Shown here: positions 1 through 64,000 of the stretch, in pieces
Numbering within the stretch: position 1 is the first letter of the stretch
Layout: each line of letters opens with the position of its first letter
DNA from: Spartobacteria bacterium
GTDB lineage: Bacteria > Verrucomicrobiota > Verrucomicrobiia > Chthoniobacterales > UBA10450
Assembly: GCA_003134785.1 (NCBI GenBank)
Contig: PLCN01000019.1
Location: forward strand, 62,001-126,000
Reading direction: 5' to 3'
DNA length: 64,000 nucleotides
Made by a program: the position numbers and the translations under genes
Notes under the pieces: generated by a model
Database searches by the model: none
Seen by the model: only the letters and a program-made list of their open reading frames with translations
Told to the model about the DNA's origin: nothing

Positions 1-6
1 CGAGTG

Positions 7-783
7 TTACGCCTTTGGCTGAGACGGCGCGGGACTGGCCGCTGGATTTGGTGGCTCGCCTGGTTTCGTAGCCGCCGGCTCTCCCCCGGGAAGTTCCGCG
101 TCCTCAGGAACTGCTTTCAAATCGGGTTCGGTAAAGGAGTCGGGATGATTGGCGAGTTCCTTTCGCAATGCGGCGATTTGCTGCGGCGAGACGGGTCCGC
201 CTTTGTTCCCCCACTCCTGGCGAATGAAGGTGAGCACATCGGAGATCTTCGCATCGGTCAACGTTTTCTCCCACGGCTGCATCACTGCTGTGCCGAACGT
301 CGCTCCTTTGACCGTGAGCGGACCCTGCAATCCTTTCAGCACAATCATTCCGAGGCGCCGAGTTCCACCGTTCACATATTCCGAACCAGCCAGCGGCGGA
401 TATTGGCCCGCGACGCCGGTACCGCTCATCTGATGGCAGGTGGCGCAGTTCGCCGAGAAAATCTTTTTGCCGCGGTCGGCAGGTGAGAGTTCCGCTGTTT
501 GCGCACCGCCCGGGCCGGTCGCGCCCGATTTGGTCGGACGCGGCGCGCCGCCGAGAGGATCGAGCCCATCGCCGCTGAAATTTCCTGAGTAACGTCCGAG
601 ATAAGCGCCGCCAAAAAAGATGGCGAGACCGTAGATCGCAATCAACCAGAGCGAGAGCGGCTCGAGGCCCACACGCGGCTCGCGCTTTTCGCGCTGAATG
701 GCGGCGTGAACCTGTTGGACGTCTTCGGTCTCACCGTAGTCCATCCCCTGCCGCACTCTGCGCTTCGGTGAGTTCTCGTTCAT
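7..783 (-). CDS. Membrane-anchored monohaem cytochrome c (CcoP-like)
   Basis: About 258 residues. One N-terminal membrane segment (around residues 47-64, LWLIAIYGLAIFFGGAYLG) is followed by a class I cytochrome c domain with a single CATCH haem site and a Pro/Ala-rich tail. The ATG at 783 is chosen because it overlaps the stop of the preceding CcoO-like gene (ATGA); a longer reading frame to 888 runs into that gene. Third member of the cbb3-like trio that ends the ACIII operon. True CcoP normally carries two haems; only one is visible here. Inference: it accepts electrons from ACIII or the CcoO-like subunit on the periplasmic side. Confidence 0.85.
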   Translation of the reverse strand: MNENSPKRRVRQGMDYGETEDVQQVHAAIQREKREPRVGLEPLSLWLIAIYGLAIFFGGAYLGRYSGNFSGDGLDPLGGAPRPTKSGATGPGGAQTAELSPADRGKKIFSANCATCHQMSGTGVAGQYPPLAGSEYVNGGTRRLGMIVLKGLQGPLTVKGATFGTAVMQPWEKTLTDAKISDVLTFIRQEWGNKGGPVSPQQIAALRKELANHPDSFTEPDLKAVPEDAELPGGEPAATKPGEPPNPAASPAPSQPKA

Positions 784-1760
784 TTCACCTCCTTCGCCGG
801 AGCGGGTGATGAAGGCGGCGCCGCGGTCACCTTCACCTCTTTCAACGCGTGTGATTGATCGAGCGACATCAGATACGCGACCAGACATTTCGCATCGTAG
901 GTCGGCACCACTTCCCAGCCGTCCGGAAGCGCATCCGGGCCACTCAAGATTAAAGCGTCCGCCGCGCGTTCCCCGCCGACGCGCCGTTTCTCATAAAGGA
1001 AACGAAATGCCGGCATGTTGGAATCGTTCGAGACACTGCGCGGACTATAGAGATGGCGATGATGCCACGGCGCAGTGTAAGGGATCGGCGCGCCATTGGC
1101 CGCAACGGTGGTGTCGGCACTCGACGCAGCAGTGGTAACCGGGCTTGCGGGAGATGGCGCAGCAGCTGGTGAGTTTGCCGGAGCCGAAGAAGGCGAACTG
1201 GCCGCGGCAATAGCTTTCGCTGGCGACGCGGCCGGAGAAACTGAAGGAGCCGCCGCAACTGCGGGCGAAGGCGCGGCGGTCGCCGCAGGAGAAGCAGCTG
1301 GAGATGCGGAAGCGGCGGGCGAAGTGGATGGAGATGTTCCGGGCGCGGGGCTCGCAGCAGTTGTGGTCGAGGGCGGCGGAGCATTCTGATCTTCGACCGG
1401 CGCGCGTTTTCCAATGTTCGCGAGATCCGGACCCATCCTCATTTTGCCCAGCAATACCGGACGTTCGAAAAGATAATCGCGCGGCGCACTACGGCGCTCG
1501 CCCCATTTGCGATCGATGTCGGAGGCCGCGTCATCGGCGCGGACTTGCTGGCTGTGGCAATAGACGCAACCATTCGCCGCATAGATCCGCCGGCCGCGCT
1601 CGGCCATGCCCGACTTCGGCGCCGGATAGGCGTCGTTTCCGTCTTCGTCCATTTGCGGATCGAGGTGTCCGATTTGGTAGTTCGGAATCAGAATCAGCCC
1701 CGCCCAAGAGAAGGCGAAGGTGCCGAAGATTCCGAGAAAGAGCGGGACAATCCCTTTCAT
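780..1760 (-). CDS. ccoO: cbb3-type oxidase subunit II (CcoO-like) with long Ala/Pro/Ser linker
   Basis: 326 residues. N-terminal membrane anchor (residues 5-27), then a haem c site CVYCHSQQ followed by a conserved region with WGERRSAPRDY and MRMGPDLANIG, as in CcoO. Residues about 125-215 are a low-complexity Ala/Pro/Ser linker that splits the cytochrome fold; the C-terminal part (HLYSPRSVSNDSNMPAF, then DAKCLVAYLMSLDQS) again matches CcoO. CcoO is usually near 200 residues, so the linker accounts for the extra length. Start overlaps the CcoN-like stop by 4 nt. Carries electrons to subunit I in genuine cbb3 oxidases; here subunit I lacks an active site, so its partner function is open. Confidence 0.88.
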   Translation of the reverse strand: MKGIVPLFLGIFGTFAFSWAGLILIPNYQIGHLDPQMDEDGNDAYPAPKSGMAERGRRIYAANGCVYCHSQQVRADDAASDIDRKWGERRSAPRDYLFERPVLLGKMRMGPDLANIGKRAPVEDQNAPPPSTTTAASPAPGTSPSTSPAASASPAASPAATAAPSPAVAAAPSVSPAASPAKAIAAASSPSSAPANSPAAAPSPASPVTTAASSADTTVAANGAPIPYTAPWHHRHLYSPRSVSNDSNMPAFRFLYEKRRVGGERAADALILSGPDALPDGWEVVPTYDAKCLVAYLMSLDQSHALKEVKVTAAPPSSPAPAKEVK

Positions 1761-3265
1761 AGACGCGCCTCGAGAGCCTCCTCTTCCTTCGGGTTGAGAA
1801 ATGTGGGAACGCTCGCCGTCCGGCCCAAACCAAAAAGCATCAGGCCGAAGTGAAACGCGAAAATGAAATGCGCGACGGTGAGCAGCAAGCCGGAAACGCT
1901 GCGGCCGCGCAGATACGGCAGGATTGTTTGCGTGCTCTCACTAAAGGCGAGCGACGGATCGTTCATGCTGCTGCCCTGCGCAAAACCGCCGACGAGCAGC
2001 ATCAGCACCATCAACCCGACGCCATACGTGGACGACCAAAAATGGAGCTTGATCAGCGAGGCGTAACGCCATTCGCGCCCGACCAATCGCGGCACGATGT
2101 AATACATCGAACCGAACATCACCATGGTGAAGAACGCGTACAGTCCCATGTGAGAATACGCGATACTCGCCTCGGTGAATTGCGTATATCGCGCGATCGA
2201 GCGCAGTGAGATCAACACGCCGACCAGGCTGAAGACGGTGTAGGAGATCGCGCCGAAAACCGTGAAGCGCAGCGTCGGGCTATAACGCAACAGGCCAAAA
2301 TATCCGCGCATGGTCATGTGATGATTCAGCCCGACCGTCGCCACGGGAATAATGGTCAGGATCGTCGCGGCGATGCTGGCGGTGATCATCCACGCGGGGA
2401 ACGGTCCGTCGACCAGCCGTTGCATTCCCGTCCAGCTCGCGAAGAGCGCGTAAGTCCAAAATCCGATCGCCGCCAGATGATAGCTATAAACCGGGCGCCC
2501 GATCACTTTCGGGATCATATAGTACGCCGTGCCGAGCCCGATCGCGCCGAACCACAGGAAGAGAAGATTATTCGCGAACCACCAGGTCACGGCTTCCTGC
2601 ATCACGCCTTGAACGGGGACGACGAAGAGCATGATTTGTGCGGCGCCGTAGACCCACGGGAACCAGAGGAACGCGCCGAGCAAATACCATTGCGTAATGT
2701 AAATGTTGTCGCCGCGGCGGAAACGGAACATGAGCAACGCCCAGGAAACGACCAGCGAGTAAGCGACGAAGAGAACGATCGCGGCGTAAGGCGGAAACTC
2801 GAGCCACTCATATCCGGTGCTGTCGCCCACGAGAATTCCACCGACGCCGAGAAGCACGCCGAGATTCCAAAAAGCCGCGCCGCCGATGAGCAGCAGTGGA
2901 TGCCGCAAAGTCGTACGACACAAGCGCGCCATCAGCCAGATCGCCGTCCCGATGCCGGCCATCGACGCCCAGCCGTAAACCATCACGTTCATGTGCGCCG
3001 GACGGACGCGACCCCAGGTAAGAAAGCTCACGTCCGAGAGAAGCTCCGGCGAGTGCAGTTTAAACGAGGTGAATCCGGCCAGCAGCGTTCCGAGCAGCAG
3101 CCAGAAAATTGCGGATCCGTAAAAGAACAAAACGGGAAGCCGCGTCGATGCATCGATCAACGCGCGTTCGACGCGCTCGACATCGTGAATCGTGACGTCG
3201 GAGTCCACCGCCGTTGCGATCGGTGCGGTGTCGGGCGCGATTAATGGAACGTCGGCAGGATTCAT
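1757..3265 (-). CDS. Haem-copper oxidase subunit I homologue (CcoN-like) without the O2-reducing site
   Basis: 502 residues with about 12 membrane segments; overall layout is that of cbb3 CcoN. Low-spin haem b ligands are present: His91 (RPAHMNV) and His372 (AYSHMG). The catalytic ligands are not. WWFANN has Asn232 where CcoN has the first CuB His; WTGMQR has Gln282 and Arg283 where CcoN has the CuB His-His pair; Ala276 replaces the cross-linked Tyr; Tyr370 replaces the haem b3 His. The NOR-type histidines are also absent at these places. The reading frame is intact and surrounded by intact partners, so it is unlikely to be a decaying gene. Probably an electron-transfer or structural subunit attached to ACIII rather than a terminal oxidase. 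Confidence 0.88.
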   Translation of the reverse strand: MNPADVPLIAPDTAPIATAVDSDVTIHDVERVERALIDASTRLPVLFFYGSAIFWLLLGTLLAGFTSFKLHSPELLSDVSFLTWGRVRPAHMNVMVYGWASMAGIGTAIWLMARLCRTTLRHPLLLIGGAAFWNLGVLLGVGGILVGDSTGYEWLEFPPYAAIVLFVAYSLVVSWALLMFRFRRGDNIYITQWYLLGAFLWFPWVYGAAQIMLFVVPVQGVMQEAVTWWFANNLLFLWFGAIGLGTAYYMIPKVIGRPVYSYHLAAIGFWTYALFASWTGMQRLVDGPFPAWMITASIAATILTIIPVATVGLNHHMTMRGYFGLLRYSPTLRFTVFGAISYTVFSLVGVLISLRSIARYTQFTEASIAYSHMGLYAFFTMVMFGSMYYIVPRLVGREWRYASLIKLHFWSSTYGVGLMVLMLLVGGFAQGSSMNDPSLAFSESTQTILPYLRGRSVSGLLLTVAHFIFAFHFGLMLFGLGRTASVPTFLNPKEEEALEARL

Positions 3266-3290
3266 CTGGAAGAAATTAGCGATTGAGCGC

Positions 3291-3932
3291 TCATGGGGTT
3301 TTCCCGCGGACCGGCAGCGGAGTTCCGGGTGCGGATGGTGAATGTTTTGGCGATGGCGAGACCGGGGCTTTAGCCGGAGCGGAGGAAGGCGAAGCGGCGG
3401 GAGAGGCTGATGGTCCGGGTTGCGTTCCTGGCGGGGCCGGCGCCGGATTGGTGGCGGCGGCGGGTTGATTGTGGCTCTCAGACTTTGGTCCGGTAATGGA
3501 CGTAGGTTTTGGTGTCCCAGTGGGACTGGCGGAAGGTGATGGAGCGGCAGAAGCAGTCGCCGGCGCGGTTGAGCTTTGCGGCGCGGGACTCTCCGGTGCC
3601 GGCGTTGCGATCGGATTGGCCGCAGCGGGCTTTTTCTGCGACAGCTCGGCCACGGTCAATTTCATGGCGTCGTTGATCGGAATCCGCACGACACCTTTCG
3701 TTTTATCCACCCACCCATAGCTCGTCAGCGCACTGGTGGTTTGATCGCGCATCGTTTGGAGTTTCTCGGCCCGAGCCTTCGCGCGCGTTTTTTCGTATTT
3801 GGTTCCGCGCGGGGACGCACCGACTACGACCAGCGCCACCAAACCGAAGAACGCGAAAAGCAGCACCACACCAATCCAGGTCGAAAACATGGAGCGCGGC
3901 TCAAACTTGGATTTTAATTCGTTAGGCGTCAC
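3291..3932 (-). CDS. Small membrane-anchored protein of the ACIII/oxidase operon
   Basis: About 213 residues from a GTG that begins one base after the actF stop; an internal ATG at 3890 is the alternative, and a longer frame to 4043 overlaps actF. One membrane segment (residues 16-38), then a basic helix and the motif SYGWVDKTKGVVRIPI (residues 71-86), followed by a Pro/Ala/Ser-rich tail of about 110 residues. I recall short proteins with this GWVD...VVRIPI motif next to respiratory complex genes in other bacteria, but I do not know a demonstrated function. Position between actF and the CcoN-like gene suggests an assembly or linker subunit. Confidence 0.7.
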   Translation of the reverse strand: MTPNELKSKFEPRSMFSTWIGVVLLFAFFGLVALVVVGASPRGTKYEKTRAKARAEKLQTMRDQTTSALTSYGWVDKTKGVVRIPINDAMKLTVAELSQKKPAAANPIATPAPESPAPQSSTAPATASAAPSPSASPTGTPKPTSITGPKSESHNQPAAATNPAPAPPGTQPGPSASPAASPSSAPAKAPVSPSPKHSPSAPGTPLPVRGKTP

Positions 3933-3933
3933 G

Positions 3934-5136
3934 TCAATTTGTGGTGCGGAGAGATTCGAGGAGACGCGGGTCGCGATTCGGGAAAAGCGAAGTCCTGGCC
4001 GCGATGCGCAGAAAGACAAAGGCCAGCGTGGCGCCCATCCCAATGAGCGGCAGAAAATCCCAAACGGTCACATGCAGACCGGTCCGGTAAAGCATCGGGA
4101 GAATCACGATATAAATGTCGACGAGCTGCATGAAGACGAGCCAACCCGCGATCAGGCAAAGTTTGCGCGCGCTTTTTTTCGGCGAACGCCAGAGCAGGAT
4201 CGTGAACGGAATGAAGAACCGGCCGATGACCAGGAAAAGGCTCATGGCATTCCATGACTCCGTGTTTCGCCGGATGAAATACTCGGTCTCCTCCGGCATG
4301 TTCGCGTACCAGATCAGCATGTATTGGCTGAAGCCGATGTATGCCCAGAAAACGACGAACGAGAGCATCCACTTACCCATGATGTGGTAATGCTCCATCG
4401 TGACGGTTTCCTTCAAATATCCGGCGTTGCGCAGGCCCGTGATCACGAGCACCAGCAACGACATCGAGCTGCCCGCGGCGCCCGCGAAAATGTAAACGCC
4501 CCACATGGTCGAGAACCAGTGGTAGTCGACGCCGAGGAGCCAATCGTAAGCGCCGAAGGTGAGCGAGAGAGCAAAAAGCGGCAGGGAAGTGAATGCGACC
4601 TTCCGCATGTTTATGGTGTAGCCGGGATTTCCGTCGCGATCCTGCCGGATCGAAAAGCGGCGGAAGAGCAGCGTCGCGCAGATAAAAAAAGCGAAATAGA
4701 AGAGGGAGCGGACGAGGAAGAAGTGCCAGTTCAGATACGCGCGTTTGCTGTCGAGAACGGGATCATGGCCCGGATGGATATTCATCCAGTCATAAATATG
4801 ATGCCGGAAAATCAGGATCGGGATGAAGAAGACCAACATTACCGGCATGAGCATGGCCAGGTTCTCCAACTGCCGGCGGACGACGACCGACCATTCCGCG
4901 TCAGTGACGTGGTGGACGATGATCCAGAAAAAACAGCCGGCGATTAGGGTGAAGAAAAAAGCGAAGGCAAAGAGCCAGGAAAAACTGAATTGGTGCTTGT
5001 CAACGAAGGCGCCGACGATGCTGAGCGCAAGGCCGATGAGTCCGACGATCGCCAGGATGAACGATAAACCGGCGAACCGGTTCGGCTCGATATATTCGCC
5101 CTCCGGCACCGGAACAACGTCAGAACGTTCGCTCAT
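3934..5136 (-). CDS. actF: Alternative complex III subunit ActF (quinol:cytochrome c oxidoreductase membrane subunit)
   Basis: 400 residues, about ten predicted membrane helices, no cofactor-binding Cys motif. Matches the NrfD/PsrC-related membrane subunit of ACIII by length, hydrophobic pattern and position after the cytochrome gene actE. In ACIII this subunit pairs with ActC in the membrane core and is thought to take part in proton movement. The start at 5136 overlaps the end of actE (ATGA), indicating coupled translation. Confidence 0.9.
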   Translation of the reverse strand: MSERSDVVPVPEGEYIEPNRFAGLSFILAIVGLIGLALSIVGAFVDKHQFSFSWLFAFAFFFTLIAGCFFWIIVHHVTDAEWSVVVRRQLENLAMLMPVMLVFFIPILIFRHHIYDWMNIHPGHDPVLDSKRAYLNWHFFLVRSLFYFAFFICATLLFRRFSIRQDRDGNPGYTINMRKVAFTSLPLFALSLTFGAYDWLLGVDYHWFSTMWGVYIFAGAAGSSMSLLVLVITGLRNAGYLKETVTMEHYHIMGKWMLSFVVFWAYIGFSQYMLIWYANMPEETEYFIRRNTESWNAMSLFLVIGRFFIPFTILLWRSPKKSARKLCLIAGWLVFMQLVDIYIVILPMLYRTGLHVTVWDFLPLIGMGATLAFVFLRIAARTSLFPNRDPRLLESLRTTN

Positions 5137-5873
5137 TTTTTCGCCGCCTCCGGTTTTGCTTCAGGTTTGGTTTCGGCCGGTTTGTCCAGCTCCGCGCGAT
5201 GCTCCAGCGGCACATCCGCTTCTGTCGCGTTCTGGCTCCGCTGCAACGCGCGCAGATAGGCGATGATCGCCCAGCGATCGGTCACGGGCACGTTCGGTCC
5301 GTAAGCCAGCATGGTGTTTTTGCCGTTGGTGATCGTGTTGAAAATTTCGCCGTCCGCCATCTTGCGAATCCGCTCGTCCTGTAAAGTAACGACGGTCGCG
5401 AGGCCATATTGCTTGGTGATTCCGTCACCCGCGGCGAGCGCGCCGTGGCAAACCGCGCAGTTGATATTGAAGCGCTGTTTCCCGCGCTCCATTATTTCGC
5501 CGGTCAGCGTCGTCGGGAATCCGGCGCCCCAATTCGCGCCCATCTTGCCGGTCGAATAGTAATCCGTCTCGCCTTCGGTGAACCCGAGGTGAGGCTGGGT
5601 GTTCGTCTCGGCCGCGACGGGCGCTGCTCCCGGAGCAGACTCACTGGCGTTCGGCATTTCGTACCCAAGCGGCACGGTGCCCGCCACGGGAACGCGAGCA
5701 CCGCGGCCATCGGCAAAAAATCCGAGCGGCGCCTGTGCGCGCACTTTCGGCTGGCGCACCATGTCCGGAAAAACTTCGATGGGCGAGCCGGTGCTCTTCT
5801 GCCCGCGAAAACCGAAGACGGCCACGATCGCAATTCCGATCAGCAGAAAAATGAGAAAGAATCCGCGGAGCAT
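5133..5873 (-). CDS. actE: Alternative complex III monohaem cytochrome c subunit ActE
   Basis: 246 residues with an N-terminal hydrophobic segment (residues 3-21), a cytochrome c domain with one haem motif CAVCHG, and a Lys/Glu/Pro-rich C-terminus. The distal Met is probably in the region MLAYGPNVPVTDRWAI. ActE is the membrane-anchored haem subunit that hands electrons from ActA onward. It begins 3 nt after the actD stop and ends inside the actF start, so D-E-F are translated as a block. Confidence 0.9.
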   Translation of the reverse strand: MLRGFFLIFLLIGIAIVAVFGFRGQKSTGSPIEVFPDMVRQPKVRAQAPLGFFADGRGARVPVAGTVPLGYEMPNASESAPGAAPVAAETNTQPHLGFTEGETDYYSTGKMGANWGAGFPTTLTGEIMERGKQRFNINCAVCHGALAAGDGITKQYGLATVVTLQDERIRKMADGEIFNTITNGKNTMLAYGPNVPVTDRWAIIAYLRALQRSQNATEADVPLEHRAELDKPAETKPEAKPEAAKK

Positions 5874-5876
5874 AAT

Positions 5877-6431
5877 TTAGTCTTCGTGGATGATGGTGAT
5901 GTGCTGGCCGCCGCTTTGTTCCAGGATCTCCTGCGCCTCGAGCTCGGTGAAGCGCTGGTCGCGCGCTTCAATCACGAGGAAAAATCCGTCGTTGGTCGCG
6001 CGGCTGAATCGATTCCAGTTGAAGACCGGATGATACCAGCGCGGCAGGCCGTTCATGATCAGCATTGCGAAAAACGCGGTGAAGGCCGAGAAAAGGATCG
6101 TGAGTTCGAACATGATGGGGAAGAAGGCCGGCACGGTGAAAAAGTTGCGCGGCTTCCCGTGCACGATGAGCGGATAGATGAGCGAGGAGGGGCCAAATTC
6201 CAGCACCGCCGCTGTGAGCAATCCCGTGATTCCTCCGGCCAAAACGAATGCGCTCAGCCACGATTTGCCGAGGCCCATCGCTTCATCCATGCCGTGGATC
6301 GGGAACGGAGAATGCACGTCCCAGCGTTTGAAGCCGGCATCGCGAACCATTTTCGCGGCCTCGTAAAGTGCGGAGGCGCTCGGGTATTCTGCGCCCATGC
6401 CGTAGACTTTATTTCCGTAAGGAGTTCTCAT
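5877..6431 (-). CDS. actD: Alternative complex III subunit ActD (DUF3341)
   Basis: 184 residues. Soluble N-terminal part containing YGMGAEYPSASALYEAAK and DVHSPFPIHGMDEAMGL, then two membrane helices (about residues 58-82 and 95-120), typical of the DUF3341 subunit of ACIII. The start ATG is preceded by a strong ribosome-binding site (GGAAAGGAG). That site and the ATG lie inside a 20-nt sequence that is repeated exactly at the actC stop 122 nt upstream, so the initiation region was duplicated by the insertion between the two genes. Confidence 0.9.
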   Translation of the reverse strand: MRTPYGNKVYGMGAEYPSASALYEAAKMVRDAGFKRWDVHSPFPIHGMDEAMGLGKSWLSAFVLAGGITGLLTAAVLEFGPSSLIYPLIVHGKPRNFFTVPAFFPIMFELTILFSAFTAFFAMLIMNGLPRWYHPVFNWNRFSRATNDGFFLVIEARDQRFTELEAQEILEQSGGQHITIIHED

Positions 6432-6569
6432 GTGCGCTCCTTTCCGCTGTAGCCGCCGCCCTGTGGGCGGCGTTTTGCTGAGATGGAATCCACGCGCTCT
6501 CCCACGCTTCGCACAGCGAAGCGGCTACAGGAACGGCGGCAAAGCGCTTTCATGTGCGCTCCTTTCCGC
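6428..6569. repeat. Short hairpin element (family R1) flanked by 20-nt direct repeats between actC and actD
   Basis: Two exact 20-nt copies at 6428-6447 and 6550-6569 enclose 102 nt. Inside, 6448-6529 begins TGTAGCCGCCGCCCTGTGGG and ends GCGAAGCGGCTACA, giving inverted ends and internal hairpins. Related copies are at 45171-45255 (inverted) and 53159-53269. Read on the minus strand, the direct repeat contains a Shine-Dalgarno sequence and ATGA: in one copy TGA ends actC, in the other ATG starts actD. This looks like a target-site duplication at an ancestral ATGA stop/start overlap. Confidence 0.85.
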
Positions 6570-8010
6570 CCGCGGCCACGGTGTGATGTTCAGCCGGCGA
6601 GGCGTGATGCGGATTGGCCTCGGGCAGCACGATCTTCACTTCCGACATCGCGATCATTGGCAGGTAGCGAATGAAAAGCAGGAAGAGCGAAGTGAAAATT
6701 CCGAACGTGCCGATGAACGTCCAGATATCCACCCAGGTCGGGTAAAACATTCCCCACGACGACGGAAGAAAGTCGCGATGCAATCCGCCGACGATGATGA
6801 TAAAACGCTCGAACCACATCCCGGTGTTCACGCACATGCAGACGAAATAAACGACGTAGATGTTTTGCCGGAACCTCTTGAACCAGAAGAGCTGGGGCGA
6901 AACCGTGTTGCAGAAAAGCATGCCGACCCACCAGTACCACCAGTAGGGGCCGAAGATGCGATTGTAGAATGCGAACTTCTCGTACTGATTGCCGCTGTAC
7001 CACGCGACGAAAAATTCCATCGCATAGGCATACCCCACGATCGAGCCGGTGAGCAAAATGACCTTCGCCATTTTGTCGATGTGCTGCGGCGTAATGATGT
7101 CCTGGAGTTTGTAAATGGCGCGCGCCGGAATGAGCAGCGTGAGCACCATGGCGAATCCGCCGAAGATGGCGCCGGCGACGAAGTAGGGCGGGAAAATCGT
7201 AGTGTGCCAGGTCGGGATGATCGACGTCGCGAAATCAAAGGAAACGACACTGTGCACCGAGAGCACCAGCGGCGTCGAGAGACCGGCGAGCAGTAGATAC
7301 GCCATCTCGTAATGGCGCCAGTTGCGGTTAGAGCCGCGCCAGCCGACGGCGAAAATTCCGTAAAGGAATTTTTTGATCTTTGTCGTCGCGCGGTCGCGCA
7401 AAGTCGCGAGATCAGGAATGAGGCCGGTATACCAAAAAAGGACTGAGACCGAGAAATAGGTCGAGACCGCGAAAACGTCCCAGAGGAGAGGGCTGCGGAA
7501 GTTCGGCCAGATGCCGTAATTATTCGGCAACGGTGCGAGATACCACGCCATCCAGACACGGCCGACGTGCACGCCCGGAAAAATCGCGGCGCAAATGACC
7601 GCGAACAGCGTCATCGCTTCCGCGGCGCGGTTGATGGACGTGCGCCATTTTTGCCGGAGCAAAAACAAGATCGCGGAGATCAGTGTGCCGGCGTGACCGA
7701 TACCGATCCAGAAAACGAAGTTGGTGATGTCCCAAGCCCAGCCGACCGGATGATTCAATCCCCAGGTGCCGACGCCGGTGGAAATCTGATATCCGAGGCA
7801 GAAGAGACCGAACATCGCCACCATCGAAGTGATGGCGAACGCGACCCACCACCAGCGCGGCGCGTTCGCTTCGATGACGCCGGAAATTCGCTCGGTGATC
7901 CAACTGAAGTTCCGCTTGTTCAAGACCAGCGGCACCCGCGCCAACGGCCTCTCGACCGAAGCGGAAGCTTCACCTTCGATTACATCTGGAGCTGTAGTCG
8001 CACCGTCCAT
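6550..8010 (-). CDS. actC: Alternative complex III integral membrane subunit ActC (NrfD family)
   Basis: 486 residues with about ten membrane helices and no cofactor motifs; the NrfD-like quinone-interacting membrane subunit of ACIII. Recognisable stretches include [20 protein letters not shown] near residue 80 and [19 protein letters not shown] in the second half. ActC contacts the iron-sulfur part of ActB and forms the quinol site. It is separated from actB upstream and actD downstream by repeat elements, unlike the tight junctions further down the operon. Its stop codon lies in the first of the two 20-nt direct repeats when read in the gene direction. Confidence 0.93.
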
Positions 8011-8029
8011 GTTAGTTAGCAGTGAGTGT

Positions 8030-8160
8030 TAGCGTGTCATCCCGAGCCGCGCCGACGGCGAGGGACCTCGCAACGGCACTGGACGCATCCCATGAAAAGT
8101 GTGACGAGGATTGCAGCTGAGAGGTCCCTCGCCGTCGGCGCGACTCGGGATGACACGCTA
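8030..8160. repeat. Dispersed hairpin repeat (family R2, GTCATCCCGAG type), copy 1, between actB and actC
   Basis: Long inverted repeat: the left arm carries AGCGTGTCATCCCGAGCCGC and GGCGAGGGACCTC, the right arm GAGGTCCCTCGCCGTC and ACTCGGGATGACACGCTA. Further copies are at 14524-14681, 28054-28227 and 39142-39262. It fills the 174-nt gap in the act operon. No coding sequence seen. Confidence 0.88.
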
Positions 8161-8184
8161 TTTGGTCCAGGCATTTCATCACGG

Positions 8185-11100
8185 TTACCCCTCCAGTTTC
8201 ACTTCGGCTTCGCGGTGCTCGGCCTTCGATTCGGGCCTTTCATGACCCAGGCTGGCGACCGCGATTCGTTTGGCATCAGGCATCTTCGGATTCGGATTTC
8301 TGATCCGCGCCAGATAACTCGTGCGCGTGTTCACATTTAGATATTCGAGCAGCCGGTAATTGCGGTCTTGCTTTTTCATCTTCGAAACGCGGCTCTCAGG
8401 ATCGTTGATATCGCCAAACACGATCGCGTCGGTCGGGCAGGCTTGCGCGCATGCGCTGGTGAACGAATCGCGCGGAATGCGCGTGTTGTTCGAAGCACCG
8501 GCACGGACGTGCGCGGTAATCTTCGCCTCTTCGATTCGCTGAACACAAAACGTGCATTTTTCCATCACGCCGCGCATGCGCACCGTGACGTTTGGATTCT
8601 TCTGCAACTTCACTATGTCGGGCGCACCCTTTTTCGTCAGCGGCCCGAGATATTCCTGATAGACGGTGACGAGGCCGAGAACCTTCTTCTTGCCGATCGG
8701 CCTCTGATTGTAGTCGAAGAAATTAAACCGGCGCACTTTGAACGGGCAGTTGTTCGCGCAATACCGCGTGCCGATGCAACGGTTATAGGCCATGACATTG
8801 AGGCCATCCTCGCTGTGCACGGTCGCGTTGACCGGACAAACGGTTTCGCACGGCGCGTTCTCGCAGTGCTGGCACATCATTGGCTCGTGCACGATCTCGG
8901 GGTTTTCCGGATATTCGCCGCGATCCTGATTGTACGGCTTCTCGCTCGCGTAGTAACGATCGAGCCGCAGCCAATGCATCGCGCGGCCATGACTGACCTG
9001 AAGTTTGCCGACGATCGGAATATTATTTTCGCTCTGGCAGGCGACGATGCATGCGCTGCAACCCGTGCAAACATTCAGATCCACCGACATTCCCCATTGC
9101 TGGACCGCGTCGAGCGCGGGGTGGCTGTAAAGCGACGGCAGCTTCGCCGGCAATTCGTCATCGCCCGCGATCTTCTTCACGAACTCGTTGTCTTCGCGAT
9201 AATGCTCGACCGTCGCCTCGCGCACGAGACCGCGGCCTTCGATGCTCCAGTGGTCCTGCGTAATCGAAAGCGCGTAAGTCCCGTCCGCCTTCGTTACCTT
9301 GATGTTCTCGATCGTTTTTCCGTCAGCCCGGATGAAATGCGGATTCGAAGTCGTGCGCAACAAGTAGCCGTTGAAGCCCGCTTCCTCGCCGACCGGTCCG
9401 GTGTACTTCCGCCCATATCCGAGCGGAATGGTGATCGACGGGTCCGCGTGCCCGGGCGAGATCAACGCCGCGATAACAAGGTCGCGTTTGACCGGCTTGC
9501 CTTGTGCGTCCAGCGATTTTTCTGTGATCGAAATGTTCACCAAATCCCCGGTCTCGACTTCGATGTGTTTCGCGAAAGCGGGACTCATGATCGCGGCATT
9601 GTCCCAGGTCAATTTCGTGATCGGATCGGGCAATTCCTGCAGCCAGCCATTATTCGCGTAACGGCCATCATCCATCGCGTAACTGCGCACGAGAACGATC
9701 TCCGGAGAATCGAGCGTGGGCGGCGCCGCCGGAGCCCAAAGCGTGTGAGCGACTCCGCCGGCGTTGTTTGAATTAAAGGCGGGCGGCTTGTCTTTCAGCT
9801 CAATATGCGACGCAAAGCCGTCCCGCAAAAGGCGCGACCATGCGGCCGCGAAATCGCCCGGAGGTGCAGTCGCGCGAAATGTTTCCTGAACCAGCTCGGG
9901 CCCTTCCACTTTCGGTCCGCCGAGCAATGCATTCATCAGCTCGATCTCCGAAAGGCCGCCGAAGAGAGGAAGGATCATCGGCTGCATCGCGAGATAGGCG
10001 CCGTCGGCCGTGCGCGCGTCGCCCCAACTCTCCAGGTAATGAGCGGCCGGAACGTGCCACCGGCTCAGCGTCGAAGTCTCATCTTCGTAATAACCCAGGC
10101 GCACCACGTCCGGCACCTTCTTCTGGAGATCGGTCCAATCGAGCGACGCTTTCGCCGTCTTGTCCTGGGCCTTCGCCGCGGAGCTAGCCTGCGTCAGGGC
10201 TCGCGGCGCATTGTAAGCGGGATCGCCGCCGAAAATGAAAAGCTGCTTTACCCGGCCCGAATTGATGTCCAATCCCAGTTGAATGATGCTGTTGTTCTTC
10301 GGGCGCGGCACCTCTCGCACCAGAAGAGTCGTGCCCATATTCTTGAGCGCCGAATTGATCGCATACGCCAGGAACTGCACCACGACCGGTTGATGCGAGC
10401 CGGCCAGGACAAGGCTCGCGCCTGGCTTCGAAACGAGATCGTTGACCGCTTCGTTCAGCCAATTTTCCTCGAACTTTTGCGCGGCTTCTTCCTCAGGCGT
10501 TTTCGCTCCGGTGGCGCCAAACGGCTTTAACGTCGCGATGGTGGAAAAGAGTCCCGCGTCTTTCGTCGCCGCCGCAACCTTGGTCGCGAGCGAAAGCGCG
10601 ATCTCCGGAATCTGACTGGCAGGGCAGCGCAAACGGTGGTCCGCCATCGCGCCCGTGAGCGTGTAGCGATTCTCGACCACATAGAGCCGGTTCATCGTGT
10701 CCTTCGCCTCGGTGACGCGACGTCGCGAAGAGAACCCGCGGACCGCAGCAAGATCGCCATCGCCGCAATCAAGGAAATCGTTGTCGAGCGTGAGCACCAC
10801 GTCGGCGCGATCGAGCCGGGGAACGAGCCGGACACCGGGTCCGAAACTCATTTCGGTCGCGAAGCTCTGCGCTTCAGTCAGCAGCGGATCGTAGACGCAC
10901 CAACGCATCTTTGGGAAAGTCTTTTGCAACTCCGCCCGGATGCGTTCCCGCGTGGGCGAATGCACTTCCTCGACCAGAAACGCGAGACCCGCGCCACCGT
11001 CGGCCGCGATTTTCGCGCGCAAGTCCGCGAGATATTTATCGAACGCAGCTCGGTCGCGCGTCTCGAAGCTTTCCTTCTTCTGACCGCCCTCCTCCTTCTC

Positions 11101-11580
11101 GGTTCTTTCCACGAAGCGTTTCGAGCGCGCCGGATCGTAGAGATCGAGGATGGAAGCCTGCGCATACGCGTCGGTCGCGCCGCCACTCGCGGGGTGAAGC
11201 GGATTGCCATCGACCTTGGTCGGGCGGCCGTCGTGTGTCGTGACCACGAGTGGAATCGCGCCGGTCCGGCGCGGCATCGCCGTGGCGTAAAAGAGCGACT
11301 TGCCCGGGATGGCCCATTCAACACTCTTGGTAAACGGCACCAGGTGCGCTTCCGGGCGGCGACAACTCGTTAGGCCAAAGCCTGCCAGCGCCATCGACGC
11401 GCCCATGAGTTTCAAAAATCCGCGGCGCGACCAGTCGTCGCCTTCGAGTTGGGCCGCACCCGCGGGAAATTCCCGCTCGAGCCAGCCACGAAATTCCGGC
11501 GTATCGCTCAGCTCGCCCAAGCTGCGCCAATAACGCTTCCCGGTCAGCTGCTCAGGCGGATGCGCGAAAACGTGTTTCAT
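8185..11580 (-). CDS. actB: Alternative complex III large subunit ActB (molybdopterin-like plus iron-sulfur)
   Basis: 1131 residues from the ATG at 11580; a longer frame to 11724 only translates the upstream repeat element. The N-terminus has the usual YWRSLGELSDTPEF block and a twin-arginine signal (SRRGFLKLMG, residues 51-60). The first two thirds are a degenerate molybdopterin-oxidoreductase fold. The C-terminal third holds four ferredoxin-type cysteine clusters, including CTGCSACIVAC, CQHCENAPCETVCP, CIGTRYCANNCP and CAQACP. ActB sits on the outer face of the membrane and carries electrons from quinol to the haem subunits. TatC encoded at 51.7-52.5 kb could support its export. Confidence 0.95.
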   Translation of the reverse strand: MKHVFAHPPEQLTGKRYWRSLGELSDTPEFRGWLEREFPAGAAQLEGDDWSRRGFLKLMGASMALAGFGLTSCRRPEAHLVPFTKSVEWAIPGKSLFYATAMPRRTGAIPLVVTTHDGRPTKVDGNPLHPASGGATDAYAQASILDLYDPARSKRFVERTEKEEGGQKKESFETRDRAAFDKYLADLRAKIAADGGAGLAFLVEEVHSPTRERIRAELQKTFPKMRWCVYDPLLTEAQSFATEMSFGPGVRLVPRLDRADVVLTLDNDFLDCGDGDLAAVRGFSSRRRVTEAKDTMNRLYVVENRYTLTGAMADHRLRCPASQIPEIALSLATKVAAATKDAGLFSTIATLKPFGATGAKTPEEEAAQKFEENWLNEAVNDLVSKPGASLVLAGSHQPVVVQFLAYAINSALKNMGTTLLVREVPRPKNNSIIQLGLDINSGRVKQLFIFGGDPAYNAPRALTQASSAAKAQDKTAKASLDWTDLQKKVPDVVRLGYYEDETSTLSRWHVPAAHYLESWGDARTADGAYLAMQPMILPLFGGLSEIELMNALLGGPKVEGPELVQETFRATAPPGDFAAAWSRLLRDGFASHIELKDKPPAFNSNNAGGVAHTLWAPAAPPTLDSPEIVLVRSYAMDDGRYANNGWLQELPDPITKLTWDNAAIMSPAFAKHIEVETGDLVNISITEKSLDAQGKPVKRDLVIAALISPGHADPSITIPLGYGRKYTGPVGEEAGFNGYLLRTTSNPHFIRADGKTIENIKVTKADGTYALSITQDHWSIEGRGLVREATVEHYREDNEFVKKIAGDDELPAKLPSLYSHPALDAVQQWGMSVDLNVCTGCSACIVACQSENNIPIVGKLQVSHGRAMHWLRLDRYYASEKPYNQDRGEYPENPEIVHEPMMCQHCENAPCETVCPVNATVHSEDGLNVMAYNRCIGTRYCANNCPFKVRRFNFFDYNQRPIGKKKVLGLVTVYQEYLGPLTKKGAPDIVKLQKNPNVTVRMRGVMEKCTFCVQRIEEAKITAHVRAGASNNTRIPRDSFTSACAQACPTDAIVFGDINDPESRVSKMKKQDRNYRLLEYLNVNTRTSYLARIRNPNPKMPDAKRIAVASLGHERPESKAEHREAEVKLEG

Positions 11581-11582
11581 CT

Positions 11583-11713
11583 GGGGAGCGCACGCGCCTC
11601 GCGTGCCGATTTTGGCGCCCTCGCCGAAATTGCGTTTTTTTTCCGTAAAAGACCAGTTGCGTCCGGCGAGGCGCCGGCCGCGGCACGCGAGGGCGAGGGC
11701 GCGTGCGCCCCCC
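11583..11713. repeat. GC-rich hairpin element between actA and actB
   Basis: Left arm near 11584-11607 (GGGAGCGCACGCGCCTCGCG) pairs with a right arm near 11690-11713 (GCGAGGGCGAGGGCGCGTGC). The loop contains an A/T-rich run (TTGCGTTTTTTTTCCG). It occupies most of the 166-nt gap between actA and actB; no second copy of this family was found in the window. Could be a mobile hairpin element or an internal attenuator/mRNA processing site. Confidence 0.7.
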
Positions 11714-11746
11714 AGAAACCGCAATCGACCCTTGTCAGGTTTCTAT

Positions 11747-12472
11747 TCATCGATGGCACCCCTGGCAATTGAGCGGCGGTTGAATATTCCAGCGTTCCTT
11801 CAAAGTCTGGCCGATCTCCCGTTGCGTCAGCTTCTGCTTCTTCGACCAATCGTCCTTCGCGTCTGCCGGCTGTCCGTATTTCGCCACGAAACTCGCCACA
11901 TTTTCCTGCTCGGGTTTCCAATCCAGATTGGTGATCTGCGTTTCGGGCCGCAGAAAATTTTCCGGATGCCGATGGCACTCGAGGCACCAAGCCATGCTGT
12001 GCGGTTTCGCGTGATAAACCACCGGCATGTGATTGACCGGCCCGTGACAGTTCGCGCAACTGATGCCGCGATTCACGTGGGCCGAGTGATCGTAGTAAAC
12101 GTAGTCCGGCGTGCGATGCAGTTGCACCCACTCGATCGGTTGCCCGGTTTTCCAACTCGCCCGCACCGGCTCCAGCTTCGGATTATCTTTCTGCACCTGG
12201 GTGTGGCAGGCCATGCATGTTTGCGTATTCGGCAGATTCGAAGCCGCGGCCACATCCACAAAGCTGTGGCAGTAACGGCAATCCATCCCGAGCTGCGAGA
12301 CGTGCAGATCGTGCGGGAACGGCACCGGCTGGATCGGCTGATAACCGACGCGGGTGTATTTCGGCGTGATGTAATACCAGGTCCCCGCGGTCAGGCCGCA
12401 AACAATGAACGTGCCGCAGATCGAAATCTTGAGCGGCAGCCAATTGGACCAGCGTGGAAAAAAATTCGCCAT
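11747..12472 (-). CDS. actA: Alternative complex III pentahaem cytochrome c subunit ActA
   Basis: 241 residues from the ATG at 12472 (MANFFPRWSNW); an upstream ATG at 12514 is possible but adds an atypical extension. An N-terminal membrane anchor (about residues 15-33) is followed by five CXXCH haem sites: CRYCH, CMACH, CANCH, CLECH and CQGCH. ActA is the exposed multihaem subunit that collects electrons from ActB. It is the first gene of the operon and is transcribed away from the amidohydrolase gene, so the operon promoter should lie in 12473-12801. Confidence 0.93.
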   Translation of the reverse strand: MANFFPRWSNWLPLKISICGTFIVCGLTAGTWYYITPKYTRVGYQPIQPVPFPHDLHVSQLGMDCRYCHSFVDVAAASNLPNTQTCMACHTQVQKDNPKLEPVRASWKTGQPIEWVQLHRTPDYVYYDHSAHVNRGISCANCHGPVNHMPVVYHAKPHSMAWCLECHRHPENFLRPETQITNLDWKPEQENVASFVAKYGQPADAKDDWSKKQKLTQREIGQTLKERWNIQPPLNCQGCHR

Positions 12473-12801
12473 AGCGCTTAACGAACTGTGATTCCCCGAG
12501 GGGCCAGTCGCCAAGATAAAAACGGCGCAAACTGGTGGTTAGGATGTGCGGCGCTCAGAGGTCGTTTAAGTTAAAGTTGATCGTCGCAACACAGGGAGAG
12601 GCCACGACTCTATAAATCGACCTGCGCTTGGCAAAAGAAAATTCGTTCCCATTTCGTTTCTTCGCCGTGAAAACGCGCGATTCCTATCTTGATACAAAGA
12701 AGCGGCGGTTAAGCAAAACCGTAAAAACAAAATTTTTCGGCGGCGCTGATCGTCGCGAACTGCGCTCGACGTTCGGGTCGCGGCTCGCGAAGATAATCGA
12801 G
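12473..12801. promoter_or_regulatory. Divergent intergenic region upstream of the act operon and the amidohydrolase
   Basis: A 329-nt gap between two divergently transcribed genes, so it must hold both promoters. I see no convincing -35/-10 pair, operator palindrome or small reading frame with a ribosome-binding site; the part near 12640-12745 is A-rich. Confidence 0.4.
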
Positions 12802-14493
12802 ATGACGACTTCACGAACGCTCTCGTTTCTGATTGCAGCCTGCTGCGGCTGGTCCTGCACGTTGCACGCGGAAACAGCCGAAACCGTTTTTGTGAACGGC
12901 AATATTTACACGGGTAACAACCGCGCGCCACATGCGGAGGCGATCGCGGTCAAAGGCGGGCGGATCGTTTTCGTTGGCTCCAACGCAGAAGCGAAAACTT
13001 TTCAGAAAGCGGGCATCCGCGTCGTCGATCTGGCGGGGAAGACCGTGGTTCCGGGTCTGACCGATTCACATTGCCACATCTTTGGCATCGGCGAGCGGGA
13101 GATGAACCTCAATCTGGAAGGCGCAAGTACGCTGGAAGATTTTCTCGCCCGCGTGAAGGAACGCGCGGGGAAAACCGAGCGCGGAAAATGGATCACCGGC
13201 CGCGGTTGGATCGAAACGTTCTGGCAGCCGCCACAATTCCCGACTCGCGGCGACCTCGATAAGATCGCACCGGACAATCCGGTTTTTCTCACGCGCGCCG
13301 ATGGTCACGCGGCGATCGCGAACAGCGCCGCTTTAAACCTGGCCAGGATTGATAAGAACACCCCGAACCCATTCGGCGGCGAAATCTTGAAGGACAAACA
13401 AAGCGGCGAGCCGACGGGAATGTTGCTCGATCACGCGCAGGAACTCGTCGCGAAAAATATTCCGAAACCGAGCGAGGCCGAACGCGAGCAGGCTTTCCTG
13501 CTCGGGGTGAAACGTGAAATCGAGTTGGGCTGGTGCCAGATCCAAAATGCGGGAAGCGATCCCGCGGATATCGTATTGATCCGCCATGTCTTCAATGCGG
13601 GGAAGGTCAAGCTGCGCGTTTACAACGCGGTCTATGGGCCTGGTCCGGCTGCCGAATCTTTGCTCCGGGAAGGGATAACGCTGGATCAGAAGGAACACCG
13701 GTTCACGCAGCGCACGATCAAAGTAGTCTTCGACGGCGCGCTCGGCTCGCGCGGCGCGGCATTGCTCGAGCCTTACTCTGACGCGCCGGAAACTTCCGGT
13801 TATCTCACCCAAAAAGAATCCGACTTGCAGCCGATGTTCGAACAGGCCTTGGCCAAGGGCGTCCAGGTTGAGACTCACGCCATCGGCGACCGCGCGAATC
13901 GGATCATTCTCGATCTTTATGAGCGCGCGCTGAAATCCGTGCCGCCTGAGAAACGAAAAATCCGCGAGCCGCGCTGGCGCGTCGAGCATGCGCAGATTCT
14001 CAGCCCACCAGACATCCCCCGGTTTTCGAAACTCGGCGTGATCGCATCGATGCAACCCTCGCACGCGATCAGCGATTTATTTTTCGCGCCGAGCCGTCTC
14101 GGGCAGGAGCGTCTGGCCGGAGCGTACGCGTGGTAAAGTCTGCTGAAGTCCGGCGCGGTTATCACCGGCGGATCCGATGCCCCAGTGGAACGCGGCGAGC
14201 CGATGATCGAATTTTACGCGGCCGTCTCCCGGAAAAGCGTGAAAGGATTTTCCGGCGACGGATGGCATCCCGAGCAAGCCCTTTCACGTGAGCAGGCCTT
14301 GAAGATGTTTACCTCCTCGCCCGCCTACGCCGCGTTCGAAGAAAAGGACAAAGGCTCGATCGAAGTCGGGAAGCTGGCGGACCTGACCGTTCTCTCGAAG
14401 GACATCATGAAGATTCCCGAACCGGAAATTCTCTCGACCGAGTGCACGATGACCGTGATTGGCGGCGACATCGTTTTCGAAAAGCAGCCGTAA
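12802..14493 (+). pseudogene. YtcJ-like metal-dependent amidohydrolase, interrupted by an in-frame TAA
   Basis: Signal peptide from the ATG at 12802 (MTTSRTLSFLIAACCG), then an amidohydrolase-3 protein: N-terminal NGNIYTGNNRAPHAEAIAVK, metal motif DSHCHIFGIG, later THAIGDRANR and EHAQIL. A TAA at 14134-14136 stops translation right after AYAW; the same frame continues with SLLKSGAVITGGSDAPVE and the normal family C-terminus down to 14493. One base change, for example AAA to TAA, would explain it. The last 118 residues include the metal-site Asp (GGSDAP), so the truncated product should be inactive. It could also be a sequencing error. Confidence 0.85.
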
Positions 14494-14523
14494 TCGTAAA
14501 GAGGCGCACTCGCAAGAATGCCG

Positions 14524-14681
14524 GTCATCCCGAGCCGCGCAGACGACGAGGGACCTCACACATGCAATCCTGGTTCGCTTGCGCCCTACAGCGCCGAACA
14601 CATAGGCGATCCCCGTTTCGCGGAAGCGTGCCCACCAAAAAGTTGTGAGGTCCTCGCCGTCTCCGCGGCTCGGGATGACAC
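14524..14681. repeat. Dispersed hairpin repeat (family R2), copy 2
   Basis: Starts GTCATCCCGAGCCGCGCAGA, includes GACGAGGGACCTCACA, and ends with the inverted GAGGTCCTCGCCGTCTCCGC and GGCTCGGGATGACA. It lies between two convergent genes and could act as a bidirectional terminator. Confidence 0.87.
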
Positions 14682-14692
14682 ACACACGCGCG

Positions 14693-15901
14693 CTATGAGT
14701 ACAAATACTCGTCGTGATATTCGCGCTGGGGCGCGAATTGCACGGTCTCGTCCCCGCCAGTTTCGGGATACTCGAAGATCTTTCCTTCGTAATTCCGGAT
14801 CACGATCTTCTCGTTGTCGTGATACAAAACGTAACCGGGATTGATCGGCACTTTGCCGCCGCCGCCCGGCGCATCGATCACAAATTGCGGCACGCCATAG
14901 CCCGTGGTGTGGCCGCGCAATCCCTCCATAATCTCGATGCCTTTTGCGACTGAGGCCCGCAGATGCGACGAACCGTTAATCAAGTCGCACTGGTAAACGT
15001 AATACGGCCGCACGCGGCACATCAGCAGCTTCTGCACGAGGGTCTTCATCGTGGCGATGTTGTCGTTCACGCCGGCGAGGAGCACGCTCTGGTTGCCTAG
15101 CGGGATGCCGTGATTCGCGAGTCGCTCGAGCGCCTGCTTCACTTCCACCGGCAGCTCGCGCGGATGATTCACATGAACGCTCATCCAAAGCGGATGATAT
15201 TTTTGCAGCATAGCGCAAAGCTCGGGCGTGATCCGTTGCGGCAGGAAAATCGGGACGCGCGTTCCGATGCGCAGAAACTCGATGTGCGGGATCGCACGCA
15301 GACGGCTGAGAATGCGCTCGAGTTTATCGTCGCTGAAAATCAGGGCGTCGCCGCCGGAAAGAAGCACGTCGCGCACTTCGGTGTGTTCTTCGAGGTAGCG
15401 GAACGCTTCCTCGAAGTCGGTGTGCAATTCCTGTTCGCCCACCCCGCTCACGACGCGGCTCCGGGTGCAATACCGGCAATAGCTCGCGCATCGGTCCGTC
15501 ACAAGAAAGAGGACCCGGTCTGGATACCGATGCACCAAGCCCGGCACCGGCATGTGCGAATCTTCGCCGCACGGATCGGCCATATCGTAAAGCGACGCCC
15601 ACGTCTCTTCGATCCGCGGAATGACCTGACGGCGGATCGGGCACTCAGGGTTGTCGCGCTCGATCAGGTTGAAAAAATGCGGTGTGACCGCGAGGGCCAG
15701 TTTCGTCCCGGAAAGCAGAACGCCGCTGCGTTCTTCATTCGATAACTCCAGGTGCTGCTCGAGCTGGGCGAGCGACGTGATCCGATTTTTTAACTGCCAT
15801 TTCCAGTCGTTCCAGAGCTTCGCGGGAACGTCCGGCCAATAGCCGGGCGCGTGCGAAACGAACGCTTTCCCATCAATTTTGCCGTCGGCAAGAGTGACCA
15901 T
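14693..15901 (-). CDS. kamA: KamA-family radical SAM aminomutase (lysine 2,3-aminomutase-like)
   Basis: 402 residues. The radical SAM cluster motif is CASYCRYC, followed by TRSRVVSG; the pyridoxal-phosphate lysine lies in DAPGGGGKVPINP. The length (402) is nearer catabolic KamA (about 416) than EpmB (about 340). KamA interconverts L-alpha-lysine and L-beta-lysine; beta-lysine can be a compatible solute precursor, a catabolic intermediate or a modification substrate. Nothing beside it (no ablB or epmA/epmC) tells which. It faces the broken amidohydrolase gene, with an R2 repeat between them. Confidence 0.9.
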   Translation of the reverse strand: MVTLADGKIDGKAFVSHAPGYWPDVPAKLWNDWKWQLKNRITSLAQLEQHLELSNEERSGVLLSGTKLALAVTPHFFNLIERDNPECPIRRQVIPRIEETWASLYDMADPCGEDSHMPVPGLVHRYPDRVLFLVTDRCASYCRYCTRSRVVSGVGEQELHTDFEEAFRYLEEHTEVRDVLLSGGDALIFSDDKLERILSRLRAIPHIEFLRIGTRVPIFLPQRITPELCAMLQKYHPLWMSVHVNHPRELPVEVKQALERLANHGIPLGNQSVLLAGVNDNIATMKTLVQKLLMCRVRPYYVYQCDLINGSSHLRASVAKGIEIMEGLRGHTTGYGVPQFVIDAPGGGGKVPINPGYVLYHDNEKIVIRNYEGKIFEYPETGGDETVQFAPQREYHDEYLYS

Positions 15902-15999
15902 TTTTGTTTGTGAAGCGAAAAGTTAATGGCCTTAACAATCGTGTCAATGAGGGCACCTTGAGGTGTGCCCGGCGGGCGATTTGCCCTGTCCCCTTTCAA

Positions 16000-16091
16000 T
16001 CCTGCTCTTGCTCTTGATCCTGCTCCTGATCTTGTTTTCCTCCCTATTGACCTGAGAGGAGCAAGAGCAGGATCAAGATCAGGAGCAGGAC
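16000..16091. repeat. Imperfect palindrome built from GATCCTG/CAGGATC-type short repeats
   Basis: The left arm (16001-16034) is made of CCTGCTCTTG and ATCCTGCTCCTGATC units, the right arm (16060-16089) of GCAAGAGCAGGATCAAGATC and GGAGCAGG. Both arms are themselves simple hexamer-like repeats, so several alternative hairpins are possible. It lies in the 260-nt gap upstream of the DegP-type gene, and kamA starts on the other side. Confidence 0.75.
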
Positions 16092-16161
16092 TGGAAGGAG
16101 TGGAACCTCGCAAAATCCCAATTGAACAGCTATTGTAGAAGCAGTGTCAAAGTGCCCTGTC

Positions 16162-17643
16162 ATGCGTACCGCAGTTCAAATCCTCGCCCTCGTGGTCGCA
16201 TCCTATTCCTTGCGCGCCGCGCCCCCGCTCGCCCAACCCGAAGCCTCGCCCAGCCCGACGGTCTCGGCAGCAGCGGCCGATGCAGGAAAGGATGTCGTCC
16301 ACCAACTCAACAGCGCTTTCACGAAAGTTTTCGAAATCATCGCGCCCAGCGTCGTGATCATTGAAGTCACGAAGAAAAACGAATCGAGCGAGAACCCCAG
16401 CCTCGACGATCTCTTCTTCCAAGGCCCCCAGGATGAAGATGCGCCTCGCCGGAATCCACGCAGTTCTCAGCCGATCCAAAGCGAAGGCTCAGGATTCATC
16501 GTGCGCGCGGACGGCTACATCTACACCAATTATCATGTGGTCGAAGGCGCCGATCGAATAGACGTGAAGCTCAAAGACGGCCGCGAATTTCAGGCGAAGA
16601 TCGTGGGCACGGATGAAAAAACAGATGTGGCGGTGATTAAGATCGAGGCCGGGAATTTGCCCTTCGCGCAATTTGCCGATAGCGACGCGGTGCGCGTGGG
16701 GCAGTTTGCTTTCGCGATTGGAGCGCCCTTCAAACTCGATTATACTTTCACCTACGGCGTGATCAGCGGGAAAGGCCGGAACAAATTGCTCGCGACCGCC
16801 GGCTACTCGATTTCGGATTATTTGCAGACCGATGCGTCGATCAACCCGGGCAACAGCGGCGGCCCGCTCTGCGACATCGACGGAAAAGTGGTCGGGATGA
16901 ACACGCTGATCAACGGGTTGAATCGGGGACTTGGTTTCGCGATCCCGAGCAACCTCACCAATGAAATCGGGCAGCAACTCATCGCCGGTCACAAGATTGT
17001 GCGGCCCTGGCTCGGCATCCGGATCGAATCACTCGGAGACGACCCGACCATCCGCGATTTGTTCAAGGGCCTCGACAAAGGCGTGGTCGTGCGCACGATC
17101 GAAGCCGACGCACCTGCCTATAAGAGCGACCTGCGGCCGTTCGATGTCATCACGCAAGTCGACAACGCCCCGGTCAGCAGCGACACCCAGCTTCAACGGG
17201 AGATTTTGAAAAAGAAAGTTGGCCAGAGCGTCGAGCTGACGGTGTGGCGGAAAGGCCAGACGCTCAAGATTGCGGTGACGACCGGAGAATTGCCTAACGA
17301 CATCTCCCGCGCGTCGAACGAGCTGACTCCGCCGGCGCCAACGAAGCCGGAAGACTCGACGAAGTTCGGATTGCAAGTGCAGGAGCTGACGAAGGAAGTC
17401 GCCGCGCGCCTGAAACTCAGCGTGCAGCAAGGCGTGATCGTGACGGACGTGGCGGAGAACAGTCTCGCCGCCGCCCAGGACATTCAGCGCGAAGACGTGA
17501 TCACGGAGGTGGACGGAAAAAGGGTGACGAACGTAGCGTCCTTTCGCGAGGCGCTCAACAAGGCCGACCCGCGCAAAGGCATCCTGCTCTATCTGGATCG
17601 CAAAGGGAGTAAGACCTTCGCGGTGTTGAAGGCCGGCAGTTGA
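16162..17643 (+). CDS. DegP/HtrA-type periplasmic serine protease with two PDZ domains
   Basis: 493 residues from the ATG at 16162; a GTG at 16144 is the alternative. Signal peptide (residues 1-20), trypsin-like domain with an intact triad: His125 (TNYHVVEG), Asp155 (KTDVAVIKI) and Ser232 (NPGNSGGPL). Two C-terminal PDZ domains follow (about 275-375 and 395-490). An Asp/Glu-rich segment after the signal (DEDAPRRNPRS) matches the LA loop of Do proteases. It degrades or refolds misfolded envelope proteins. It contrasts with the triad-less HtrA relative at 23726-24805. Confidence 0.93.
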   Translation: MRTAVQILALVVASYSLRAAPPLAQPEASPSPTVSAAAADAGKDVVHQLNSAFTKVFEIIAPSVVIIEVTKKNESSENPSLDDLFFQGPQDEDAPRRNPRSSQPIQSEGSGFIVRADGYIYTNYHVVEGADRIDVKLKDGREFQAKIVGTDEKTDVAVIKIEAGNLPFAQFADSDAVRVGQFAFAIGAPFKLDYTFTYGVISGKGRNKLLATAGYSISDYLQTDASINPGNSGGPLCDIDGKVVGMNTLINGLNRGLGFAIPSNLTNEIGQQLIAGHKIVRPWLGIRIESLGDDPTIRDLFKGLDKGVVVRTIEADAPAYKSDLRPFDVITQVDNAPVSSDTQLQREILKKKVGQSVELTVWRKGQTLKIAVTTGELPNDISRASNELTPPAPTKPEDSTKFGLQVQELTKEVAARLKLSVQQGVIVTDVAENSLAAAQDIQREDVITEVDGKRVTNVASFREALNKADPRKGILLYLDRKGSKTFAVLKAGS

Positions 17644-17678
17644 TTGCTAGCGATCGGTCGCCGGAGTAGCAGCAGCGT

Positions 17679-17708
17679 CGGCGGTTTGTAAACCGCCGCT
17701 CCTTGAGG
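17679..17708. repeat. Short hairpin CGGCGGTTTGTAAACCGCCG (family R3)
   Basis: Perfect palindrome around TTTGTAAA followed by CTCCTTGAGG. The same units form the larger inverted repeat at 42799-42880. It lies between the convergent degP-type and DUF3185 genes. Confidence 0.8.
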
Positions 17709-17719
17709 CGAACCCGCCG

Positions 17720-17944
17720 TTAGCTGCTGCTCTTGTTGCCCGCGACCAGCAGAATGATTCCGCCGACGAGGCAGATGCCGCCGAGGATCGGAGGCAGCGG
17801 CACGGTCTTCTCGCGGTCCGCGCTCACCTGCAAGGGACCGGCATCGATTATTTTTTCGCGCTTGGTGTAACTGAAACCTCCATAGGCGAGCGCAATGATG
17901 CCGATCACGATCAGGATAATCCCGACGATTCCAGTGGGTTTCAC
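17720..17944 (-). CDS. Small two-helix membrane protein, DUF3185 family
   Basis: 74 residues: membrane helix (residues 5-22), short loop with SYTKREKIIDAGPLQV and REKTVPLPP, second helix (residues 53-68). This pattern is that of DUF3185 proteins, which often contain the Lys-rich motif and Leu-Pro-Pro just before helix two. No function is established. It begins 13 nt after the stop of another tiny membrane protein gene, so the two are probably co-transcribed and co-expressed, perhaps under stress. Confidence 0.85.
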   Translation of the reverse strand: MKPTGIVGIILIVIGIIALAYGGFSYTKREKIIDAGPLQVSADREKTVPLPPILGGICLVGGIILLVAGNKSSS

Positions 17945-17957
17945 GGTGAGGGAGCGC

Positions 17958-18104
17958 CTAAAGCGTTCGCCGGCCTGAGATCAGATTAATGATCAAGACG
18001 ACGACCGCGACCACGAGCAACAAGTGGATGAGTCCACCGCCAAAATGGCCGATGAAGCCGAGAAGCCAGAGAATCAGAAGAACAACAAAGACAGTCCAGA
18101 GCAT
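17958..18104 (-). CDS. 48-residue hydrophobic protein, lmo0937 family
   Basis: Encodes MLWTVFVVLLILWLLGFIGH followed by a Gly-rich turn, a second hydrophobic stretch and a basic end (SGRRTL). This is the typical lmo0937-family micro-protein with two short membrane helices. A good ribosome-binding site (AAAGGA) lies 6 nt before the ATG. It is placed directly upstream of the DUF3185 gene. Both families are small and widespread, and have no assigned biochemical role. Confidence 0.82.
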   Translation of the reverse strand: MLWTVFVVLLILWLLGFIGHFGGGLIHLLLVVAVVVLIINLISGRRTL

Positions 18105-18292
18105 ATGTTTCCTTTGGGTTGAGTTTCTTCTGCTTCGTGCGCGGTGCCGTCAGTGCGCTTAAAGATTTTTAGATTGGCCAGACTTTCGGTCATGCCAGAG
18201 CCTTTTGCATAAATTCAAACAAAGTACTGGCGGCATAGGTTCGGAAATAATAGAACCCTCCTCGGCAGAGTTTCGTTCGCAATCCTTTCTCC

Positions 18293-18799
18293 ATGCATTC
18301 CAAAATCCTCACCTATTTTTTTATAGCCTTGTTGCCCGTCGGTTACGCGTTTGGTTGCGCGTATGAAGGCGAGGTCGTCCAAAAAATTTCCCGGCCCCGG
18401 CCCGACACCAGCCTGCCCGGAATTGAAGGTACGCATTCCTTCGTTCTCCGTGGGCCGACTGGAACTTCGCGGCGAGCCATTACACTTCCAGGCCCGGAAT
18501 TCTGGGAATGGGAACCGAGCGGCAAATATGCGTTTTATCTGCGCGACCGGCAGGGAAATGCGCGGTGGCAGTTGGTCACGCCGGAAGTCTTCGCGCGCTA
18601 CCAGATCGGCGAGTACTTCAACGATCGGGAGTGCGCTCCTCCGACTCGGTATTCGAAGGACAGCAAGACAGTTCAGGCTTTCATTTATCGCCGAAAGACA
18701 ATTGCGCAGGTGCGACGGAATCATCATCCCCGGCGGTCGTATCATGCCGTGGCGAAGCATGTCCGTCATCATCGCCTAAACCGAATCGCGCAGCGGTAG
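18293..18799 (+). CDS. Hypothetical secreted protein
   Basis: 168 residues with a plausible signal peptide (MHSKILTYFFIALLPVGYAF), then two weakly conserved blocks, FVLRGPTGTSRRAITLPG and FWEWEPSGKYAFYLRDRQG. The last 30 residues are rich in His and Arg and look unlike the rest, so the true C-terminus may differ (frameshift or repeat read-through). Isolated on the plus strand between minus-strand genes. An overlapping opposite-strand frame (18215-18772) has no signal or recognisable motif. I do not recognise a family. Confidence 0.5.
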   Translation: MHSKILTYFFIALLPVGYAFGCAYEGEVVQKISRPRPDTSLPGIEGTHSFVLRGPTGTSRRAITLPGPEFWEWEPSGKYAFYLRDRQGNARWQLVTPEVFARYQIGEYFNDRECAPPTRYSKDSKTVQAFIYRRKTIAQVRRNHHPRRSYHAVAKHVRHHRLNRIAQR

Positions 18800-18803
18800 C
18801 AGA

Positions 18804-18867
18804 TGTAGAGGCGCTTGTGCCAAGGGCCTGGCCAACGAATCAGGCGCTTGGCACAAGCGCCTCTACA
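18804..18867. repeat. Perfect-arm inverted repeat between convergent genes (family R5)
   Basis: Arms TGTAGAGGCGCTTGTGCCAA and TTGGCACAAGCGCCTCTACA are exact inverses of each other over at least 20 nt. The right arm supplies the TAG stop (18863-18865) of the kinase-MurQ fusion. Suited to act as a bidirectional terminator. Confidence 0.88.
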
Positions 18868-20602
18868 TTCCCCGCAACGCTGCCCGCAAATTCCAATTGC
18901 ACCCGCGCAGTCGCTCGACCGCTTCGGCGTAATTACATTTCGCCAGTTCCGCCACCAGGCGCGCGGCGCGATCTCGAAGTTTCTCGTTCGACATCGCGAG
19001 ATCGATCATCAAGTTCCCGCGGACTTTGCCGAGCGCAACCATGGCTCCCGTGCTGAGAATATTGAGCGCGATTTTCGTGGCCGTGCCCGCCTTGAGGCGC
19101 GTGGAACCGGTCAGAATCTCCGGCCCGGTTTCAAGATCGATCTCGAGGTCGAAACTTTCCGTCCGCGCTCGCGCCGGATTACAGGTGAGCAAAATCGTTT
19201 TGGCGCCACGAGCCTTCGCTTCCACGAGCGCGCCGAGCACGAAAGGAGTCCGGCCACTCGCGCTGATTCCGCAGACGACGTCCGCACCGCTCCCGCCCCT
19301 TTCATTGATCGCGAGCGCGCCGCCGCCGCGATCGTCTTCCGCGCCTTCGACGCCGCGCTGAAGCGCCGCGGCGCCTCCCGCGACAATTCCTTGAACCATT
19401 TCGGGCGAGGCGCCGAACGTCGGTGGGATCTCGCTCGCGTCCAGCACGCCGAGACGTCCACTCGTTCCAGCGCCGACGTAAAACAAGCGCCCGCCTTTCT
19501 GCAGCACGCCACTCACCATTTCGATGCCGCGCGCCAGCCCCGCGGCTTCTTTGCGCAAAGCGTCCGCAACGCAATTTTCTTCGGCCACGAAAAGCTCGAC
19601 CAAATCTTGCGCGCTCAATTTCTCCAAATTTTCCGAACGCGGATTACGTTGCTCGGTCAGCGCAGAGGAAAGCTCGGCGATATTTTCTTCGCGTGTTGGC
19701 GGATGTGCTTCGATTCGCTCTTCGGTTTCCGCCGCCAGCCAGGCCGCGCCGAGTTCCGGCGCCTGGTCGCTCATCGCCACGCGAGCATCGGGCATATTTT
19801 TCTTCAACCTGCGACGAAACGCGTGCGTATAAACCGAATCGCGCTGAAAAAGGCCGCCGAGCAACATCACTTTCGGCGCGAGCAAATGCAGCCGCGTCGC
19901 GACCGCCTCCGTGTATTCGGTCAGAACGCACGCGCCTTCCTCGATGATTTTCACGGCGTTTACCTCGCCGTTCATCGCCGCCTCGAAAACAATCGGAGCC
20001 AGCGTGGCGACTTCCATTTTGTCCGCTGTCTGTGCCCAGCGCACGAGTTCGTCCCGATTGTTCAACGCCAGAGCGCGCAAAATGTCGGCGGTGAAATGCG
20101 CCTCGCCACGATGCAAATCGTATTCGCGCAAAATGAGACGCAACGCTTGGACCGAAAGAAAATAACCGCCACCGGCGTCGCCCAAAATATGGCCCCAACC
20201 TCCAGCTTTCTCGATCCGATCGCCGCGGCGGCCCGTGACGGAAGCGCCGGTCCCGGCGTTGACGACAATTCCATCGCCACGGCCCAAGGCTGCCGCCAGC
20301 CCGGAATCGCGATCGCTTCCAACGACGACTTTCGCCTTTGGCCAGATTTCCGAGCAAAGATTTGCCAGCGAATGGTGATCATCGGGTCCGCAACCGGCGA
20401 GAAACATTCCGACGCGATCGACCTCCTGCGGCAGTTGCCGAAAAATCGCGCGCAAGCGTTCGGGCGAAGTCAGGCGAAAATTTGAAGACGGAAGCGTCCC
20501 TTGATCGACGACACGCAAACCCTCCACGCCGCGTCCCACCAGGGCCCACGCGGTTTTCGTTCCTCCGCCTTCGACACCGAGGATTCGCTCTGAGGATTCC
20601 AT
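18863..20602 (-). CDS. murQ: Fused BadF/MurK-type sugar kinase and MurNAc-6-phosphate etherase (MurQ)
   Basis: 579 residues. Residues 1-300 are a BadF/BadG-type ATPase fold: GVEGGGTKT phosphate loop, NAGTGASVTG and GGWGHILGDAGGGYF. This resembles MurK, which phosphorylates MurNAc and GlcNAc. Residues 315-579 are MurQ: GAGTSGRLGVLDASEIPPTF with the catalytic Glu, VEGAEDD with the second Glu, and GISASGRTPFVLGAL. MurQ cleaves the lactyl ether of MurNAc-6-P to give GlcNAc-6-P. The two steps are therefore joined in one chain for peptidoglycan recycling; NagA at 42.9-44.0 kb performs the next step. The stop codon is contributed by the adjoining inverted repeat. Confidence 0.92.
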   Translation of the reverse strand: MESSERILGVEGGGTKTAWALVGRGVEGLRVVDQGTLPSSNFRLTSPERLRAIFRQLPQEVDRVGMFLAGCGPDDHHSLANLCSEIWPKAKVVVGSDRDSGLAAALGRGDGIVVNAGTGASVTGRRGDRIEKAGGWGHILGDAGGGYFLSVQALRLILREYDLHRGEAHFTADILRALALNNRDELVRWAQTADKMEVATLAPIVFEAAMNGEVNAVKIIEEGACVLTEYTEAVATRLHLLAPKVMLLGGLFQRDSVYTHAFRRRLKKNMPDARVAMSDQAPELGAAWLAAETEERIEAHPPTREENIAELSSALTEQRNPRSENLEKLSAQDLVELFVAEENCVADALRKEAAGLARGIEMVSGVLQKGGRLFYVGAGTSGRLGVLDASEIPPTFGASPEMVQGIVAGGAAALQRGVEGAEDDRGGGALAINERGGSGADVVCGISASGRTPFVLGALVEAKARGAKTILLTCNPARARTESFDLEIDLETGPEILTGSTRLKAGTATKIALNILSTGAMVALGKVRGNLMIDLAMSNEKLRDRAARLVAELAKCNYAEAVERLRGCNWNLRAALRGM

Positions 20603-20611
20603 CGCTCTTAC

Positions 20612-22744
<2,133 letters not shown>

Positions 22745-22799
22745 GAGCGTTCCCTCATTCGGTCTTGTCAGTGCGCAGACCTCTGGGCTAACCAAGCGC

Positions 22800-23648
22800 G
22801 TGACTGAATCATTTCCCCCTGCGGACGGCTTGCCTCCTCTTCCCGATCAAACGCCTGTCGTCGGGCAAACGAAGCGCTGGCGTTGGTGGATCCATCTCAC
22901 CCTGATCGGCGCATATCCCCTGCTCGGAATGGCGCTGCGGACCGCGACCGGTTCTGTGGCGAGCGGACCGGCGTTGTCAGGGAACGTGCGCGGTTTGCTC
23001 ATCGTCTCCGGCGTTGAGATCGTTTTGTTCTCGCTGGTCTTCGGTCTCGGCTGGCTCGCCTCCCGCGCTTCACGCGAAGAATTATTATTCCGCTGGCGGC
23101 CGGGCTGGTGGGTCCTGCCGCTGGGGATAGCCTATTCCGTGGCAATTCGCCTGGCGCTGGTGGTGGTGATCGCCGTCGTCGTCCTCATCGTCCTGGCGAC
23201 TCAAACTGCTACACCGGAAACGATGCAAGGATTCGTTCAGGCAAATCGCCCTGACGTAGAAACGCTGGTCAGTGTTCCTGCGATGCGAAATGACCCGGCC
23301 TATTTTTGGCTTACCTTGACGCTGGTGAGTTTCGTCGTCGCTGGGCTGCGCGAGGAAATCTGGCGCGCCGGCACTCTCGCCGCCATGCGCGCGCTCTGGC
23401 CTGGGGCGTTTGCGTCCCGGGCCGGACAATGCGTGGCCGTGACTTTGATCGCGGTTCTCTTCGGCGCCATGCATTTAGGGATGGGACCGATTGCCGCCGT
23501 CATGGCCGGAGTGCTCGGCTTGCTGCTTGGGCTGATCATGATTTTGCACAAATCGATCTGGCCGGCGGTGATTGCGCACGGTCTCTTCGATGCGACTACG
23601 CTCGCGATATTGCCGTGGTCCCTGGAAAAGCTTCACCACGTCCGCTGA
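22800..23648 (+). CDS. CPBP-family intramembrane metalloprotease
   Basis: 282 residues starting at GTG, about eight membrane helices. The three CPBP (Abi/CAAX protease-like) motifs are present: LREEIWRAG (Glu185, Glu186, Arg189), FGAMHLG (His225) and AHGLFDATT (His near 262). These residues form the metal and catalytic site in the Rce1/CPBP family. Substrate unknown; relatives process prenylated proteins, peptides or membrane-bound regulators. It follows ligA by 55 nt and faces the triad-less HtrA gene. Confidence 0.88.
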   Translation: MTESFPPADGLPPLPDQTPVVGQTKRWRWWIHLTLIGAYPLLGMALRTATGSVASGPALSGNVRGLLIVSGVEIVLFSLVFGLGWLASRASREELLFRWRPGWWVLPLGIAYSVAIRLALVVVIAVVVLIVLATQTATPETMQGFVQANRPDVETLVSVPAMRNDPAYFWLTLTLVSFVVAGLREEIWRAGTLAAMRALWPGAFASRAGQCVAVTLIAVLFGAMHLGMGPIAAVMAGVLGLLLGLIMILHKSIWPAVIAHGLFDATTLAILPWSLEKLHHVR

Positions 23649-23725
23649 GCTTTTTCCGGAGAGACATGCTTCTACAGGTCCTCTCAATAGATGGGACGCG
23701 CGGAAGCACGTCCTCCGAATTTCGC

Positions 23726-24805
23726 TTACGGCTTTCGCCGGGTGGCATCGAGCTGAAGCGGGATTCCGTCGTGCGGCGTGAGCGTGGCTGCTCTGGGAGA
23801 ATGATGACTGGCCGGATGGAAATCGGCCTGGATCTCGAAAGTCAGTTTTTCGTCCCCGCGCCACACGATAATTGGAATCGTGTCGCCCGCCGTGAGAAAA
23901 AATGAAGCGTCAATGACGTCTTCCGGCTCGTGCACTTTCGTATTGCCGACTTGAAGAAGAATGTCGCCCGTCTTGACCCCCGACCCGAAAGCGGGCGTGT
24001 CTTTCATGATCTCCGTCATCTCGGCGCTGGAACCTTCCACCGCTTTCTCAGCCGCAGCGACATTGATTCCGATCCAGCCGTGGCGTGCTTCGCCAAAGCG
24101 GATGAAGTCGTTGTGAATCTTTTCCGCGGCATCGATGGGCAGAGCGTAACAAGCCGAACCATTGTCGATGTTGGCGACGAGAATGCCGACGACTTCGCCT
24201 TTGAAATTCAACAGCGGCGCCCCGGCTTCGCCTCTTTGCGTGGGCAGATTTACGCGCAGATGCGTCGTGGTAAAATAATGGCCAAGAAATTTCCGATCGA
24301 ACCCGGCGATCATTCCGAAGCTGGGCGTTTCCGGAAGGTCGAGCGGATAACCGATCGTAATCACCGGCGTGGCGACTTCGATTGGTTGCGATTTCCCGAT
24401 GGGCAGGGCCGGCGTGGCGATATCGATTTTCAAGAGCGCGATGCCGCTCCGAAAATCCGATAGAATGACGCGCGCCGGATATTCCTTGCCCTCGAATTCG
24501 ACCTTGACGTTTTCCGTGTCGCCTCCGACGGAAAAGGCGGTGTAAAGCGTTCCGGCAGGATCGATGAAAAAGCCGGTGCCGGAGAGTTCCCCATACTGGT
24601 CGGTCCCGCGGATCTTCACCACGGCTTTGGCCGATTTGTCGAAAACGTCTTTGACCTCGCGGCTGATTGAGCTGCTGGAAGGCGCCTCCTCCGCGCGAGC
24701 CAACGCAACGATGGTTGAAAACGTCAGCGCGAGGACGAACCGGGACACCACGAAGGAAAGCGGGCCGGATTCCAACGCCCGACTAGAAACGGAAAGCGGC
24801 CTCAT
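23726..24805 (-). CDS. HtrA-like S1 domain plus PDZ protein lacking the catalytic triad
   Basis: 359 residues with an N-terminal signal or anchor (residues 14-38). The S1 fold is easy to align with HtrA: SGTGFFIDPAGTLYT, GIALLKID, GAPLLNFKGEVVGI. All three catalytic residues are replaced: Ser92 for His (TAFSVGG), Gly121 for Asp (RSGIALL) and Ala194 for Ser (GEAGAPL). A PDZ domain follows (about 240-330). It should bind peptides or misfolded proteins but not cleave them. The gene overlaps the anti-sigma-like gene by 23 nt and sits in the same operon as the sigma factor, which suggests a sensing role. Confidence 0.87.
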   Translation of the reverse strand: MRPLSVSSRALESGPLSFVVSRFVLALTFSTIVALARAEEAPSSSSISREVKDVFDKSAKAVVKIRGTDQYGELSGTGFFIDPAGTLYTAFSVGGDTENVKVEFEGKEYPARVILSDFRSGIALLKIDIATPALPIGKSQPIEVATPVITIGYPLDLPETPSFGMIAGFDRKFLGHYFTTTHLRVNLPTQRGEAGAPLLNFKGEVVGILVANIDNGSACYALPIDAAEKIHNDFIRFGEARHGWIGINVAAAEKAVEGSSAEMTEIMKDTPAFGSGVKTGDILLQVGNTKVHEPEDVIDASFFLTAGDTIPIIVWRGDEKLTFEIQADFHPASHHSPRAATLTPHDGIPLQLDATRRKP

Positions 24806-25274
24806 AACTCACAGGCGGGCTATCGAGAACGTAGCGCGGAGGCGTCGCGGAACGGTGAGTTTGGGTGATGTAACTGACATTGCGCAGGAGTTTCGGACCC
24901 AAATCACGCGCCGTGAACGGCGATGACAAACTCAAGGCCGTCTCGGGCAACGCCGTGGCAGTAACGGGTGCGCGATTCTCGGCCGCGACATTCACGGTCT
25001 GCGGAGTCTGATACATCTTCAAGGAAATGACTGCCGCGCAAACCAGGACCGCGGTGACCGCCGCAGGATAGGAAGTGAGCGCCGGAACGTTCAGGCGGAA
25101 CATGAAATCCTGGGCCCGTTGAAGGCAGATCCGCCAAACCGGCTGGCGCAATAATTCGTCACGCTGCCGGCGATGAAATTCGTGCAGAAAATTATCGAAG
25201 TAGCCCGGCGGCGGTTGCTCGTGCCGTTTCAGACGCAACAATTTGCCGATATCTTCTTCGTTAAACTGGTTCAT
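24783..25274 (-). CDS. Putative anti-sigma factor, single-pass membrane protein
   Basis: 163 residues. The soluble N-terminal half has LLRLKRHEQPPPGYFDNFL and FHRRQRDELLRQPVW; a membrane helix is at about residues 67-86 (SYPAAVTAVLVCAAVISLKM); the C-terminal part is extracytoplasmic. It begins 29 nt after the sigma factor stop, the usual place for an anti-sigma factor. I see no zinc-binding HXXXCXXC motif, so the assignment rests on topology and position. Confidence 0.65.
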   Translation of the reverse strand: MNQFNEEDIGKLLRLKRHEQPPPGYFDNFLHEFHRRQRDELLRQPVWRICLQRAQDFMFRLNVPALTSYPAAVTAVLVCAAVISLKMYQTPQTVNVAAENRAPVTATALPETALSLSSPFTARDLGPKLLRNVSYITQTHRSATPPRYVLDSPPVSYEAAFRF

Positions 25275-25303
25275 GCAGCGGAGCGTCTAAAAATTGGATT
25301 GGG

Positions 25304-25903
25304 CTAGGAAACAGGATTCTTCCGGAATTCTTCCAGATAATTTTGCAGTTGTCGATTCGCGTAAAAGAGTCGGGAACGTACCGTACCTTCCGAAACACGC
25401 AAGATTTTGCTGATCTCGGCGTGAGGCATTCCTTGAATGTGAAACATGGTGACCACGGCTCTGTGTTCATCAGACAATTTCATCATGGCCTCGTTCAATC
25501 TTCCCTGGAGCTCGGACAGGTCCGCTTCCCGCACCGGACTGCTCGTGGCGGTGAGCTCGAGAAATTCTTTGTCGTTCTGCACGCTCGCGTCCATGTCGTC
25601 TAGGCTGAGATGAAAACGCCGGCCGCGTTTCTTGAGGAAATTCAAGGTCATGTTGACCGCGATCGAATGGATCCAGGTGTAAAAGGACGACTTGCCGCGA
25701 AACCCGCCGATTGATTTGTAGGCCTTCGAGAAAACGTCCTGGAGCAGATCGTTCGTGTCCTCGTGGTTCGAGGTCATATTGTAGACGAGGCCGTAAAGAC
25801 GCGGCGTATATTTCACCACCAGCTCATCGAACGCGGCCGCATCGCCGGCTTGGGTCCGCGAGACGAGCTTTTGGTCTTCATCCGATCTCGCCTGCTGTTC
25901 CAT
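25304..25903 (-). CDS. ECF RNA polymerase sigma factor (RpoE-like)
   Basis: About 199 residues from the ATG at 25903 (MEQQARSDED), with longer frames up to 26020 possible. Sigma region 2: AFDELVVKYTPRLYGLVYNM and DTNDLLQDVFSKAYKSI; region 4: LSDEHRAVVTMFHIQGMPHA and ILRVSEGTVRSRLFYANRQL. A standard envelope-stress type ECF sigma. It heads an operon with a likely anti-sigma factor and the inactive HtrA homologue. The gene for a membrane zinc peptidase lies 116 nt upstream in the same direction. Confidence 0.93.
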   Translation of the reverse strand: MEQQARSDEDQKLVSRTQAGDAAAFDELVVKYTPRLYGLVYNMTSNHEDTNDLLQDVFSKAYKSIGGFRGKSSFYTWIHSIAVNMTLNFLKKRGRRFHLSLDDMDASVQNDKEFLELTATSSPVREADLSELQGRLNEAMMKLSDEHRAVVTMFHIQGMPHAEISKILRVSEGTVRSRLFYANRQLQNYLEEFRKNPVS

Positions 25904-26019
25904 TACGTCCCGCTTAGGATTAGCACGGCCCCGCAGACCCGACGACAACAAATCGGAGAAGCGACGCGGAGACGGCAGTGCGATGGCTGGATTCATCTTC
26001 TTCCCGGGCCCGGGGCGCA

Positions 26020-26727
26020 TCAGCGGCGATCGCGCACCGACATGAGCCAGAGCAAGTTGCCGAGTGTGGCGATGAATGCGGCCACATACGTCAGCGCGGC
26101 TGCGTTCAGGACCTTGTTGACCCCGGCGACTTCATTGCCCGGCTGCACGATTCCCATCTGTTGCAGAATAATCTTCGCCCGACGCGAAGCGTCGAATTCC
26201 ACCGGCAGGGTGATCAACTGGAAGGCCAACAGGATCATGTAGCAATAAATGCCGAGCGTAATCAGCCCGGTCATGTGGAAAATGAATCCGCCGAAAATGA
26301 TGAAGGGCAACATTTGCGACGCGATCTGTGTCACGGGCACAATGGCCATGCGCGCCTTGAGCGGGGCGTACGCTTTCGCATGTTGAATGGCGTGGCCGGT
26401 TTCGTGCGCCGCAATGCCGAGCGCCGCGACGGACGGCGTGTTGTAGACATTCGTCGAAAGGCACAGGCGTTTGCTCGTCGGATCGTAATGATCGCCGAGG
26501 TAGTCGTTGATCTCGAGGACCTGGACGTCATGGATTTGCGCCGCCTGCAGAATTTCGCGGGCCGCTTCGGCGCCAGTGATGTTTGAGCTGGCCCGAACCT
26601 CGCCCCACTTTTTGAAAGCATGGCTCACCCGCCATTGCGCCAAAAGCCCGATGATGAGCGGCACGCCAACCAGCAGGAGCCAGTTGTTGCCGTAAAACAT
26701 TCCCCCTCCGTAATAGTATGAAAGCAT
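26020..26727 (-). CDS. Membrane zinc metallopeptidase, YugP-like (Zn_peptidase_2)
   Basis: 235 residues with an N-terminal membrane helix (16-31), a zinc-peptidase motif HETGH at residues 108-112 (GIAAHETGHAIQHA), and several further membrane helices (about 130-170 and 205-230). This is the pattern of YugP/PF04298 proteins, whose substrates are largely unknown. It lies upstream of, and in the same direction as, the sigma/anti-sigma/HtrA-like genes; a role in processing the anti-sigma factor is a speculation from position only. Confidence 0.9.
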   Translation of the reverse strand: MLSYYYGGGMFYGNNWLLLVGVPLIIGLLAQWRVSHAFKKWGEVRASSNITGAEAAREILQAAQIHDVQVLEINDYLGDHYDPTSKRLCLSTNVYNTPSVAALGIAAHETGHAIQHAKAYAPLKARMAIVPVTQIASQMLPFIIFGGFIFHMTGLITLGIYCYMILLAFQLITLPVEFDASRRAKIILQQMGIVQPGNEVAGVNKVLNAAALTYVAAFIATLGNLLWLMSVRDRR

Positions 26728-26770
26728 AGGTGAAATTTTGAGATTTGGTTTTCTCCGTTCGAGTGATCTA

Positions 26771-26854
26771 AGTGCGACGAAGCGAAACGAAGTCGAAGAA
26801 TCTCTCGCAATTCTTTGAGATTCTTCGACTCCGCTGCGCTTCGCTCAGCCTCAC
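26771..26854. repeat. Inverted repeat GAAGTCGAAGAATCTC / GAGATTCTTCGACTCC
   Basis: The left arm GACGAAGCGAAACGAAGTCG with GAAGAATCTC pairs with GAGATTCTTCGACTCCGCTG and CGCTTCGCTC. It resembles the widespread bacterial repeat type with GAAGAATCTC ends. It lies in the gap between the M24 peptidase stop and the YugP-like gene start. Confidence 0.72.
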
Positions 26855-26890
26855 TGTCTGGAGAATTAGACGCCCGAAGGGGCGCTTCGT

Positions 26891-28024
26891 TCAGATTTCC
26901 AGCCGCTTCTCGAAACGCGACAGCATTCTGGTCCCGGTCTTCGTCACGACCACGACATCTTCCACCCGCGCTCCGCCGATTCCCGGATAATAGAGACCGG
27001 GCTCGACCGTAAGCACTTGCCCCTGTTTGAAGACGGTTTTTTGAAACCGCGGAAATTCATGGATCTCAAGACCGAGACCGTGCCCGGTGCCGTGGAAAAA
27101 TCCTACCTGCCGGCCGTCCCGCACTTCCGTGGGGAAACCGCGGTCGGTGAAAAATTTCTTCACTTCATTGTGCAATTCCAATCCATCGACGCCGGGCTTC
27201 ATTTTCTTGAGCGCCAAGGTTTGACCTTCCCGCACGGTTTCCCAAAGCCGGCGTTGTTCGTCACTGGCGCGGCCCCGAACGACCGTTCGCGTCAGATCCC
27301 CAAAATAACCGCTCTTCGCGTCACGGGGGAAAATGTCGAGGATTACGAGCGAATCCGCCTTGAGCGGGCCGAAGCCGCGCTCGTGGGGATCGCAGGCCTG
27401 ATCGCCACCGGCCACGATCGTGTTCGCCGGAAGTCCGCCGGCCCGCAAAATCGCCGAATCGATTTCGGCGCGCAGAATTTCGGAGGTCAGAGTTCGTCCC
27501 GACCAGGAGAGCTTCTTGCCTGGACCAGGTTTGGACGCCCCGAGAACTTCCATGGCGCGCGCCAATCCTTTTTCGGTGATGGCGAGAGCGCGACACATCA
27601 GTTGCAATTCGTCGTCCGATTTCGCTTCGCGTTCCGGCCAGAAAAGTCCGTTGGTCGCGCGCAGTCGAATTTTGTGCGGGGCCAGCTCCTCCGCATAGCC
27701 GAGTGGAAAATTCGCGGGAACAACGGCGGAGCGCACGCCCCGTTTCCGCAAAAAATGCGACATCACTTTTTCGAAAGGCGGCGCCTTCTTTTGTTTCCCC
27801 TGCACTTCCCGCTCGAATTGGCTGTAGGAAACAATCTCGTCAGCCTGCGCCTGCTTTCGTCCGCGATCGATCTCGAGATCGCTGAGCACGATGGTGCGCT
27901 TGCCGTTTTGCTCGAGGAAAATAAACGGATCGGGCACAAAGAACTTCGTCGCGTAAAGCATATCCGGATCGTGCTCGCTGGCTGCGACGATGAGACGAGT
28001 TTCGTTTTTCTTGCGCTTGCTCAT
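26891..28024 (-). CDS. M24-family aminopeptidase P / Xaa-Pro peptidase-like
   Basis: 377 residues. An N-terminal creatinase-like domain (about 1-135) precedes the pita-bread catalytic domain. Metal ligands are visible: Asp in LVILDIFPRD, Asp in GYFGDLTRT, His in GTGHGLGLEIHE, Glu in VEPGLYYPG and Glu in GARVEDVVVV. It removes N-terminal residues before proline or acts on dipeptides. Downstream of an R2 repeat and transcribed alone. Confidence 0.9.
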   Translation of the reverse strand: MSKRKKNETRLIVAASEHDPDMLYATKFFVPDPFIFLEQNGKRTIVLSDLEIDRGRKQAQADEIVSYSQFEREVQGKQKKAPPFEKVMSHFLRKRGVRSAVVPANFPLGYAEELAPHKIRLRATNGLFWPEREAKSDDELQLMCRALAITEKGLARAMEVLGASKPGPGKKLSWSGRTLTSEILRAEIDSAILRAGGLPANTIVAGGDQACDPHERGFGPLKADSLVILDIFPRDAKSGYFGDLTRTVVRGRASDEQRRLWETVREGQTLALKKMKPGVDGLELHNEVKKFFTDRGFPTEVRDGRQVGFFHGTGHGLGLEIHEFPRFQKTVFKQGQVLTVEPGLYYPGIGGARVEDVVVVTKTGTRMLSRFEKRLEI

Positions 28025-28053
28025 CCGACATTCCTAAGCGCGAACCACCTGCT

Positions 28054-28227
28054 TGTCATCCCGAGCCGCGCAGACGGGACCGCGACCATGGGAGGAGCGT
28101 TGACCTCACAAACGCTCTTACGCTTCGCGCTACATCACGCATTTACGTCAGATAGGCGTGGTCGATGTTCGGGCAACGCAATTTGCAACTGAGGGGTCCC
28201 TCGCCGTCTGAGCGGCTCGGGATGACA
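28054..28227. repeat. Dispersed hairpin repeat (family R2), copy 3
   Basis: Begins GTCATCCCGAGCCGCGCAGA and ends with the inverted GGGGTCCCTCGCCGTCTGAG and CGGCTCGGGATGACA. The left inner part is more diverged than in the other copies. It fills the gap between the ABC transporter stop and the M24 peptidase start. Confidence 0.85.
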
Positions 28228-28236
28228 ACGCAGCAA

Positions 28237-31200
28237 TTACGTCACCCGACGTACGCCAAGTCGCCTTACTTCGAGCTGGCGCCGCAGAATCCAATGAAGC
28301 AAACCCAGTAACCCAAGCGTCGAGCCAATCAGCACGATGGTGTTGAAGAGAAACACATTCACTTTCATCCCCAGATACCGTTTCTCTTCGCCAAAGAATA
28401 CATTCAGCTTTCCGCTCCGCCGGTAATCGCTCTGCTCCATCTCCGCGTTCGAAATCAAATCGGAGACCTTTTGGTTCACGTAAAGTTGCTCGGCCGTCAC
28501 CGGGCCAACTGCATCCTTGAAAAGCTCGCGATCGAACGACCGCTTTCGATCCAGAATCTGGTCGATCAACCCGAGATATCGATCCAGTTCGTCCGGCGTG
28601 TTTGCTTCCAAACCGGAAAGGACGGCGAGTATTTCCTTCAACTCGTTCAACCTCTTGGTCGCCTCCGGATTCTCCTCCCGTTTCGCGACGAGCCGATCGA
28701 TTTCCTCCTGCGTTCGCTCCTGGCGGCGCGTGAGCGGATTGAGCTTCGCCTGCGCGACCACCATCTCTTCGTACGACCAGCGCATCGCGATGAACTGGCA
28801 GACAAACGGCACCTGCAGCTTGCTGTTCATCTTTTTTCCCTCCTCATCGTTCGGATGCTCGGAGAACCAGCGGCTGAACGTGTAGACCAGCGCGAGGTTG
28901 CGATTCATGTCCTCATACTTGATGAGCGCTCCACCCATGATGATTTGCGGAATCAAGACGAGCGGGACGATGTTCGCCGCCGTTTTCGGATCGGCCACGA
29001 GCGATGAGATGACCAGCCCGAGGGCGACGCCGCCCATTGCGGTCATCAGCATGATACCGAGATCGATCCAGAACATGCCGCGGATCGCGAGAATGTAATT
29101 CCCGATCAAGACGAAAAGAAGGCATTGAAAGAGGGCGAAGAAACCGAGCGAAACGAATTTTGAGAAGACGTAATAGGGCAGTCGGACATTGAGATTGCGT
29201 TCGCGCTGAAGGACGGCGCGATCGCGAATGATGTCGTCGGCACTGTTCGTTAAGCCAAGGAACATCGCCACGATCAGGCTGAGGAAAAGGAACGTTGGAA
29301 TGTGATAAGCCGAGGCGAAATCGTAGTGACCGCTGTCTGAATATCGCAGGAGCGTGGCGATGAGGAGCGCCAGGACCGGAGCGACGCCGATGGTGATGAC
29401 GAGATTGGCGCGGTTGCGCAGCTTGCTCATGAACGAGCGGCGCAGCAGCGTGCGCAGTTGCGTCCACTCATCCCGCCAGCGCATGAAGAATCGTTTCTTC
29501 GTCGTGAGCGCAGCAGGCAACGGAGGCGGCGGACCACGGCGCAATGAGACCTGCTTGACGTCCTGGATCAGGCGAAACGCTTCGTATTTATCGCGCCAGA
29601 ATTCCGGCGAATAACGGCGCGCCGCGATCAATTGCCCACGGTTGTTTTCCTCATAGATGATGTCGCCGCTGATGTCGCGCAGCGGCGTCTCCAGCACATC
29701 GAAAATAAATTCCGGCCGCGTCGTTCCGCAGGACGGGCACGCGCCCAAATCGGCGCCGAATTGATGCTGATGTTCCGCTTCCGCGAAATAACGGAGCATG
29801 TCCGTCGGCGTGCCGAAAAAGACCAGGCGCCCGCCTTTGTCGAACAGGATCGCCTTGTGAAACATCTGGAAAAGTTTCGAACTCGGCTGGTGGATCGTGA
29901 CGATGATGATCTTGTTGTGCGCAAGTGCGCGGATGATTTCGATGACGTGCTCCGAATCCTTCGACGAAAGCCCCGAGGTCGGCTCGTCGAAAAGATAAAC
30001 GTCCGCCGACCCGATCATATCGAGACCGATGTTGAGCCGTTTCCGTTCGCCGCCGCTCAACGTCTTCTTCACCGGGCTCCCCACGATGCTGTCGCGGCGT
30101 TCGTTTAGTCCCAGCTCGATCAATTTCCCCTCGAGCCGGCGGGTCAGATCGCGGCCGGAAAGATGCGGCGCGCGAATCGCCGCCGCGAATTGCAAGTTCT
30201 CGCCGATCGTGAGGTGCTCATCGAACGCGTCCTCCTGCGGGATGTAACTGATGTAGCCCTTGAGCAGGTCGAGGTTGTCATAGAGCGGTCGATCGTTCAG
30301 GAGGATCTGGCCCTGCGTTGGCTGGAGCTGACCGCCCAAAACTTTCATGAGCGTGCTCTTGCCCGAGCCGCTCGCGCCCATTACGCAGACGAGTTCGCCG
30401 CGATTGACCGTGAAGGAAATTCCTTCCAGCGCGACTTCGGAATTGGTGAAGCGGTGATTGATGTCCACCACTTCGAGCGACCGAATGATGTTGCGCTCTT
30501 CCTCGATGATCCGCTCCGAAAAATTACAGCGCAGAAATTGGCCGACATCGATGCGAATGGTGTCGCCGTCCTGGAGCGGCGCGGTGCCGCGAACCGGCGT
30601 TTCGCCCACCATGATCGGCCGGTCGGAATCGATCACTTCCAGCATCCCGATCCGCTGGTCGTAATCGCAAAGAATTTTGAGGAGGACATCGCCGCTCGTT
30701 CCCGGCGAAAGAAGAATGTCGTCCTCCTCGAGCAAGCTCGGATTGTTCGAGACGAGATATTCGGATTTCGAAGCCTTGAGCTGGAAGCGACCGCCCATCG
30801 CGCGGGCGCGCCGCCGCAAATCGAGCAAATCCATCTCGCTGTCGTTATGGAAAACGATTTTGTCTTCGAGCGTCGCTTCCACTTTCGTGCCGGACTTCAG
30901 CGTGATGTTGTTCAAGACAGCGTCCACGTCCCGCAATGCCTTGACCTGAACTTTCAAACCGAAGGTGACTTGCAGAGCGCTTTCCCGCGAGCGCGAGCGT
31001 TCGAGCTGCACTTCATCGGCGTCCTTGTGCACGCGCACGAAGATTTGCGGGAGCGAGACGTTTTTCTTCGCGTTGAAATACGCAGCCAGTTCCTGGTAAG
31101 TAAGGAATTGGTCGCCGACCAGAATCCGCTGTCCCGGATAGATTCGGCAAAAACCGCCGCGCAAGAGCGGGCGGCCGCGGACCGAGATCGTCTGCCCGGT

Positions 31201-31863
31201 GTAATTCTTGAGCAGGATCAAATCGTGATACCGAAAGGCGAGGAGCCGATCGTTCCCGGTCAAACTTTTCAGGGTCACGTCCGCCGCGCTATTCGTTCCG
31301 AACGAGAGCGCTTCGAGAGGAGATGAACCGCGCTGGTAGATCGAAGCGTCCGAATCCTCCGAAGCGTTCAACTGATAAACGATATCGATGGCCTGCGCCG
31401 CCATGCCGAGCTGCGACATGAACGAATAAAAGGCAACGACCTGTTCCTGTTTGAGCCCCGCTTGTGAAATCAGATCATAGAGCTGGACGCCAAGCATGAT
31501 CTTGCGATCGGCGCTGAGCTGGACCGAGAGCTTCTGCGCCATCGCCGAAAGGTCCTGCTGCTCATAGAGCGCTTGGCGAAAAAGCTGCCGCAGCTCCGAG
31601 TAAACCGCTTCCGGATAATCGTACCGAAGGAACCCCAGGCTCGAATCGATTTCCTCCTCCAGCAAAACTCCATCCGCTTTCGAAAAGCTGGCCAGCACCT
31701 GGATCAGCAACGGCAACAGGTTTGGCCCCTCGGAAACGCTCCGCGGCTTGCGCAGCGCCCGGCGCATCCAGCGACGGCTCCTCCGTTGAATCCGGTAGGC
31801 CAGCGGCGTCACGCGCTGGACCGCGCGATCGATTTTGTCTGCGACTAGGTTAAGGGCCGTCAT
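28237..31863 (-). CDS. Large ABCG-type ABC transporter with TerB-like and FHA-like N-terminal domains
   Basis: 1208 residues from the ATG at 31863 (MTALNLVADK); a longer frame to 31935 lacks support. Residues about 40-160 form an all-helical region resembling TerB (FSKADGVLLEEEIDSSLGFL). Next come beta-rich segments typical of FHA-like domains (LILLKNYTGQTISVRGRPLL, then DRPIMVGETPVRGTAPLQDG). The ATPase has Walker A GASGSGKST near residue 496, LSGGERKR near 602 and YLFDEPTSGLSS near 624. It is followed by an ABC2-type membrane domain and a C-terminal cytosolic insertion before a last helix. Half-transporter order ATPase-membrane fits ABCG; substrate unknown. Confidence 0.88.
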   Translation of the reverse strand: MTALNLVADKIDRAVQRVTPLAYRIQRRSRRWMRRALRKPRSVSEGPNLLPLLIQVLASFSKADGVLLEEEIDSSLGFLRYDYPEAVYSELRQLFRQALYEQQDLSAMAQKLSVQLSADRKIMLGVQLYDLISQAGLKQEQVVAFYSFMSQLGMAAQAIDIVYQLNASEDSDASIYQRGSSPLEALSFGTNSAADVTLKSLTGNDRLLAFRYHDLILLKNYTGQTISVRGRPLLRGGFCRIYPGQRILVGDQFLTYQELAAYFNAKKNVSLPQIFVRVHKDADEVQLERSRSRESALQVTFGLKVQVKALRDVDAVLNNITLKSGTKVEATLEDKIVFHNDSEMDLLDLRRRARAMGGRFQLKASKSEYLVSNNPSLLEEDDILLSPGTSGDVLLKILCDYDQRIGMLEVIDSDRPIMVGETPVRGTAPLQDGDTIRIDVGQFLRCNFSERIIEEERNIIRSLEVVDINHRFTNSEVALEGISFTVNRGELVCVMGASGSGKSTLMKVLGGQLQPTQGQILLNDRPLYDNLDLLKGYISYIPQEDAFDEHLTIGENLQFAAAIRAPHLSGRDLTRRLEGKLIELGLNERRDSIVGSPVKKTLSGGERKRLNIGLDMIGSADVYLFDEPTSGLSSKDSEHVIEIIRALAHNKIIIVTIHQPSSKLFQMFHKAILFDKGGRLVFFGTPTDMLRYFAEAEHQHQFGADLGACPSCGTTRPEFIFDVLETPLRDISGDIIYEENNRGQLIAARRYSPEFWRDKYEAFRLIQDVKQVSLRRGPPPPLPAALTTKKRFFMRWRDEWTQLRTLLRRSFMSKLRNRANLVITIGVAPVLALLIATLLRYSDSGHYDFASAYHIPTFLFLSLIVAMFLGLTNSADDIIRDRAVLQRERNLNVRLPYYVFSKFVSLGFFALFQCLLFVLIGNYILAIRGMFWIDLGIMLMTAMGGVALGLVISSLVADPKTAANIVPLVLIPQIIMGGALIKYEDMNRNLALVYTFSRWFSEHPNDEEGKKMNSKLQVPFVCQFIAMRWSYEEMVVAQAKLNPLTRRQERTQEEIDRLVAKREENPEATKRLNELKEILAVLSGLEANTPDELDRYLGLIDQILDRKRSFDRELFKDAVGPVTAEQLYVNQKVSDLISNAEMEQSDYRRSGKLNVFFGEEKRYLGMKVNVFLFNTIVLIGSTLGLLGLLHWILRRQLEVRRLGVRRVT

Positions 31864-32056
31864 TTTCGCGAACTTGCGGGTCAAAATTAACGCAGGCCCG
31901 CCGCAACGCAATGGAGCGGCGGTCTTTGAACGCATTACGTGAGAGAAGGGTCTCTAAGCGGATATGACGTTCCCACCGGTCCGGCTCCTGCTCTTTGCAA
32001 TGCCAAACCCTTCATGTTAGCCTTTTCGCGCTCGCCTACAGCGCGGCCCCACGCCT

Positions 32057-34093
32057 ATGTCTCAACCTGATCGCAACTCTCAAAAGGAGAACAAACCTCG
32101 TGGCAACGAGCCCAGTTTTAACTGGCGCGGCGTCGTTCTGATCGCCATCGCTTTCGCCCTCATCGGCCTGGCGGTTCTGTTCCGTGGCGGCGCTTACGCA
32201 AATGTCGAGGAAGTGCCCTACAATCGCTTCCTTGAGTTGCTCGAGAATAAAGCGATCGCGACCGACAAGAATTTCCCGCTCCAGCTTGTGGTGGAAGAAG
32301 GGCGGCCGACGCAAACGCTGCGCGGCTATTACATCAAGCAGGGCATCGGCGCGTCCGGAGCGCAGCAGGTGCCATTTCGCACCACCATTTTTTTGAATTA
32401 CAACACCGACCTTCAGGAGCGCTTGGCTAAGGCAAATATTCAGCCGGCGATCAAGATGGAGTCGAACCTGATGGCGCAAACGCTCGTCGGTTTCCTGCCG
32501 ATCGCGCTTTTCCTCCTCGTGCTCTATTTCCTTTTCCGCCAGCAGATCCGTATGGCCGGCAAAGGCGCGCTGAACTTCGGCAAATCGAAGGCGCGCATGC
32601 TCGCCCGAGACAAAAACAAGATCACGTTCAAAGACGTGGCCGGCGTCGAAGAGGCCAAGGATGAGGTGCAGGAACTAGTCGAGTTTTTGCGCGATCCGAA
32701 AAAATTTCAGAAACTCGGCGGGCGCATTCCGAAAGGCGTTTTGCTCGTAGGACCTCCGGGAACGGGCAAGACGTTGCTGGCACGTGCAATAGCAGGCGAA
32801 GCCGACGTGCCGTTCTTTTCGATCAGCGGGTCGGATTTCGTGGAAATGTTCGTCGGTGTCGGCGCTTCACGTGTGCGCGATATGTTCGAGCAGGGGAAAA
32901 AATCCGCGCCGTGCATTATTTTCATCGATGAAATCGACGCGGTCGGCCGGCATCGCGGCCATGGCGTTGGCGGCGGACACGATGAGCGCGAACAGACGCT
33001 CAATGCGCTGCTCGTCGAGATGGACGGATTCGATACGCAGGAAGGCGTCATCATCATCGCGGCCACGAATAGGCCTGATGTCCTCGATCCCGCGTTGTTA
33101 CGTCCAGGTCGCTTCGATCGCCAAATCACCGTGAATTTGCCCGATGTGAAAGGCCGTGAAGAAATTCTGCGCGTCCATTCGAAAAAAGTGAAGCTGGCGG
33201 AAGGTGTCGATCTTCAGGTCGTAGCGCGCGGCACCCCGGGCTACTCCGGCGCGGAGTTGGCGAACGTGATCAACGAAGCGGCGCTGCTCGCCGCGCGCCG
33301 TGGACTTAAAGGCATCACGCTGCATGAGCTCGAAGAAGCGCGCGACAAAGTCCGTTGGGGCAAAGAACGTCGCAGCATGGCGCTGAGCGAGAAGGAAAAA
33401 ACGAACACCGCGTATCACGAAGCCGGCCACGCGCTGTTGCTTGAGATTCTCCCGCACACGGAGCCGCTTCACAAAGTCACGATCATCCCGCGCGGACCTT
33501 CACTGGGTTCAACCATGTGGCTGCCCGAGGAAGACAAATATACCAATCGCAAGAACGAATTGATCGCCGGTCTAGCTGTCGGCATGGGTGGACGCGTCGC
33601 GGAAGAGATTGTCTTTGGCGACGTCACGAACGGCGCGAGAGGCGATATCAAAACCGCCACCGCCATTGCGCGCCGGATGGTTTGCGAATGGGGCATGAGC
33701 GAAAAAATGGGCATGGTCGAGTACGGCGAGCACGAAGATTACGTCTTCCTCGGCCGTGATATCTCGCGCGCCCGCGATTACAGCGAAGCGACCGCCGAAC
33801 AAATCGACGGCGAAGTGCGCAAGCTGATCGACGACGCCTACAAGACCGCGATGGAAACGCTAACGACTCATCGCCAAACGCTCGAAGTGATCGCAAAAGC
33901 GTTGCTGGAATTCGAAACGCTCGACGGCGCGCAGATCAAAGAAATCATGGAGCACGGCCGGCTGCTCAATCCCCCGCCCGGTCCCACGCCTCCCGCGTCC
34001 GGCCAGAAGATGGCCGACAAACCGCCGAAGCAAGTGGTAGTCGCGCCCGAAGTGCCTCCGCTCCCTGGCGGCCTGAGCGGCGCACCGGCGTAG
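32057..34093 (+). CDS. ftsH: ATP-dependent zinc metalloprotease FtsH
   Basis: 678 residues: two N-terminal membrane helices (about 24-44 and 140-158), AAA+ module with Walker A GPPGTGKT and Walker [12 protein letters not shown], second region of homology with [20 protein letters not shown], and protease site HEAGH ([12 protein letters not shown]). The C-terminus is Pro-rich. FtsH degrades membrane proteins and unstable regulators. Transcribed divergently from the ABC transporter across a 193-nt gap where I see no clear promoter motif. Confidence 0.97.
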
Positions 34094-34200
34094 ACTTCCG
34101 GCAGGCATCGTCGCGCCAGGCCGACACGAAATCGAATTTCAGTTGAGGCTAGGCTGACCTCGACATCTATGCCTCCGGACACACCGGACGTAAGATTCGT

Positions 34201-34290
34201 TTCATTAACACCGGTCTTCAGGCCGGTGGCGCCAGACCGCCCGCGTCGTAAGCCGTTTTAGCGGCTTTCATCGTCGTGCCAGCGCAACCC
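34201..34290. repeat. REP unit A beside the RAYT remnant
   Basis: Contains the hairpin ACCGGTCTTCAGGCCGGT preceded by CATTAA and a second hairpin AGCCGTTTTAGCGGCT followed by TTCATCGTCG. The same order and spacing recur in unit C at 34866-34950. It overlaps the 3' end of the transposase remnant, whose shifted frame ends in the second hairpin. Confidence 0.82.
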
Positions 34291-34712
34291 ATGTCGATCA
34301 AGGAAGTCCTTCAGCTCCTCACCGAATCCGCGCGCACGGTGATGTTCCGCCTGGCCTGCGATGTAAGCGCAGACTTGGCCGACATTGGACTCCGAGACAG
34401 AGAACGCAAGTTAGCCTCTCTCCCCCACGCGAATTTTCCGGGCAGAACATTGTTTGCATTGATCCAATGGGAAGAACTTCCCTTCAAAAGCTGCATCAAA
34501 TCCTCGATCGAAAGATCAGTTGGAAGATCGACAAGTGCGTGGACGTGATCGGCGTTCACGTAGTTAATCTTCATATGGAAGCCCTTGTCGTTGGCGTACT
34601 CAGTCAAGTAACGGGACACTCGTGCCGCGGCTTCTTTCGGCAGCACCTTTTCGCGATTCAAGGTTCCCCAAATCAGATGAAGGCAGCAACGCGAATAAAA
34701 GTGGAGGGACAT
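34258..34712 (-). pseudogene. REP-associated tyrosine transposase (RAYT, Y1/IS200-like), frameshifted
   Basis: From ATG at 34712: MSLHFYSRCCLHLIWGTLNR, HUH residues His56 and His58 (NADHVHALVDLP), then GSSSHWINAN and GKFAWG. The open frame runs on to 34311 as non-family sequence. A shift of -1 (or +2) near 34415-34422 restores the family C-terminus: AFSVSESNVGQVCAYIAGQ and EHHRARGFGEELKDFLDRHG, ending at a TAA at 34258. The catalytic Tyr (CAYIAGQ) lies after the shift, so the product is inactive unless frameshifting occurs. RAYTs mobilise REP hairpins; three such units surround this gene. Confidence 0.87.
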
Positions 34713-34790
34713 GACCCCGAGCGTAAGCCGTTGAAACGGCTCGTGTCCATCGTCACGCAGGAACACCGGCCTGAAGGCCGGTGTTAGAAA
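34712..34790. repeat. REP unit B (opposite orientation) upstream of the RAYT remnant
   Basis: Hairpins AGCCGTTGAAACGGCT and ACACCGGCCTGAAGGCCGGTGT in inverted order relative to units A and C. It starts at the RAYT start codon, a common arrangement for RAYT genes and their REPs. Confidence 0.82.
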
Positions 34791-34865
34791 GAGTTTCCCA
34801 TCGAACCGTTCTTACTAGCACCCGCCTTCAGATAGGTGAAGGCGAGTCTTGCTCGTCGAGCCCAT

Positions 34866-34950
34866 TCTCATTAACACCGGCCTTCAGGCCGGTGGAGAGG
34901 ATCGCTCGTTGGCCAGCCGTTTCAATGGCTTCCATCGTCGGGCCAGCCCG
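34866..34950. repeat. REP unit C
   Basis: Hairpins ACACCGGCCTTCAGGCCGGT and AGCCGTTTCAATGGCT followed by TCCATCGTCGGGCCAG, in the same orientation as unit A. It lies between unit B and the hibernation-factor gene end. Confidence 0.82.
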
Positions 34951-34984
34951 GGCCGATGACAATCGACGAATTCAATCCGCGCCC

Positions 34985-35317
34985 TTACTCGCCTCGCTGC
35001 TTTTCCACCAGATGGCGCAACTGACGTTCCATCGTTTTGAACGCGTCGTGGATGACCTTGGTCAGCGCGGCGTGCGCGCCGTTGTCCATCTGCTTTTCCT
35101 CGGCCACCAGTTCGTGTCCCGGCGGCACGGTGACGTCGATGCGCACGCGAAACTGATTTCCCTTTTGATGCCCATGATTCGGCTGCTCGATCGCAACATC
35201 ACACCGGTTGATGTGATCGCAGAATTTTTCGAGCCGAGCCGTTTTCTCCAGAATAAATCCGTCGATCGCTTCCGATTTTTCGACGCCGCGATAGGTAATG
35301 TTTACTGGCCGTTGCAT
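34985..35317 (-). CDS. hpf: Ribosome hibernation-promoting factor / RaiA family
   Basis: 110 residues from the ATG at 35317 (MQRPVNITYRGVEKSEAIDG); the ATG at 35350 would add an atypical Arg/Gly stretch. Contains the family pattern: EKTARLEKFCDHINRCDVAI, RVRIDVTVPPGHEL, and a C-terminal helix DAFKTMERQLRHLVEKQRG. This is the short form without a dimerisation domain. These proteins bind the 30S decoding site in stationary phase. Next to a baeRF-type gene in the same direction. Confidence 0.85.
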   Translation of the reverse strand: MQRPVNITYRGVEKSEAIDGFILEKTARLEKFCDHINRCDVAIEQPNHGHQKGNQFRVRIDVTVPPGHELVAEEKQMDNGAHAALTKVIHDAFKTMERQLRHLVEKQRGE

Positions 35318-35377
35318 GCCGTAGCCTAAACCCCCGCCTCGCCATCGCAAAGAAACAAGCCGCAGGCTTGTTTCGCA

Positions 35378-35836
35378 TTACAAGGGCTGCAACGACCGAA
35401 AATGCGTGGCCAGTTTGGCCGGTTCGATCTTCACCAGATCGGATTTCACATATTCCACCACGCGGTCGCGAACATCCGCCGGGAGCAATTCAACCACCGA
35501 GGAATGAATTGAGGCGGGCGCCGCGAGCGACCAACCGTCTTTTCCTTCGCGATGAACAATGTCGATAATGCTATCGGCCAGTTGCTTGAAAATTTTCCTG
35601 TCATTCTCGTTGTCGATCCCGGTCCGCTCCGCAATGGAATTCACATGTCCGGGTGCCGCTCGGCTGGCGGAGGCGCCGGCCTGGTCAGTGAGCTTGTCTT
35701 GGTAACGTCCGTGCGCGTCCGTGGTGTCGAATGCTTGGACCAGGTGCAGATGGGGCCCGCGGGTCGGAGTCTCGGTCACTTTGTAGGCCTTGAGACTGCC
35801 GCGATCGGTCACAATGATAAGAGAAGTCGGTGTCAT
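35378..35836 (-). CDS. Host-attachment protein family (baeRF-like, archaeal eRF1-related)
   Basis: 152 residues. The N-terminal strand MTPTSLIIVTDRGSLKAYKV and the C-terminal block AAPASIHSSVVELLPADVRD match the family named protein required for attachment to host cells (COG5622), which comparative work places among bacterial homologues of peptide release factor eRF1. An actual role in attachment is not implied here. It ends 60 nt before the hibernation-factor gene in the same direction, so a ribosome-linked role is plausible by context. Confidence 0.75.
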   Translation of the reverse strand: MTPTSLIIVTDRGSLKAYKVTETPTRGPHLHLVQAFDTTDAHGRYQDKLTDQAGASASRAAPGHVNSIAERTGIDNENDRKIFKQLADSIIDIVHREGKDGWSLAAPASIHSSVVELLPADVRDRVVEYVKSDLVKIEPAKLATHFRSLQPL

Positions 35837-35935
35837 GATGCTAGGGACCTATCGCAGAGTCTCGAAACGTTGGATCGCTAAGTAGATTCGGCTGTCGTGA
35901 AGTGTTTGCGCTGACAAAAGTCTCGGCAGGAAGTT

Positions 35936-36601
35936 TCATCCCGCAAGCGGCGACTGATAATAATGATCGAGCAAATCAGCGGGATCGCGAAAAATCGCAA
36001 TGGCGCCGGCGTCGCGCAACTCTTCTTCGAGGAACCCGCCGCAAAGCAACGCGATCGTCGCGAGATCGATCTTCTTCGCGGCTTCGATATCGTAGGGGGT
36101 ATCGCCGATCGCGATCGCTTGCTCCGGCGCCAAATGGCCGAGCATGCGCAACGCGGCGATAAAAACATCGGGCTTCGGTTTCGAATGCGCCACATCATCC
36201 GCAGTCGTCTGGCAATCGACCAAGTCTCTTATCCCAATGAGTTTCTGGTAATATTCGACCTCATCCGCCTTTCCAGAAGAAGCGAGCGCGATCTTTTTTC
36301 CGTCGCTATGCGCTCGCTCCAATAATTCCCGGACGCGTGGGAATGGACGGACCCGTGAGAGATATTTTTTCTTGAAGATCTTCCCGCGGAATTCATCCAC
36401 CTGCTTCCCGATCTCGCGCATTTCTTTTTCGCTTAGGAAAACGGGCAGATATTGATCGCCCCCTTTTCCGATTTGTTCGCGGAGTTTCTCAAGCGCAAAT
36501 TCCTTTCCGAAGTGCAAGAAGGTTTCCTGCCACGCCTGGACATGGAGTTCGTTTGAATCGACGAGCGTCCCGTCGAGATCGAAAATCGCGGCGCTGATCA
36601 T
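35936..36601 (-). CDS. HAD-superfamily hydrolase (phosphoglycolate phosphatase / beta-phosphoglucomutase-like)
   Basis: 221 residues. Motif I FDLDGTLVDSNELH with both aspartates, motif II ALASSGK, Lys in AHSKPKPDVF, motif IV AIGDTPYDIEAAKK. An alpha-helical cap lies between motifs I and II. The hydrophobic CGGFLEEEL after motif IV matches phosphoglycolate phosphatase-like members. Substrate cannot be decided from sequence. Located 84 nt after the glgX stop in the same direction. Confidence 0.9.
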   Translation of the reverse strand: MISAAIFDLDGTLVDSNELHVQAWQETFLHFGKEFALEKLREQIGKGGDQYLPVFLSEKEMREIGKQVDEFRGKIFKKKYLSRVRPFPRVRELLERAHSDGKKIALASSGKADEVEYYQKLIGIRDLVDCQTTADDVAHSKPKPDVFIAALRMLGHLAPEQAIAIGDTPYDIEAAKKIDLATIALLCGGFLEEELRDAGAIAIFRDPADLLDHYYQSPLAG

Positions 36602-36685
36602 CCGGTAGGGCGACGCTCCGCGGAGCCGCAGGATGCAGCCAACATTCTCTCGGCTCGACAGAGTCTCGCCCTACCAAAGCCGCGT

Positions 36686-38959
36686 TTACTCACTTTTCTC
36701 AGCCGGTGCCGCCACGTCTTTTTTCGACGCGGACTTCTTCTTCGTCACTGCCGCCGGCTTCAACTCATGCGGCAATTGCACCTGCCGTTTCTTCCACGAC
36801 TCATGGCGGGCCCGCGCTTGTGCGCCCGACACCAGCTTCAACAATTTCATTCCTCTCCCGATCACTTCCACATCGTCGCCTGAAGCGAACTTTACCGGCT
36901 CAGGCAGGAAACCATGCTCCTCTGAAGTATCGACGATGAGCATCCAATCGAGATGTTCCTGGCCGGGCAGGACGAAAGTGATCGCCTCGAAATGTGCGTT
37001 GATTAGAAACAAAAAGGTTTCGTCCCGGATCGGCTCGCCCTCGAACGTGAGCACGTCGATCGTGTCGCCGCTCAAGAGCATCCCGAGACAACGCACGAAA
37101 GGCGACGCCCATTCTTCGTCGCTCATTTCGTTACCGCCCGGATTAAACCACATCACGTCCTTGATCTCCGATCCGCGGATGCGCCGGCCCTGGAAAAATT
37201 TCGGACGCCGGAAAACCGGATGATCGCGCCGGAGTTGAATCAATTTTTTCGTGAACTCGAGCAGCTCTTTTTGCTGTGCATTATGCTCCCACGAAAGCCA
37301 GCTCAATTCGTTGTCCTGGCAATAAGCGTTGTTGTTTCCGTTCTGCGTGCGGGCCCATTCGTCGCCGGCCAGGAGCATCGGCACGCCCTGCGAGAGCAGC
37401 AGCGTCGTCAGTAAATTTCGCCGTTGCCGCGCGCGCAACTCATTGACCTCCGCATCATCGGTCGGCCCTTCCGCGCCGCAGTTCCAGGAGTTGTTGTTAT
37501 TATCGCCGTCGTTGTTGTTCTCGCCGTTGGCTTCGTTGTGCTTGTCGTTGTAACTGACAAGATCGTTTAGGGTGAAACCGTCGTGCGACGTGATGAAATT
37601 GATGCTCGCGTACGGCCGGCGCCCGCTGTGCTGATAAAGATCCGGGCTGCCAGTGAGCCGGTAGGCGATCTCGCCCACGCGTCCTTCGTCGCCCTTCCAG
37701 AAGCGCCGCACTTCGTCGCGATATTTCCCATTCCACTCCGCCCACAAGACCGGAAAATTCCCGACCTGATATCCGCCTTCGCCCACATCCCACGGCTCCG
37801 CGATCAACTTCACCTGCGATAGCACTGGGTCCTGGTGAATGATTTCGAAAAAGGCATGAAGCTTATTCACGCCCTTGTCATCGCGCGCCAAAGTCGAGGC
37901 GAGATCGAAGCGGAACCCGTCCACGTGCATGTCGTTCACCCAGTAGCGCAGGCTGTCCATGACGAGCTGAAGCGTGCGCGGGTGGAGAAGGTTGAACGTG
38001 TTTCCCGTGCCCGTGAAATCCATGTAATGCCGCGGATCTTCCGGCGACAAACGATAGTAAGCCGCGTTATCCACGCCGCGAAAACCGAGCGTCGGCCCCA
38101 TGTGATTTCCTTCCGCGGTATGATTGTACACGACGTCCAGAATGACTTCGATCCCGGCGGCGTGAAGGTTCCGCACCATTCCCTTGAACTCCGAAACTTG
38201 CTGGCCCATCGCGCCGCTGCTCGAATATTGCGCCTCGGGAGCAAGGAACCCGATCGTGTTGTAGCCCCAGTAATTAGTCAGTCCGCGATCGACCAAAACC
38301 TTGTCGTCGATCTTGGTGTGAATCGGCAAAAGTTCCACCGCCGTCACGCCGAGGTCCTTCAAATATTTAATCGCACCGGAACTGCCGAGACCCGCATACG
38401 TTCCACGCAGCTCCTCCGGCACATCGGGACAAAGCCGCGTAAAACCCTTCACGTGGATCTCGTAGATGACCGAACTGTGCAACGGCGCACCGATTCGCTT
38501 GTCGTCACCCCAGTCAAATGCGTTATCGATCACGACCGCTTTCGGCATGCCCCAGGCGTCATCGCGAAAGTCGCGCGCCAGATCTTCCTGGGGACCGCCG
38601 ACCACGTAGCCAAACATTTCGTCCGCCCAGTTCACCTGTCCCGCGATCGCTTTTGCGTACGGATCGATCAACAATTTCGAGCTGTTGAAACGCATCCCGC
38701 GCTCCGGGTCGTACGGGCCATAAACGCGGAAGCCATAGAGCTGTCCCGGTCGCACGTCCGGCAGAAACACATGCCAGACCTGATCGGTCTGTTCCGTCAT
38801 CGGGATGCGAATATTTTCCTGCGGCGCTTCGAGACTTTCGAACAGACAGAGATCGACGGATGTCGCCGTCTCGGAAAAGAGCGCGAAATTGACTCCGTTG
38901 CCCAGCCACGTCGCCCCGAGCGGATACGGATAACCCAACCAAATTTTTACCGGCGTCAT
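36686..38959 (-). CDS. glgX: Glycogen debranching enzyme GlgX
   Basis: 757 residues. N-terminal CBM48/isoamylase domain (WLGNGVNFALFSETATSVDL), GH13 barrel with VVYNHTAEG, nucleophile Asp in DGFRFDLASTLARD, acid Glu in KLIAEPWDVG and transition-state Asp in FITSHDGFTLNDLVSYN. The C-terminal 30 residues are Lys/Ala-rich and probably disordered. It hydrolyses alpha-1,6 links of phosphorylase-limit glycogen. No glg partner genes are adjacent. Confidence 0.95.
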   Translation of the reverse strand: MTPVKIWLGYPYPLGATWLGNGVNFALFSETATSVDLCLFESLEAPQENIRIPMTEQTDQVWHVFLPDVRPGQLYGFRVYGPYDPERGMRFNSSKLLIDPYAKAIAGQVNWADEMFGYVVGGPQEDLARDFRDDAWGMPKAVVIDNAFDWGDDKRIGAPLHSSVIYEIHVKGFTRLCPDVPEELRGTYAGLGSSGAIKYLKDLGVTAVELLPIHTKIDDKVLVDRGLTNYWGYNTIGFLAPEAQYSSSGAMGQQVSEFKGMVRNLHAAGIEVILDVVYNHTAEGNHMGPTLGFRGVDNAAYYRLSPEDPRHYMDFTGTGNTFNLLHPRTLQLVMDSLRYWVNDMHVDGFRFDLASTLARDDKGVNKLHAFFEIIHQDPVLSQVKLIAEPWDVGEGGYQVGNFPVLWAEWNGKYRDEVRRFWKGDEGRVGEIAYRLTGSPDLYQHSGRRPYASINFITSHDGFTLNDLVSYNDKHNEANGENNNDGDNNNNSWNCGAEGPTDDAEVNELRARQRRNLLTTLLLSQGVPMLLAGDEWARTQNGNNNAYCQDNELSWLSWEHNAQQKELLEFTKKLIQLRRDHPVFRRPKFFQGRRIRGSEIKDVMWFNPGGNEMSDEEWASPFVRCLGMLLSGDTIDVLTFEGEPIRDETFLFLINAHFEAITFVLPGQEHLDWMLIVDTSEEHGFLPEPVKFASGDDVEVIGRGMKLLKLVSGAQARARHESWKKRQVQLPHELKPAAVTKKKSASKKDVAAPAEKSE

Positions 38960-39290
38960 AAAATGAGTCGTTCATATCCTCTACGCTTTTGCGCTTGGCA
39001 ACGGATTAAGAATCTCGGCGCGCGTTCGTTCTTGAGGGATCCCTGGAACAACAGTCTGAGGGCAGGTCGCCTGCAAAAATGGAGCCGTGGTGCCATCGGA
39101 CCGGAGGAGCGCTCCGTGCAGCCGTGTCCACGGAATCCGCTGTCATCCCGAGTCGCGCAGACGGCGAGGGACCTCACCCCGACGGTGCGGGCACACTCTC
39201 GCATGAGAGCGCACATTGCAGTTGCGAGGTCCCTCAGCGTCTTGCGCGCTTCGGGATGACACTAAGAGCGCAACCGCAATTGGATTGCGC
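38960..39290. other. 331-nt gene-free gap upstream of glgX
   Basis: The gap between the amidase stop and the glgX start contains R2 copy 4 (39142-39262). The remaining 180 nt upstream of glgX hold no frame with a ribosome-binding site and no clear promoter motif; the glgX promoter should be here. Confidence 0.5.
39142..39262. repeat. Dispersed hairpin repeat (family R2), copy 4
   Basis: GTCATCCCGAGTCGCGCAGA with GGCGAGGGACCTCACC on the left; GCAGTTGCGAGGTCCCTCAG, GCGCTTCGGGATGACAC on the right. The centre contains an extra small palindrome (CTCTCGCATGAGAG). Confidence 0.87.
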
Positions 39291-40682
39291 CTATCGGAAT
39301 CGGCCGAACCAGCTGTAGGGAAACGCATCGCCCGGACAATCGGTCGACCAGCGCGGCGGATTCACTTCACGATGCGGACGCACCATCAGAGAGCGGCCCT
39401 CGCTCTGGCCGCAGCGCTCCCGCAAATAACGAATCAGTTCCTCGCACGCTTCCAATTGCGCTCGCGTGGGCTGGTCCCGATTGAAATCGCCCACAAGACA
39501 AATGCCGAGCGCGATGTTGTTCAGATAATCGCTATGGACGTGGCCGCCGTTGATCTGTCGCCGCCAGCGATCGCCGATCTCGATCTGGCCGTTGCTCGAT
39601 GAAGTGCCGTTGCCGATCACGAAATGATAAGCGAGTCCGTTTTTCATGCGCCGGATCCGTCGATGATAATAATCGAAAGCTCGCGCGTTCCCCTGCCGCG
39701 TGCCGCTGTTGTGCACGATGATGAACTTCCAGCGCGCGCGTTGCACCGGCGCTCTCCGGATGGCGTCAATGGTCGCGCTCGTGAGATAACGATAATTCGC
39801 CGGCTGCCGCGCCCACGGCCAGAAACCGCGTCGCGGCGGTAGTGGTGGCGGCGGCTCGAATCCCTGATCCTTTTCGAGGCCGGATTTTTCCACCGTAATA
39901 TCAGAAGGCAGCGCGGACTGAGACAACGGCGGCGTAGGAACGGAGCGTGGCGGCGCTGATGGCTCGGCGGCCGGTGGGCGTGTCGGTGCGGCTACAGCTT
40001 TCGGCGGAGGCGTCGGCGTTTTCGCCGGCTCGGCTTTTTCAATCCGTACAGGCGTAGGCTCCTTCTTCGCGCCCGATGTTTTCTTCGACGTGGATTTCGG
40101 CGCGGGCGACTCGTCCGGCTCCGGTGTTGGACTCTTTTTTACACCGGGCTTTTTTGTTGGCTCCGGAGATTCAATCCGTTTTGGTTTCGGAGTTGATTCC
40201 ACGTCGTCCTCACTTGCCTTCTTCGCCTTTGATTTTTTTGGGGTCGGAGTTTCGTCCGGCTCCGGCGTGGCACTCTTTTTCACGCCGGGCTTTTTCGTCG
40301 GCTCCGGAGATTCAGTCCGCTTAGGTTTCGGAGTTGATTCGCTGTCCTCATCGCTCGCCTTTTTAGCTCTCGTTTTTTTCGATGCAGGCGATTCGTCCGG
40401 TTCCGGGGTGGGACTTTTTTTAGCAACCGGCGTGTGCTTCGGTTTCGGCGTGGGTGTGGGATGCTTCTTGGTTTTCGCTTTGCGCTTCGCCGGCTTCGGT
40501 TTCGCCTTCGGCTCCGGCGTCTCCTCCGGCGTGGGCGATGGGACCGCGCGCATCTCCTCCCGTGCCTTGGCGCGAGCATCACGTTTCTTTTTTTCTTCGT
40601 CGCTCAACTGCGCGTGAACCAGCGTGCCGACAATCCCGCCGAGGGCGAGAAGAGTGCCGAGATAAACGCGGAAACGGATCAC
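39291..40682 (-). CDS. Secreted N-acetylmuramoyl-L-alanine amidase with repetitive Lys/Pro-rich linker
   Basis: About 463 residues from the GTG at 40682, which gives a good signal peptide (VIRFRVYLGTLLALGGIVGT); a TTG at 40718 overlapping the upstream stop is the alternative. Residues about 35-300 are Lys/Pro/Thr/Glu-rich with 47-residue imperfect repeats (KKSPTPEPDESP...STPKPKR). The C-terminal domain is amidase_2/PGRP type: metal His in IIVHNSGTRQG, His in RPHREVN and Cys in TDCPGDAFPY. It cleaves the MurNAc-L-Ala bond; the linker likely spans the wall or binds a charged polymer. Confidence 0.85.
   Translation of the reverse strand: MIRFRVYLGTLLALGGIVGTLVHAQLSDEEKKKRDARAKAREEMRAVPSPTPEETPEPKAKPKPAKRKAKTKKHPTPTPKPKHTPVAKKSPTPEPDESPASKKTRAKKASDEDSESTPKPKRTESPEPTKKPGVKKSATPEPDETPTPKKSKAKKASEDDVESTPKPKRIESPEPTKKPGVKKSPTPEPDESPAPKSTSKKTSGAKKEPTPVRIEKAEPAKTPTPPPKAVAAPTRPPAAEPSAPPRSVPTPPLSQSALPSDITVEKSGLEKDQGFEPPPPLPPRRGFWPWARQPANYRYLTSATIDAIRRAPVQRARWKFIIVHNSGTRQGNARAFDYYHRRIRRMKNGLAYHFVIGNGTSSSNGQIEIGDRWRRQINGGHVHSDYLNNIALGICLVGDFNRDQPTRAQLEACEELIRYLRERCGQSEGRSLMVRPHREVNPPRWSTDCPGDAFPYSWFGRFR
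40111..40450. repeat. 141-nt imperfect tandem repeat inside the amidase gene
   Basis: The word TCGTCCGG recurs at 40111, 40252 and 40393, exactly 141 nt (47 codons) apart, with neighbouring GGCTCCGGAGATTCA and TTTCGGAGTTGATTC words also repeated. About two and a half units. Keeps the reading frame of the linker. Confidence 0.85.
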
Positions 40683-40714
40683 GGCAGGCGAGCGTAACAG
40701 AGCCAAAGAGGCGA

Positions 40715-41605
40715 TCAAGCGGGCTGCGGCGAGACCTCAACCGCCTCGACAGCTTTCGCCGCGCCCTCCCGTTCCCGGCGAAGAATCGCGTTCAATTTTC
40801 CGCCGAGGAGCAAAAGCAAACAGTTCAAATACATCCAGGTCAGCAGGACAATGATGGACGCCAGCGCGAGATAAGTGGGGTTATAGCGATCGTACTTTGT
40901 GACGTAGATCTGGAAAAGTTTCGTCACCGCGATCCAGCCGATGGAGAAAAAGATGGCGCCCGGCAGCGCCTCGCGAATGGTCAGATGATTTTCCGGCGTG
41001 AGCAGATAGAGCGCGAGCGCGAGGCCTACGAGAGCCAGCGCCGTGAGAGGAAGACTGAGCAGCGCCACCCATTGTTGCAGCGGAATACTCAACTGGAAAT
41101 TGACCTCGGCGATACCGGCGAGGCTTTCACCAAAAACCATCGCGCTGAAACAGACGAGGATGGCAAGTCCGAGCCAGAACAGAAGAAAGAATGAGATGAT
41201 ATATTTCGACCACCAGTTGCGGTCTTCCATCACGCCATGCGTCCGGCTGAGCGCGCGAGAAATGGTGGAAATGAAAACCATTCCCATCCAAATCCCGAAA
41301 ATGATTCCCACGTTCGCCAGCAGTCCGCTCGAGCCGGTCACCACCACGCTCGCAGCTGCGGCATCGAGGATCTCGTGCACTTTCGGATCGGCCGGCATGA
41401 AGCTTTTTAGAATGGCGAGCATCTGGTGCAGCTTCGCCGGGTCCGTTCCGAAAAGACCGAGCAGATGCCAGAGAAAAAGCAGCCCGGGCGCGAGCGCAAT
41501 GAGGGATTGATACGCCATCTGGGCCGCCAGACCGGTCGTATCGTCCATCATCGTTTCCCACACCAGGCGCCGGAAAATTCGACCGACGAACCAGAGATAT
41601 CTCAT
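40715..41605 (-). CDS. YihY/virulence factor BrkB family membrane protein
   Basis: 296 residues from the ATG at 41605 (MRYLWFVGRI); frames further upstream lack support. Six membrane helices with the family signatures DTTGLAAQMAYQSLIALAPG near the start and ASIIVLLTWMYLNCLLLLLG near the end. The short cytosolic tail is rich in Glu and Ala. The family has no settled function despite the name RNase BN/BrkB in old annotations. The stop codon overlaps a possible TTG start of the amidase gene, so the two are probably one unit. Confidence 0.9.
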   Translation of the reverse strand: MRYLWFVGRIFRRLVWETMMDDTTGLAAQMAYQSLIALAPGLLFLWHLLGLFGTDPAKLHQMLAILKSFMPADPKVHEILDAAAASVVVTGSSGLLANVGIIFGIWMGMVFISTISRALSRTHGVMEDRNWWSKYIISFFLLFWLGLAILVCFSAMVFGESLAGIAEVNFQLSIPLQQWVALLSLPLTALALVGLALALYLLTPENHLTIREALPGAIFFSIGWIAVTKLFQIYVTKYDRYNPTYLALASIIVLLTWMYLNCLLLLLGGKLNAILRREREGAAKAVEAVEVSPQPA

Positions 41606-41690
41606 CTGCGCGCAGAGTTTACTTTGCCGGAGGCAAATATCCATTAAACTCTCCCGCAACTTCCGCCGGCGCCTCTCGGCCTAACGAGTC

Positions 41691-42791
41691 TTGAAAAAAA
41701 TCCTGATTCTGACCGCCGGCTTCGGCGAAGGACATAACAGCGCCGCCCGCGGCATCCGGGACGGCATTCGCAAGGTCTCGCCCGACGGCGCGCACGTGGA
41801 GCTGCACGATCTCTTCGCCGAGACCTACGGTTTCCGGAACGATTGGGCGCGCGTCGCCTACATGGCGATGATCAATCGCACGCCGCGGGTCTGGGGCGTG
41901 ATCTACCGCTGGCTCGACCGGCAGGAAAAATTTGCCGTCGATTTTCGCGTCTTCTTCGCCGTGAAAAATTATCTCAGGCGCATGCTCGAGCGCATGCAGC
42001 CGGATGTGATCGTGTCGGTCTATCCCGCTTACCCGCACATGATCGACGAATTGTTCGGCGAGGATGATATGCCAAAGCCTAAACGGGTCGTCGTCGTGAC
42101 CGATTCTATCAGCGTGAATGCGATTTGGTACCGGTGCAGCGCCGACTATTTTCTCCTTCCCAATGAGCCTAGCGCGGCGGTTTTGCTCGAAGCCGGCATT
42201 CCACCGGAAAAGACGCGAACGTTCGGTTTTCCGGTGAGCCCGGTCTTCGCCGAGTCGGGGGAAGTGCGACCGCCTCCCTCGGATGCGGCCGGCCGCCGTG
42301 TTCTCTATATTATTAATGCGGCGAATTCAGCTGCGCCGGCCTTGGTGCGCCGTCTCGCCGGTTTGCCGGAGATCCAGCTCACCGTCACCGTCGGTCGCAA
42401 CGCGGGATTGAAAGTCTCCGTGGAAAAAATCCGGCGCACCGTTACGCAGGAATTCGAGACCGTGGATTGGAGCGACGAGCTGCCGCGGTTGCTGCGCGCG
42501 AATCATCTGGTCATCAGCAAAGCCGGCGGCGCGACGGTCCAGGAAGCGATGTCGGCCGAGTGTCCGATGATCATCAATCACGTCATCCCGGGCCAGGAAG
42601 AGGGAAATGCGCGCTTCATCGTGGGAACGAAATCCGGGACGATCGCCACTACGCACGACGCCGTGATTGAGGCGGTGCAAAAAACGTTCGCGAACGACGC
42701 CGCCCAATGGCGCGAATGGTCTACGAATATCAGCAAACTCGGCCGGCCGACCGCTTCGCTCGATGTCGCGCGGTTCTTGTTATCGCTGTGA
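41691..42791 (+). CDS. MGDG-synthase/MurG-like glycosyltransferase (GT28)
   Basis: 366 residues from a TTG start. N-terminal domain with the MGDG-synthase motif LTAGFGEGHNSAARG; C-terminal nucleotide-sugar domain with SKAGGATVQEAMSAECPMII and PGQEEGNARFI. These are the diacylglycerol glycosyltransferase (MGDG synthase, UgtP) signatures. It most likely adds a sugar to diacylglycerol to make a glycolipid. Followed by the R3 palindrome and facing nagA. Confidence 0.88.
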   Translation: MKKILILTAGFGEGHNSAARGIRDGIRKVSPDGAHVELHDLFAETYGFRNDWARVAYMAMINRTPRVWGVIYRWLDRQEKFAVDFRVFFAVKNYLRRMLERMQPDVIVSVYPAYPHMIDELFGEDDMPKPKRVVVVTDSISVNAIWYRCSADYFLLPNEPSAAVLLEAGIPPEKTRTFGFPVSPVFAESGEVRPPPSDAAGRRVLYIINAANSAAPALVRRLAGLPEIQLTVTVGRNAGLKVSVEKIRRTVTQEFETVDWSDELPRLLRANHLVISKAGGATVQEAMSAECPMIINHVIPGQEEGNARFIVGTKSGTIATTHDAVIEAVQKTFANDAAQWREWSTNISKLGRPTASLDVARFLLSL

Positions 42792-42798
42792 GCTGGCG

Positions 42799-42880
42799 CC
42801 TCAAGGAGGAGCGGTTTACAAACCGCCCGCATCTTATTGTCGCTGGCGCGACGGGCGGTTTGTAAACCGCCCCTCCTTGG
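42799..42880. terminator. Large inverted repeat (family R3), likely bidirectional terminator
   Basis: Left arm CCTCAAGGAGGAGCGGTTTA with CAAACCGCCC, right arm GGGCGGTTTGTAAACCGCCC with CTCCTTGG: two GGTTTGTAAACC-type palindromes in inverted order. It sits between the 3' ends of two convergent genes (42791 and 42898). No U-tract; terminator role is inferred from position. Shares its core with 17679-17708. Confidence 0.7.
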
Positions 42881-42897
42881 CTGGCAGCAACGCTCGT

Positions 42898-44040
42898 CTA
42901 CCCTAGCCGATAAATTTCTTCCCCGGCCGCGAAGGTCTGCATCACTTCCAAGTCCGGCGAGAGCACGACGAAATCCGCATCCGCGCCCGCTTCAAGTTTT
43001 CCCTTCGTGCTAGACCCGAGAGCGCGAGCCGGGTTCGTGCTCGCCATCGCGACCACTTCGTGCAACGGAATTTTCGCGTCGTTCACGAGCACGCGCACCA
43101 GATCGATCATGCGCGACGCGCTTCCGGCCAAAGCCGAGCGATCCGCCAATAAACAAACGCCGCCGCCCACGACGCAATCGAGCCCGGAAAGAGAAAAGAG
43201 CGCGCCTTCTGACAATCCCGCACCGGCCGTCGCGTCAGTCACCAGACAAATTGCGCTCCGACCTTTCGCGCGATACAACATTTTCATCAACGTCCTTGAA
43301 ACGTGATGACCGTCCGCGATCAGCTCGCACATGATTTCGGGTTCGCTCAAGGCGAATTCCAGCAACCCGGCTTCACGGTAAAGGCCTTTTCGCCGCGCGG
43401 AAGACATCCCGTTAAACGTATGGGTGACATGCCGCATCCCGTGATCAAAACCCGCGCGCCCTTCTTCATCGGAAGCATCACTGTGGCCCCCGCTGATTGC
43501 GATGTTTCGCTCGCGCAATCGATCGATCAGTTCGAGTGCGCCCGGCAATTCCGGAGCAAGCGTGACTCGCTTGATCACGTTCGCAAATTCAAGCAACTGA
43601 TCCACCGACTCGCGGTCCGGATCGCGAATGAATTGCTCGCGTTGCGCACCCCGCCGCGCTCGTGAAATGAACGGACCTTCGACGTGGACGCCGGCTATTC
43701 TTTTGTTCGCGCTCGCAACAGCTCGCACCGCGCGGAGAACACTTACGATTTCCGGGATTGGCGCGGTCACGGTCGTCAACAACAGCGATGTCGTCCCGCC
43801 GGTCGCGTGATAAGTGCAGATGGTTTGAAATGCCTCCGGCGACGCTTCCATCGTATCGCGGCCGAGACCGCCGTGAATGTGAAGATCGACGAATCCCGGC
43901 GCGAGATAGTGCCCGTCCAGATTGATCGCTTCCGCATCCGATCGTTGGCGAATCGCGGCGATCTTCCCGTCCTCCACGGCCATCTCGCAACCATCGCGAA
44001 TTCCATCTGGTAGAATGAATCGAGCGTTCGAAAAAATCAT
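42898..44040 (-). CDS. nagA: N-acetylglucosamine-6-phosphate deacetylase
   Basis: 380 residues. Amidohydrolase fold with metal motif DLHIHGGLGRDTM, the residues GGHSDASDEE and VTHTFNGMS, and the catalytic Asp in LVTDATAGAG. Converts GlcNAc-6-P to GlcN-6-P. The kinase-MurQ fusion at 18.9-20.6 kb makes its substrate, so both belong to amino-sugar recycling although they are far apart here. Start overlaps the stop of the upstream amidohydrolase gene by 4 nt. Confidence 0.95.
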   Translation of the reverse strand: MIFSNARFILPDGIRDGCEMAVEDGKIAAIRQRSDAEAINLDGHYLAPGFVDLHIHGGLGRDTMEASPEAFQTICTYHATGGTTSLLLTTVTAPIPEIVSVLRAVRAVASANKRIAGVHVEGPFISRARRGAQREQFIRDPDRESVDQLLEFANVIKRVTLAPELPGALELIDRLRERNIAISGGHSDASDEEGRAGFDHGMRHVTHTFNGMSSARRKGLYREAGLLEFALSEPEIMCELIADGHHVSRTLMKMLYRAKGRSAICLVTDATAGAGLSEGALFSLSGLDCVVGGGVCLLADRSALAGSASRMIDLVRVLVNDAKIPLHEVVAMASTNPARALGSSTKGKLEAGADADFVVLSPDLEVMQTFAAGEEIYRLG

Positions 44041-45047
44041 GGAGCGTTCACCTCAATCGAATGCCGCAGCACTCCAGCCGGACGCGTCGCAATTTCTTCG
44101 GAGAAACCCAGTGCTAACTTGAATTGCCAGTCGCGCTCGAGCGGATTGGAAACGTTTTGGCAACGGCGAAAAGTTGCGCGGTCGATCCAGCCTTGCAGCC
44201 AAAGCCGATGTCCAAGCACGGGCACGGGAAAATCGCTGCCGTGCAAAATCCTTGATGCGATGTCGTCGCGCAGACAGTCGCGCAAATGGCCGCATCGATT
44301 CAGGGAAATCATCGCGCTGATGTCGCCGTAGAGATTCGGGAAGTCGCGCAGCATCGCCGCCCAGGCATCGAAGTGGTCGCGATCGAAAGCGCCGCTCTTC
44401 GTCGCACAATGCGCCGCGATCACCGTCACGCCGCATTCCAGCGGAAAGCGAAGCAGCCGCGGATCAGCCAGCGCCGCATTGACCACCGGAACCGTGTGCT
44501 CGCCGCCGGTATGCGCGAGCAGCGGCAATCCCGATTCCGCCATTCGTTCCCAAAACGGCTGGTAGCGCGTGTCGGAGAAATCGATGTTCTGACAATTTGG
44601 GAGACATTTCATCAGCACCGCGCCTTCCTCGAGACAACGCTCCAGCTCGTCGAGCGCGTCGCTCCGCGCCGGGTGAATCGAAACGCCCGGAAGAAACTCC
44701 GGAAATTCTTTCGCCAGGCCGAGCACGACGTCATTCGGCACGAACATGGAACCAAGATCTTCTCGCGGCGTTCCATCCGGATCGTGGACCCGCTCATGCG
44801 CGAGCAGGACCACGGCATCCATCGAAGAATCGCGCACAAGGTTTCGCAGGTGCTCGGCATAGATGGATTCGAGATCGCCTTCGAGTGCGCTCGCCGGAAC
44901 CCCGAGTTGGCGCAGCATGAAACCCGCGAGCCAACGGTGCCAGCCTTTCAATCGGAGCCAGCCGCCGGAACCGGCCACGCCATTCCCAACCATGTGCACA
45001 TGCGCGTCGATGCGTTGCGCGCGAACAATGTCGGAAAGAGGCTTCAT
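44037..45047 (-). CDS. Amidohydrolase-2 family protein coupled to nagA
   Basis: 336 residues from the ATG at 45047 (MKPLSDIVRAQRIDAHVHMV); an ATG at 45113 is also possible. Metal and active-site motifs of the TIM-barrel family: IDAHVHM, SIHPARSD, LLAHTGGEH, VIAAHCAT and ILHGSDFPV. Family members are decarboxylases or hydrolases of diverse substrates. Translational coupling to nagA (ATGA overlap) suggests a shared pathway or regulation, but the substrate is unknown. Confidence 0.85.
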   Translation of the reverse strand: MKPLSDIVRAQRIDAHVHMVGNGVAGSGGWLRLKGWHRWLAGFMLRQLGVPASALEGDLESIYAEHLRNLVRDSSMDAVVLLAHERVHDPDGTPREDLGSMFVPNDVVLGLAKEFPEFLPGVSIHPARSDALDELERCLEEGAVLMKCLPNCQNIDFSDTRYQPFWERMAESGLPLLAHTGGEHTVPVVNAALADPRLLRFPLECGVTVIAAHCATKSGAFDRDHFDAWAAMLRDFPNLYGDISAMISLNRCGHLRDCLRDDIASRILHGSDFPVPVLGHRLWLQGWIDRATFRRCQNVSNPLERDWQFKLALGFSEEIATRPAGVLRHSIEVNAP

Positions 45048-45170
45048 GTTTATCGCGATCCAATGTGACAGCGGCTCCAGTGAGATGGGAGGCTTTTTCC
45101 CGGGAGTCGTCATTGGGAGAAACCGCGGTCGCAGCAGGGCGTGCTTGCAACACTTTGCTCGATCGGCATT

Positions 45171-45255
45171 CTGGAGCCGCTCCGCTATGCGGAGCGCGTG
45201 GGCAGGCGTGTTTTCCAGCCCAATTCTCACGCCGTCCACAGGGCGGCGGCTACAG
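45171..45255. repeat. Short hairpin element (family R1), inverted copy
   Basis: Reverse complement begins CTGTAGCCGCCGCCCTGTGG and ends GCGGAGCGGCTCCAG, matching the copy at 6448-6529 at both ends with a diverged middle. It lies in the divergent gap between the amidohydrolase and the acyltransferase genes. Confidence 0.8.
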
Positions 45256-45286
45256 CGGATCAGGATGCAACGGTTTAAGATTCTCC

Positions 45287-46210
45287 ATGAATAGCTCGAG
45301 CAACTGGCTTCGCGGCTTTGCCGTGCGTGGCGTTTTTTGGCGCCAGTACCTGGATTGGGCCACGGTCAACATCCCGTTCTTCCTTTATCCGGTCTTTCAT
45401 TTCTTCATGACCCTCTTCTTTTTCTTTTTCGCCGGGCCTGCCCGCCGGCTCGTGCTCGGCCACCTCGCGATTATTCTGCCGGGTTCCTCGCGCGCGATGA
45501 ATTACCTGCGCGTCTTCCGCACATTCTACAACTACTCCTGGACGATTTCCGAGGCGGCAATTCACAAGCTAAACAAAGAGGAGTTCGCCTATGAAATCAT
45601 TGGCGCGGACTGGCTCGATCAACTCGGCGCGGCGCAAGGCGCAATCGTTCTGACGGCGCACATGGGCAACTATGATCTGGGCGCCGCTTTGTTCGCGCAG
45701 AAATTCAATCGCGAAATCCGCCTGGTCCGTGCCCCGGAGCCGGACCAGCAGACCGCGCAGCACTTGAGCGCGTCACTCGAAAAAAGCGGCGAAGGAGCGG
45801 TCAAAGTTGCTTACAACAGCGCGGGCGCTTTGCTCTCGTTCGACTTGCTTAACGCCCTCCGGCTCGGCGAGATCGTTTCCATTCAAGGGGATCGCCTCGA
45901 TGCCGACCTGGCAGAAATACGCGCGCAACTTTTCGGGAAGGAAGTCCGGCTGCCCAATGGCCCTTTCGTCCTCGCCCAGGTCTCGCGCGCGCCGATCTAT
46001 CCGCTCTTCATTGCGCGATCGGGATATCGCAGTTACCAGATTATTGTTCGCGAACCGATCACCGTTCTTCGAACCGGACGCGACCGCGAAGATGATCTCG
46101 CCCAGGCAGTCGAGAAATGGGGCCGTATCCTCGAGCAATTGATCGCGGAACACTGGCACCAATGGTTTGCCTTCGCCCCGGGTTTTCTTTCTGATGAACG
46201 AAACCGTTAG
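45287..46210 (+). CDS. LpxL/HtrB-like lysophospholipid or lipid A acyltransferase
   Basis: 307 residues from the ATG at 45287; frames beginning earlier cross the R1 repeat. An N-terminal membrane anchor (around 25-55) precedes the acyltransferase domain with the HX4D site in LTAHMGNYDLG and the later blocks SIQGDRLDAD and LPNGPFVLAQVSRAPIYP. LpxL-family enzymes add acyl chains to lipid A; in this lineage the acceptor may be another glycolipid. Its stop lies inside the next gene, giving a tightly coupled trio. Confidence 0.87.
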   Translation: MNSSSNWLRGFAVRGVFWRQYLDWATVNIPFFLYPVFHFFMTLFFFFFAGPARRLVLGHLAIILPGSSRAMNYLRVFRTFYNYSWTISEAAIHKLNKEEFAYEIIGADWLDQLGAAQGAIVLTAHMGNYDLGAALFAQKFNREIRLVRAPEPDQQTAQHLSASLEKSGEGAVKVAYNSAGALLSFDLLNALRLGEIVSIQGDRLDADLAEIRAQLFGKEVRLPNGPFVLAQVSRAPIYPLFIARSGYRSYQIIVREPITVLRTGRDREDDLAQAVEKWGRILEQLIAEHWHQWFAFAPGFLSDERNR

Positions 46211-46688
46211 CCAAGGCCCGCAGTTTTATTTTTCACTGCTTCGCTTCCTCGTGCTGCTGCGCGGCGGCGACGCGAGGCGCGCGGAGAGCAACGCCATGGA
46301 AGGGCGCGTCGTCGTTCTCATGATGTACCTGATCCACTACCTTTTTTTTGCCACGCAGATTATTCCACTGCGTCTCGCGCCGTGGCTGATCGCGCTTCTC
46401 CTCATCGTCCTCGCGTTTTGGGTTTGGCTTTTCTGGCTGCTTCTCCTCTACATCAATTCAGTGATCATCAAACTCCTGCGCGTTTCCGGATTGTTCGAAT
46501 TGATCCCAACTCGCCGCGCTCAAAGCATCTTGTGGGGAATTGCGACCACCGCGATGGCTTGCGCATTACTCAAAAGCACCGGTTGGATACGCGAGCTTGG
46601 CGCGATCTGGCTGGTGGCCGTCGCGATGAACTTGGCCAGCGCCGCCGTTCTCGCTTTTAGAAATGCTGCCCAACGTCCCGCAAAATAA
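46194..46688 (+). CDS. Hypothetical membrane protein in acyltransferase/deacetylase cluster
   Basis: 164 residues from the ATG at 46194, which overlaps the acyltransferase stop by 17 nt. Four hydrophobic segments (about 38-56, 61-86, 105-124 and 128-150) with a short basic loop PTRRAQ. No family recognised. Overlap with genes on both sides implies it acts with the acyltransferase and the polysaccharide deacetylase in envelope lipid or polysaccharide modification. Confidence 0.72.
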   Translation: MNETVSQGPQFYFSLLRFLVLLRGGDARRAESNAMEGRVVVLMMYLIHYLFFATQIIPLRLAPWLIALLLIVLAFWVWLFWLLLLYINSVIIKLLRVSGLFELIPTRRAQSILWGIATTAMACALLKSTGWIRELGAIWLVAVAMNLASAAVLAFRNAAQRPAK

Positions 46689-47484
46689 TTCGCGCTGGAC
46701 GCGGCTCGCTCTCCTTGGGTTCGCCTTTGTGGCGCCGTTCCTCGGGCTTTACTTGAGCCGGACGAATATCGCTCTCGCTCTCGCGCCTATTTTCGTCTCT
46801 CACGTGTTGCTCCTCTACGCGACACTCGTCGCGAATTGTCAGTGGTGGGGACCGGTCGTTCGATCGTTCCCCGCGACGGAGTCGGAAGTGTGGATCACCA
46901 TCGATGACGGGCCATCGCTCGCGCACACCGGCAAGATGCTCGATCTCCTCGAACGCTTCGACGCGCGCGCCACTTTCTTTGTCATCGGAATGCACGCTGA
47001 GAAATATCCGCATCTCATCACGGAAATCCTGAGCCGCGGCCATGAGATCGCAAACCACACCTACACGCATCCGAGCGGCTCTTTCTGGGCGGCTGGCCCC
47101 GCCAGAATCTCCGCCGAGATCGATCTCTGCGCGGAATGGTTGCGAACCGGACCCGACCGCCCGGCGCGTTTATTTCGAGCGCCGGCCGGTTTGAAAAACC
47201 TGTTCGTGCACACGGAGCTTTCGCGACGCGGACTCGCACTGGTCGGTTGGACAATCCGCGGGTTGGACACGGTCCGGCGCGATCCCGCGCTCGTCGCCGA
47301 AAAAATCCTGCGAAAGGTCAAACGCGGAAGCATCATCCTTCTGCATGAGGGACACCGGACGGAGAAGGATCCAGATTTTAATCCCCAGTGTCTGGAGCTA
47401 ACCCTGAGCGGCTTGGCCGAACGCGGATACCGGTGCGTCATTCCGCCGCCGGAGCAGTTGCGCGTGCGCGACGCCGGAAAATAA
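46663..47484 (+). CDS. Membrane-anchored polysaccharide deacetylase (NodB-like)
   Basis: 273 residues. Two N-terminal membrane helices (14-32 and 36-57), then a NodB domain with motif 1 TIDDGPS, motif 2 HEIANHTYTHP (metal His pair) and C-terminal IILLHEGHR. Such enzymes remove acetyl groups from N-acetylated sugars in polysaccharide, peptidoglycan or glycolipid (as in PgdA or ArnD). It begins 26 nt inside the preceding gene. Its 3' end overlaps the convergent methyltransferase gene by 47 nt. Confidence 0.9.
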   Translation: MLPNVPQNNSRWTRLALLGFAFVAPFLGLYLSRTNIALALAPIFVSHVLLLYATLVANCQWWGPVVRSFPATESEVWITIDDGPSLAHTGKMLDLLERFDARATFFVIGMHAEKYPHLITEILSRGHEIANHTYTHPSGSFWAAGPARISAEIDLCAEWLRTGPDRPARLFRAPAGLKNLFVHTELSRRGLALVGWTIRGLDTVRRDPALVAEKILRKVKRGSIILLHEGHRTEKDPDFNPQCLELTLSGLAERGYRCVIPPPEQLRVRDAGK

Positions 47485-48142
47485 AGAGGTAATTGTTAAA
47501 CGGTGACTTGCCCCAAAGCGGCCGGCTTTCCTGGTCGAATTTATCTAGGCCGAAAGCTTCACTGATGCGCGCGCGCGAAGGAAAATGAAGCGGCGTCTTC
47601 AGATTCCACGAGACGATCTGCGCGAATTTTTCCGCCATGTAAGTCATCCAAAAACGAGGACCGTTATCGCGCGGACAATCGCGAATTATCAGCACGCCAC
47701 CAGGCGCAATGCGTTCCGCCAGGTGCGCCAGCAAGATCGTCTGCTGCTCAAGCGGCAAGTAATGCAGCACATCAAAGAGAACAACATTGCCCGAGAAATC
47801 CGGCAACGCTTGCTGAACATCCCGGTCACGAAGATCAACGTCCTGGTAGTGGGCTTGGGCGATGCGTTGTCCGTGCCCAATCTTTCGCGAATCCAGATCG
47901 AGTCCGAGGAGTGATTGCCGGCAACCACGTTCGCGCAGATAAAACGCAAGCAGGCCGACGCCGCACCCGACATCGAGGATCGGCTTGCCTGAGTCGCGCA
48001 GTAGTTCGTACGCGGCGGGATAAACGGGGTCGCGGCGCAGTTTGCTGCCCACATAAGTTCGGAGCCAGAGCTGAGAAAATTGAGCCGCCACTCGCGCGCA
48101 AGCCGTCTCGTGTTCGTCCGCATCGCCTCGCCGGTTTTCCAT
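47438..48142 (-). CDS. SAM-dependent class I methyltransferase
   Basis: 234 residues from the ATG at 48142 (MENRRGDADEHE); longer frames reach into the divergent neighbour. Motif I ILDVGCGVGLLAFYL, Asp in LLGLDLDSRKIG, then VVLFDVLHYLPLEQQTILL and GGVLIIRDCP. Substrate not evident; the layout resembles methylases acting on small molecules or lipids. Its last 47 nt overlap the opposite-strand deacetylase gene. Confidence 0.85.
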   Translation of the reverse strand: MENRRGDADEHETACARVAAQFSQLWLRTYVGSKLRRDPVYPAAYELLRDSGKPILDVGCGVGLLAFYLRERGCRQSLLGLDLDSRKIGHGQRIAQAHYQDVDLRDRDVQQALPDFSGNVVLFDVLHYLPLEQQTILLAHLAERIAPGGVLIIRDCPRDNGPRFWMTYMAEKFAQIVSWNLKTPLHFPSRARISEAFGLDKFDQESRPLWGKSPFNNYLFIFRRRARATAPAAE

Positions 48143-48175
48143 TTGCTTCGAATTATCGCACTGCCAGACTGATTC

Positions 48176-49639
48176 ATGGGCGACTTCTTCTCCGATTATC
48201 AGGTCGGAGATTTTTTCGACGAAATGTTCGCGGGGCCGGGCGCGGTGCGGCCCCATTACAGCAAATTATTCGCGCGCTTCAAGGAAATGGAGCGGGAAGA
48301 ATTTGAGCGCAAACGCGCGCTGGCCGCGTCCACTTTTCTCACGCAAGGCGTCACCTTCACGGTCTACAACGACGACCAGGGGACAGAGCGCATTTTCCCC
48401 TTCGATCTCGTGCCGCGCATCATTCCGGCGGAAGAGTGGGATCTCGTCGAGCGCGGGCTGGTTCAGCGAATCACAGCGCTGAATTTATTTCTGCACGACA
48501 TCTATCACACGCAAAACATCCTCCGCGACGGTGTGATTCCCAAGCAAATCGTCTGGGAAGCCGCGCATTTCCGGCCTGAGTTCATGCACTTCGATGTGCC
48601 ACGAAATATTTACATTCACATTTGCGGGACTGACCTCATCCGGGACAAGGATGGCGCGTACCTGGTTCTGGAAGATAATGCGCGTTGCCCTTCCGGCGTT
48701 TCTTATGTGATCGAAAATCGGCAGACGATGAAGCGGACGTTCCCGAGTCTGCTCGGGCAATATCGCGTGCGACCCGTGGAAGATTACAGCCAGGAATTGC
48801 TCAACGTGCTGCGCTACATCGCGCCCGGCGGAAAAACAGAACCGACTGTCGCGTTGCTCACGCCCGGCGTTTACAATTCAGCGTATTTTGAGCACTCGTT
48901 TCTCGCGCGGTCGATGGGAATCGAGATCGTGGAAGGTCGTGACCTCGTGGCGCAAGGCGGAAGGGTTTTTATGCGCACCACCATGGGACTCAAGCCGGTG
49001 GACGTGATCTACCGCCGGATCAACGACGATTTCCTTGATCCGCAGGTTTTCCGGAAAGATTCGGGCTTGGGCGTGCCCGGATTGGTGGAAGCGTACCGTG
49101 ATGGAAACGTCAGCCTCGCCAATTCCATCGGGACAGGCATCGCTGACGACAAGGCCGTTTATCATTTCGTGCCGAAGATGATTCGCTACTACTTGGGCGA
49201 AGATCCGATTCTGCCGAACGTCCCCACGTATCTCGCCACTATAAAAGAAGATCTCGCCTACATCCTCGAACATATTCCGGAGCTCGTGATCAAAGCGGTA
49301 AACGAAAGCGGCGGTTACGGAATGCTCATCGGCCCGCAGGCGACGAAAGCGGAATGCGAGCGCTTCGGCGAGAAGGTGAAAAAGAATCCGCGGAACTACA
49401 TCGCGCAACCAGTCGTCCCTCTTTCCCGCGCGCCGGCCTTTTGCGACGAAAGCATGCAAGGCCGCCACATCGACCTGCGCCCTTTCGTCCTGTATGGGGA
49501 AAAGGTCACCATCATCCCCGGCGGTCTGACTCGCGTGGCACTTCGCGCCGGCTCGCTCGTCGTTAATTCGTCCCAAGGCGGCGGAAGCAAGGACACGTGG
49601 ATCCTTGAAGATGACACAGCCAGCAAGAACGGGGGGTAA
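48176..49639 (+). CDS. Circularly permuted ATP-grasp protein
   Basis: 487 residues. Conserved blocks of the CP_ATPgrasp family: [68 protein letters not shown], and the end DLRPFVLYG / [20 protein letters not shown]. Comparative studies link these proteins with alpha-E and transglutaminase-like partners in a predicted amide-bond forming system. The last base of its stop overlaps the start of the alpha-E gene. No transglutaminase gene follows here. Confidence 0.93.
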
Positions 49640-50622
49640 TGCTCAGCCGCGTTGCCGATTCGTTGTATTGGATGAGCCGCTACATCGAGCGGGCGGAAAA
49701 CAACGCCCGCATCGCGGACGTGAACCTCCAGATGCTACTCGACCTAACGAATCAAAAGGAATCCGATCCGCAACAGCAATGGGACCCCATCATCAGCTCG
49801 CTCGAGGAAAACGAGGTCTTCGCTTCCCTCTACGACAAGCCCGACGGCAGGGCGGTGATTGATTTCGTCAGCCTCCAAAAAAAAAATCCAAACTCAATTT
49901 ACTCCTGTTTGACGAACGCCCGCGAAAACGCCCGCACCACCAGCGAGCAAATCTCCAGCGAAATGTGGGAGCAGGTCAATCGCCTCTACCTCTTCGTGAA
50001 AGGCGACACGGCAAAAAAACTGGTGCGCAACAGTCCTTACGAATTCTTCAAGCGGATCATTCTCGGATCGCACCTATTCCAAGGCATTACCGACGCGACC
50101 ATGACCCACGGCGAAGGCTGGGATTTTATTCGCATCGGCAAACTGCTCGAACGCGCCGATTGCACCTCGCGCATTCTCGACGTGAAATATCACATCCTCC
50201 TTCCCTCAGGCGAAAAAGTAGGCGGGAACGTGGACACGATCCAGTGGATGTCGGTTCTCAAATCGTGCAGCGCGCTGGAGGCGTATCGTAAGATTTACGT
50301 CGGCCAGGTTGCGCCGTGGCGCGTGGCGGAATTTCTGATCACGCACGCGGCATTTCCGCGCTCGATCCGGTTCAGCGTCGATTGTTTTGATGCGGCGCTG
50401 CACCACATCTCCGGCTCGAGCGAGACGAGGTACGCGAACGAAGCAGAGCGGTTATCGGGCCGGCTCCGTTCTGATCTCGATTACATTACGATCGGCGACA
50501 TTTTTAAATTCGGGCTGCACGAATATTTGGAAAGCATTCAGGAGCGGCTGGTCGAAGTCAGCAATGCGATGCAGGCGAGTTACTGCGGCGAAAGCGCAAT
50601 CGAGAATCTGCCTAGGGATTGA
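49639..50622 (+). CDS. Alpha-E domain protein
   Basis: 327 residues, nearly all helical. N-terminal signature [20 protein letters not shown] and later YEFFKRIILGSHLFQGITDA and HGEGWDFIRIGKLLERADCT are typical of the alpha-E family that accompanies circularly permuted ATP-grasp proteins. Starts at the stop codon of the ATP-grasp gene (1-nt overlap), so the two are made together. Ends overlapping the opposite-strand prepilin peptidase gene by 11 nt. Confidence 0.93.
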   Translation: MLSRVADSLYWMSRYIERAENNARIADVNLQMLLDLTNQKESDPQQQWDPIISSLEENEVFASLYDKPDGRAVIDFVSLQKKNPNSIYSCLTNARENARTTSEQISSEMWEQVNRLYLFVKGDTAKKLVRNSPYEFFKRIILGSHLFQGITDATMTHGEGWDFIRIGKLLERADCTSRILDVKYHILLPSGEKVGGNVDTIQWMSVLKSCSALEAYRKIYVGQVAPWRVAEFLITHAAFPRSIRFSVDCFDAALHHISGSSETRYANEAERLSGRLRSDLDYITIGDIFKFGLHEYLESIQERLVEVSNAMQASYCGESAIENLPRD

Positions 50623-51712
50623 GCAGGCCGAGGTACCAGCGCAGAAGCGACTGGCCGAAGAACATCCAGATCAATCCGCCGAACGCGAGATAGGGACCGA
50701 ACGGCAATTTGGCCGACCAGACGCGCTTGCCGATGAGCATCGTCGCCAGCCCGACGAGCGAGCCGAGCAGCGAGCCGGCGAAGACGCTGAATAAAACTGC
50801 GCGCCAGCCGAGGAAGGCGCCGATGGCCGCGAGGAATTTCAAGTCGCCGCGTCCCATCGCTTCGCGAGGAATCTGAAGCTCATGCACCACGCCGGAAATG
50901 CTCTCCAGCGTATCCAACAGAACTTCCTCGCCCTCGATGTTGACTCGGTTGTAATGAAAGCGCAGGTCCGATTTCCCCACTGGGCGAGCATCAATCACCG
51001 CTTCGTCGCAAAGTAAGATGAGCAGGTCGTTTTCGCGCGAAAAATAATCGCTCCACAAACCCTTTTCATCGCCCACGACAAACTCGGCGTCGTCGCCTTT
51101 TCGCGTCCAGGTAAACGGCGTTGGCGCCGCGAGCCGGATTCTCTTTTTCCCGAACGCCTTCTTGCCGGCCTCGAGGACGATCCAGAGAATCACGTAGCCC
51201 AGCGCGGCCGAGAGCGCGGAAGTTCCCAGAGCGCTCCATCTTCCGTAGCTGCCCATGAGCGCGGGCACGAGAAAGCTGGCCACGACGCCGGCGATCGTGC
51301 CGCCGATCGTTACTTCATCGGGGATGATGAAGTGTTCGAAGTCGATGAACGTGCCGACAATTAGAAGCGAAACGAAAATCCAATCGGCGATCGCGACCTG
51401 CCACGGAAATTGAAGCCAGACGGCGAGAAATAGCAGGGCCGTCAGGAATTCCACCGCGAAGTAGCGAAAGGCGATCCGCGCGCCGCAGTTGGCGCAATGG
51501 CCGCGCAAGAAAAGCCAGCTCAGCAGTGGGATGTTCTGGTGCCACGGGAGTTGCTTTTTGCACGCCGGGCAAAAGGAGCGCCGCGGCTCATTCACCGAAA
51601 GATCGAGCGGCATCCGATAAATGCAGACGTTCAGGAACGAGCCGGCCACAGCGCCGAAAACGAACGCGAACGTTCCAAAGAAAAAATGGTAACCCGCGAG
51701 TGCCTTATCCAT
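50612..51712 (-). CDS. Prepilin peptidase (A24) with a cytosolic insertion
   Basis: 366 residues, longer than usual (about 260). N-terminal zinc motifs Cys48/Cys51 (FCPACKKQ) and Cys73/Cys76 (CANCGARI), membrane helices, catalytic Asp124 (FIDFEHFIIPDE) and Asp290 (GRGDLKFLAAIGAF). Residues about 188-284 between the two aspartates form an extra soluble domain (DLLILLCDEAVIDARPVGKS) not present in E. coli-type enzymes. It cleaves and methylates type IV pilin-like or pseudopilin leaders. Start overlaps the tatC stop. Confidence 0.9.
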   Translation of the reverse strand: MDKALAGYHFFFGTFAFVFGAVAGSFLNVCIYRMPLDLSVNEPRRSFCPACKKQLPWHQNIPLLSWLFLRGHCANCGARIAFRYFAVEFLTALLFLAVWLQFPWQVAIADWIFVSLLIVGTFIDFEHFIIPDEVTIGGTIAGVVASFLVPALMGSYGRWSALGTSALSAALGYVILWIVLEAGKKAFGKKRIRLAAPTPFTWTRKGDDAEFVVGDEKGLWSDYFSRENDLLILLCDEAVIDARPVGKSDLRFHYNRVNIEGEEVLLDTLESISGVVHELQIPREAMGRGDLKFLAAIGAFLGWRAVLFSVFAGSLLGSLVGLATMLIGKRVWSAKLPFGPYLAFGGLIWMFFGQSLLRWYLGLLNP

Positions 51713-52499
51713 CCGTTCGATCGCTCAACGCCTTCCGCGCTCTGCGCTGCATGAACCACGCAATCCAAATGCAGCTCTCATAGAGCAGACACATCGGCAA
51801 ACTCATCGCGACCAGGGTGAGAATGTCGGGCGTCGGGGTGATGATCGTCGCGAGAATGAAGATCAGGACGATGGCGTACGGGCGGGTCCGGGCCATGAAT
51901 GGATACGTGACGAGCCCGAAACGGACGAGCGCCAGCACCACGACCGGCAACTCGAAGGCGAGCCCGAACCCGATAGTAAAGCGGGTCACGAACGAATAAT
52001 ATTCCTGCACCGTCCACGCCGCCGTCCAGCCGAGCGACTCCGTGTCGCGAAAGAAAAACAGAATCGTTTTCGGCAGAAGCCAGTAATAGCAGGTGAGCAC
52101 CCCCGTGAGAAAAAGTCCGAAGCTAACGAGGATTGCGGGCAACACGAACCGTTTCTCCATCGCCGTCAGCGCCGGCAGAACGAATTCAGCGAGAAAAAAA
52201 AGCAGCAGCGGAAATGACAAAACAATGCCGGCATAAAAAGCGAGACGGAACGAAATCGTGAGCGAATCGGTCACCCCCATGGCCCGCAACGCGCCGATCT
52301 TCGGATCGATCGCATGCAGCGGCCGTTGCATGATCTGCACGAGCGCGGATCGAAAAGCGAAGCAGACAACCATCGCGATCAGGAGCGTGATCGCCATCTT
52401 CACGATCGTCCAACGCAGGTCCTCGAGATGTTCGAGGAACGGCTTGGAGGTTTCGCTTTCGGGCAGTTCGCGAAATTTGAAGAGGTTGCGTAACGCCAT
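51705..52499 (-). CDS. tatC: Sec-independent protein translocase TatC
   Basis: 264 residues from the ATG at 52499; longer frames are not supported. Six membrane helices. Family motifs: PFLEHLEDLRWTIVKM at the N-terminus, FRLAFYAGIVLSFPLLLFFL, and FELPVVVLALVRFG plus ATIITPTPDILTL. TatC recognises twin-arginine signals; ActB and the haem peroxidase in this window carry such signals. No tatA/tatB gene is adjacent. It begins 7 nt after the Nudix gene. Confidence 0.95.
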   Translation of the reverse strand: MALRNLFKFRELPESETSKPFLEHLEDLRWTIVKMAITLLIAMVVCFAFRSALVQIMQRPLHAIDPKIGALRAMGVTDSLTISFRLAFYAGIVLSFPLLLFFLAEFVLPALTAMEKRFVLPAILVSFGLFLTGVLTCYYWLLPKTILFFFRDTESLGWTAAWTVQEYYSFVTRFTIGFGLAFELPVVVLALVRFGLVTYPFMARTRPYAIVLIFILATIITPTPDILTLVAMSLPMCLLYESCIWIAWFMQRRARKALSDRTDG

Positions 52500-52506
52500 A
52501 CCAACT

Positions 52507-53118
52507 CTAGTGGCGACCGAGCGAGAGCAACCCGCGCGCCGCCAGGTGTGCGCAAATCCCAAGCGTGTTTGCGTCGCGAATTTCGTTTTGGTCGATCATG
52601 CGGTTCAGTTCTTCGGGGCCAAACGCGCGGCAATCGAGAATCGATTCCGACTCATCGTGCGCATGACCGTCTGCGCTCGAGCGGACTGGGCGGGCCAGAA
52701 AAAAATATCCGCGCTCGTCCGTCATCCCTGGCGAGGTGAAATAATCTCCGAGCGAGATCAATTCCCCACCCTCGTCGAGCTCGAAGCCCGTTTCTTCACG
52801 CAGCTCGCGCAACGCGACCGCTTCGATCGCACTCATGTCCGGATCTTTCGCGTCGTCGATTTGCCCCGCCGGCACTTCCCAAATCGTGGCGCGAACCGGA
52901 AGGCGCTCCTGGCGGATCAAGATGATCTTTCCGTCCGAGGTCATTGGGGCGATGACCACCGCTCGCTTCCGGTGCACCACCGTCCAGGCTCTTGGTTCGG
53001 GCCGCGCCGGGGTTCGAATTTTCTCCGTCGCGACCGAGAGATGATCGTTTTGGAAATGCGTTTCGCTCGCGACGATTTCCCATCCGTCACTCCCTGAAAT
53101 CCCGTCGCTGCTCTTCAC
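52507..53118 (-). CDS. Nudix hydrolase (ADP-ribose pyrophosphatase-like)
   Basis: 203 residues. The Nudix box is ALRELREETGFELDEG with the upstream Gly in VPAGQID; the VIAPMTSDGKIILIRQERLP and DYFTSPGMTDE segments match ADP-sugar pyrophosphatases. It probably cleaves ADP-ribose or related nucleoside diphosphate derivatives. Upstream of tatC by 7 nt, same direction; upstream of it lies an R1 repeat. Confidence 0.9.
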   Translation of the reverse strand: MKSSDGISGSDGWEIVASETHFQNDHLSVATEKIRTPARPEPRAWTVVHRKRAVVIAPMTSDGKIILIRQERLPVRATIWEVPAGQIDDAKDPDMSAIEAVALRELREETGFELDEGGELISLGDYFTSPGMTDERGYFFLARPVRSSADGHAHDESESILDCRAFGPEELNRMIDQNEIRDANTLGICAHLAARGLLSLGRH

Positions 53119-53158
53119 GCCGGAAGATTATGAGGAGCGACACGAAAAGCGAATGCTT

Positions 53159-53269
53159 CTGTAGCCGTCGCCCTGTGCGCGACGCAGGGGTATGCAACGC
53201 AACGCACACGCTTCGCACGCGCCGCCGCCGAAGCGCTTTGGCGCGCAGGAGGCAGCGAAGCGGCTACAG
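53159..53269. repeat. Short hairpin element (family R1), copy 3
   Basis: Starts CTGTAGCCGTCGCCCTGTGC and ends GCAGCGAAGCGGCTACAG, with ACGCTTCGCAC in the middle as in the 6.4-kb copy but with about 27 extra nt. Its right end contains the TAG stop codon of argH (53264-53266, minus strand). Confidence 0.83.
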
Positions 53270-54625
53270 AAACGCGCGCCAGCGTGCGATTTGTGCAGCC
53301 ACGTTCTCGGGCGAGGGCGCGCCCATCGCCGTGCGTTGCGCGAGCGAATGGCGCGCGTCAAAAACGGCGGCGACATCATCGTCCAACAGCGGCGAAGTCT
53401 TTTGTCTTTCGTCCCTGGAAATTTGATCGAGCGGAATGCTCACCGCCGCCGCGCGCGCGACCAGCTTTCCCACCGCTTCATGCGCTTCGCGAAACGGCAT
53501 TCCCTTCTTCACCAGATATTCCGCCAGATCGGTCGCGAGCAGATTTGGATCGGTCGCGGCCTCTTCCATCCTGGCCGAATTCACCGTCACTTCCGGTAAC
53601 ATCGCGGCAAAAACATCGAGAGCTTCCCTCACCGTATCCACCGAATCGAAGAGCGGCCTTTTGTCCTCCTGCAAATCGCGGTTGTACGACGCCGGCAATC
53701 CTTTCATGGTCGTCAGCAATGCAATGAGATTGCCGTAGAGACGTCCGCTTTTGCCGCGCGTCAGCTCGGCCATATCCGGATTTTTCTTTTGCGGCATCAA
53801 ACTCGAGCCGGTCGAGAAGGCGTCGCTGAAAGTGATGAAGCCGAACTCACTCGTGCTCCACAAAATCAGGTCCTCGCTGAACCGCGAGAGATGCAGCCCG
53901 ATCATCGCGAGAGCGAAGAGAAACTCGCAGGCGAAGTCGCGATCGCTCACCGCATCGAGGCTGTTTTGACTGAGCTTGGAAAATCCGAGCTGCCGCGCGA
54001 TCAGCTCTCGATCCAGCACGATGGTCGATCCCGCGATCGCACCCGAACCCAGCGGCATCACGTCCGCCCGTTCCGCGCCAGCGAAAACGCGGCTGTAATC
54101 GCGTTCCAACGCCTCGATCTGCGCGAGAAAATAATGCGCGAGGGAGATGGGCTGCGCCCGCTGCAGATGAGTGTAACCCGGCATGAGAGCTTTCTGGTGT
54201 CGCTCTGCCAGGTCCAGCAACACGCGCTGCAACGCGCGCAAGCGCGCGCAGACTTCGGCCGCTTCCGCTTTCACATACAAGCGCAGATCGAGCGCCACCT
54301 GATCGTTGCGGCTGCGCGCCGTGTGCAGCTTCGCTCCCGCCGCGCCGATGCGTTTCGTCAGCGCCGACTCGATGTTCATGTGCACATCTTCCAGCGCGCG
54401 TTCCCAGCGAAATTCGCCCGCGGCGATTTCCGCTTCGATCACGGTCAGGCCCGCTTCGATTTGCTCATGCTCCTCCTTGGTCAGAATCCCCGCCACCGCC
54501 AGAGCGGCTGCGTGCGCCAACGATCCCCTGATGTCATGGGCGTAAAGCCGCCAATCGATCGAGACCGATTCGCTGTAGAGCTGCGCCGTTTCGTTCGCTG
54601 GTTGTTCGAATCTCCCTTGGCGCAT
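53264..54625 (-). CDS. argH: Argininosuccinate lyase
   Basis: 453 residues. Signature GSSLMPQKKNPD with the catalytic Ser loop, DVHMNIESAL, HTARSRNDQVALDLRLY and TPGYTHLQ-like MPGYTHLQRAQP motifs are all present. It splits argininosuccinate into arginine and fumarate, the last step of arginine synthesis. Length is normal for the family. The stop codon is provided by the bordering R1 repeat, so the final residues (RWRAFL) may be altered relative to ancestors. Confidence 0.96.
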   Translation of the reverse strand: MRQGRFEQPANETAQLYSESVSIDWRLYAHDIRGSLAHAAALAVAGILTKEEHEQIEAGLTVIEAEIAAGEFRWERALEDVHMNIESALTKRIGAAGAKLHTARSRNDQVALDLRLYVKAEAAEVCARLRALQRVLLDLAERHQKALMPGYTHLQRAQPISLAHYFLAQIEALERDYSRVFAGAERADVMPLGSGAIAGSTIVLDRELIARQLGFSKLSQNSLDAVSDRDFACEFLFALAMIGLHLSRFSEDLILWSTSEFGFITFSDAFSTGSSLMPQKKNPDMAELTRGKSGRLYGNLIALLTTMKGLPASYNRDLQEDKRPLFDSVDTVREALDVFAAMLPEVTVNSARMEEAATDPNLLATDLAEYLVKKGMPFREAHEAVGKLVARAAAVSIPLDQISRDERQKTSPLLDDDVAAVFDARHSLAQRTAMGAPSPENVAAQIARWRAFL

Positions 54626-54627
54626 TT

Positions 54628-55008
54628 TTATTTGGTGGAGCGATCTCGCGTCACCGTCACGGAAACAAACTCAACATCCGGCAGAATAAATTTCCGCAGC
54701 TCAATCGTGATCCTCCGAATCTCAAAAGCCCCAAGCAAATGGATCGCCAATCCGTCCGCCAGCGTTTCGATCAATCGATCGCGACGGTCTCGCACAAAGC
54801 TCCGCGCTTCGGAGCACACCGTGGCGTAATTCACCGCGCGGCTGATGTCATCACTCATTTGAGAAGCCCGCCTCGTCGGCCAAAAGGTAATGCTGATGGT
54901 CAGCCGTTGCGGCTGGGAGCGTTCCTCATCAGGCACGCCGATGTGAGCAAAGACTTCGAGCTGCTCGATATGAATCGCATCGCTCGCGTATTCCATGGAC
55001 GTCTTCAA
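54628..55008 (-). CDS. folB: Dihydroneopterin aldolase
   Basis: 126 residues. FolB pattern: IHIEQLEVFAHIGVPDEERS with the conserved Gly-Val, SQPQRLTISITFWP, SRAVNYATVCSEARSF, and RLIETLADGLAIHLL with the catalytic-site Glu and Leu-Ala. Converts dihydroneopterin to hydroxymethyl-dihydropterin in folate synthesis. Ends 2 nt before argH begins, so both are co-transcribed. The 244-nt region upstream, before the ECF sigma gene, shows no clear promoter or other gene. Confidence 0.9.
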   Translation of the reverse strand: MKTSMEYASDAIHIEQLEVFAHIGVPDEERSQPQRLTISITFWPTRRASQMSDDISRAVNYATVCSEARSFVRDRRDRLIETLADGLAIHLLGAFEIRRITIELRKFILPDVEFVSVTVTRDRSTK

Positions 55009-55252
55009 AGTGATGATGCGTTTACCATCACGAAGGTGCCCGACTGATTAATGCAGGGCAAGACTGACGACATTTTTCTCGAGATTCGAATTTCGCGCGT
55101 CTTCTTCGGAACTTGGCTTCCGCGTTTCCGTAATAAACAAGGGAGGATTCGCGATCCAGAAAGCGACCGGCAGCCGGATAGCAGAGCCCGACGGTATATC
55201 TACGTAGGTTTAGGCTTGTGTAACATGAAGGGGAAAACCATCATCTGCGGTC

Positions 55253-56035
55253 GTGAACTCCCCAGTGGCGGCGGAAGGAGGCGGCGAAGCTCGAAACTTC
55301 GCCACGACACGCTGGAGTCTCATTCTTACCTCTGCCGATCTCGGAGGCGACGATCAGAAGTCGCGTCAGGCCCTCGCAGAACTCTGCCGGCTTTATTGGC
55401 GTCCCATCTTCTCGTTCGTCTGCCGGCGCGGCCATTCCGCGCAGGACGCGCAGGATCTCACCCAGGATTTTTTTGTTATGATGCTGGAAGGTAATTGGCT
55501 CAGCCGCGCCGATCCCACCCGCGGCCGGTTCCGATCGCTCCTGCTCAAGTCGCTCGGAAATTTCTTGAACGATGCCGCGGAGAAAAAACACGCGCGCAAA
55601 CGCGGCGGCGATGTCCAGTTCGTCTCCTGGGATGATTGGATGGCGGAAGCGCCGTCGCAACTCACGGTCTCAGCGCAAGCACTGGAATCCTGGCCCCCCG
55701 AGCGTCTCTTCGATCTGCGCTGGGCGGCGACCGTCGTCGAACAAGCGTTGCGGCGCCTGCGCGAGGAATGCGAAGGTCAGGGAAAACTGCGCGCGTTTGA
55801 AGCCTTGCGCTCGTGTCTGGGCGCCGAGCGCGAAGATGTTTCCTATCCAACGTTGTCGCAAACGCTAGGCGTATCCGAAACCACCGTGAAACGCCTGGTG
55901 CATCGCCTTCGTCAACGCTATCGCAACCTTCTTCGCGACGAGGTTGCCGAAACTGTGGCGGACCCCGCGGAGGTCGATGACGAAATCCGCCACCTATGTG
56001 CCGTGCTTGCAGCCAATACCGGCGAGGCGCTATGA
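55253..56035 (+). CDS. ECF-type sigma factor paired with a Ser/Thr kinase
   Basis: 260 residues from a GTG start (VNSPVAAEGG). Sigma region 2: LCRLYWRPIFSFVCRRGHSA and AQDLTQDFFVMMLEGNWL; region 4: YPTLSQTLGVSETTVKRLVH with RLRQRYRNLLRDEV. The long spacer between regions is typical of ECF-like factors abundant in Planctomycetes and Verrucomicrobia that lie next to protein kinases. Stop overlaps the kinase start (ATGA), so the pair is translated together; phosphorylation may replace an anti-sigma factor. Confidence 0.9.
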   Translation: MNSPVAAEGGGEARNFATTRWSLILTSADLGGDDQKSRQALAELCRLYWRPIFSFVCRRGHSAQDAQDLTQDFFVMMLEGNWLSRADPTRGRFRSLLLKSLGNFLNDAAEKKHARKRGGDVQFVSWDDWMAEAPSQLTVSAQALESWPPERLFDLRWAATVVEQALRRLREECEGQGKLRAFEALRSCLGAEREDVSYPTLSQTLGVSETTVKRLVHRLRQRYRNLLRDEVAETVADPAEVDDEIRHLCAVLAANTGEAL

Positions 56036-58824
56036 AAAGTTTTGCCCCCGGACTTTCCGACTCAATCGCAAGCGTCATCGCTGATCCCGTGCAATGCCCC
56101 CATTGCGATTCTTCCTCGCACATCGGGGGCGGACTCTGTGTTGGTTGTCTGCTCCAGGCCGGGCTTAATCCGGACGATGAGTGCGCGCCTGAAATGCTCG
56201 TCACCGCGCTCTCCGAAATCACGCTGCCCGACAAAAACTGGCGTCTCGGCAACTACGAGATTCTCGAAGAAATAGGCCGCGGTGGAATGGGCGTGATCTA
56301 CCGCGCGCGCCAACGCCATTCCCGCCGCATCGTCGCTGTGAAACGGGTGTTAGGTTATCACGCCGATTCCCGTGAAACGCTCGCTCGCTTTCGTCGCGAA
56401 GCCCAAGCGGCCGCGAGCCTCGATCACCCGAACATCCTGCCGATCTACGAAGTGAGCGAGAGCGAAGACGGTCTCCCGTTCTTCAGCATGAAATTCGCAC
56501 CCGGCGGCAGTTTGCAGGAAGTGGGTCTGGCTCTCAGGAACGATCCGCGGCAATGCGTAGCGCTCATCGCCAAGATCGCGCGCGCCGTCCAACACGCGCA
56601 CGGCAAAGGCATTCTCCATCGCGACCTCAAACCCGGAAATATCCTGCTAGACGGCCGCGGCGAACCGCTCGTGAGCGATTTCGGCCTCGCCAAATGGCTA
56701 GACACCACCAGCGACCTGACCCGCACGCTCACGATCTTCGGCACGCCCGGCTACATCGCGCCCGAACAAGCCAGCGGCTCCCCCGAGCAACTGAAACCCG
56801 CCGCCGATGTCTACAGTCTCGGCGCCATCCTCTTCGACCTGCTTGCGGGACGCCCGCCGTTTTTGGGTTCGCACGCCCTCTCCGTCATCCGCCAAGCCGC
56901 CGAGAATCCCGCTCCGAAATTGCGCTCCCTTTCCAAAGTCGCCGACCGCGATCTCGAAACCATCTGCGCCCGCTGCCTCGAGCGCGAGCCGTCCGCGCGT
57001 TACCACTCCGCCCACGATCTCGCCGAAGACCTCGAGCGCTGGCTCGAAGGCCGCCCGATCATTGCGCGCCCAGTGTCGCCCCCGGTTCGGCTATGGCGTT
57101 GGTCCAGGCGGAATCCAAAACTGGCGAGCACCGCGGCAGCCTGCGCAGCACTCGGCGTTTTCGCGGTCGCAGCATTTCTTAGCCGCGAGAAACTGGGCAT
57201 GATCGTCCGAACCGAATCGGCAGCCGCTCGATCTGTCGGGATGCTTCCATTCGAAGACCTCAACGAGGCGACCATAGACTCACTGCAAGGCCGAGAGTTT
57301 ACCGAGATGGTCCGCAGGGAATTGTCGCGCGCGTCAGACATTGGTATTGCTCCAACACCGGAGAAGATGCGCGGCAAGGTGGACGCGTGGAGAAAGGAAG
57401 AGTGGCGTGACCTAGGGAGAGAGTTCGACGTACGAAATCTCTTGAGCGGAACGATTAGAACTCGCAATGGAAAGAAACGTGTGGCTGTTCAGCTCGTCGA
57501 TGTTGCATCGGGAGCCACGATGAAGCGATGGATTTTCGAAAGTGAATCTGACCAAGCGATCGCAGTGAACCTTGCGAATTCCGCCGCCGCCGTCGTCCGC
57601 GCTCGCGCAAATCGTGAGACTGTCCCACAAACACCTAATGAGATTCCCGAAATCGATTTTGTAGCCGCCACTACCAAACCGATCGCGAAGAACTATTACA
57701 TGTCGGCCCAGGAACTTCGCTCGCGACTCAACGTCACCGATTTTGACCGAGCAATCGCCCTCTTTGAAAAAGCGATTGAGGAGGACCCTAATTACGCCGC
57801 GGCCTATGCTATGTTGGCTTCAGCTTGCCAATCTCGCTCTGAACTCGATCCGTCAGGACCATGGCTGCGGAAAGGCAACGCCGCTGCAGAAATCGCGATC
57901 CGACTCGCTCCGGCTTTGGCCGAAGCGCAGCGTGCTCAAGCAGGAATTCTTCGTTACCGCGGGCAACTCCCAGAAGCGCTGGACGCTTATCTAAGCGCTT
58001 ATGAACTAGATCAATCGAGCGATCGCGCCGCCGCCACGGTTGGAAACGTCGAAGGCCAATTAGGTCGACCGCATCTGGCTTTGCGCTGGTACGACAAAGC
58101 CGTCCGACGAGAGAGCCGACCTGGCATCTATTCGGAGTATTTTGGCGACGCATGGAGTGATCTGGGTGAAGACGTAAAGGCAGAAACCGCCTTTCGCACG
58201 GCCATAGTATTTCGACCCGACCTCGCTGGTGCCGTTACCGGAATCGCGAGATTGGCCCTTTTGCAGGGCGACTTCACAAAGGCCAGGAAGCAATGTGAGG
58301 GAGCTGCCCGCAACTTTCCGGACGATTGGGAACTCAAGCTTTTGACTGCGGAGATAGAGTTTTGCGCTCGCCGTTTTGATGTGGCCGAGCAGCTCTATCG
58401 CGATCTCATGGCGAAGGAACGTACGGGCAAGCCAATTCTAGGTTTTGGGGGCCCCATTAGATTTCTCTCCGCGGTGGGATTCATTCGGATCACAGATCAT
58501 GATCCTCGCGGCAGGGCCTTGGTGGAAGAGGCGCATACCCTTGATGTGAACGATCTGAAAACAGCCCCCAATAATCCGCGACTTCTCTATAGTCTGGCAG
58601 CCGACTCGGCCGCGCTCGGAGAGGCTGATCAAGCGCTCGAGCAGCTTCAAAAAGCTGTCGAGGCGGGTTGGATAGACTATCGCTCGCTCTCGCTCGATCC
58701 GCGTTTTGACTCAATCCGCGAAACGTCCCAATTCAAACAAATCCTTCTTCATCTGGCCGATAAAGTGAAGTCGATGGACGCCGCACTGGCCGCGCGCAAT
58801 GGAAGCCAGCCCCCAACTCTGTAG
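56032..58824 (+). CDS. Membrane Ser/Thr protein kinase with zinc-ribbon, TolB-N-like and TPR regions
   Basis: 930 residues from the ATG at 56032. Residues 22-40 hold two Cys pairs (CPHC, CVGC). Kinase domain at 75-345: glycine loop GRGGMGVIYRA, Lys in VAVKRV, HRDLKPGN near 196-203, DFGLAKW near 216, GTPGYIAPEQ. A membrane helix is at about 364-383. Then a domain with MLPFEDLN and LLSGTIRTRNGKKRVAVQLV resembling the TolB-N/FlgO-like domain of TPR regulators, followed by TPR repeats (about 575-900). Likely senses an envelope or cytosolic signal and acts on the sigma factor encoded just before it. Confidence 0.9.
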   Translation: MKSFAPGLSDSIASVIADPVQCPHCDSSSHIGGGLCVGCLLQAGLNPDDECAPEMLVTALSEITLPDKNWRLGNYEILEEIGRGGMGVIYRARQRHSRRIVAVKRVLGYHADSRETLARFRREAQAAASLDHPNILPIYEVSESEDGLPFFSMKFAPGGSLQEVGLALRNDPRQCVALIAKIARAVQHAHGKGILHRDLKPGNILLDGRGEPLVSDFGLAKWLDTTSDLTRTLTIFGTPGYIAPEQASGSPEQLKPAADVYSLGAILFDLLAGRPPFLGSHALSVIRQAAENPAPKLRSLSKVADRDLETICARCLEREPSARYHSAHDLAEDLERWLEGRPIIARPVSPPVRLWRWSRRNPKLASTAAACAALGVFAVAAFLSREKLGMIVRTESAAARSVGMLPFEDLNEATIDSLQGREFTEMVRRELSRASDIGIAPTPEKMRGKVDAWRKEEWRDLGREFDVRNLLSGTIRTRNGKKRVAVQLVDVASGATMKRWIFESESDQAIAVNLANSAAAVVRARANRETVPQTPNEIPEIDFVAATTKPIAKNYYMSAQELRSRLNVTDFDRAIALFEKAIEEDPNYAAAYAMLASACQSRSELDPSGPWLRKGNAAAEIAIRLAPALAEAQRAQAGILRYRGQLPEALDAYLSAYELDQSSDRAAATVGNVEGQLGRPHLALRWYDKAVRRESRPGIYSEYFGDAWSDLGEDVKAETAFRTAIVFRPDLAGAVTGIARLALLQGDFTKARKQCEGAARNFPDDWELKLLTAEIEFCARRFDVAEQLYRDLMAKERTGKPILGFGGPIRFLSAVGFIRITDHDPRGRALVEEAHTLDVNDLKTAPNNPRLLYSLAADSAALGEADQALEQLQKAVEAGWIDYRSLSLDPRFDSIRETSQFKQILLHLADKVKSMDAALAARNGSQPPTL

Positions 58825-58867
58825 TTAACAAGACCAGTAAATTAGTAACCTAGATTAGGAAAATGTT

Positions 58868-59620
58868 ATGAACATAAGAACCATGTCCGCGTGTTGTTTG
58901 TTTCTAGCTGGCGGGCTTTGCCTGTTCGCAGGCAAACAGGCGAATTCTCCCACGCCCGGCCCTAAGTACCCGTGGCCCAAGAACAGCACGGAAGCAAAAC
59001 CGGCAGTCGACGCCTTCACGGCGACTCTAACTCAGTCCGGGTATGACAAGACATTCCGCGATGGCCTCAAGGTCTCGCCCGAATCAGCCAGAGACGCCGT
59101 TTCCAAAACAGGCAATATTGATATTCCAAAGGACATATTGATTATCTTTCACGAGCCGGAAATATGTAAGAATTATTATCCTTTTTATCTGCCGAAATTA
59201 GGTGAGAAGGTTACGAATTACGTAGATTACTTTCAGGGTTGCTTCACCAAATTCCGGCTTGGTCTTCTATCCGACAAAGCAACTCCTCCTCCGAAGACGA
59301 GTCCCAAGGTAAAATGGACCCCAGATAATATCGCAGCCGCGTTTACTGCCGTTCTCGATCGATCCACCCGCGAACAATCATTTCGCGAACTTCTTACAGG
59401 AAAACCTACAGAACGCGGAACCGCAGCAGCACTCAAGTCAGCCAAGGACGCTGTTTCTGACGAAGGCTGGATCGAGATACCAACAGATGTCGTGATTCTG
59501 TTTCATGAAGACCAAGCGAACGAAAAATACCACATGTTCTTCCTTCCTCCCTTTGATGAGCATAAGCAGACCACGTACGAATACAGAGCCCATTTCGAAG
59601 GTTTCTATTTTGTCTGGTAA
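58868..59620 (+). CDS. Secreted protein with two NHLP-like (nitrile hydratase leader-like) domains
   Basis: 250 residues; good ribosome-binding site (AGGA, 8 nt before ATG) and signal peptide (MNIRTMSACCLFLAGGLCLF). Two related domains follow: residues about 40-125 with SARDAVSKTGNIDIP and IIFHEPE...PFYLPK, and 150-245 with SAKDAVSDEGWIEIP and ILFHEDQ...MFFLPP. The order helix, Ala-rich segment, Gly-x-Ile-x-Ile-Pro, Val-x-Ile-x-Phe-His-Glu, Leu-Pro-Pro follows nitrile hydratase alpha N-terminal/NHLP leader domains. Lower GC than flanking genes. It follows the sigma/kinase pair by 43 nt. No function known to me. Confidence 0.75.
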   Translation: MNIRTMSACCLFLAGGLCLFAGKQANSPTPGPKYPWPKNSTEAKPAVDAFTATLTQSGYDKTFRDGLKVSPESARDAVSKTGNIDIPKDILIIFHEPEICKNYYPFYLPKLGEKVTNYVDYFQGCFTKFRLGLLSDKATPPPKTSPKVKWTPDNIAAAFTAVLDRSTREQSFRELLTGKPTERGTAAALKSAKDAVSDEGWIEIPTDVVILFHEDQANEKYHMFFLPPFDEHKQTTYEYRAHFEGFYFVW

Positions 59621-61186
59621 CTAACTAGCAAAACGAACCAAATCGGATATATCAAAACTGCTTTTATCCGTTTTGGGCTGGCCCAAGGGTAAAGTAGGCA
59701 ACCATCTACTATCCTTGGCTACCGAGAGGTAGGAAGTCGGATCGCTTTTTAACGATGACATTATCACGTCCCCGATAAGTCTACTCCCTGTCGGCCCAAG
59801 ACGTCCGTGCTTACCGAGAATTTCTGCTTCTTTGAGAATGTAGTACCAAAGGGGCGTATCCTCAAGAAACGCGTACTTTTTCAGGATCGCAGCTTCTTCA
59901 GCATCGGATCCGACTGCGATCTTACTCCCGTGTAACACCTCGCATTTAAGCTTTTCGGCAACGCGTTGACCTGATGGGAGGCCTGCCCGCGCGCCGCGCA
60001 ACAGCGTCCTCACCGGCAAACGTTGTTCGCTGTCCGTCGTCGGTACATTAAAGAGCTCGCGCGTCTTCACGGGCAATTCATAAAGTCCTCCAGCAATCCG
60101 CGCATCAATTACTTCACTATGTTGAGCCGAACCCGGAGCAACCACCGCAAGAAAGTATCTCCAATCGATCCTTAAACCTTCGTCCAACCGAAAACTGGAT
60201 CCACCGCCGGGACCCGTTAGCTTGAGAAGGTCGACCAAATCAATGGGCGCGTGGCTACCATTGATTCGATAATTATTCCTTACCATGCTGTGGCCGAATC
60301 GAAACGCAGCCATGCTGAACTCTACCGGAATTTGAAAATTTGCGTGACCGTCACGCCGGGAGCGACTCTCCTCGCCTTCCATTTGTTCGAACACTGTCGC
60401 GTCAAGCACTTGCTTAAGAAAATCATGCCGCACAATCCATTGGTAATGCCATTTCAACACGCGCTGCGCGGCCGCAAAAGGCGAGCCGGCTTGCTCGTAA
60501 TACGGCGACTTTTTGAGCTCGTCCGGTTTATTCAGGACAGCGTTGTGTGCCTTTAAAAATGCCACATGAAGCTGTGCCAGAATCAGATTCTCGTCCTGCC
60601 GTGGATCGCCTGCCAGGGCAATACCTTGCGGACTTCGCGGCAAATCGTTCTCAGACCCATCGCGCCCATCCGCCGTCACAGTTTTTCCGATCAGAAACCG
60701 CTCCGCGCGGCGATACTCCTCTTTGTTTTCGTATAAGAAAGGCGATAAGTTTGGCCCGCCTCCGTATAAGTGATCGAGATCCAAAAATGGCGTTCGGAAA
60801 TTCTGCGTTTGCTCAACTTTAACGTGGCCAGCGTCATCGAGAGGGGTCAAATCAAGCGTCAGATCGTGATCGATAAATTGGCCAAGATAGGTATAGCCAG
60901 CCATCGGCGGCATGTTTTCGGTGTTCGGCGGCTGGTCTACATCTTCTTTCATCTTCTTGGCCAGTTCGATCAGCCCTTCTTCCAGCCGCGGATTCTTTAG
61001 CCCTTGCTTCGGTAAACCCGGAAATCTCCGAGTGAAGTTATCAGGCCGGGAAGAGCTCGTCCCAGCCAACTCAAGGATTTTCTTTGGTTCAAGGGTCGCT
61101 GCGGAACGACTCCAGCACAGGGATGTGCCAAGGGCGCTCAGTGCCGTACCAGCGACAGTCTGTTTGATGAAATGCCGGCGCTTCAT
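59621..61186 (-). CDS. Tat-exported animal-type haem peroxidase
   Basis: 521 residues. Twin-arginine signal at the start (MKRRHFIKQTVAGTALSALG). Peroxidase signatures: distal His in YLGQFIDHDLTLDL, LPRSPQGIALAGDPRQDENL, HVAFLKAHNAV, and proximal His in FRFGHSMVRNNYRING. These match the An_peroxidase family (PF03098). It uses hydrogen peroxide to oxidise small substrates or halides outside the cytoplasm. Its stop is adjacent to the stop of the NHLP-like gene (59620/59621, convergent, no gap). Confidence 0.9.
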   Translation of the reverse strand: MKRRHFIKQTVAGTALSALGTSLCWSRSAATLEPKKILELAGTSSSRPDNFTRRFPGLPKQGLKNPRLEEGLIELAKKMKEDVDQPPNTENMPPMAGYTYLGQFIDHDLTLDLTPLDDAGHVKVEQTQNFRTPFLDLDHLYGGGPNLSPFLYENKEEYRRAERFLIGKTVTADGRDGSENDLPRSPQGIALAGDPRQDENLILAQLHVAFLKAHNAVLNKPDELKKSPYYEQAGSPFAAAQRVLKWHYQWIVRHDFLKQVLDATVFEQMEGEESRSRRDGHANFQIPVEFSMAAFRFGHSMVRNNYRINGSHAPIDLVDLLKLTGPGGGSSFRLDEGLRIDWRYFLAVVAPGSAQHSEVIDARIAGGLYELPVKTRELFNVPTTDSEQRLPVRTLLRGARAGLPSGQRVAEKLKCEVLHGSKIAVGSDAEEAAILKKYAFLEDTPLWYYILKEAEILGKHGRLGPTGSRLIGDVIMSSLKSDPTSYLSVAKDSRWLPTLPLGQPKTDKSSFDISDLVRFAS

Positions 61187-61397
61187 TGGCTACAGACAAA
61201 TCTTTGCAGCAACTTGTTCTTCATTTGGGGAAACTCCGTCGAGATTGCACCGATTGTGCTGCGGCCTCGACCATAATGTCAATCAGTTTTCCAGATTCGA
61301 ACTAGTCCAATCGCATCAATGCGGATTGTCGAGTCATGAACTCGACCAGTTCATAAACGATCATCCATCGCATTACGAACGGCCCTCTGAGTTCGCA

Positions 61398-61919
61398 CTA
61401 CTTTGGCTTGAGCAGTGATGGGGCGTGCAAACGCACTTCCGTGCTGTCATCTGATCCTTCTTTCAACGCGCGGTCGATTTTATCTAACTCTTTGCGGCGT
61501 TTCACGTCCCAGGCTTTTTCGGCCTTCTTTCGAACCAGCGCCTCGTTCGCAGCTGTCTCTGCCGGCGTCAAAGCCATCTTCTCGGTCATCTCCGTCTTCT
61601 TCACTGCAGCTACCGCTGCTTCCGCAGCTGTCTGCCGCTCTTTTAGCACCGACTCGCGCTTCTGTAAAAGCTGTTTTCTTTGCGCCTTGCTTTGCTTTTT
61701 GGCCTTAGATGCTTGGGCGGCTTCTAATAAATTCGGAGCGTGTTGCCGACTCTCTAAGGAGGTTTCCGTGTCTCGATGGACACCGTTCCTATCTGTCCCC
61801 GGCGACACCGATGTCGTGGTGTCAGCACCCATTTCACGAGCAATCTCTCGTGCGTCTTGTGCGATTCCCGCCGACGCGCTAATCAGGACTCCGAGCGCTA
61901 GCGCAATGATTGCCTTCAT
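61398..61919 (-). CDS. Secreted coiled-coil protein of unknown function
   Basis: 173 residues with signal peptide (MKAIIALALGVLISASAGIA). The middle (residues 75-160) is a Lys/Ala/Glu/Gln-rich predicted coiled coil. A motif is repeated at both ends: RQHAPNLL (near 59) and RLHAPSLL (near 163). A strong ribosome-binding site (GAGGAG) overlaps the stop of the upstream beta-barrel gene, which is 10 nt away, so the two are coupled. No family recognised. Could link the outer membrane to the periplasm. Confidence 0.75.
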   Translation of the reverse strand: MKAIIALALGVLISASAGIAQDAREIAREMGADTTTSVSPGTDRNGVHRDTETSLESRQHAPNLLEAAQASKAKKQSKAQRKQLLQKRESVLKERQTAAEAAVAAVKKTEMTEKMALTPAETAANEALVRKKAEKAWDVKRRKELDKIDRALKEGSDDSTEVRLHAPSLLKPK

Positions 61920-61929
61920 GAGTTGCTCC

Positions 61930-63672
61930 TCAAAAATTAAACTTCACCGAGGCCAGGAAAATGTCCTGGTCATAAGTCTTTGAATTGACATTTGAATCCC
62001 GCGTCGTGTGACGGTAACTAAAATTCGTTTCCAGGCGGTTTCCCTCCGGTAGACTGGCGCTCTTAATGGAGTCATCATACCACATGGTGAGGCTCACGGC
62101 AAAAACGACGGCATTAGTTTCTTCGGCCCGCGCAAACAGGCCGTTACTCGTGGAAGACGAAAATGTAGCATTAGTATATCGATCAGGTTGCCATTGATCG
62201 GATAGGGCCAGAGTGATGCCCTGAACAAACGAACAACGATTACGCGCGTGGAAACCCTTCCATTCAAGCTTACCGAGGAGGTCGTCGCGTTCGAATCGCC
62301 CGGTAATTCCTTTTGTTTCGTTCCATTCGTGACCGTATTGACCAGTGAAAGCGAGCAGAGGCGAAAGATCGTCTTTATCTTGGATGAGGGCGACGGTTTG
62401 GGCTAATTCCGCGCGATGGGTAAATCCGTCGGGATCAGTCGCCGGAGTCGAAGGATCAAAGCCGTCGATTCGAACAAGATAATAGCTAAGCAGAGTCTTC
62501 CATCGGGTATTAAGGGTTAGAACGAGCGCCTCTTGAGCCGAGAATACATTACTGAAAATACTTTGATCAATGTAGAGCAATTGATCCGATATTTTCACAA
62601 GGCCGGCGAGTTTTGGAGTGATGGCTCGCTGGTAGCTTCCGGAGATAGTCTGAAGCAGGCGATCGCGGGTTGGGAGCTCCTGAAAGGTGTCAGCTATGAA
62701 AATGTATCTTAGCGACAATCTGTCGGTTAGCCAACCGCTGGAACTCGACGCAGGGTGGCTCATGGAAATATCACGGGCCAAGGCAAAGGTGGATTCGTTG
62801 TAAAAAGAACTCTTCTGGGCCACACCGTTTGGAAGCGGCAGGCTTCTGCCCAGAGCAATAACATTGTTGTTGTAACCGATTGCACTTGAGATCGAGGCCG
62901 TAAATGGCAACTCGGTTTTTCCCGGAATCGGCATGGGACACAAGGCCAAGTTGGGCTCGTCGTCGCTCCTCTTCGCCTCTAGAACCAATTGCTTGGGCTT
63001 CGCTTCCGCCTCCTCTTTTAGACGTTTCGCTATCGCGAGATTAGGATACGCTTGCGGATTCCCGCTTGCCTCGGCTCGACGGATGTAGTCCCCCAAAAGA
63101 TCGATGCCCGTTTTCAACTCTGGCGATCCAACACTCGACGAGTTTACGAGTGCATTCCCCAGGGCAAAAGTGGTCTCGGGATCTGGACCCTTCGCTTTCC
63201 TGACCCATTCGATTTTTCTAATGGCAGAACAATACTCCTTTAATTGCAGGAGCGATAAGCCTTCGCCGAATATTGCCTCGGAATGCTCTGACATGATGGT
63301 TTCTGCATAAGTGAACTCCTTAAGTGCTTTTTCTGCGAATGCCTTCGCCTCTTCCGCGAGTCTCTTGGCTTCGTCGTTTAGCAGCTTAGCACTCGTCTCC
63401 AAGGCATCGTTCTGCTCGGGACACGCCGCCTTGGCCGCGGCCTTCGCATCGCCAGCCTTTCGATCTGCGGCGGCACCAATCACGTAGCTCTTTTCCAGCT
63501 GGGCTTGTCCTCTGAGAACGGCCCTCTTATAGGCGCCCTCATTATCGGATTCGCCGAACGCACGGTGGTAAGAGGCGAAGAACAAAAGGTACAGAAGGCT
63601 CAGATGAACGCATCTGACTGCGAACCAAAACCCGGTTGTTCCCTTTCGATCCGCAGCGCTCCACCTATTCAT
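61930..63672 (-). CDS. TPR-plus-beta-barrel outer-membrane protein
   Basis: 580 residues with an N-terminal hydrophobic signal (about 14-38). Residues 45-225 are helical and Lys/Ala/Glu-rich, with a TPR-like pattern (AIRKIEWVRKAKGPDPETTF, ALGNALVNSSSV). From about 255 the sequence alternates polar/hydrophobic in strand-like blocks (TASISSAIGYNNN, TRWKTLLSYYLVRIDGF) and ends in KFNF, the terminal-Phe signature of outer-membrane barrels. Reads as a lineage-specific surface or secretion protein. Co-transcribed with the coiled-coil gene downstream. Confidence 0.75.
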   Translation of the reverse strand: MNRWSAADRKGTTGFWFAVRCVHLSLLYLLFFASYHRAFGESDNEGAYKRAVLRGQAQLEKSYVIGAAADRKAGDAKAAAKAACPEQNDALETSAKLLNDEAKRLAEEAKAFAEKALKEFTYAETIMSEHSEAIFGEGLSLLQLKEYCSAIRKIEWVRKAKGPDPETTFALGNALVNSSSVGSPELKTGIDLLGDYIRRAEASGNPQAYPNLAIAKRLKEEAEAKPKQLVLEAKRSDDEPNLALCPMPIPGKTELPFTASISSAIGYNNNVIALGRSLPLPNGVAQKSSFYNESTFALARDISMSHPASSSSGWLTDRLSLRYIFIADTFQELPTRDRLLQTISGSYQRAITPKLAGLVKISDQLLYIDQSIFSNVFSAQEALVLTLNTRWKTLLSYYLVRIDGFDPSTPATDPDGFTHRAELAQTVALIQDKDDLSPLLAFTGQYGHEWNETKGITGRFERDDLLGKLEWKGFHARNRCSFVQGITLALSDQWQPDRYTNATFSSSTSNGLFARAEETNAVVFAVSLTMWYDDSIKSASLPEGNRLETNFSYRHTTRDSNVNSKTYDQDIFLASVKFNF

Positions 63673-63837
63673 AAAGAGAACTTTCGAAAAGGATTCTCGC
63701 TGTGCCTCGTCAAGTATACCCGAAACCTACCGGCGCTACCCTTTAATAAAGGAAGCAACTCTGGATAAACCAAACAACCAGAGAGAACGGACCACTGACG
63801 AAACGATTTCATTGGCAATATCTCACTTTACTTTTTC

Positions 63838-64000
63838 TACGGGATCGGCGCGGCGAAGTTCTCGAAAAAGTTTCGAAATGTTCAATGTGGCTTGAAGTGT
63901 CAGCGCCTTATCCGGATCTAGCTTGAGGGACGCGGCGATTGTTTCATGCGCTTGGGCAATCGTCGTTGTACAGTGTCGAAGGGGATGAGAACTGTCTGGC
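63838..64000 (-). CDS. C-terminal end of a TPR-like protein (partial at window edge)
   Basis: The minus strand carries an open frame that enters from beyond the window: it reads TIAQAHETIAASLKLDPDKA, then LTLQATLNISKLFRELR, ending shortly after RRADP near 63838. The pattern resembles the tail of a TPR protein. No start is visible, so neither the length nor the identity can be stated. Confidence 0.6.

Follow-up and report, generated by a model that had tools for sequence, protein, structure and literature searches.

What does a CcoN-like subunit do inside an ACIII operon once every ligand of its oxygen-reducing site has been replaced? The question is raised by ccoN', a gene in the window (the whole stretch of DNA analysed, 64,000 nucleotides) of a member of the Chthoniobacterales, from the family that includes Ca. 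Udaeobacter; the closest named record is 91% identical (palsa soil).

Fold, ligands and operon context of CcoN'

The product of ccoN' belongs to the COX1 family by its PF00115 match (Table 1). Against the NCBIfam ccoN equivalog TIGR00780 it scores 162.6 bits, below the cut-off of 583.15, and is a weak CcoN only. Pseudomonas stutzeri CcoN (3mk7) is matched by phmmer at E 6.5e-40, and in this alignment H91 and H372 stand opposite the ligands of the low-spin haem b, a bis-His pair that is kept. The three CuB His positions are occupied by N232, Q282 and R283, the position of the cross-linked Tyr by A276 and that of the proximal His of haem b3 by Y370. The register is fixed, because the flanking motifs align ungapped, and it is confirmed by relatives 50-55% identical to CcoN' that read HHYHHHH in the seven ligand columns. 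The AlphaFold model of CcoN' (mean pLDDT 89.6) has an intact 12-helix fold closest to CcoN. Among the chains ranked high by Foldseek, which both structural comparisons cover, 3mk7 CcoN is matched with TM 0.85/0.91 by Foldseek and with Z 47.9 by VIA (rmsd 1.9 A, 445 residues); Z is 46-48 for CcoN chains, 41.5 for NorB and about 36 for A-type oxidases. Another register restoring the ligands, which the earlier note on this DNA had named as a possible refutation, is ruled out by the structure match and by the intact relatives in the same columns.

The residue assignments of that note hold in the 3mk7 alignment and among relatives. Its description of an intact gene overlapping a CcoO-like partner was likewise accurate (502 aa, ATGA overlap), as was that of an operon with six act genes, actA to actF all being present. 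Like the CcoN/FixN of cbb3 oxidases (3mk7, 8smr and 6xkw), CcoN' has the fold, the overlapping downstream CcoO partner, a c-haem subunit and, in most of the window family, the low-spin haem b ligands; unlike them, it has neither CuB ligands nor cross-link Tyr nor b3 His, is 24-25% identical and lies inside an ACIII operon.

Table 1. Operon genes and ligand codons of the window, with the evidence for each
Feature	Position	Strand	Evidence
cyt c, membrane-anchored monohaem (CATCH)	7..783	minus	PF00034 E 1e-13
ccoO', CcoO/FixO-like monohaem c subunit	780..1760	minus	PF02433 E 1e-21; CVYCH, axial-Met motif present
ccoN', CcoN-like subunit, O2 site lost	1757..3265	minus	502 aa; PF00115 E 2.2e-57, TIGR00780, 3mk7 alignment
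Tyr370 (haem b3 His position) to His372 (haem b ligand kept) codons	2150..2158	minus	3mk7 alignment + relatives
Gln282 and Arg283 codons, remaining two CuB His positions	2417..2422	minus	3mk7 alignment + relatives
Ala276 codon, cross-linked Tyr position	2438..2440	minus	3mk7 alignment + relatives
Asn232 codon, CuB His position	2570..2572	minus	3mk7 alignment + relatives
His91 codon, low-spin haem b ligand kept	2993..2995	minus	3mk7 alignment + relatives
orfX, one membrane helix, YGWVDKTKGVVRIPI motif	3291..3890	minus	no Pfam hit
actF	3934..5136	minus	conserved order; no Pfam hit
actE, monohaem c	5133..5873	minus	PF13442
actD	5877..6431	minus	PF11821 E 6e-57
actC, NrfD-like, quinol-side	6550..8010	minus	PF03916 E 1e-23
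actB, molybdoenzyme-like + Fe-S part	8185..11724	minus	Fer4 models; 5' end may be shorter
actA, pentahaem c	11747..12514	minus	5 CXXCH in relatives with same operon

The operon runs actABCDEF, orfX, ccoN', ccoO', cyt c, the start of the last gene being set at a conserved Met. orfX is conserved between actF and ccoN', is present too in ACIII operons without CcoN, and possibly encodes an overlooked ACIII subunit. The window CcoO' carries a long Ala/Pro/Ser-rich insert within its haem domain, between CXXCH and the axial Met; the spacing between these motifs has a median of 171 (up to 338) in the window family versus 73 in intact relatives. Downstream, beyond the window and on the same strand, lie the genes of an aa3 oxidase (CtaD, E, F and C; locus L024), accompanied by CtaA, CtaB and a Sco-like gene. 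The gap before them contains a pyridine-nucleotide oxidoreductase gene, and the CtaC of this oxidase has no CXXCH. Besides CcoN', the genome encodes two COX1 proteins only, that of this aa3 and that of the oxidase at L237. The latter locus (contig C17 of genome G000, 70000-89900) is a second ACIII operon, with a caa3 whose CtaC carries haem c and without a CcoN-like gene; it is a natural control within one genome.

Recurrent ligand loss beside act genes

The survey of relatives ran from genus to phylum level and included named genomes, most of them with neighbourhoods of up to 20 kb. In the class sample, a strong ActD match is found in 108 of 151 genomes, and 101 of these 108 (counted from two listings) have a CcoN-like match at E <= 1e-30. 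The seven ActD-positive genomes without CcoN include two ACIII-caa3 clusters (L222 and L223), a methanotroph from which the module is absent (L221), an ACIII lacking a neighbouring oxidase (L224), and three cases that are short or lie at a contig edge. The 176 distinct ACIII-type CcoN proteins comprise 39 intact ones (HHYHHHH), 2 intermediates and 135 that are dead, 63 in the window family and 72 elsewhere. The survey of act genes and residue pattern that the earlier note had proposed thus finds ligand loss recurring beside act genes. The two intermediates, L189 (HHCSHHH, in a MAG titled Chthoniobacter flavus) and L037 (HRYHHHH, G138), are suggestive of incipient active-site loss, or of sequencing errors.

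All 63 distinct window-family members have lost the O2 site, which rules out a recent mutation in this one genome, a second test set by the note: 39 distinct intact relatives do occupy the same operon position, yet the loss is family-wide and recurrent. Both haem b His are kept in 50 of the 60 family members with full data, and one or both are lost in ten, spread over several sub-lineages. Outside the family the haem b pair is retained in 0/72 dead proteins; 66 of these keep at most one of the seven ligands and 28 keep none. Among the columns still conserved at 80-100% in these 72, most are structural Gly, Pro and Trp residues.

Gene order is fixed. Among loci with enough flank, Act genes lie upstream of CcoN in all 72 other dead, all 26 window-family and 35 of 37 intact cases, CcoO lies downstream in all three groups without exception, and the operon is conserved across dozens of families. 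CXXCH is present in all but one of 201 CcoO sequences and in all but one of 180 operon cyt c sequences, the latter with an axial Met in 170 of 172. At least one further haem-copper oxidase is encoded in 62/62 dead-CcoN genomes checked. Local variants occur: genus g87 (L069, L070 and L071; G160, G147 and G142) has only actE-actF near ccoN' and an ActD match on another contig, so that its ACIII operon looks split, and family f6 (L032, L034 and L063) has two cyt c genes in tandem after ccoO', with 2 and 1 haem motifs respectively, adjoining aa3. Verrucomicrobiota-type CcoN loci in records titled Acidobacteriota, Omnitrophota and Isosphaeraceae (L164, L190 and L196) are probably mislabelled MAGs.

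Purifying selection acts on the gene. Pairwise omega (NG86) for CcoN' in the window genus is 0.082 (0.064-0.110), similar to that of the Act subunits, and group means in six other dead groups range from 0.058 to 0.222. With all O2-site ligands gone, the earlier proposal that CcoN' is non-catalytic for O2 is upheld as a prediction from sequence.

Losses of the CcoN O2 site are at least four in number and independent. A mixture-model tree of 49 proteins, from which the ligand columns were excluded, can be explained only if the O2 site changed six times and the haem b pair five times. In it the dead groups join different intact groups: L030; the L066-L094 group; the L033-L093 group; and the group of the window family, which includes L031/L032/L063 and L068/L069/L076. 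Within one genus, dead L033 and intact L040 share 93% identity in ActC and 48% in CcoN (pN 0.04 and 0.36, respectively), and every L033 gene has its nearest relatives in one and the same group. Because the two differ far more in CcoN than in ActC, loss of CcoN function can be quick, with fast CcoN change thereafter. A single origin of the dead copies is rejected on this contrast, on the shared nearest relatives of the L033 genes and on the six changes in the 49-row tree. A quick 127-row tree does group the dead copies together (support 89, with long-branch warnings), a grouping attributed to long branches.

Possible roles of a CcoN body in ACIII

Intact counterparts indicate where CcoN' may come from. 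In Verrucomicrobiae of Opitutales type and others, an intact C-type oxidase linked to ACIII shares its operon position and gene order, at about 43-56% identity; unlike CcoN', it retains all seven ligands. PMC8498564, citing Refojo 2010, likewise places a C-type oxidase beside ACIII in Opitutaceae. Plasmid-borne CcoN-CcoO-cyt c trios of Paraburkholderia and Azoarcus have the same ccoN-ccoO pair and cyt c, and contig C78 of G009 has a stand-alone CcoN-CcoO pair (38-47% identity to CcoN'); unlike CcoN', these have intact ligands and no ACIII genes alongside. Intact ACIII-linked modules in Opitutales-type and other orders and stand-alone trios in Betaproteobacteria (38-48% identical to Verrucomicrobiae proteins of this type) together suggest that a working oxidase became associated with ACIII and later ceased to function in many lineages, a loss probably caused by takeover by an A-type oxidase. 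The module probably began as an ACIII-linked C-type terminal oxidase (CcoN-CcoO-cyt c), intact still in many relatives. The window family has parted with the O2 site and is usually left with one bis-His haem b site, and most other dead lineages have shed nearly all haem and copper ligands.

On balance, CcoN' is probably a scaffold derived from such an oxidase, holding in the membrane the c-cytochromes through which ACIII is connected to aa3. We infer that it is a physical member of ACIII; its 12-helix body is what selection maintains, and it would anchor CcoO' and the operon monohaem cyt c on the complex. Electrons would pass from the haems of ActA/ActE through CcoO'/cyt c to the CuA of an aa3 whose CtaC has no haem c of its own. 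The ACIII-aa3/caa3 supercomplexes of Flavobacterium johnsoniae and Rhodothermus marinus also have actA-F and an ACIII feeding an A-type oxidase, but no CcoN/CcoO (PMC8552683). Their connection is ascribed to the sixth-haem domain of ActA, to ActE or to the haem c of caa3: in F. johnsoniae the proposed route to aa3 is the sixth haem of ActA or ActE, and in R. marinus ActE leads to caa3 (PMC8552683). In the present system five haem motifs are present in ActA and none in CtaC, which is why CcoO' and cyt c are proposed as carriers.

The state of CtaC agrees with the distribution of the module. CXXCH is found in the CtaC of 0/46 CcoN-bearing clusters versus 3/4 ACIII clusters without CcoN (one being L237), the latter group consisting of four clusters that are not phylogenetically independent. 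CtaC without haem c occurs in clusters with intact CcoN too, so the correlation tracks the module and not the loss. Of the 73 dead clusters for which 8 kb of flank is available, only 30 have aa3 genes close by on the downstream side, so the aa3 partner is often encoded elsewhere. The methanotroph G045 has ACIII and aa3 subunit genes without CcoN, CcoO or cyt c, and its CtaC has no haem c; because the two complexes exist there without the module, the CcoO'/cyt c bridge is dispensable in this organism.

One observation sits uneasily with a pure scaffold, which would not need them: both haem b His persist in most of the window family. This lineage may still bind the low-spin haem b, and within it CcoN' might conduct electrons between the c-haems and another acceptor, a quinone or the oxidase, as a working part of ACIII. 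The joint retention of H91 and H372 in five-sixths of the family despite a wholly lost O2 site, along with the intact fold, speaks for such a conduit. In known cbb3 geometry, however, electrons on a low-spin haem b with neither haem b3 nor another cofactor behind it have nowhere to go, and the ten losses within the family, together with the broken pair in every dead relative elsewhere with the same operon, also count against it. Even for the window lineage a conduit is therefore unlikely. The earlier note had offered it as one example; because haem b ligands are lost so widely among dead CcoN, it is unlikely as a general role, and haem b is not essential in the sister lineages, where its ligands are gone. 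The alternative role named there, a structural hub, fits widespread ligand loss with a kept fold.

Loss of cofactors with conservation of fold and operon position would also fit an assembly or regulatory factor that matures or docks ACIII or aa3, or senses haem or redox state, the c-cytochromes then forming no electron bridge. The close association with two monohaem c subunits, whose haem motifs hardly vary, suggests electron transfer instead, and makes such a factor distinctly improbable. Reduction of another substrate (NO or nitrite) at an unusual metal site might be read from the fold similarity to NorB and from the non-His ligands of some haem-copper relatives of NOR type. The high-spin b3 His that NorB requires is absent, the FeB/metal His positions are lost, and the replacement residues are not conserved across the dead lineages; this activity is very improbable. 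As to a decaying pseudogene, the lost catalytic ligands are what it would explain, and the long open frames across the window family, the low omega and an operon kept in dozens of families leave it scarcely credible.

Methanotrophs and the reading of subunit I genes

The ligand loss bears on an oxidase already discussed in print. Genes of pmoA type occur in all 11 genomes of family f19, and the methanotroph search found no pmoA in the order of G124. The ACIII-linked CcoN of f19 reads SESSHFV or ADAAHQ(T/V/I) at the seven ligand positions and thus retains no more than one His ligand out of six. That of M. infernorum V4 has six His in 479 aa, none of them where a different register would require one, so that this escape is ruled out as well; the model of this haem-free homologue still matches CcoN (TM 0.85). 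No intact C-type oxidase was found in the f19 genomes with a profile that detects intact fused cbb3 elsewhere. The high O2 affinity of Methylacidiphilum has been ascribed to a cbb3 oxidase adjoining ACIII (PMC6688271), and the ACIII-adjacent gene of methanotrophic Verrucomicrobiota has been counted as a cbb3 oxidase (PMC8498564, PMC10205796 and PMC11102522). Judged by its residues, the published 'cbb3 oxidase' beside ACIII is a dead CcoN and cannot be a cbb3 oxidase.

A search for descriptions of a non-catalytic CcoN returned none in the literature within its reach, which included few subscription papers. Dead ACIII-linked CcoN is widespread and, within the literature searched, undescribed. 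Collectively, CcoN' is a haem-copper subunit I that has been kept in use after losing its chemistry. The presence of such a subunit is routinely taken as proof of a terminal oxidase, a reading that is wrong for one gene across a whole class, abundant soil bacteria and acidophilic methanotrophs among its members. Because one operon position is occupied by sites that are intact, partly lost or wholly lost, the module offers a natural series for studying how an enzyme turns into a scaffold and by what route electrons leave ACIII for the oxidase, an open question (PMC8552683). Whether most ACIII-bearing Verrucomicrobiae possess a class-wide pseudo-oxidase, in which a haem-free scaffold adds CcoN'-CcoO'-cyt c to ACIII and wires it to aa3, is in our judgement evenly balanced; if true, the supposed 'cbb3 oxidase' of the verrucomicrobial methanotrophs would be among its members.

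Follow-up and report, generated by a model that had tools for sequence, protein, structure and literature searches.

A conserved HtrA pseudoprotease in a putative envelope stress operon of Verrucomicrobiota

Introduction

Throughout a class of Verrucomicrobiota, an HtrA-family protein devoid of its catalytic triad (hereafter pseudo-HtrA) is encoded next to an ECF sigma factor and an anti-sigma-like membrane protein with a conserved C-terminal tail, a combination which suggests that envelope damage is sensed by binding and not by cutting. DegS is the textbook protease sensing unfolded outer membrane proteins (OMPs). The operon described here may form the regulatory core of a sigma-E-like response to OMP stress. 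The place of DegS would be taken in it by a pseudoprotease, with the anti-sigma tail bound in its PDZ domain, a reading which we regard as evenly poised. The broader proposal, that much of the Verrucomicrobiota handles OMP stress through a binding switch, where the PDZ domain of a dead DegS relative holds an OMP-mimicking tail, OMPs compete for it and the HtrA never cuts, is tentative, and our judgement leans slightly against it.

A relative of the DegS module which has lost all catalytic residues, but kept the PDZ domain and a matching tail, would separate sensing from cutting and raises the question of which protease, if any, initiates destruction of the anti-sigma protein. Moreover, an abundant and mostly uncultured soil group, whose relatives include Candidatus Udaeobacter, would gain a defined regulon for envelope stress, whose motif and targets are testable.

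Results

Gene structure and catalytic positions

The window, i.e., the whole stretch of 64,000 nucleotides analysed here, belongs to a genome of 4.39 Mb that is 97% complete. In the direction of transcription its minus strand carries the genes of an M24 peptidase, a PF04298 metallopeptidase, the ECF sigma factor, a 163-aa protein and pseudo-HtrA, while an intact HtrA lies on the plus strand.

26891-28024, minus strand: M24 peptidase, gene preceding the PF04298 gene
26020..26727, minus strand: PF04298 membrane metallopeptidase (Pfam), opening the operon in the family of the window genome
25304..26020, minus strand: RpoE-like ECF sigma factor (NCBIfam), the true start possibly inside the frame
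24783..25274, minus strand: anti-sigma-like protein of 163 aa with a single predicted membrane helix (residues 70-89, 25008-25067), anti-sigma role presumed
23726..24805, minus strand: pseudo-HtrA gene, with N-terminal hydrophobic stretch, Trypsin_2 (24182-24580) and a single PDZ (23831-24076)
24530..24532, minus strand: codon of Ser92, at the triad His position (alignment to active HtrAs)
24443..24445, minus strand: codon of Gly121, at the triad Asp position (same alignment)
24224..24226, minus strand: codon of Ala194, at the triad Ser position (same alignment)
16144..17643, plus strand: intact HtrA (HDS at the triad positions), candidate site-1 protease by nearness only

The pseudo-HtrA frame comprises 359 aa, and the plus strand has no open frame over 23726-24805. 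Matches to Trypsin_2 (residues 76-208, E 1.1e-17) and PDZ_2 (residues 244-325, E 2.8e-10) bear out the kept fold and PDZ domain of the first-pass annotation, and this succession of a trypsin-like and a PDZ domain, found by Pfam and Foldseek, marks a member of the HtrA family. The best Foldseek matches of the structural model were DegQ, M. tuberculosis HtrA and DegS; the model is of moderate confidence (mean pLDDT 65), with values below 50 near the former active site (residues 93-95 and 170-189). Scores against the NCBIfam DegS models remained under their cut-offs (TIGR02038, 77.9 bits, cut-off 423; NF008147, 91.3 bits, cut-off 408).

Instead of the His-Asp-Ser triad of active HtrA proteases, pseudo-HtrA presents Ser, Gly and Ala. 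That residues 92, 121 and 194 are the positions in question, as originally annotated, was confirmed by alignment to active HtrAs of related genomes and to E. coli DegS and DegQ. When 50 sequences from across the class were aligned, identity stayed under 90% in every His, Ser and Cys column, so that no alternative triad is visible among them; a misaligned or shifted triad was rejected on the grounds of both alignments. The earlier statement that the protein cannot cut is likewise supported, as far as sequences can tell, by the absence of the triad from every linked relative.

Around the dead site R119, S120, G121, H182, R184 and G192 are retained in at least 54 of 56 sequences of the order, as might be expected if the old catalytic groove had been repurposed to bind a ligand or the anti-sigma protein, with the PDZ domain playing a minor part. 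Class-wide, however, most of these positions drift, and besides Gly and Pro only D117 and R184 of this region exceed 90%, so that we hold a repurposed groove to be very unlikely. In the PDZ domain, W244 and G246 occur in 56/56 sequences of the order and the GWIG loop is conserved.

Operon and neighbouring proteases

The genes for the anti-sigma-like protein and pseudo-HtrA overlap by 23 nt, and an overlap is present in nearly all rows of the family. The trio of ECF sigma factor, anti-sigma-like protein and pseudo-HtrA is conserved in the order and spans the class; hence the single operon reported for the window holds well beyond it, and the DegS-like context is supported class-wide. The best NCBIfam model of the sigma factor is TIGR02939 RpoE (3.1e-38, 131.7 bits), albeit under the cut-off of 236, whereas the cut-off of the general model TIGR02937 sigma70-ECF is exceeded.

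The intact HtrA of the window lies 7 kb from the operon and faces it. By hand count, 15 of 25 genomes of the family carry an intact HtrA 4-11 kb away on the same contig, an arrangement that would suit an allosteric partnership, in which pseudo-HtrA recruits or activates the active HtrA, either by joining it in mixed trimers or by offering it the anti-sigma protein, and holding of the tail promotes cutting. A model for this exists in MamO: proteolysis by MamE is reported to require MamO, but not the active site of MamO (PMC4794232). Against such a partnership, the remaining 10 genomes have their intact HtrA on other contigs, and the conservation of the trio reaches far beyond the family of the window genome; we therefore consider it unlikely. 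In G000, contig C23 carries two Trypsin_2 matches 1.5 kb apart (~97190 and ~98722; L004 and L007), both HDS, divergent and on a long branch.

Loss of the triad across relatives

The triad is missing in all orthologues read from the genus, the family and the order (56 rows, one of them truncated before position 92), and the sigma-linked HtrAs that were read in further orders of this class are likewise without it. Orthologues keeping the triad were thus encountered at none of these levels, and decay confined to a single genome was rejected. Locus L176, which belongs to a different class of the phylum, shows DNN at the triad positions. The named relatives are mostly metagenome assemblies.

A non-redundant HtrA set of 109 rows was divided into 96 that are neither HDS nor HES and 13 that are HDS. 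Since the 96 were selected in this way, their residues describe the replacements and are no test of the loss: position 92 is S in 41, T in 27, A in 7, D in 6, G in 4, E in 3, N in 3, P in 2, L in 1 and I in 1 (one row is cut off), position 121 is G in 75, N in 15, S in 3, R in 2 and C in 1, and position 194 is still Ser in seven of the 96. For the same reason the neighbouring gene provides the independent test. An anti-sigma-like gene was found by profile within 250 nt of 88/96 triad-less rows versus 0/13 HDS rows, i.e., all 88 HtrA rows adjoining such a gene lack the triad. Among the other eight, L034, L073, L128 and L131 have an anti-sigma-like protein ending in F, L071, L138 and L150 stand at contig ends, and L123 has no anti-sigma-like gene.

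The disappearance of all three catalytic residues could in principle mark a functionless relic on its way out. This was refuted, and its probability is negligible, as the frames are intact across the class and dN/dS of pseudo-HtrA is 0.04-0.10 in five pairs, indicating purifying selection; a pseudogene was rejected on the same evidence. Because the 88 linked rows are all triad-less, none of the 13 intact HtrAs is so linked and dN/dS is this low, pseudo-HtrA is, judged from these sequences, a conserved family and not a product of decay.

In a phylogeny of 87 of 125 rows (IQ-TREE), 70 clade members were separated from 17 other HtrAs (16 HDS, one HES) with UFBoot 100; FastTree recovered the identical split with a local support of only 0.377. 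L004 and L007, which formed a very long branch, had been removed after the first tree. Deep members such as L127, L129 and L142 retain Ser without His or Asp, an indication, but no proof, that the loss of His and Asp preceded that of Ser.

In a class-wide profile search 85/141 genomes matched at E <= 1e-35. At E <= 1e-49, a threshold stricter than the best value among the HDS rows read (9e-44), 71 genomes (hand count) matched the pseudo-HtrA profile, the triad having been read in part of these 71. Among 240 genomes of the phylum a single one outside the class, G170, gave a match at the level of the clade (7e-76; L176), and the next-best matches outside the class that were read were HDS or HES.

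The anti-sigma-like protein and its tail

The 163-aa protein is encoded beside the sigma gene and has one membrane helix in addition to N-terminal helices, an arrangement from which we infer an anti-sigma factor holding the sigma factor at the membrane. A conserved N-terminal motif (LLRLKRxEQPPPGYF...EFHRRQR) precedes the membrane helix, and beyond the helix a variable linker leads to a conserved end. No Pfam family was found with support (E up to 1), and a fold search with a low-confidence query model (pTM 0.23) gave no PDB match.

24786..24836, minus strand: conserved C-terminal tail of the anti-sigma-like protein, RYVLDSPPVSYEAAFRF-COOH (alignment of relatives)

The family consensus of this end is RYVLDSxPVSYEPxFRF, and the window protein closes with AFRF-COOH. 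Mean identity to the window protein amounts to 0.35 in the linker but rises to 0.74 over the final 16 residues. Each of the 88 partners recovered with the profile terminates in an aromatic residue (F in 82, Y in 6), mostly with F, L, V or I at position -2, whereas the other proteins encoded at these loci (sigma, metallopeptidase, M24, ligase and HtrA) have variable ends or other residues. Another 11 anti-sigma-like tails were read by position; for L168 the choice lies between several overlapping frames.

The two Omp85 proteins of the window genome end in GYQF and GFAF, i.e., in aromatic-x-F. PDZ domains of AlgW and DegS are described as accepting aromatics at positions 0 and -2 (PMC8545111), and the titles of PDB entries among the Foldseek matches name DegS structures with YRF and YQF peptides. 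The anti-sigma-like tail, resembling the ends of OMPs and of DegS and AlgW ligands, is therefore a putative PDZ ligand. E. coli RseA ends in TQSQ, so that the proposed contact between tail and PDZ domain would have no direct precedent in the E. coli system. Inspection by eye of the last tail residue against the PDZ loop revealed no convincing co-variation.

Promoter-like motif and candidate targets

An alignment of the upstream regions of nine of 36 sequences, namely those in which the start-codon rule worked, yielded a promoter-like motif.

26866..26893, minus strand: promoter-like motif TGAAC-N17-GTCTAA, upstream of the operon (alignment of upstream regions)

It is present in 33/35 loci L038-L072; the contig of L049 starts within the sigma gene and that of L071 within the htrA gene. 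In the entire window genome it occurs exactly twice, before the operon and between bamA and the OmpH/Skp gene, and in relatives the same two targets are preceded by it. At least one match was found in 41/41 genomes of the family, with 100 in total (hand sum) versus 26 for the reversed pattern. Of 31 motif loci inspected, 11 belong to the operon, 11 to bamA-skp, four precede an HlyD-type membrane-fusion protein and five are others; the HlyD-type gene, with the motif in L199, L212, L215 and L217, is a possible third target. Because the motif stands before the sigma factor's own operon, the sigma factor presumably reads it. If so, a motif shared by the operon and skp would match a trait of sigma-E-type regulons, namely control of OMP assembly genes together with self-control. 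The E. coli sigma-E consensus had three matches in the 64-kb window, where 3.4 are expected.

Outside the family the motif is near background in the wider order, except for three of 23 loci, in which it precedes the PF04298 gene; these loci, L234, L235 and L236, belong to three genomes from a different family within the order. The PF04298 metallopeptidase may be part of the response, or may even be the missing site-1 protease.

The motif before skp, itself a chaperone gene, would also agree with pseudo-HtrA being a periplasmic holdase of OMP ends within the regulon, which makes no contact with the anti-sigma protein, the tail being read instead by an active HtrA, the BAM complex or a C-terminus-specific protease; proteolytically inactive HtrAs are reported to prevent aggregation (PMC11642142). 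Overlap with the anti-sigma-like gene in nearly all rows of the family and adjacency throughout the class exceed what a mere member of the regulon needs, and we judge a holdase of this kind quite unlikely. The role of a pure sensor or inhibitor, already envisaged in the first-pass annotation, fits the OMP-like tail, the kept PDZ domain and the motif before skp; the tail, the motif and the class-wide conservation are additions to that annotation.

Discussion

If the PDZ domain of pseudo-HtrA does hold the anti-sigma tail, the anti-sigma-like protein would keep the sigma factor at the membrane, while its periplasmic tail, mimicking an OMP C-terminus, would occupy the PDZ domain. Bound in this manner, pseudo-HtrA would shield the anti-sigma protein from periplasmic proteases, which is the part of RseB in E. 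coli. On accumulation of unfolded OMPs their aromatic-x-Phe ends would compete for the PDZ domain and release the tail, which a different protease might cut, the intact HtrA at a distance of 7 kb being a candidate, whereupon an RseP-type protease would complete degradation of the anti-sigma protein and the released sigma factor would turn on skp and its own operon. The role of RseB fits pseudo-HtrA, since an RseP-type M50 site-2 protease is encoded in the window genome (PF02163, 2.4e-47) and no PF03888 match, i.e., no RseB/MucB, was found in this 97% complete assembly.

With the E. coli envelope stress pathway RpoE-RseA-RseB-DegS, as outlined in PMC8103513 and PMC11642142, the proposed system shares an RpoE-like ECF sigma factor with a single-pass membrane partner, an HtrA with one PDZ domain that possibly senses aromatic C-termini, an RseP-type protease in the genome and a putative link to OMP assembly through skp. 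It differs in that pseudo-HtrA lacks the triad and is encoded inside the sigma operon, in that the anti-sigma-like protein, unlike RseA, bears the OMP-like C-terminus itself, and in the failure to find RseB in the window genome.

The AlgW/MucE/MucA system of P. aeruginosa resembles it in that an HtrA PDZ domain reads a Phe-ended C-terminus (WVF in MucE, according to PMC8545111). Unlike pseudo-HtrA, AlgW is an active protease, and its Phe-ended ligand is a separate activator and not the anti-sigma protein. A sigma/anti-sigma/HtrA operon exists in P. aeruginosa, and in the sigE-rseA-htrA operon of M. tuberculosis the three genes stand together as they do here, but the HtrA is an intact protease and the anti-sigma protein is of another type.

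Dead HtrAs as such are not new, because MamO is a documented HtrA pseudoprotease and, like other magnetosome HtrA pseudoproteases, is described as retained for a non-catalytic task (PMC4794232). As described there, MamO differs in binding metal, serving biomineralisation and retaining His and Asp (H116, D149, T225), and it has no sigma or anti-sigma partner. The variant of the module described here may be new, since no report of a triad-less HtrA in a sigma/anti-sigma operon was found in the open-licence literature searched, judged mostly from abstracts.

Close to the operon, a gene for a CAAX-type (Rce1-like) membrane protease (window 22800-23648, plus strand) is convergent with the pseudo-HtrA gene and is there in some relatives only. 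Judging from its motifs, the single long frame at 18863-20602 on the minus strand presumably encodes a fusion of a BadF-type N-acetylglucosamine kinase with a MurQ-type MurNAc-6-phosphate etherase.
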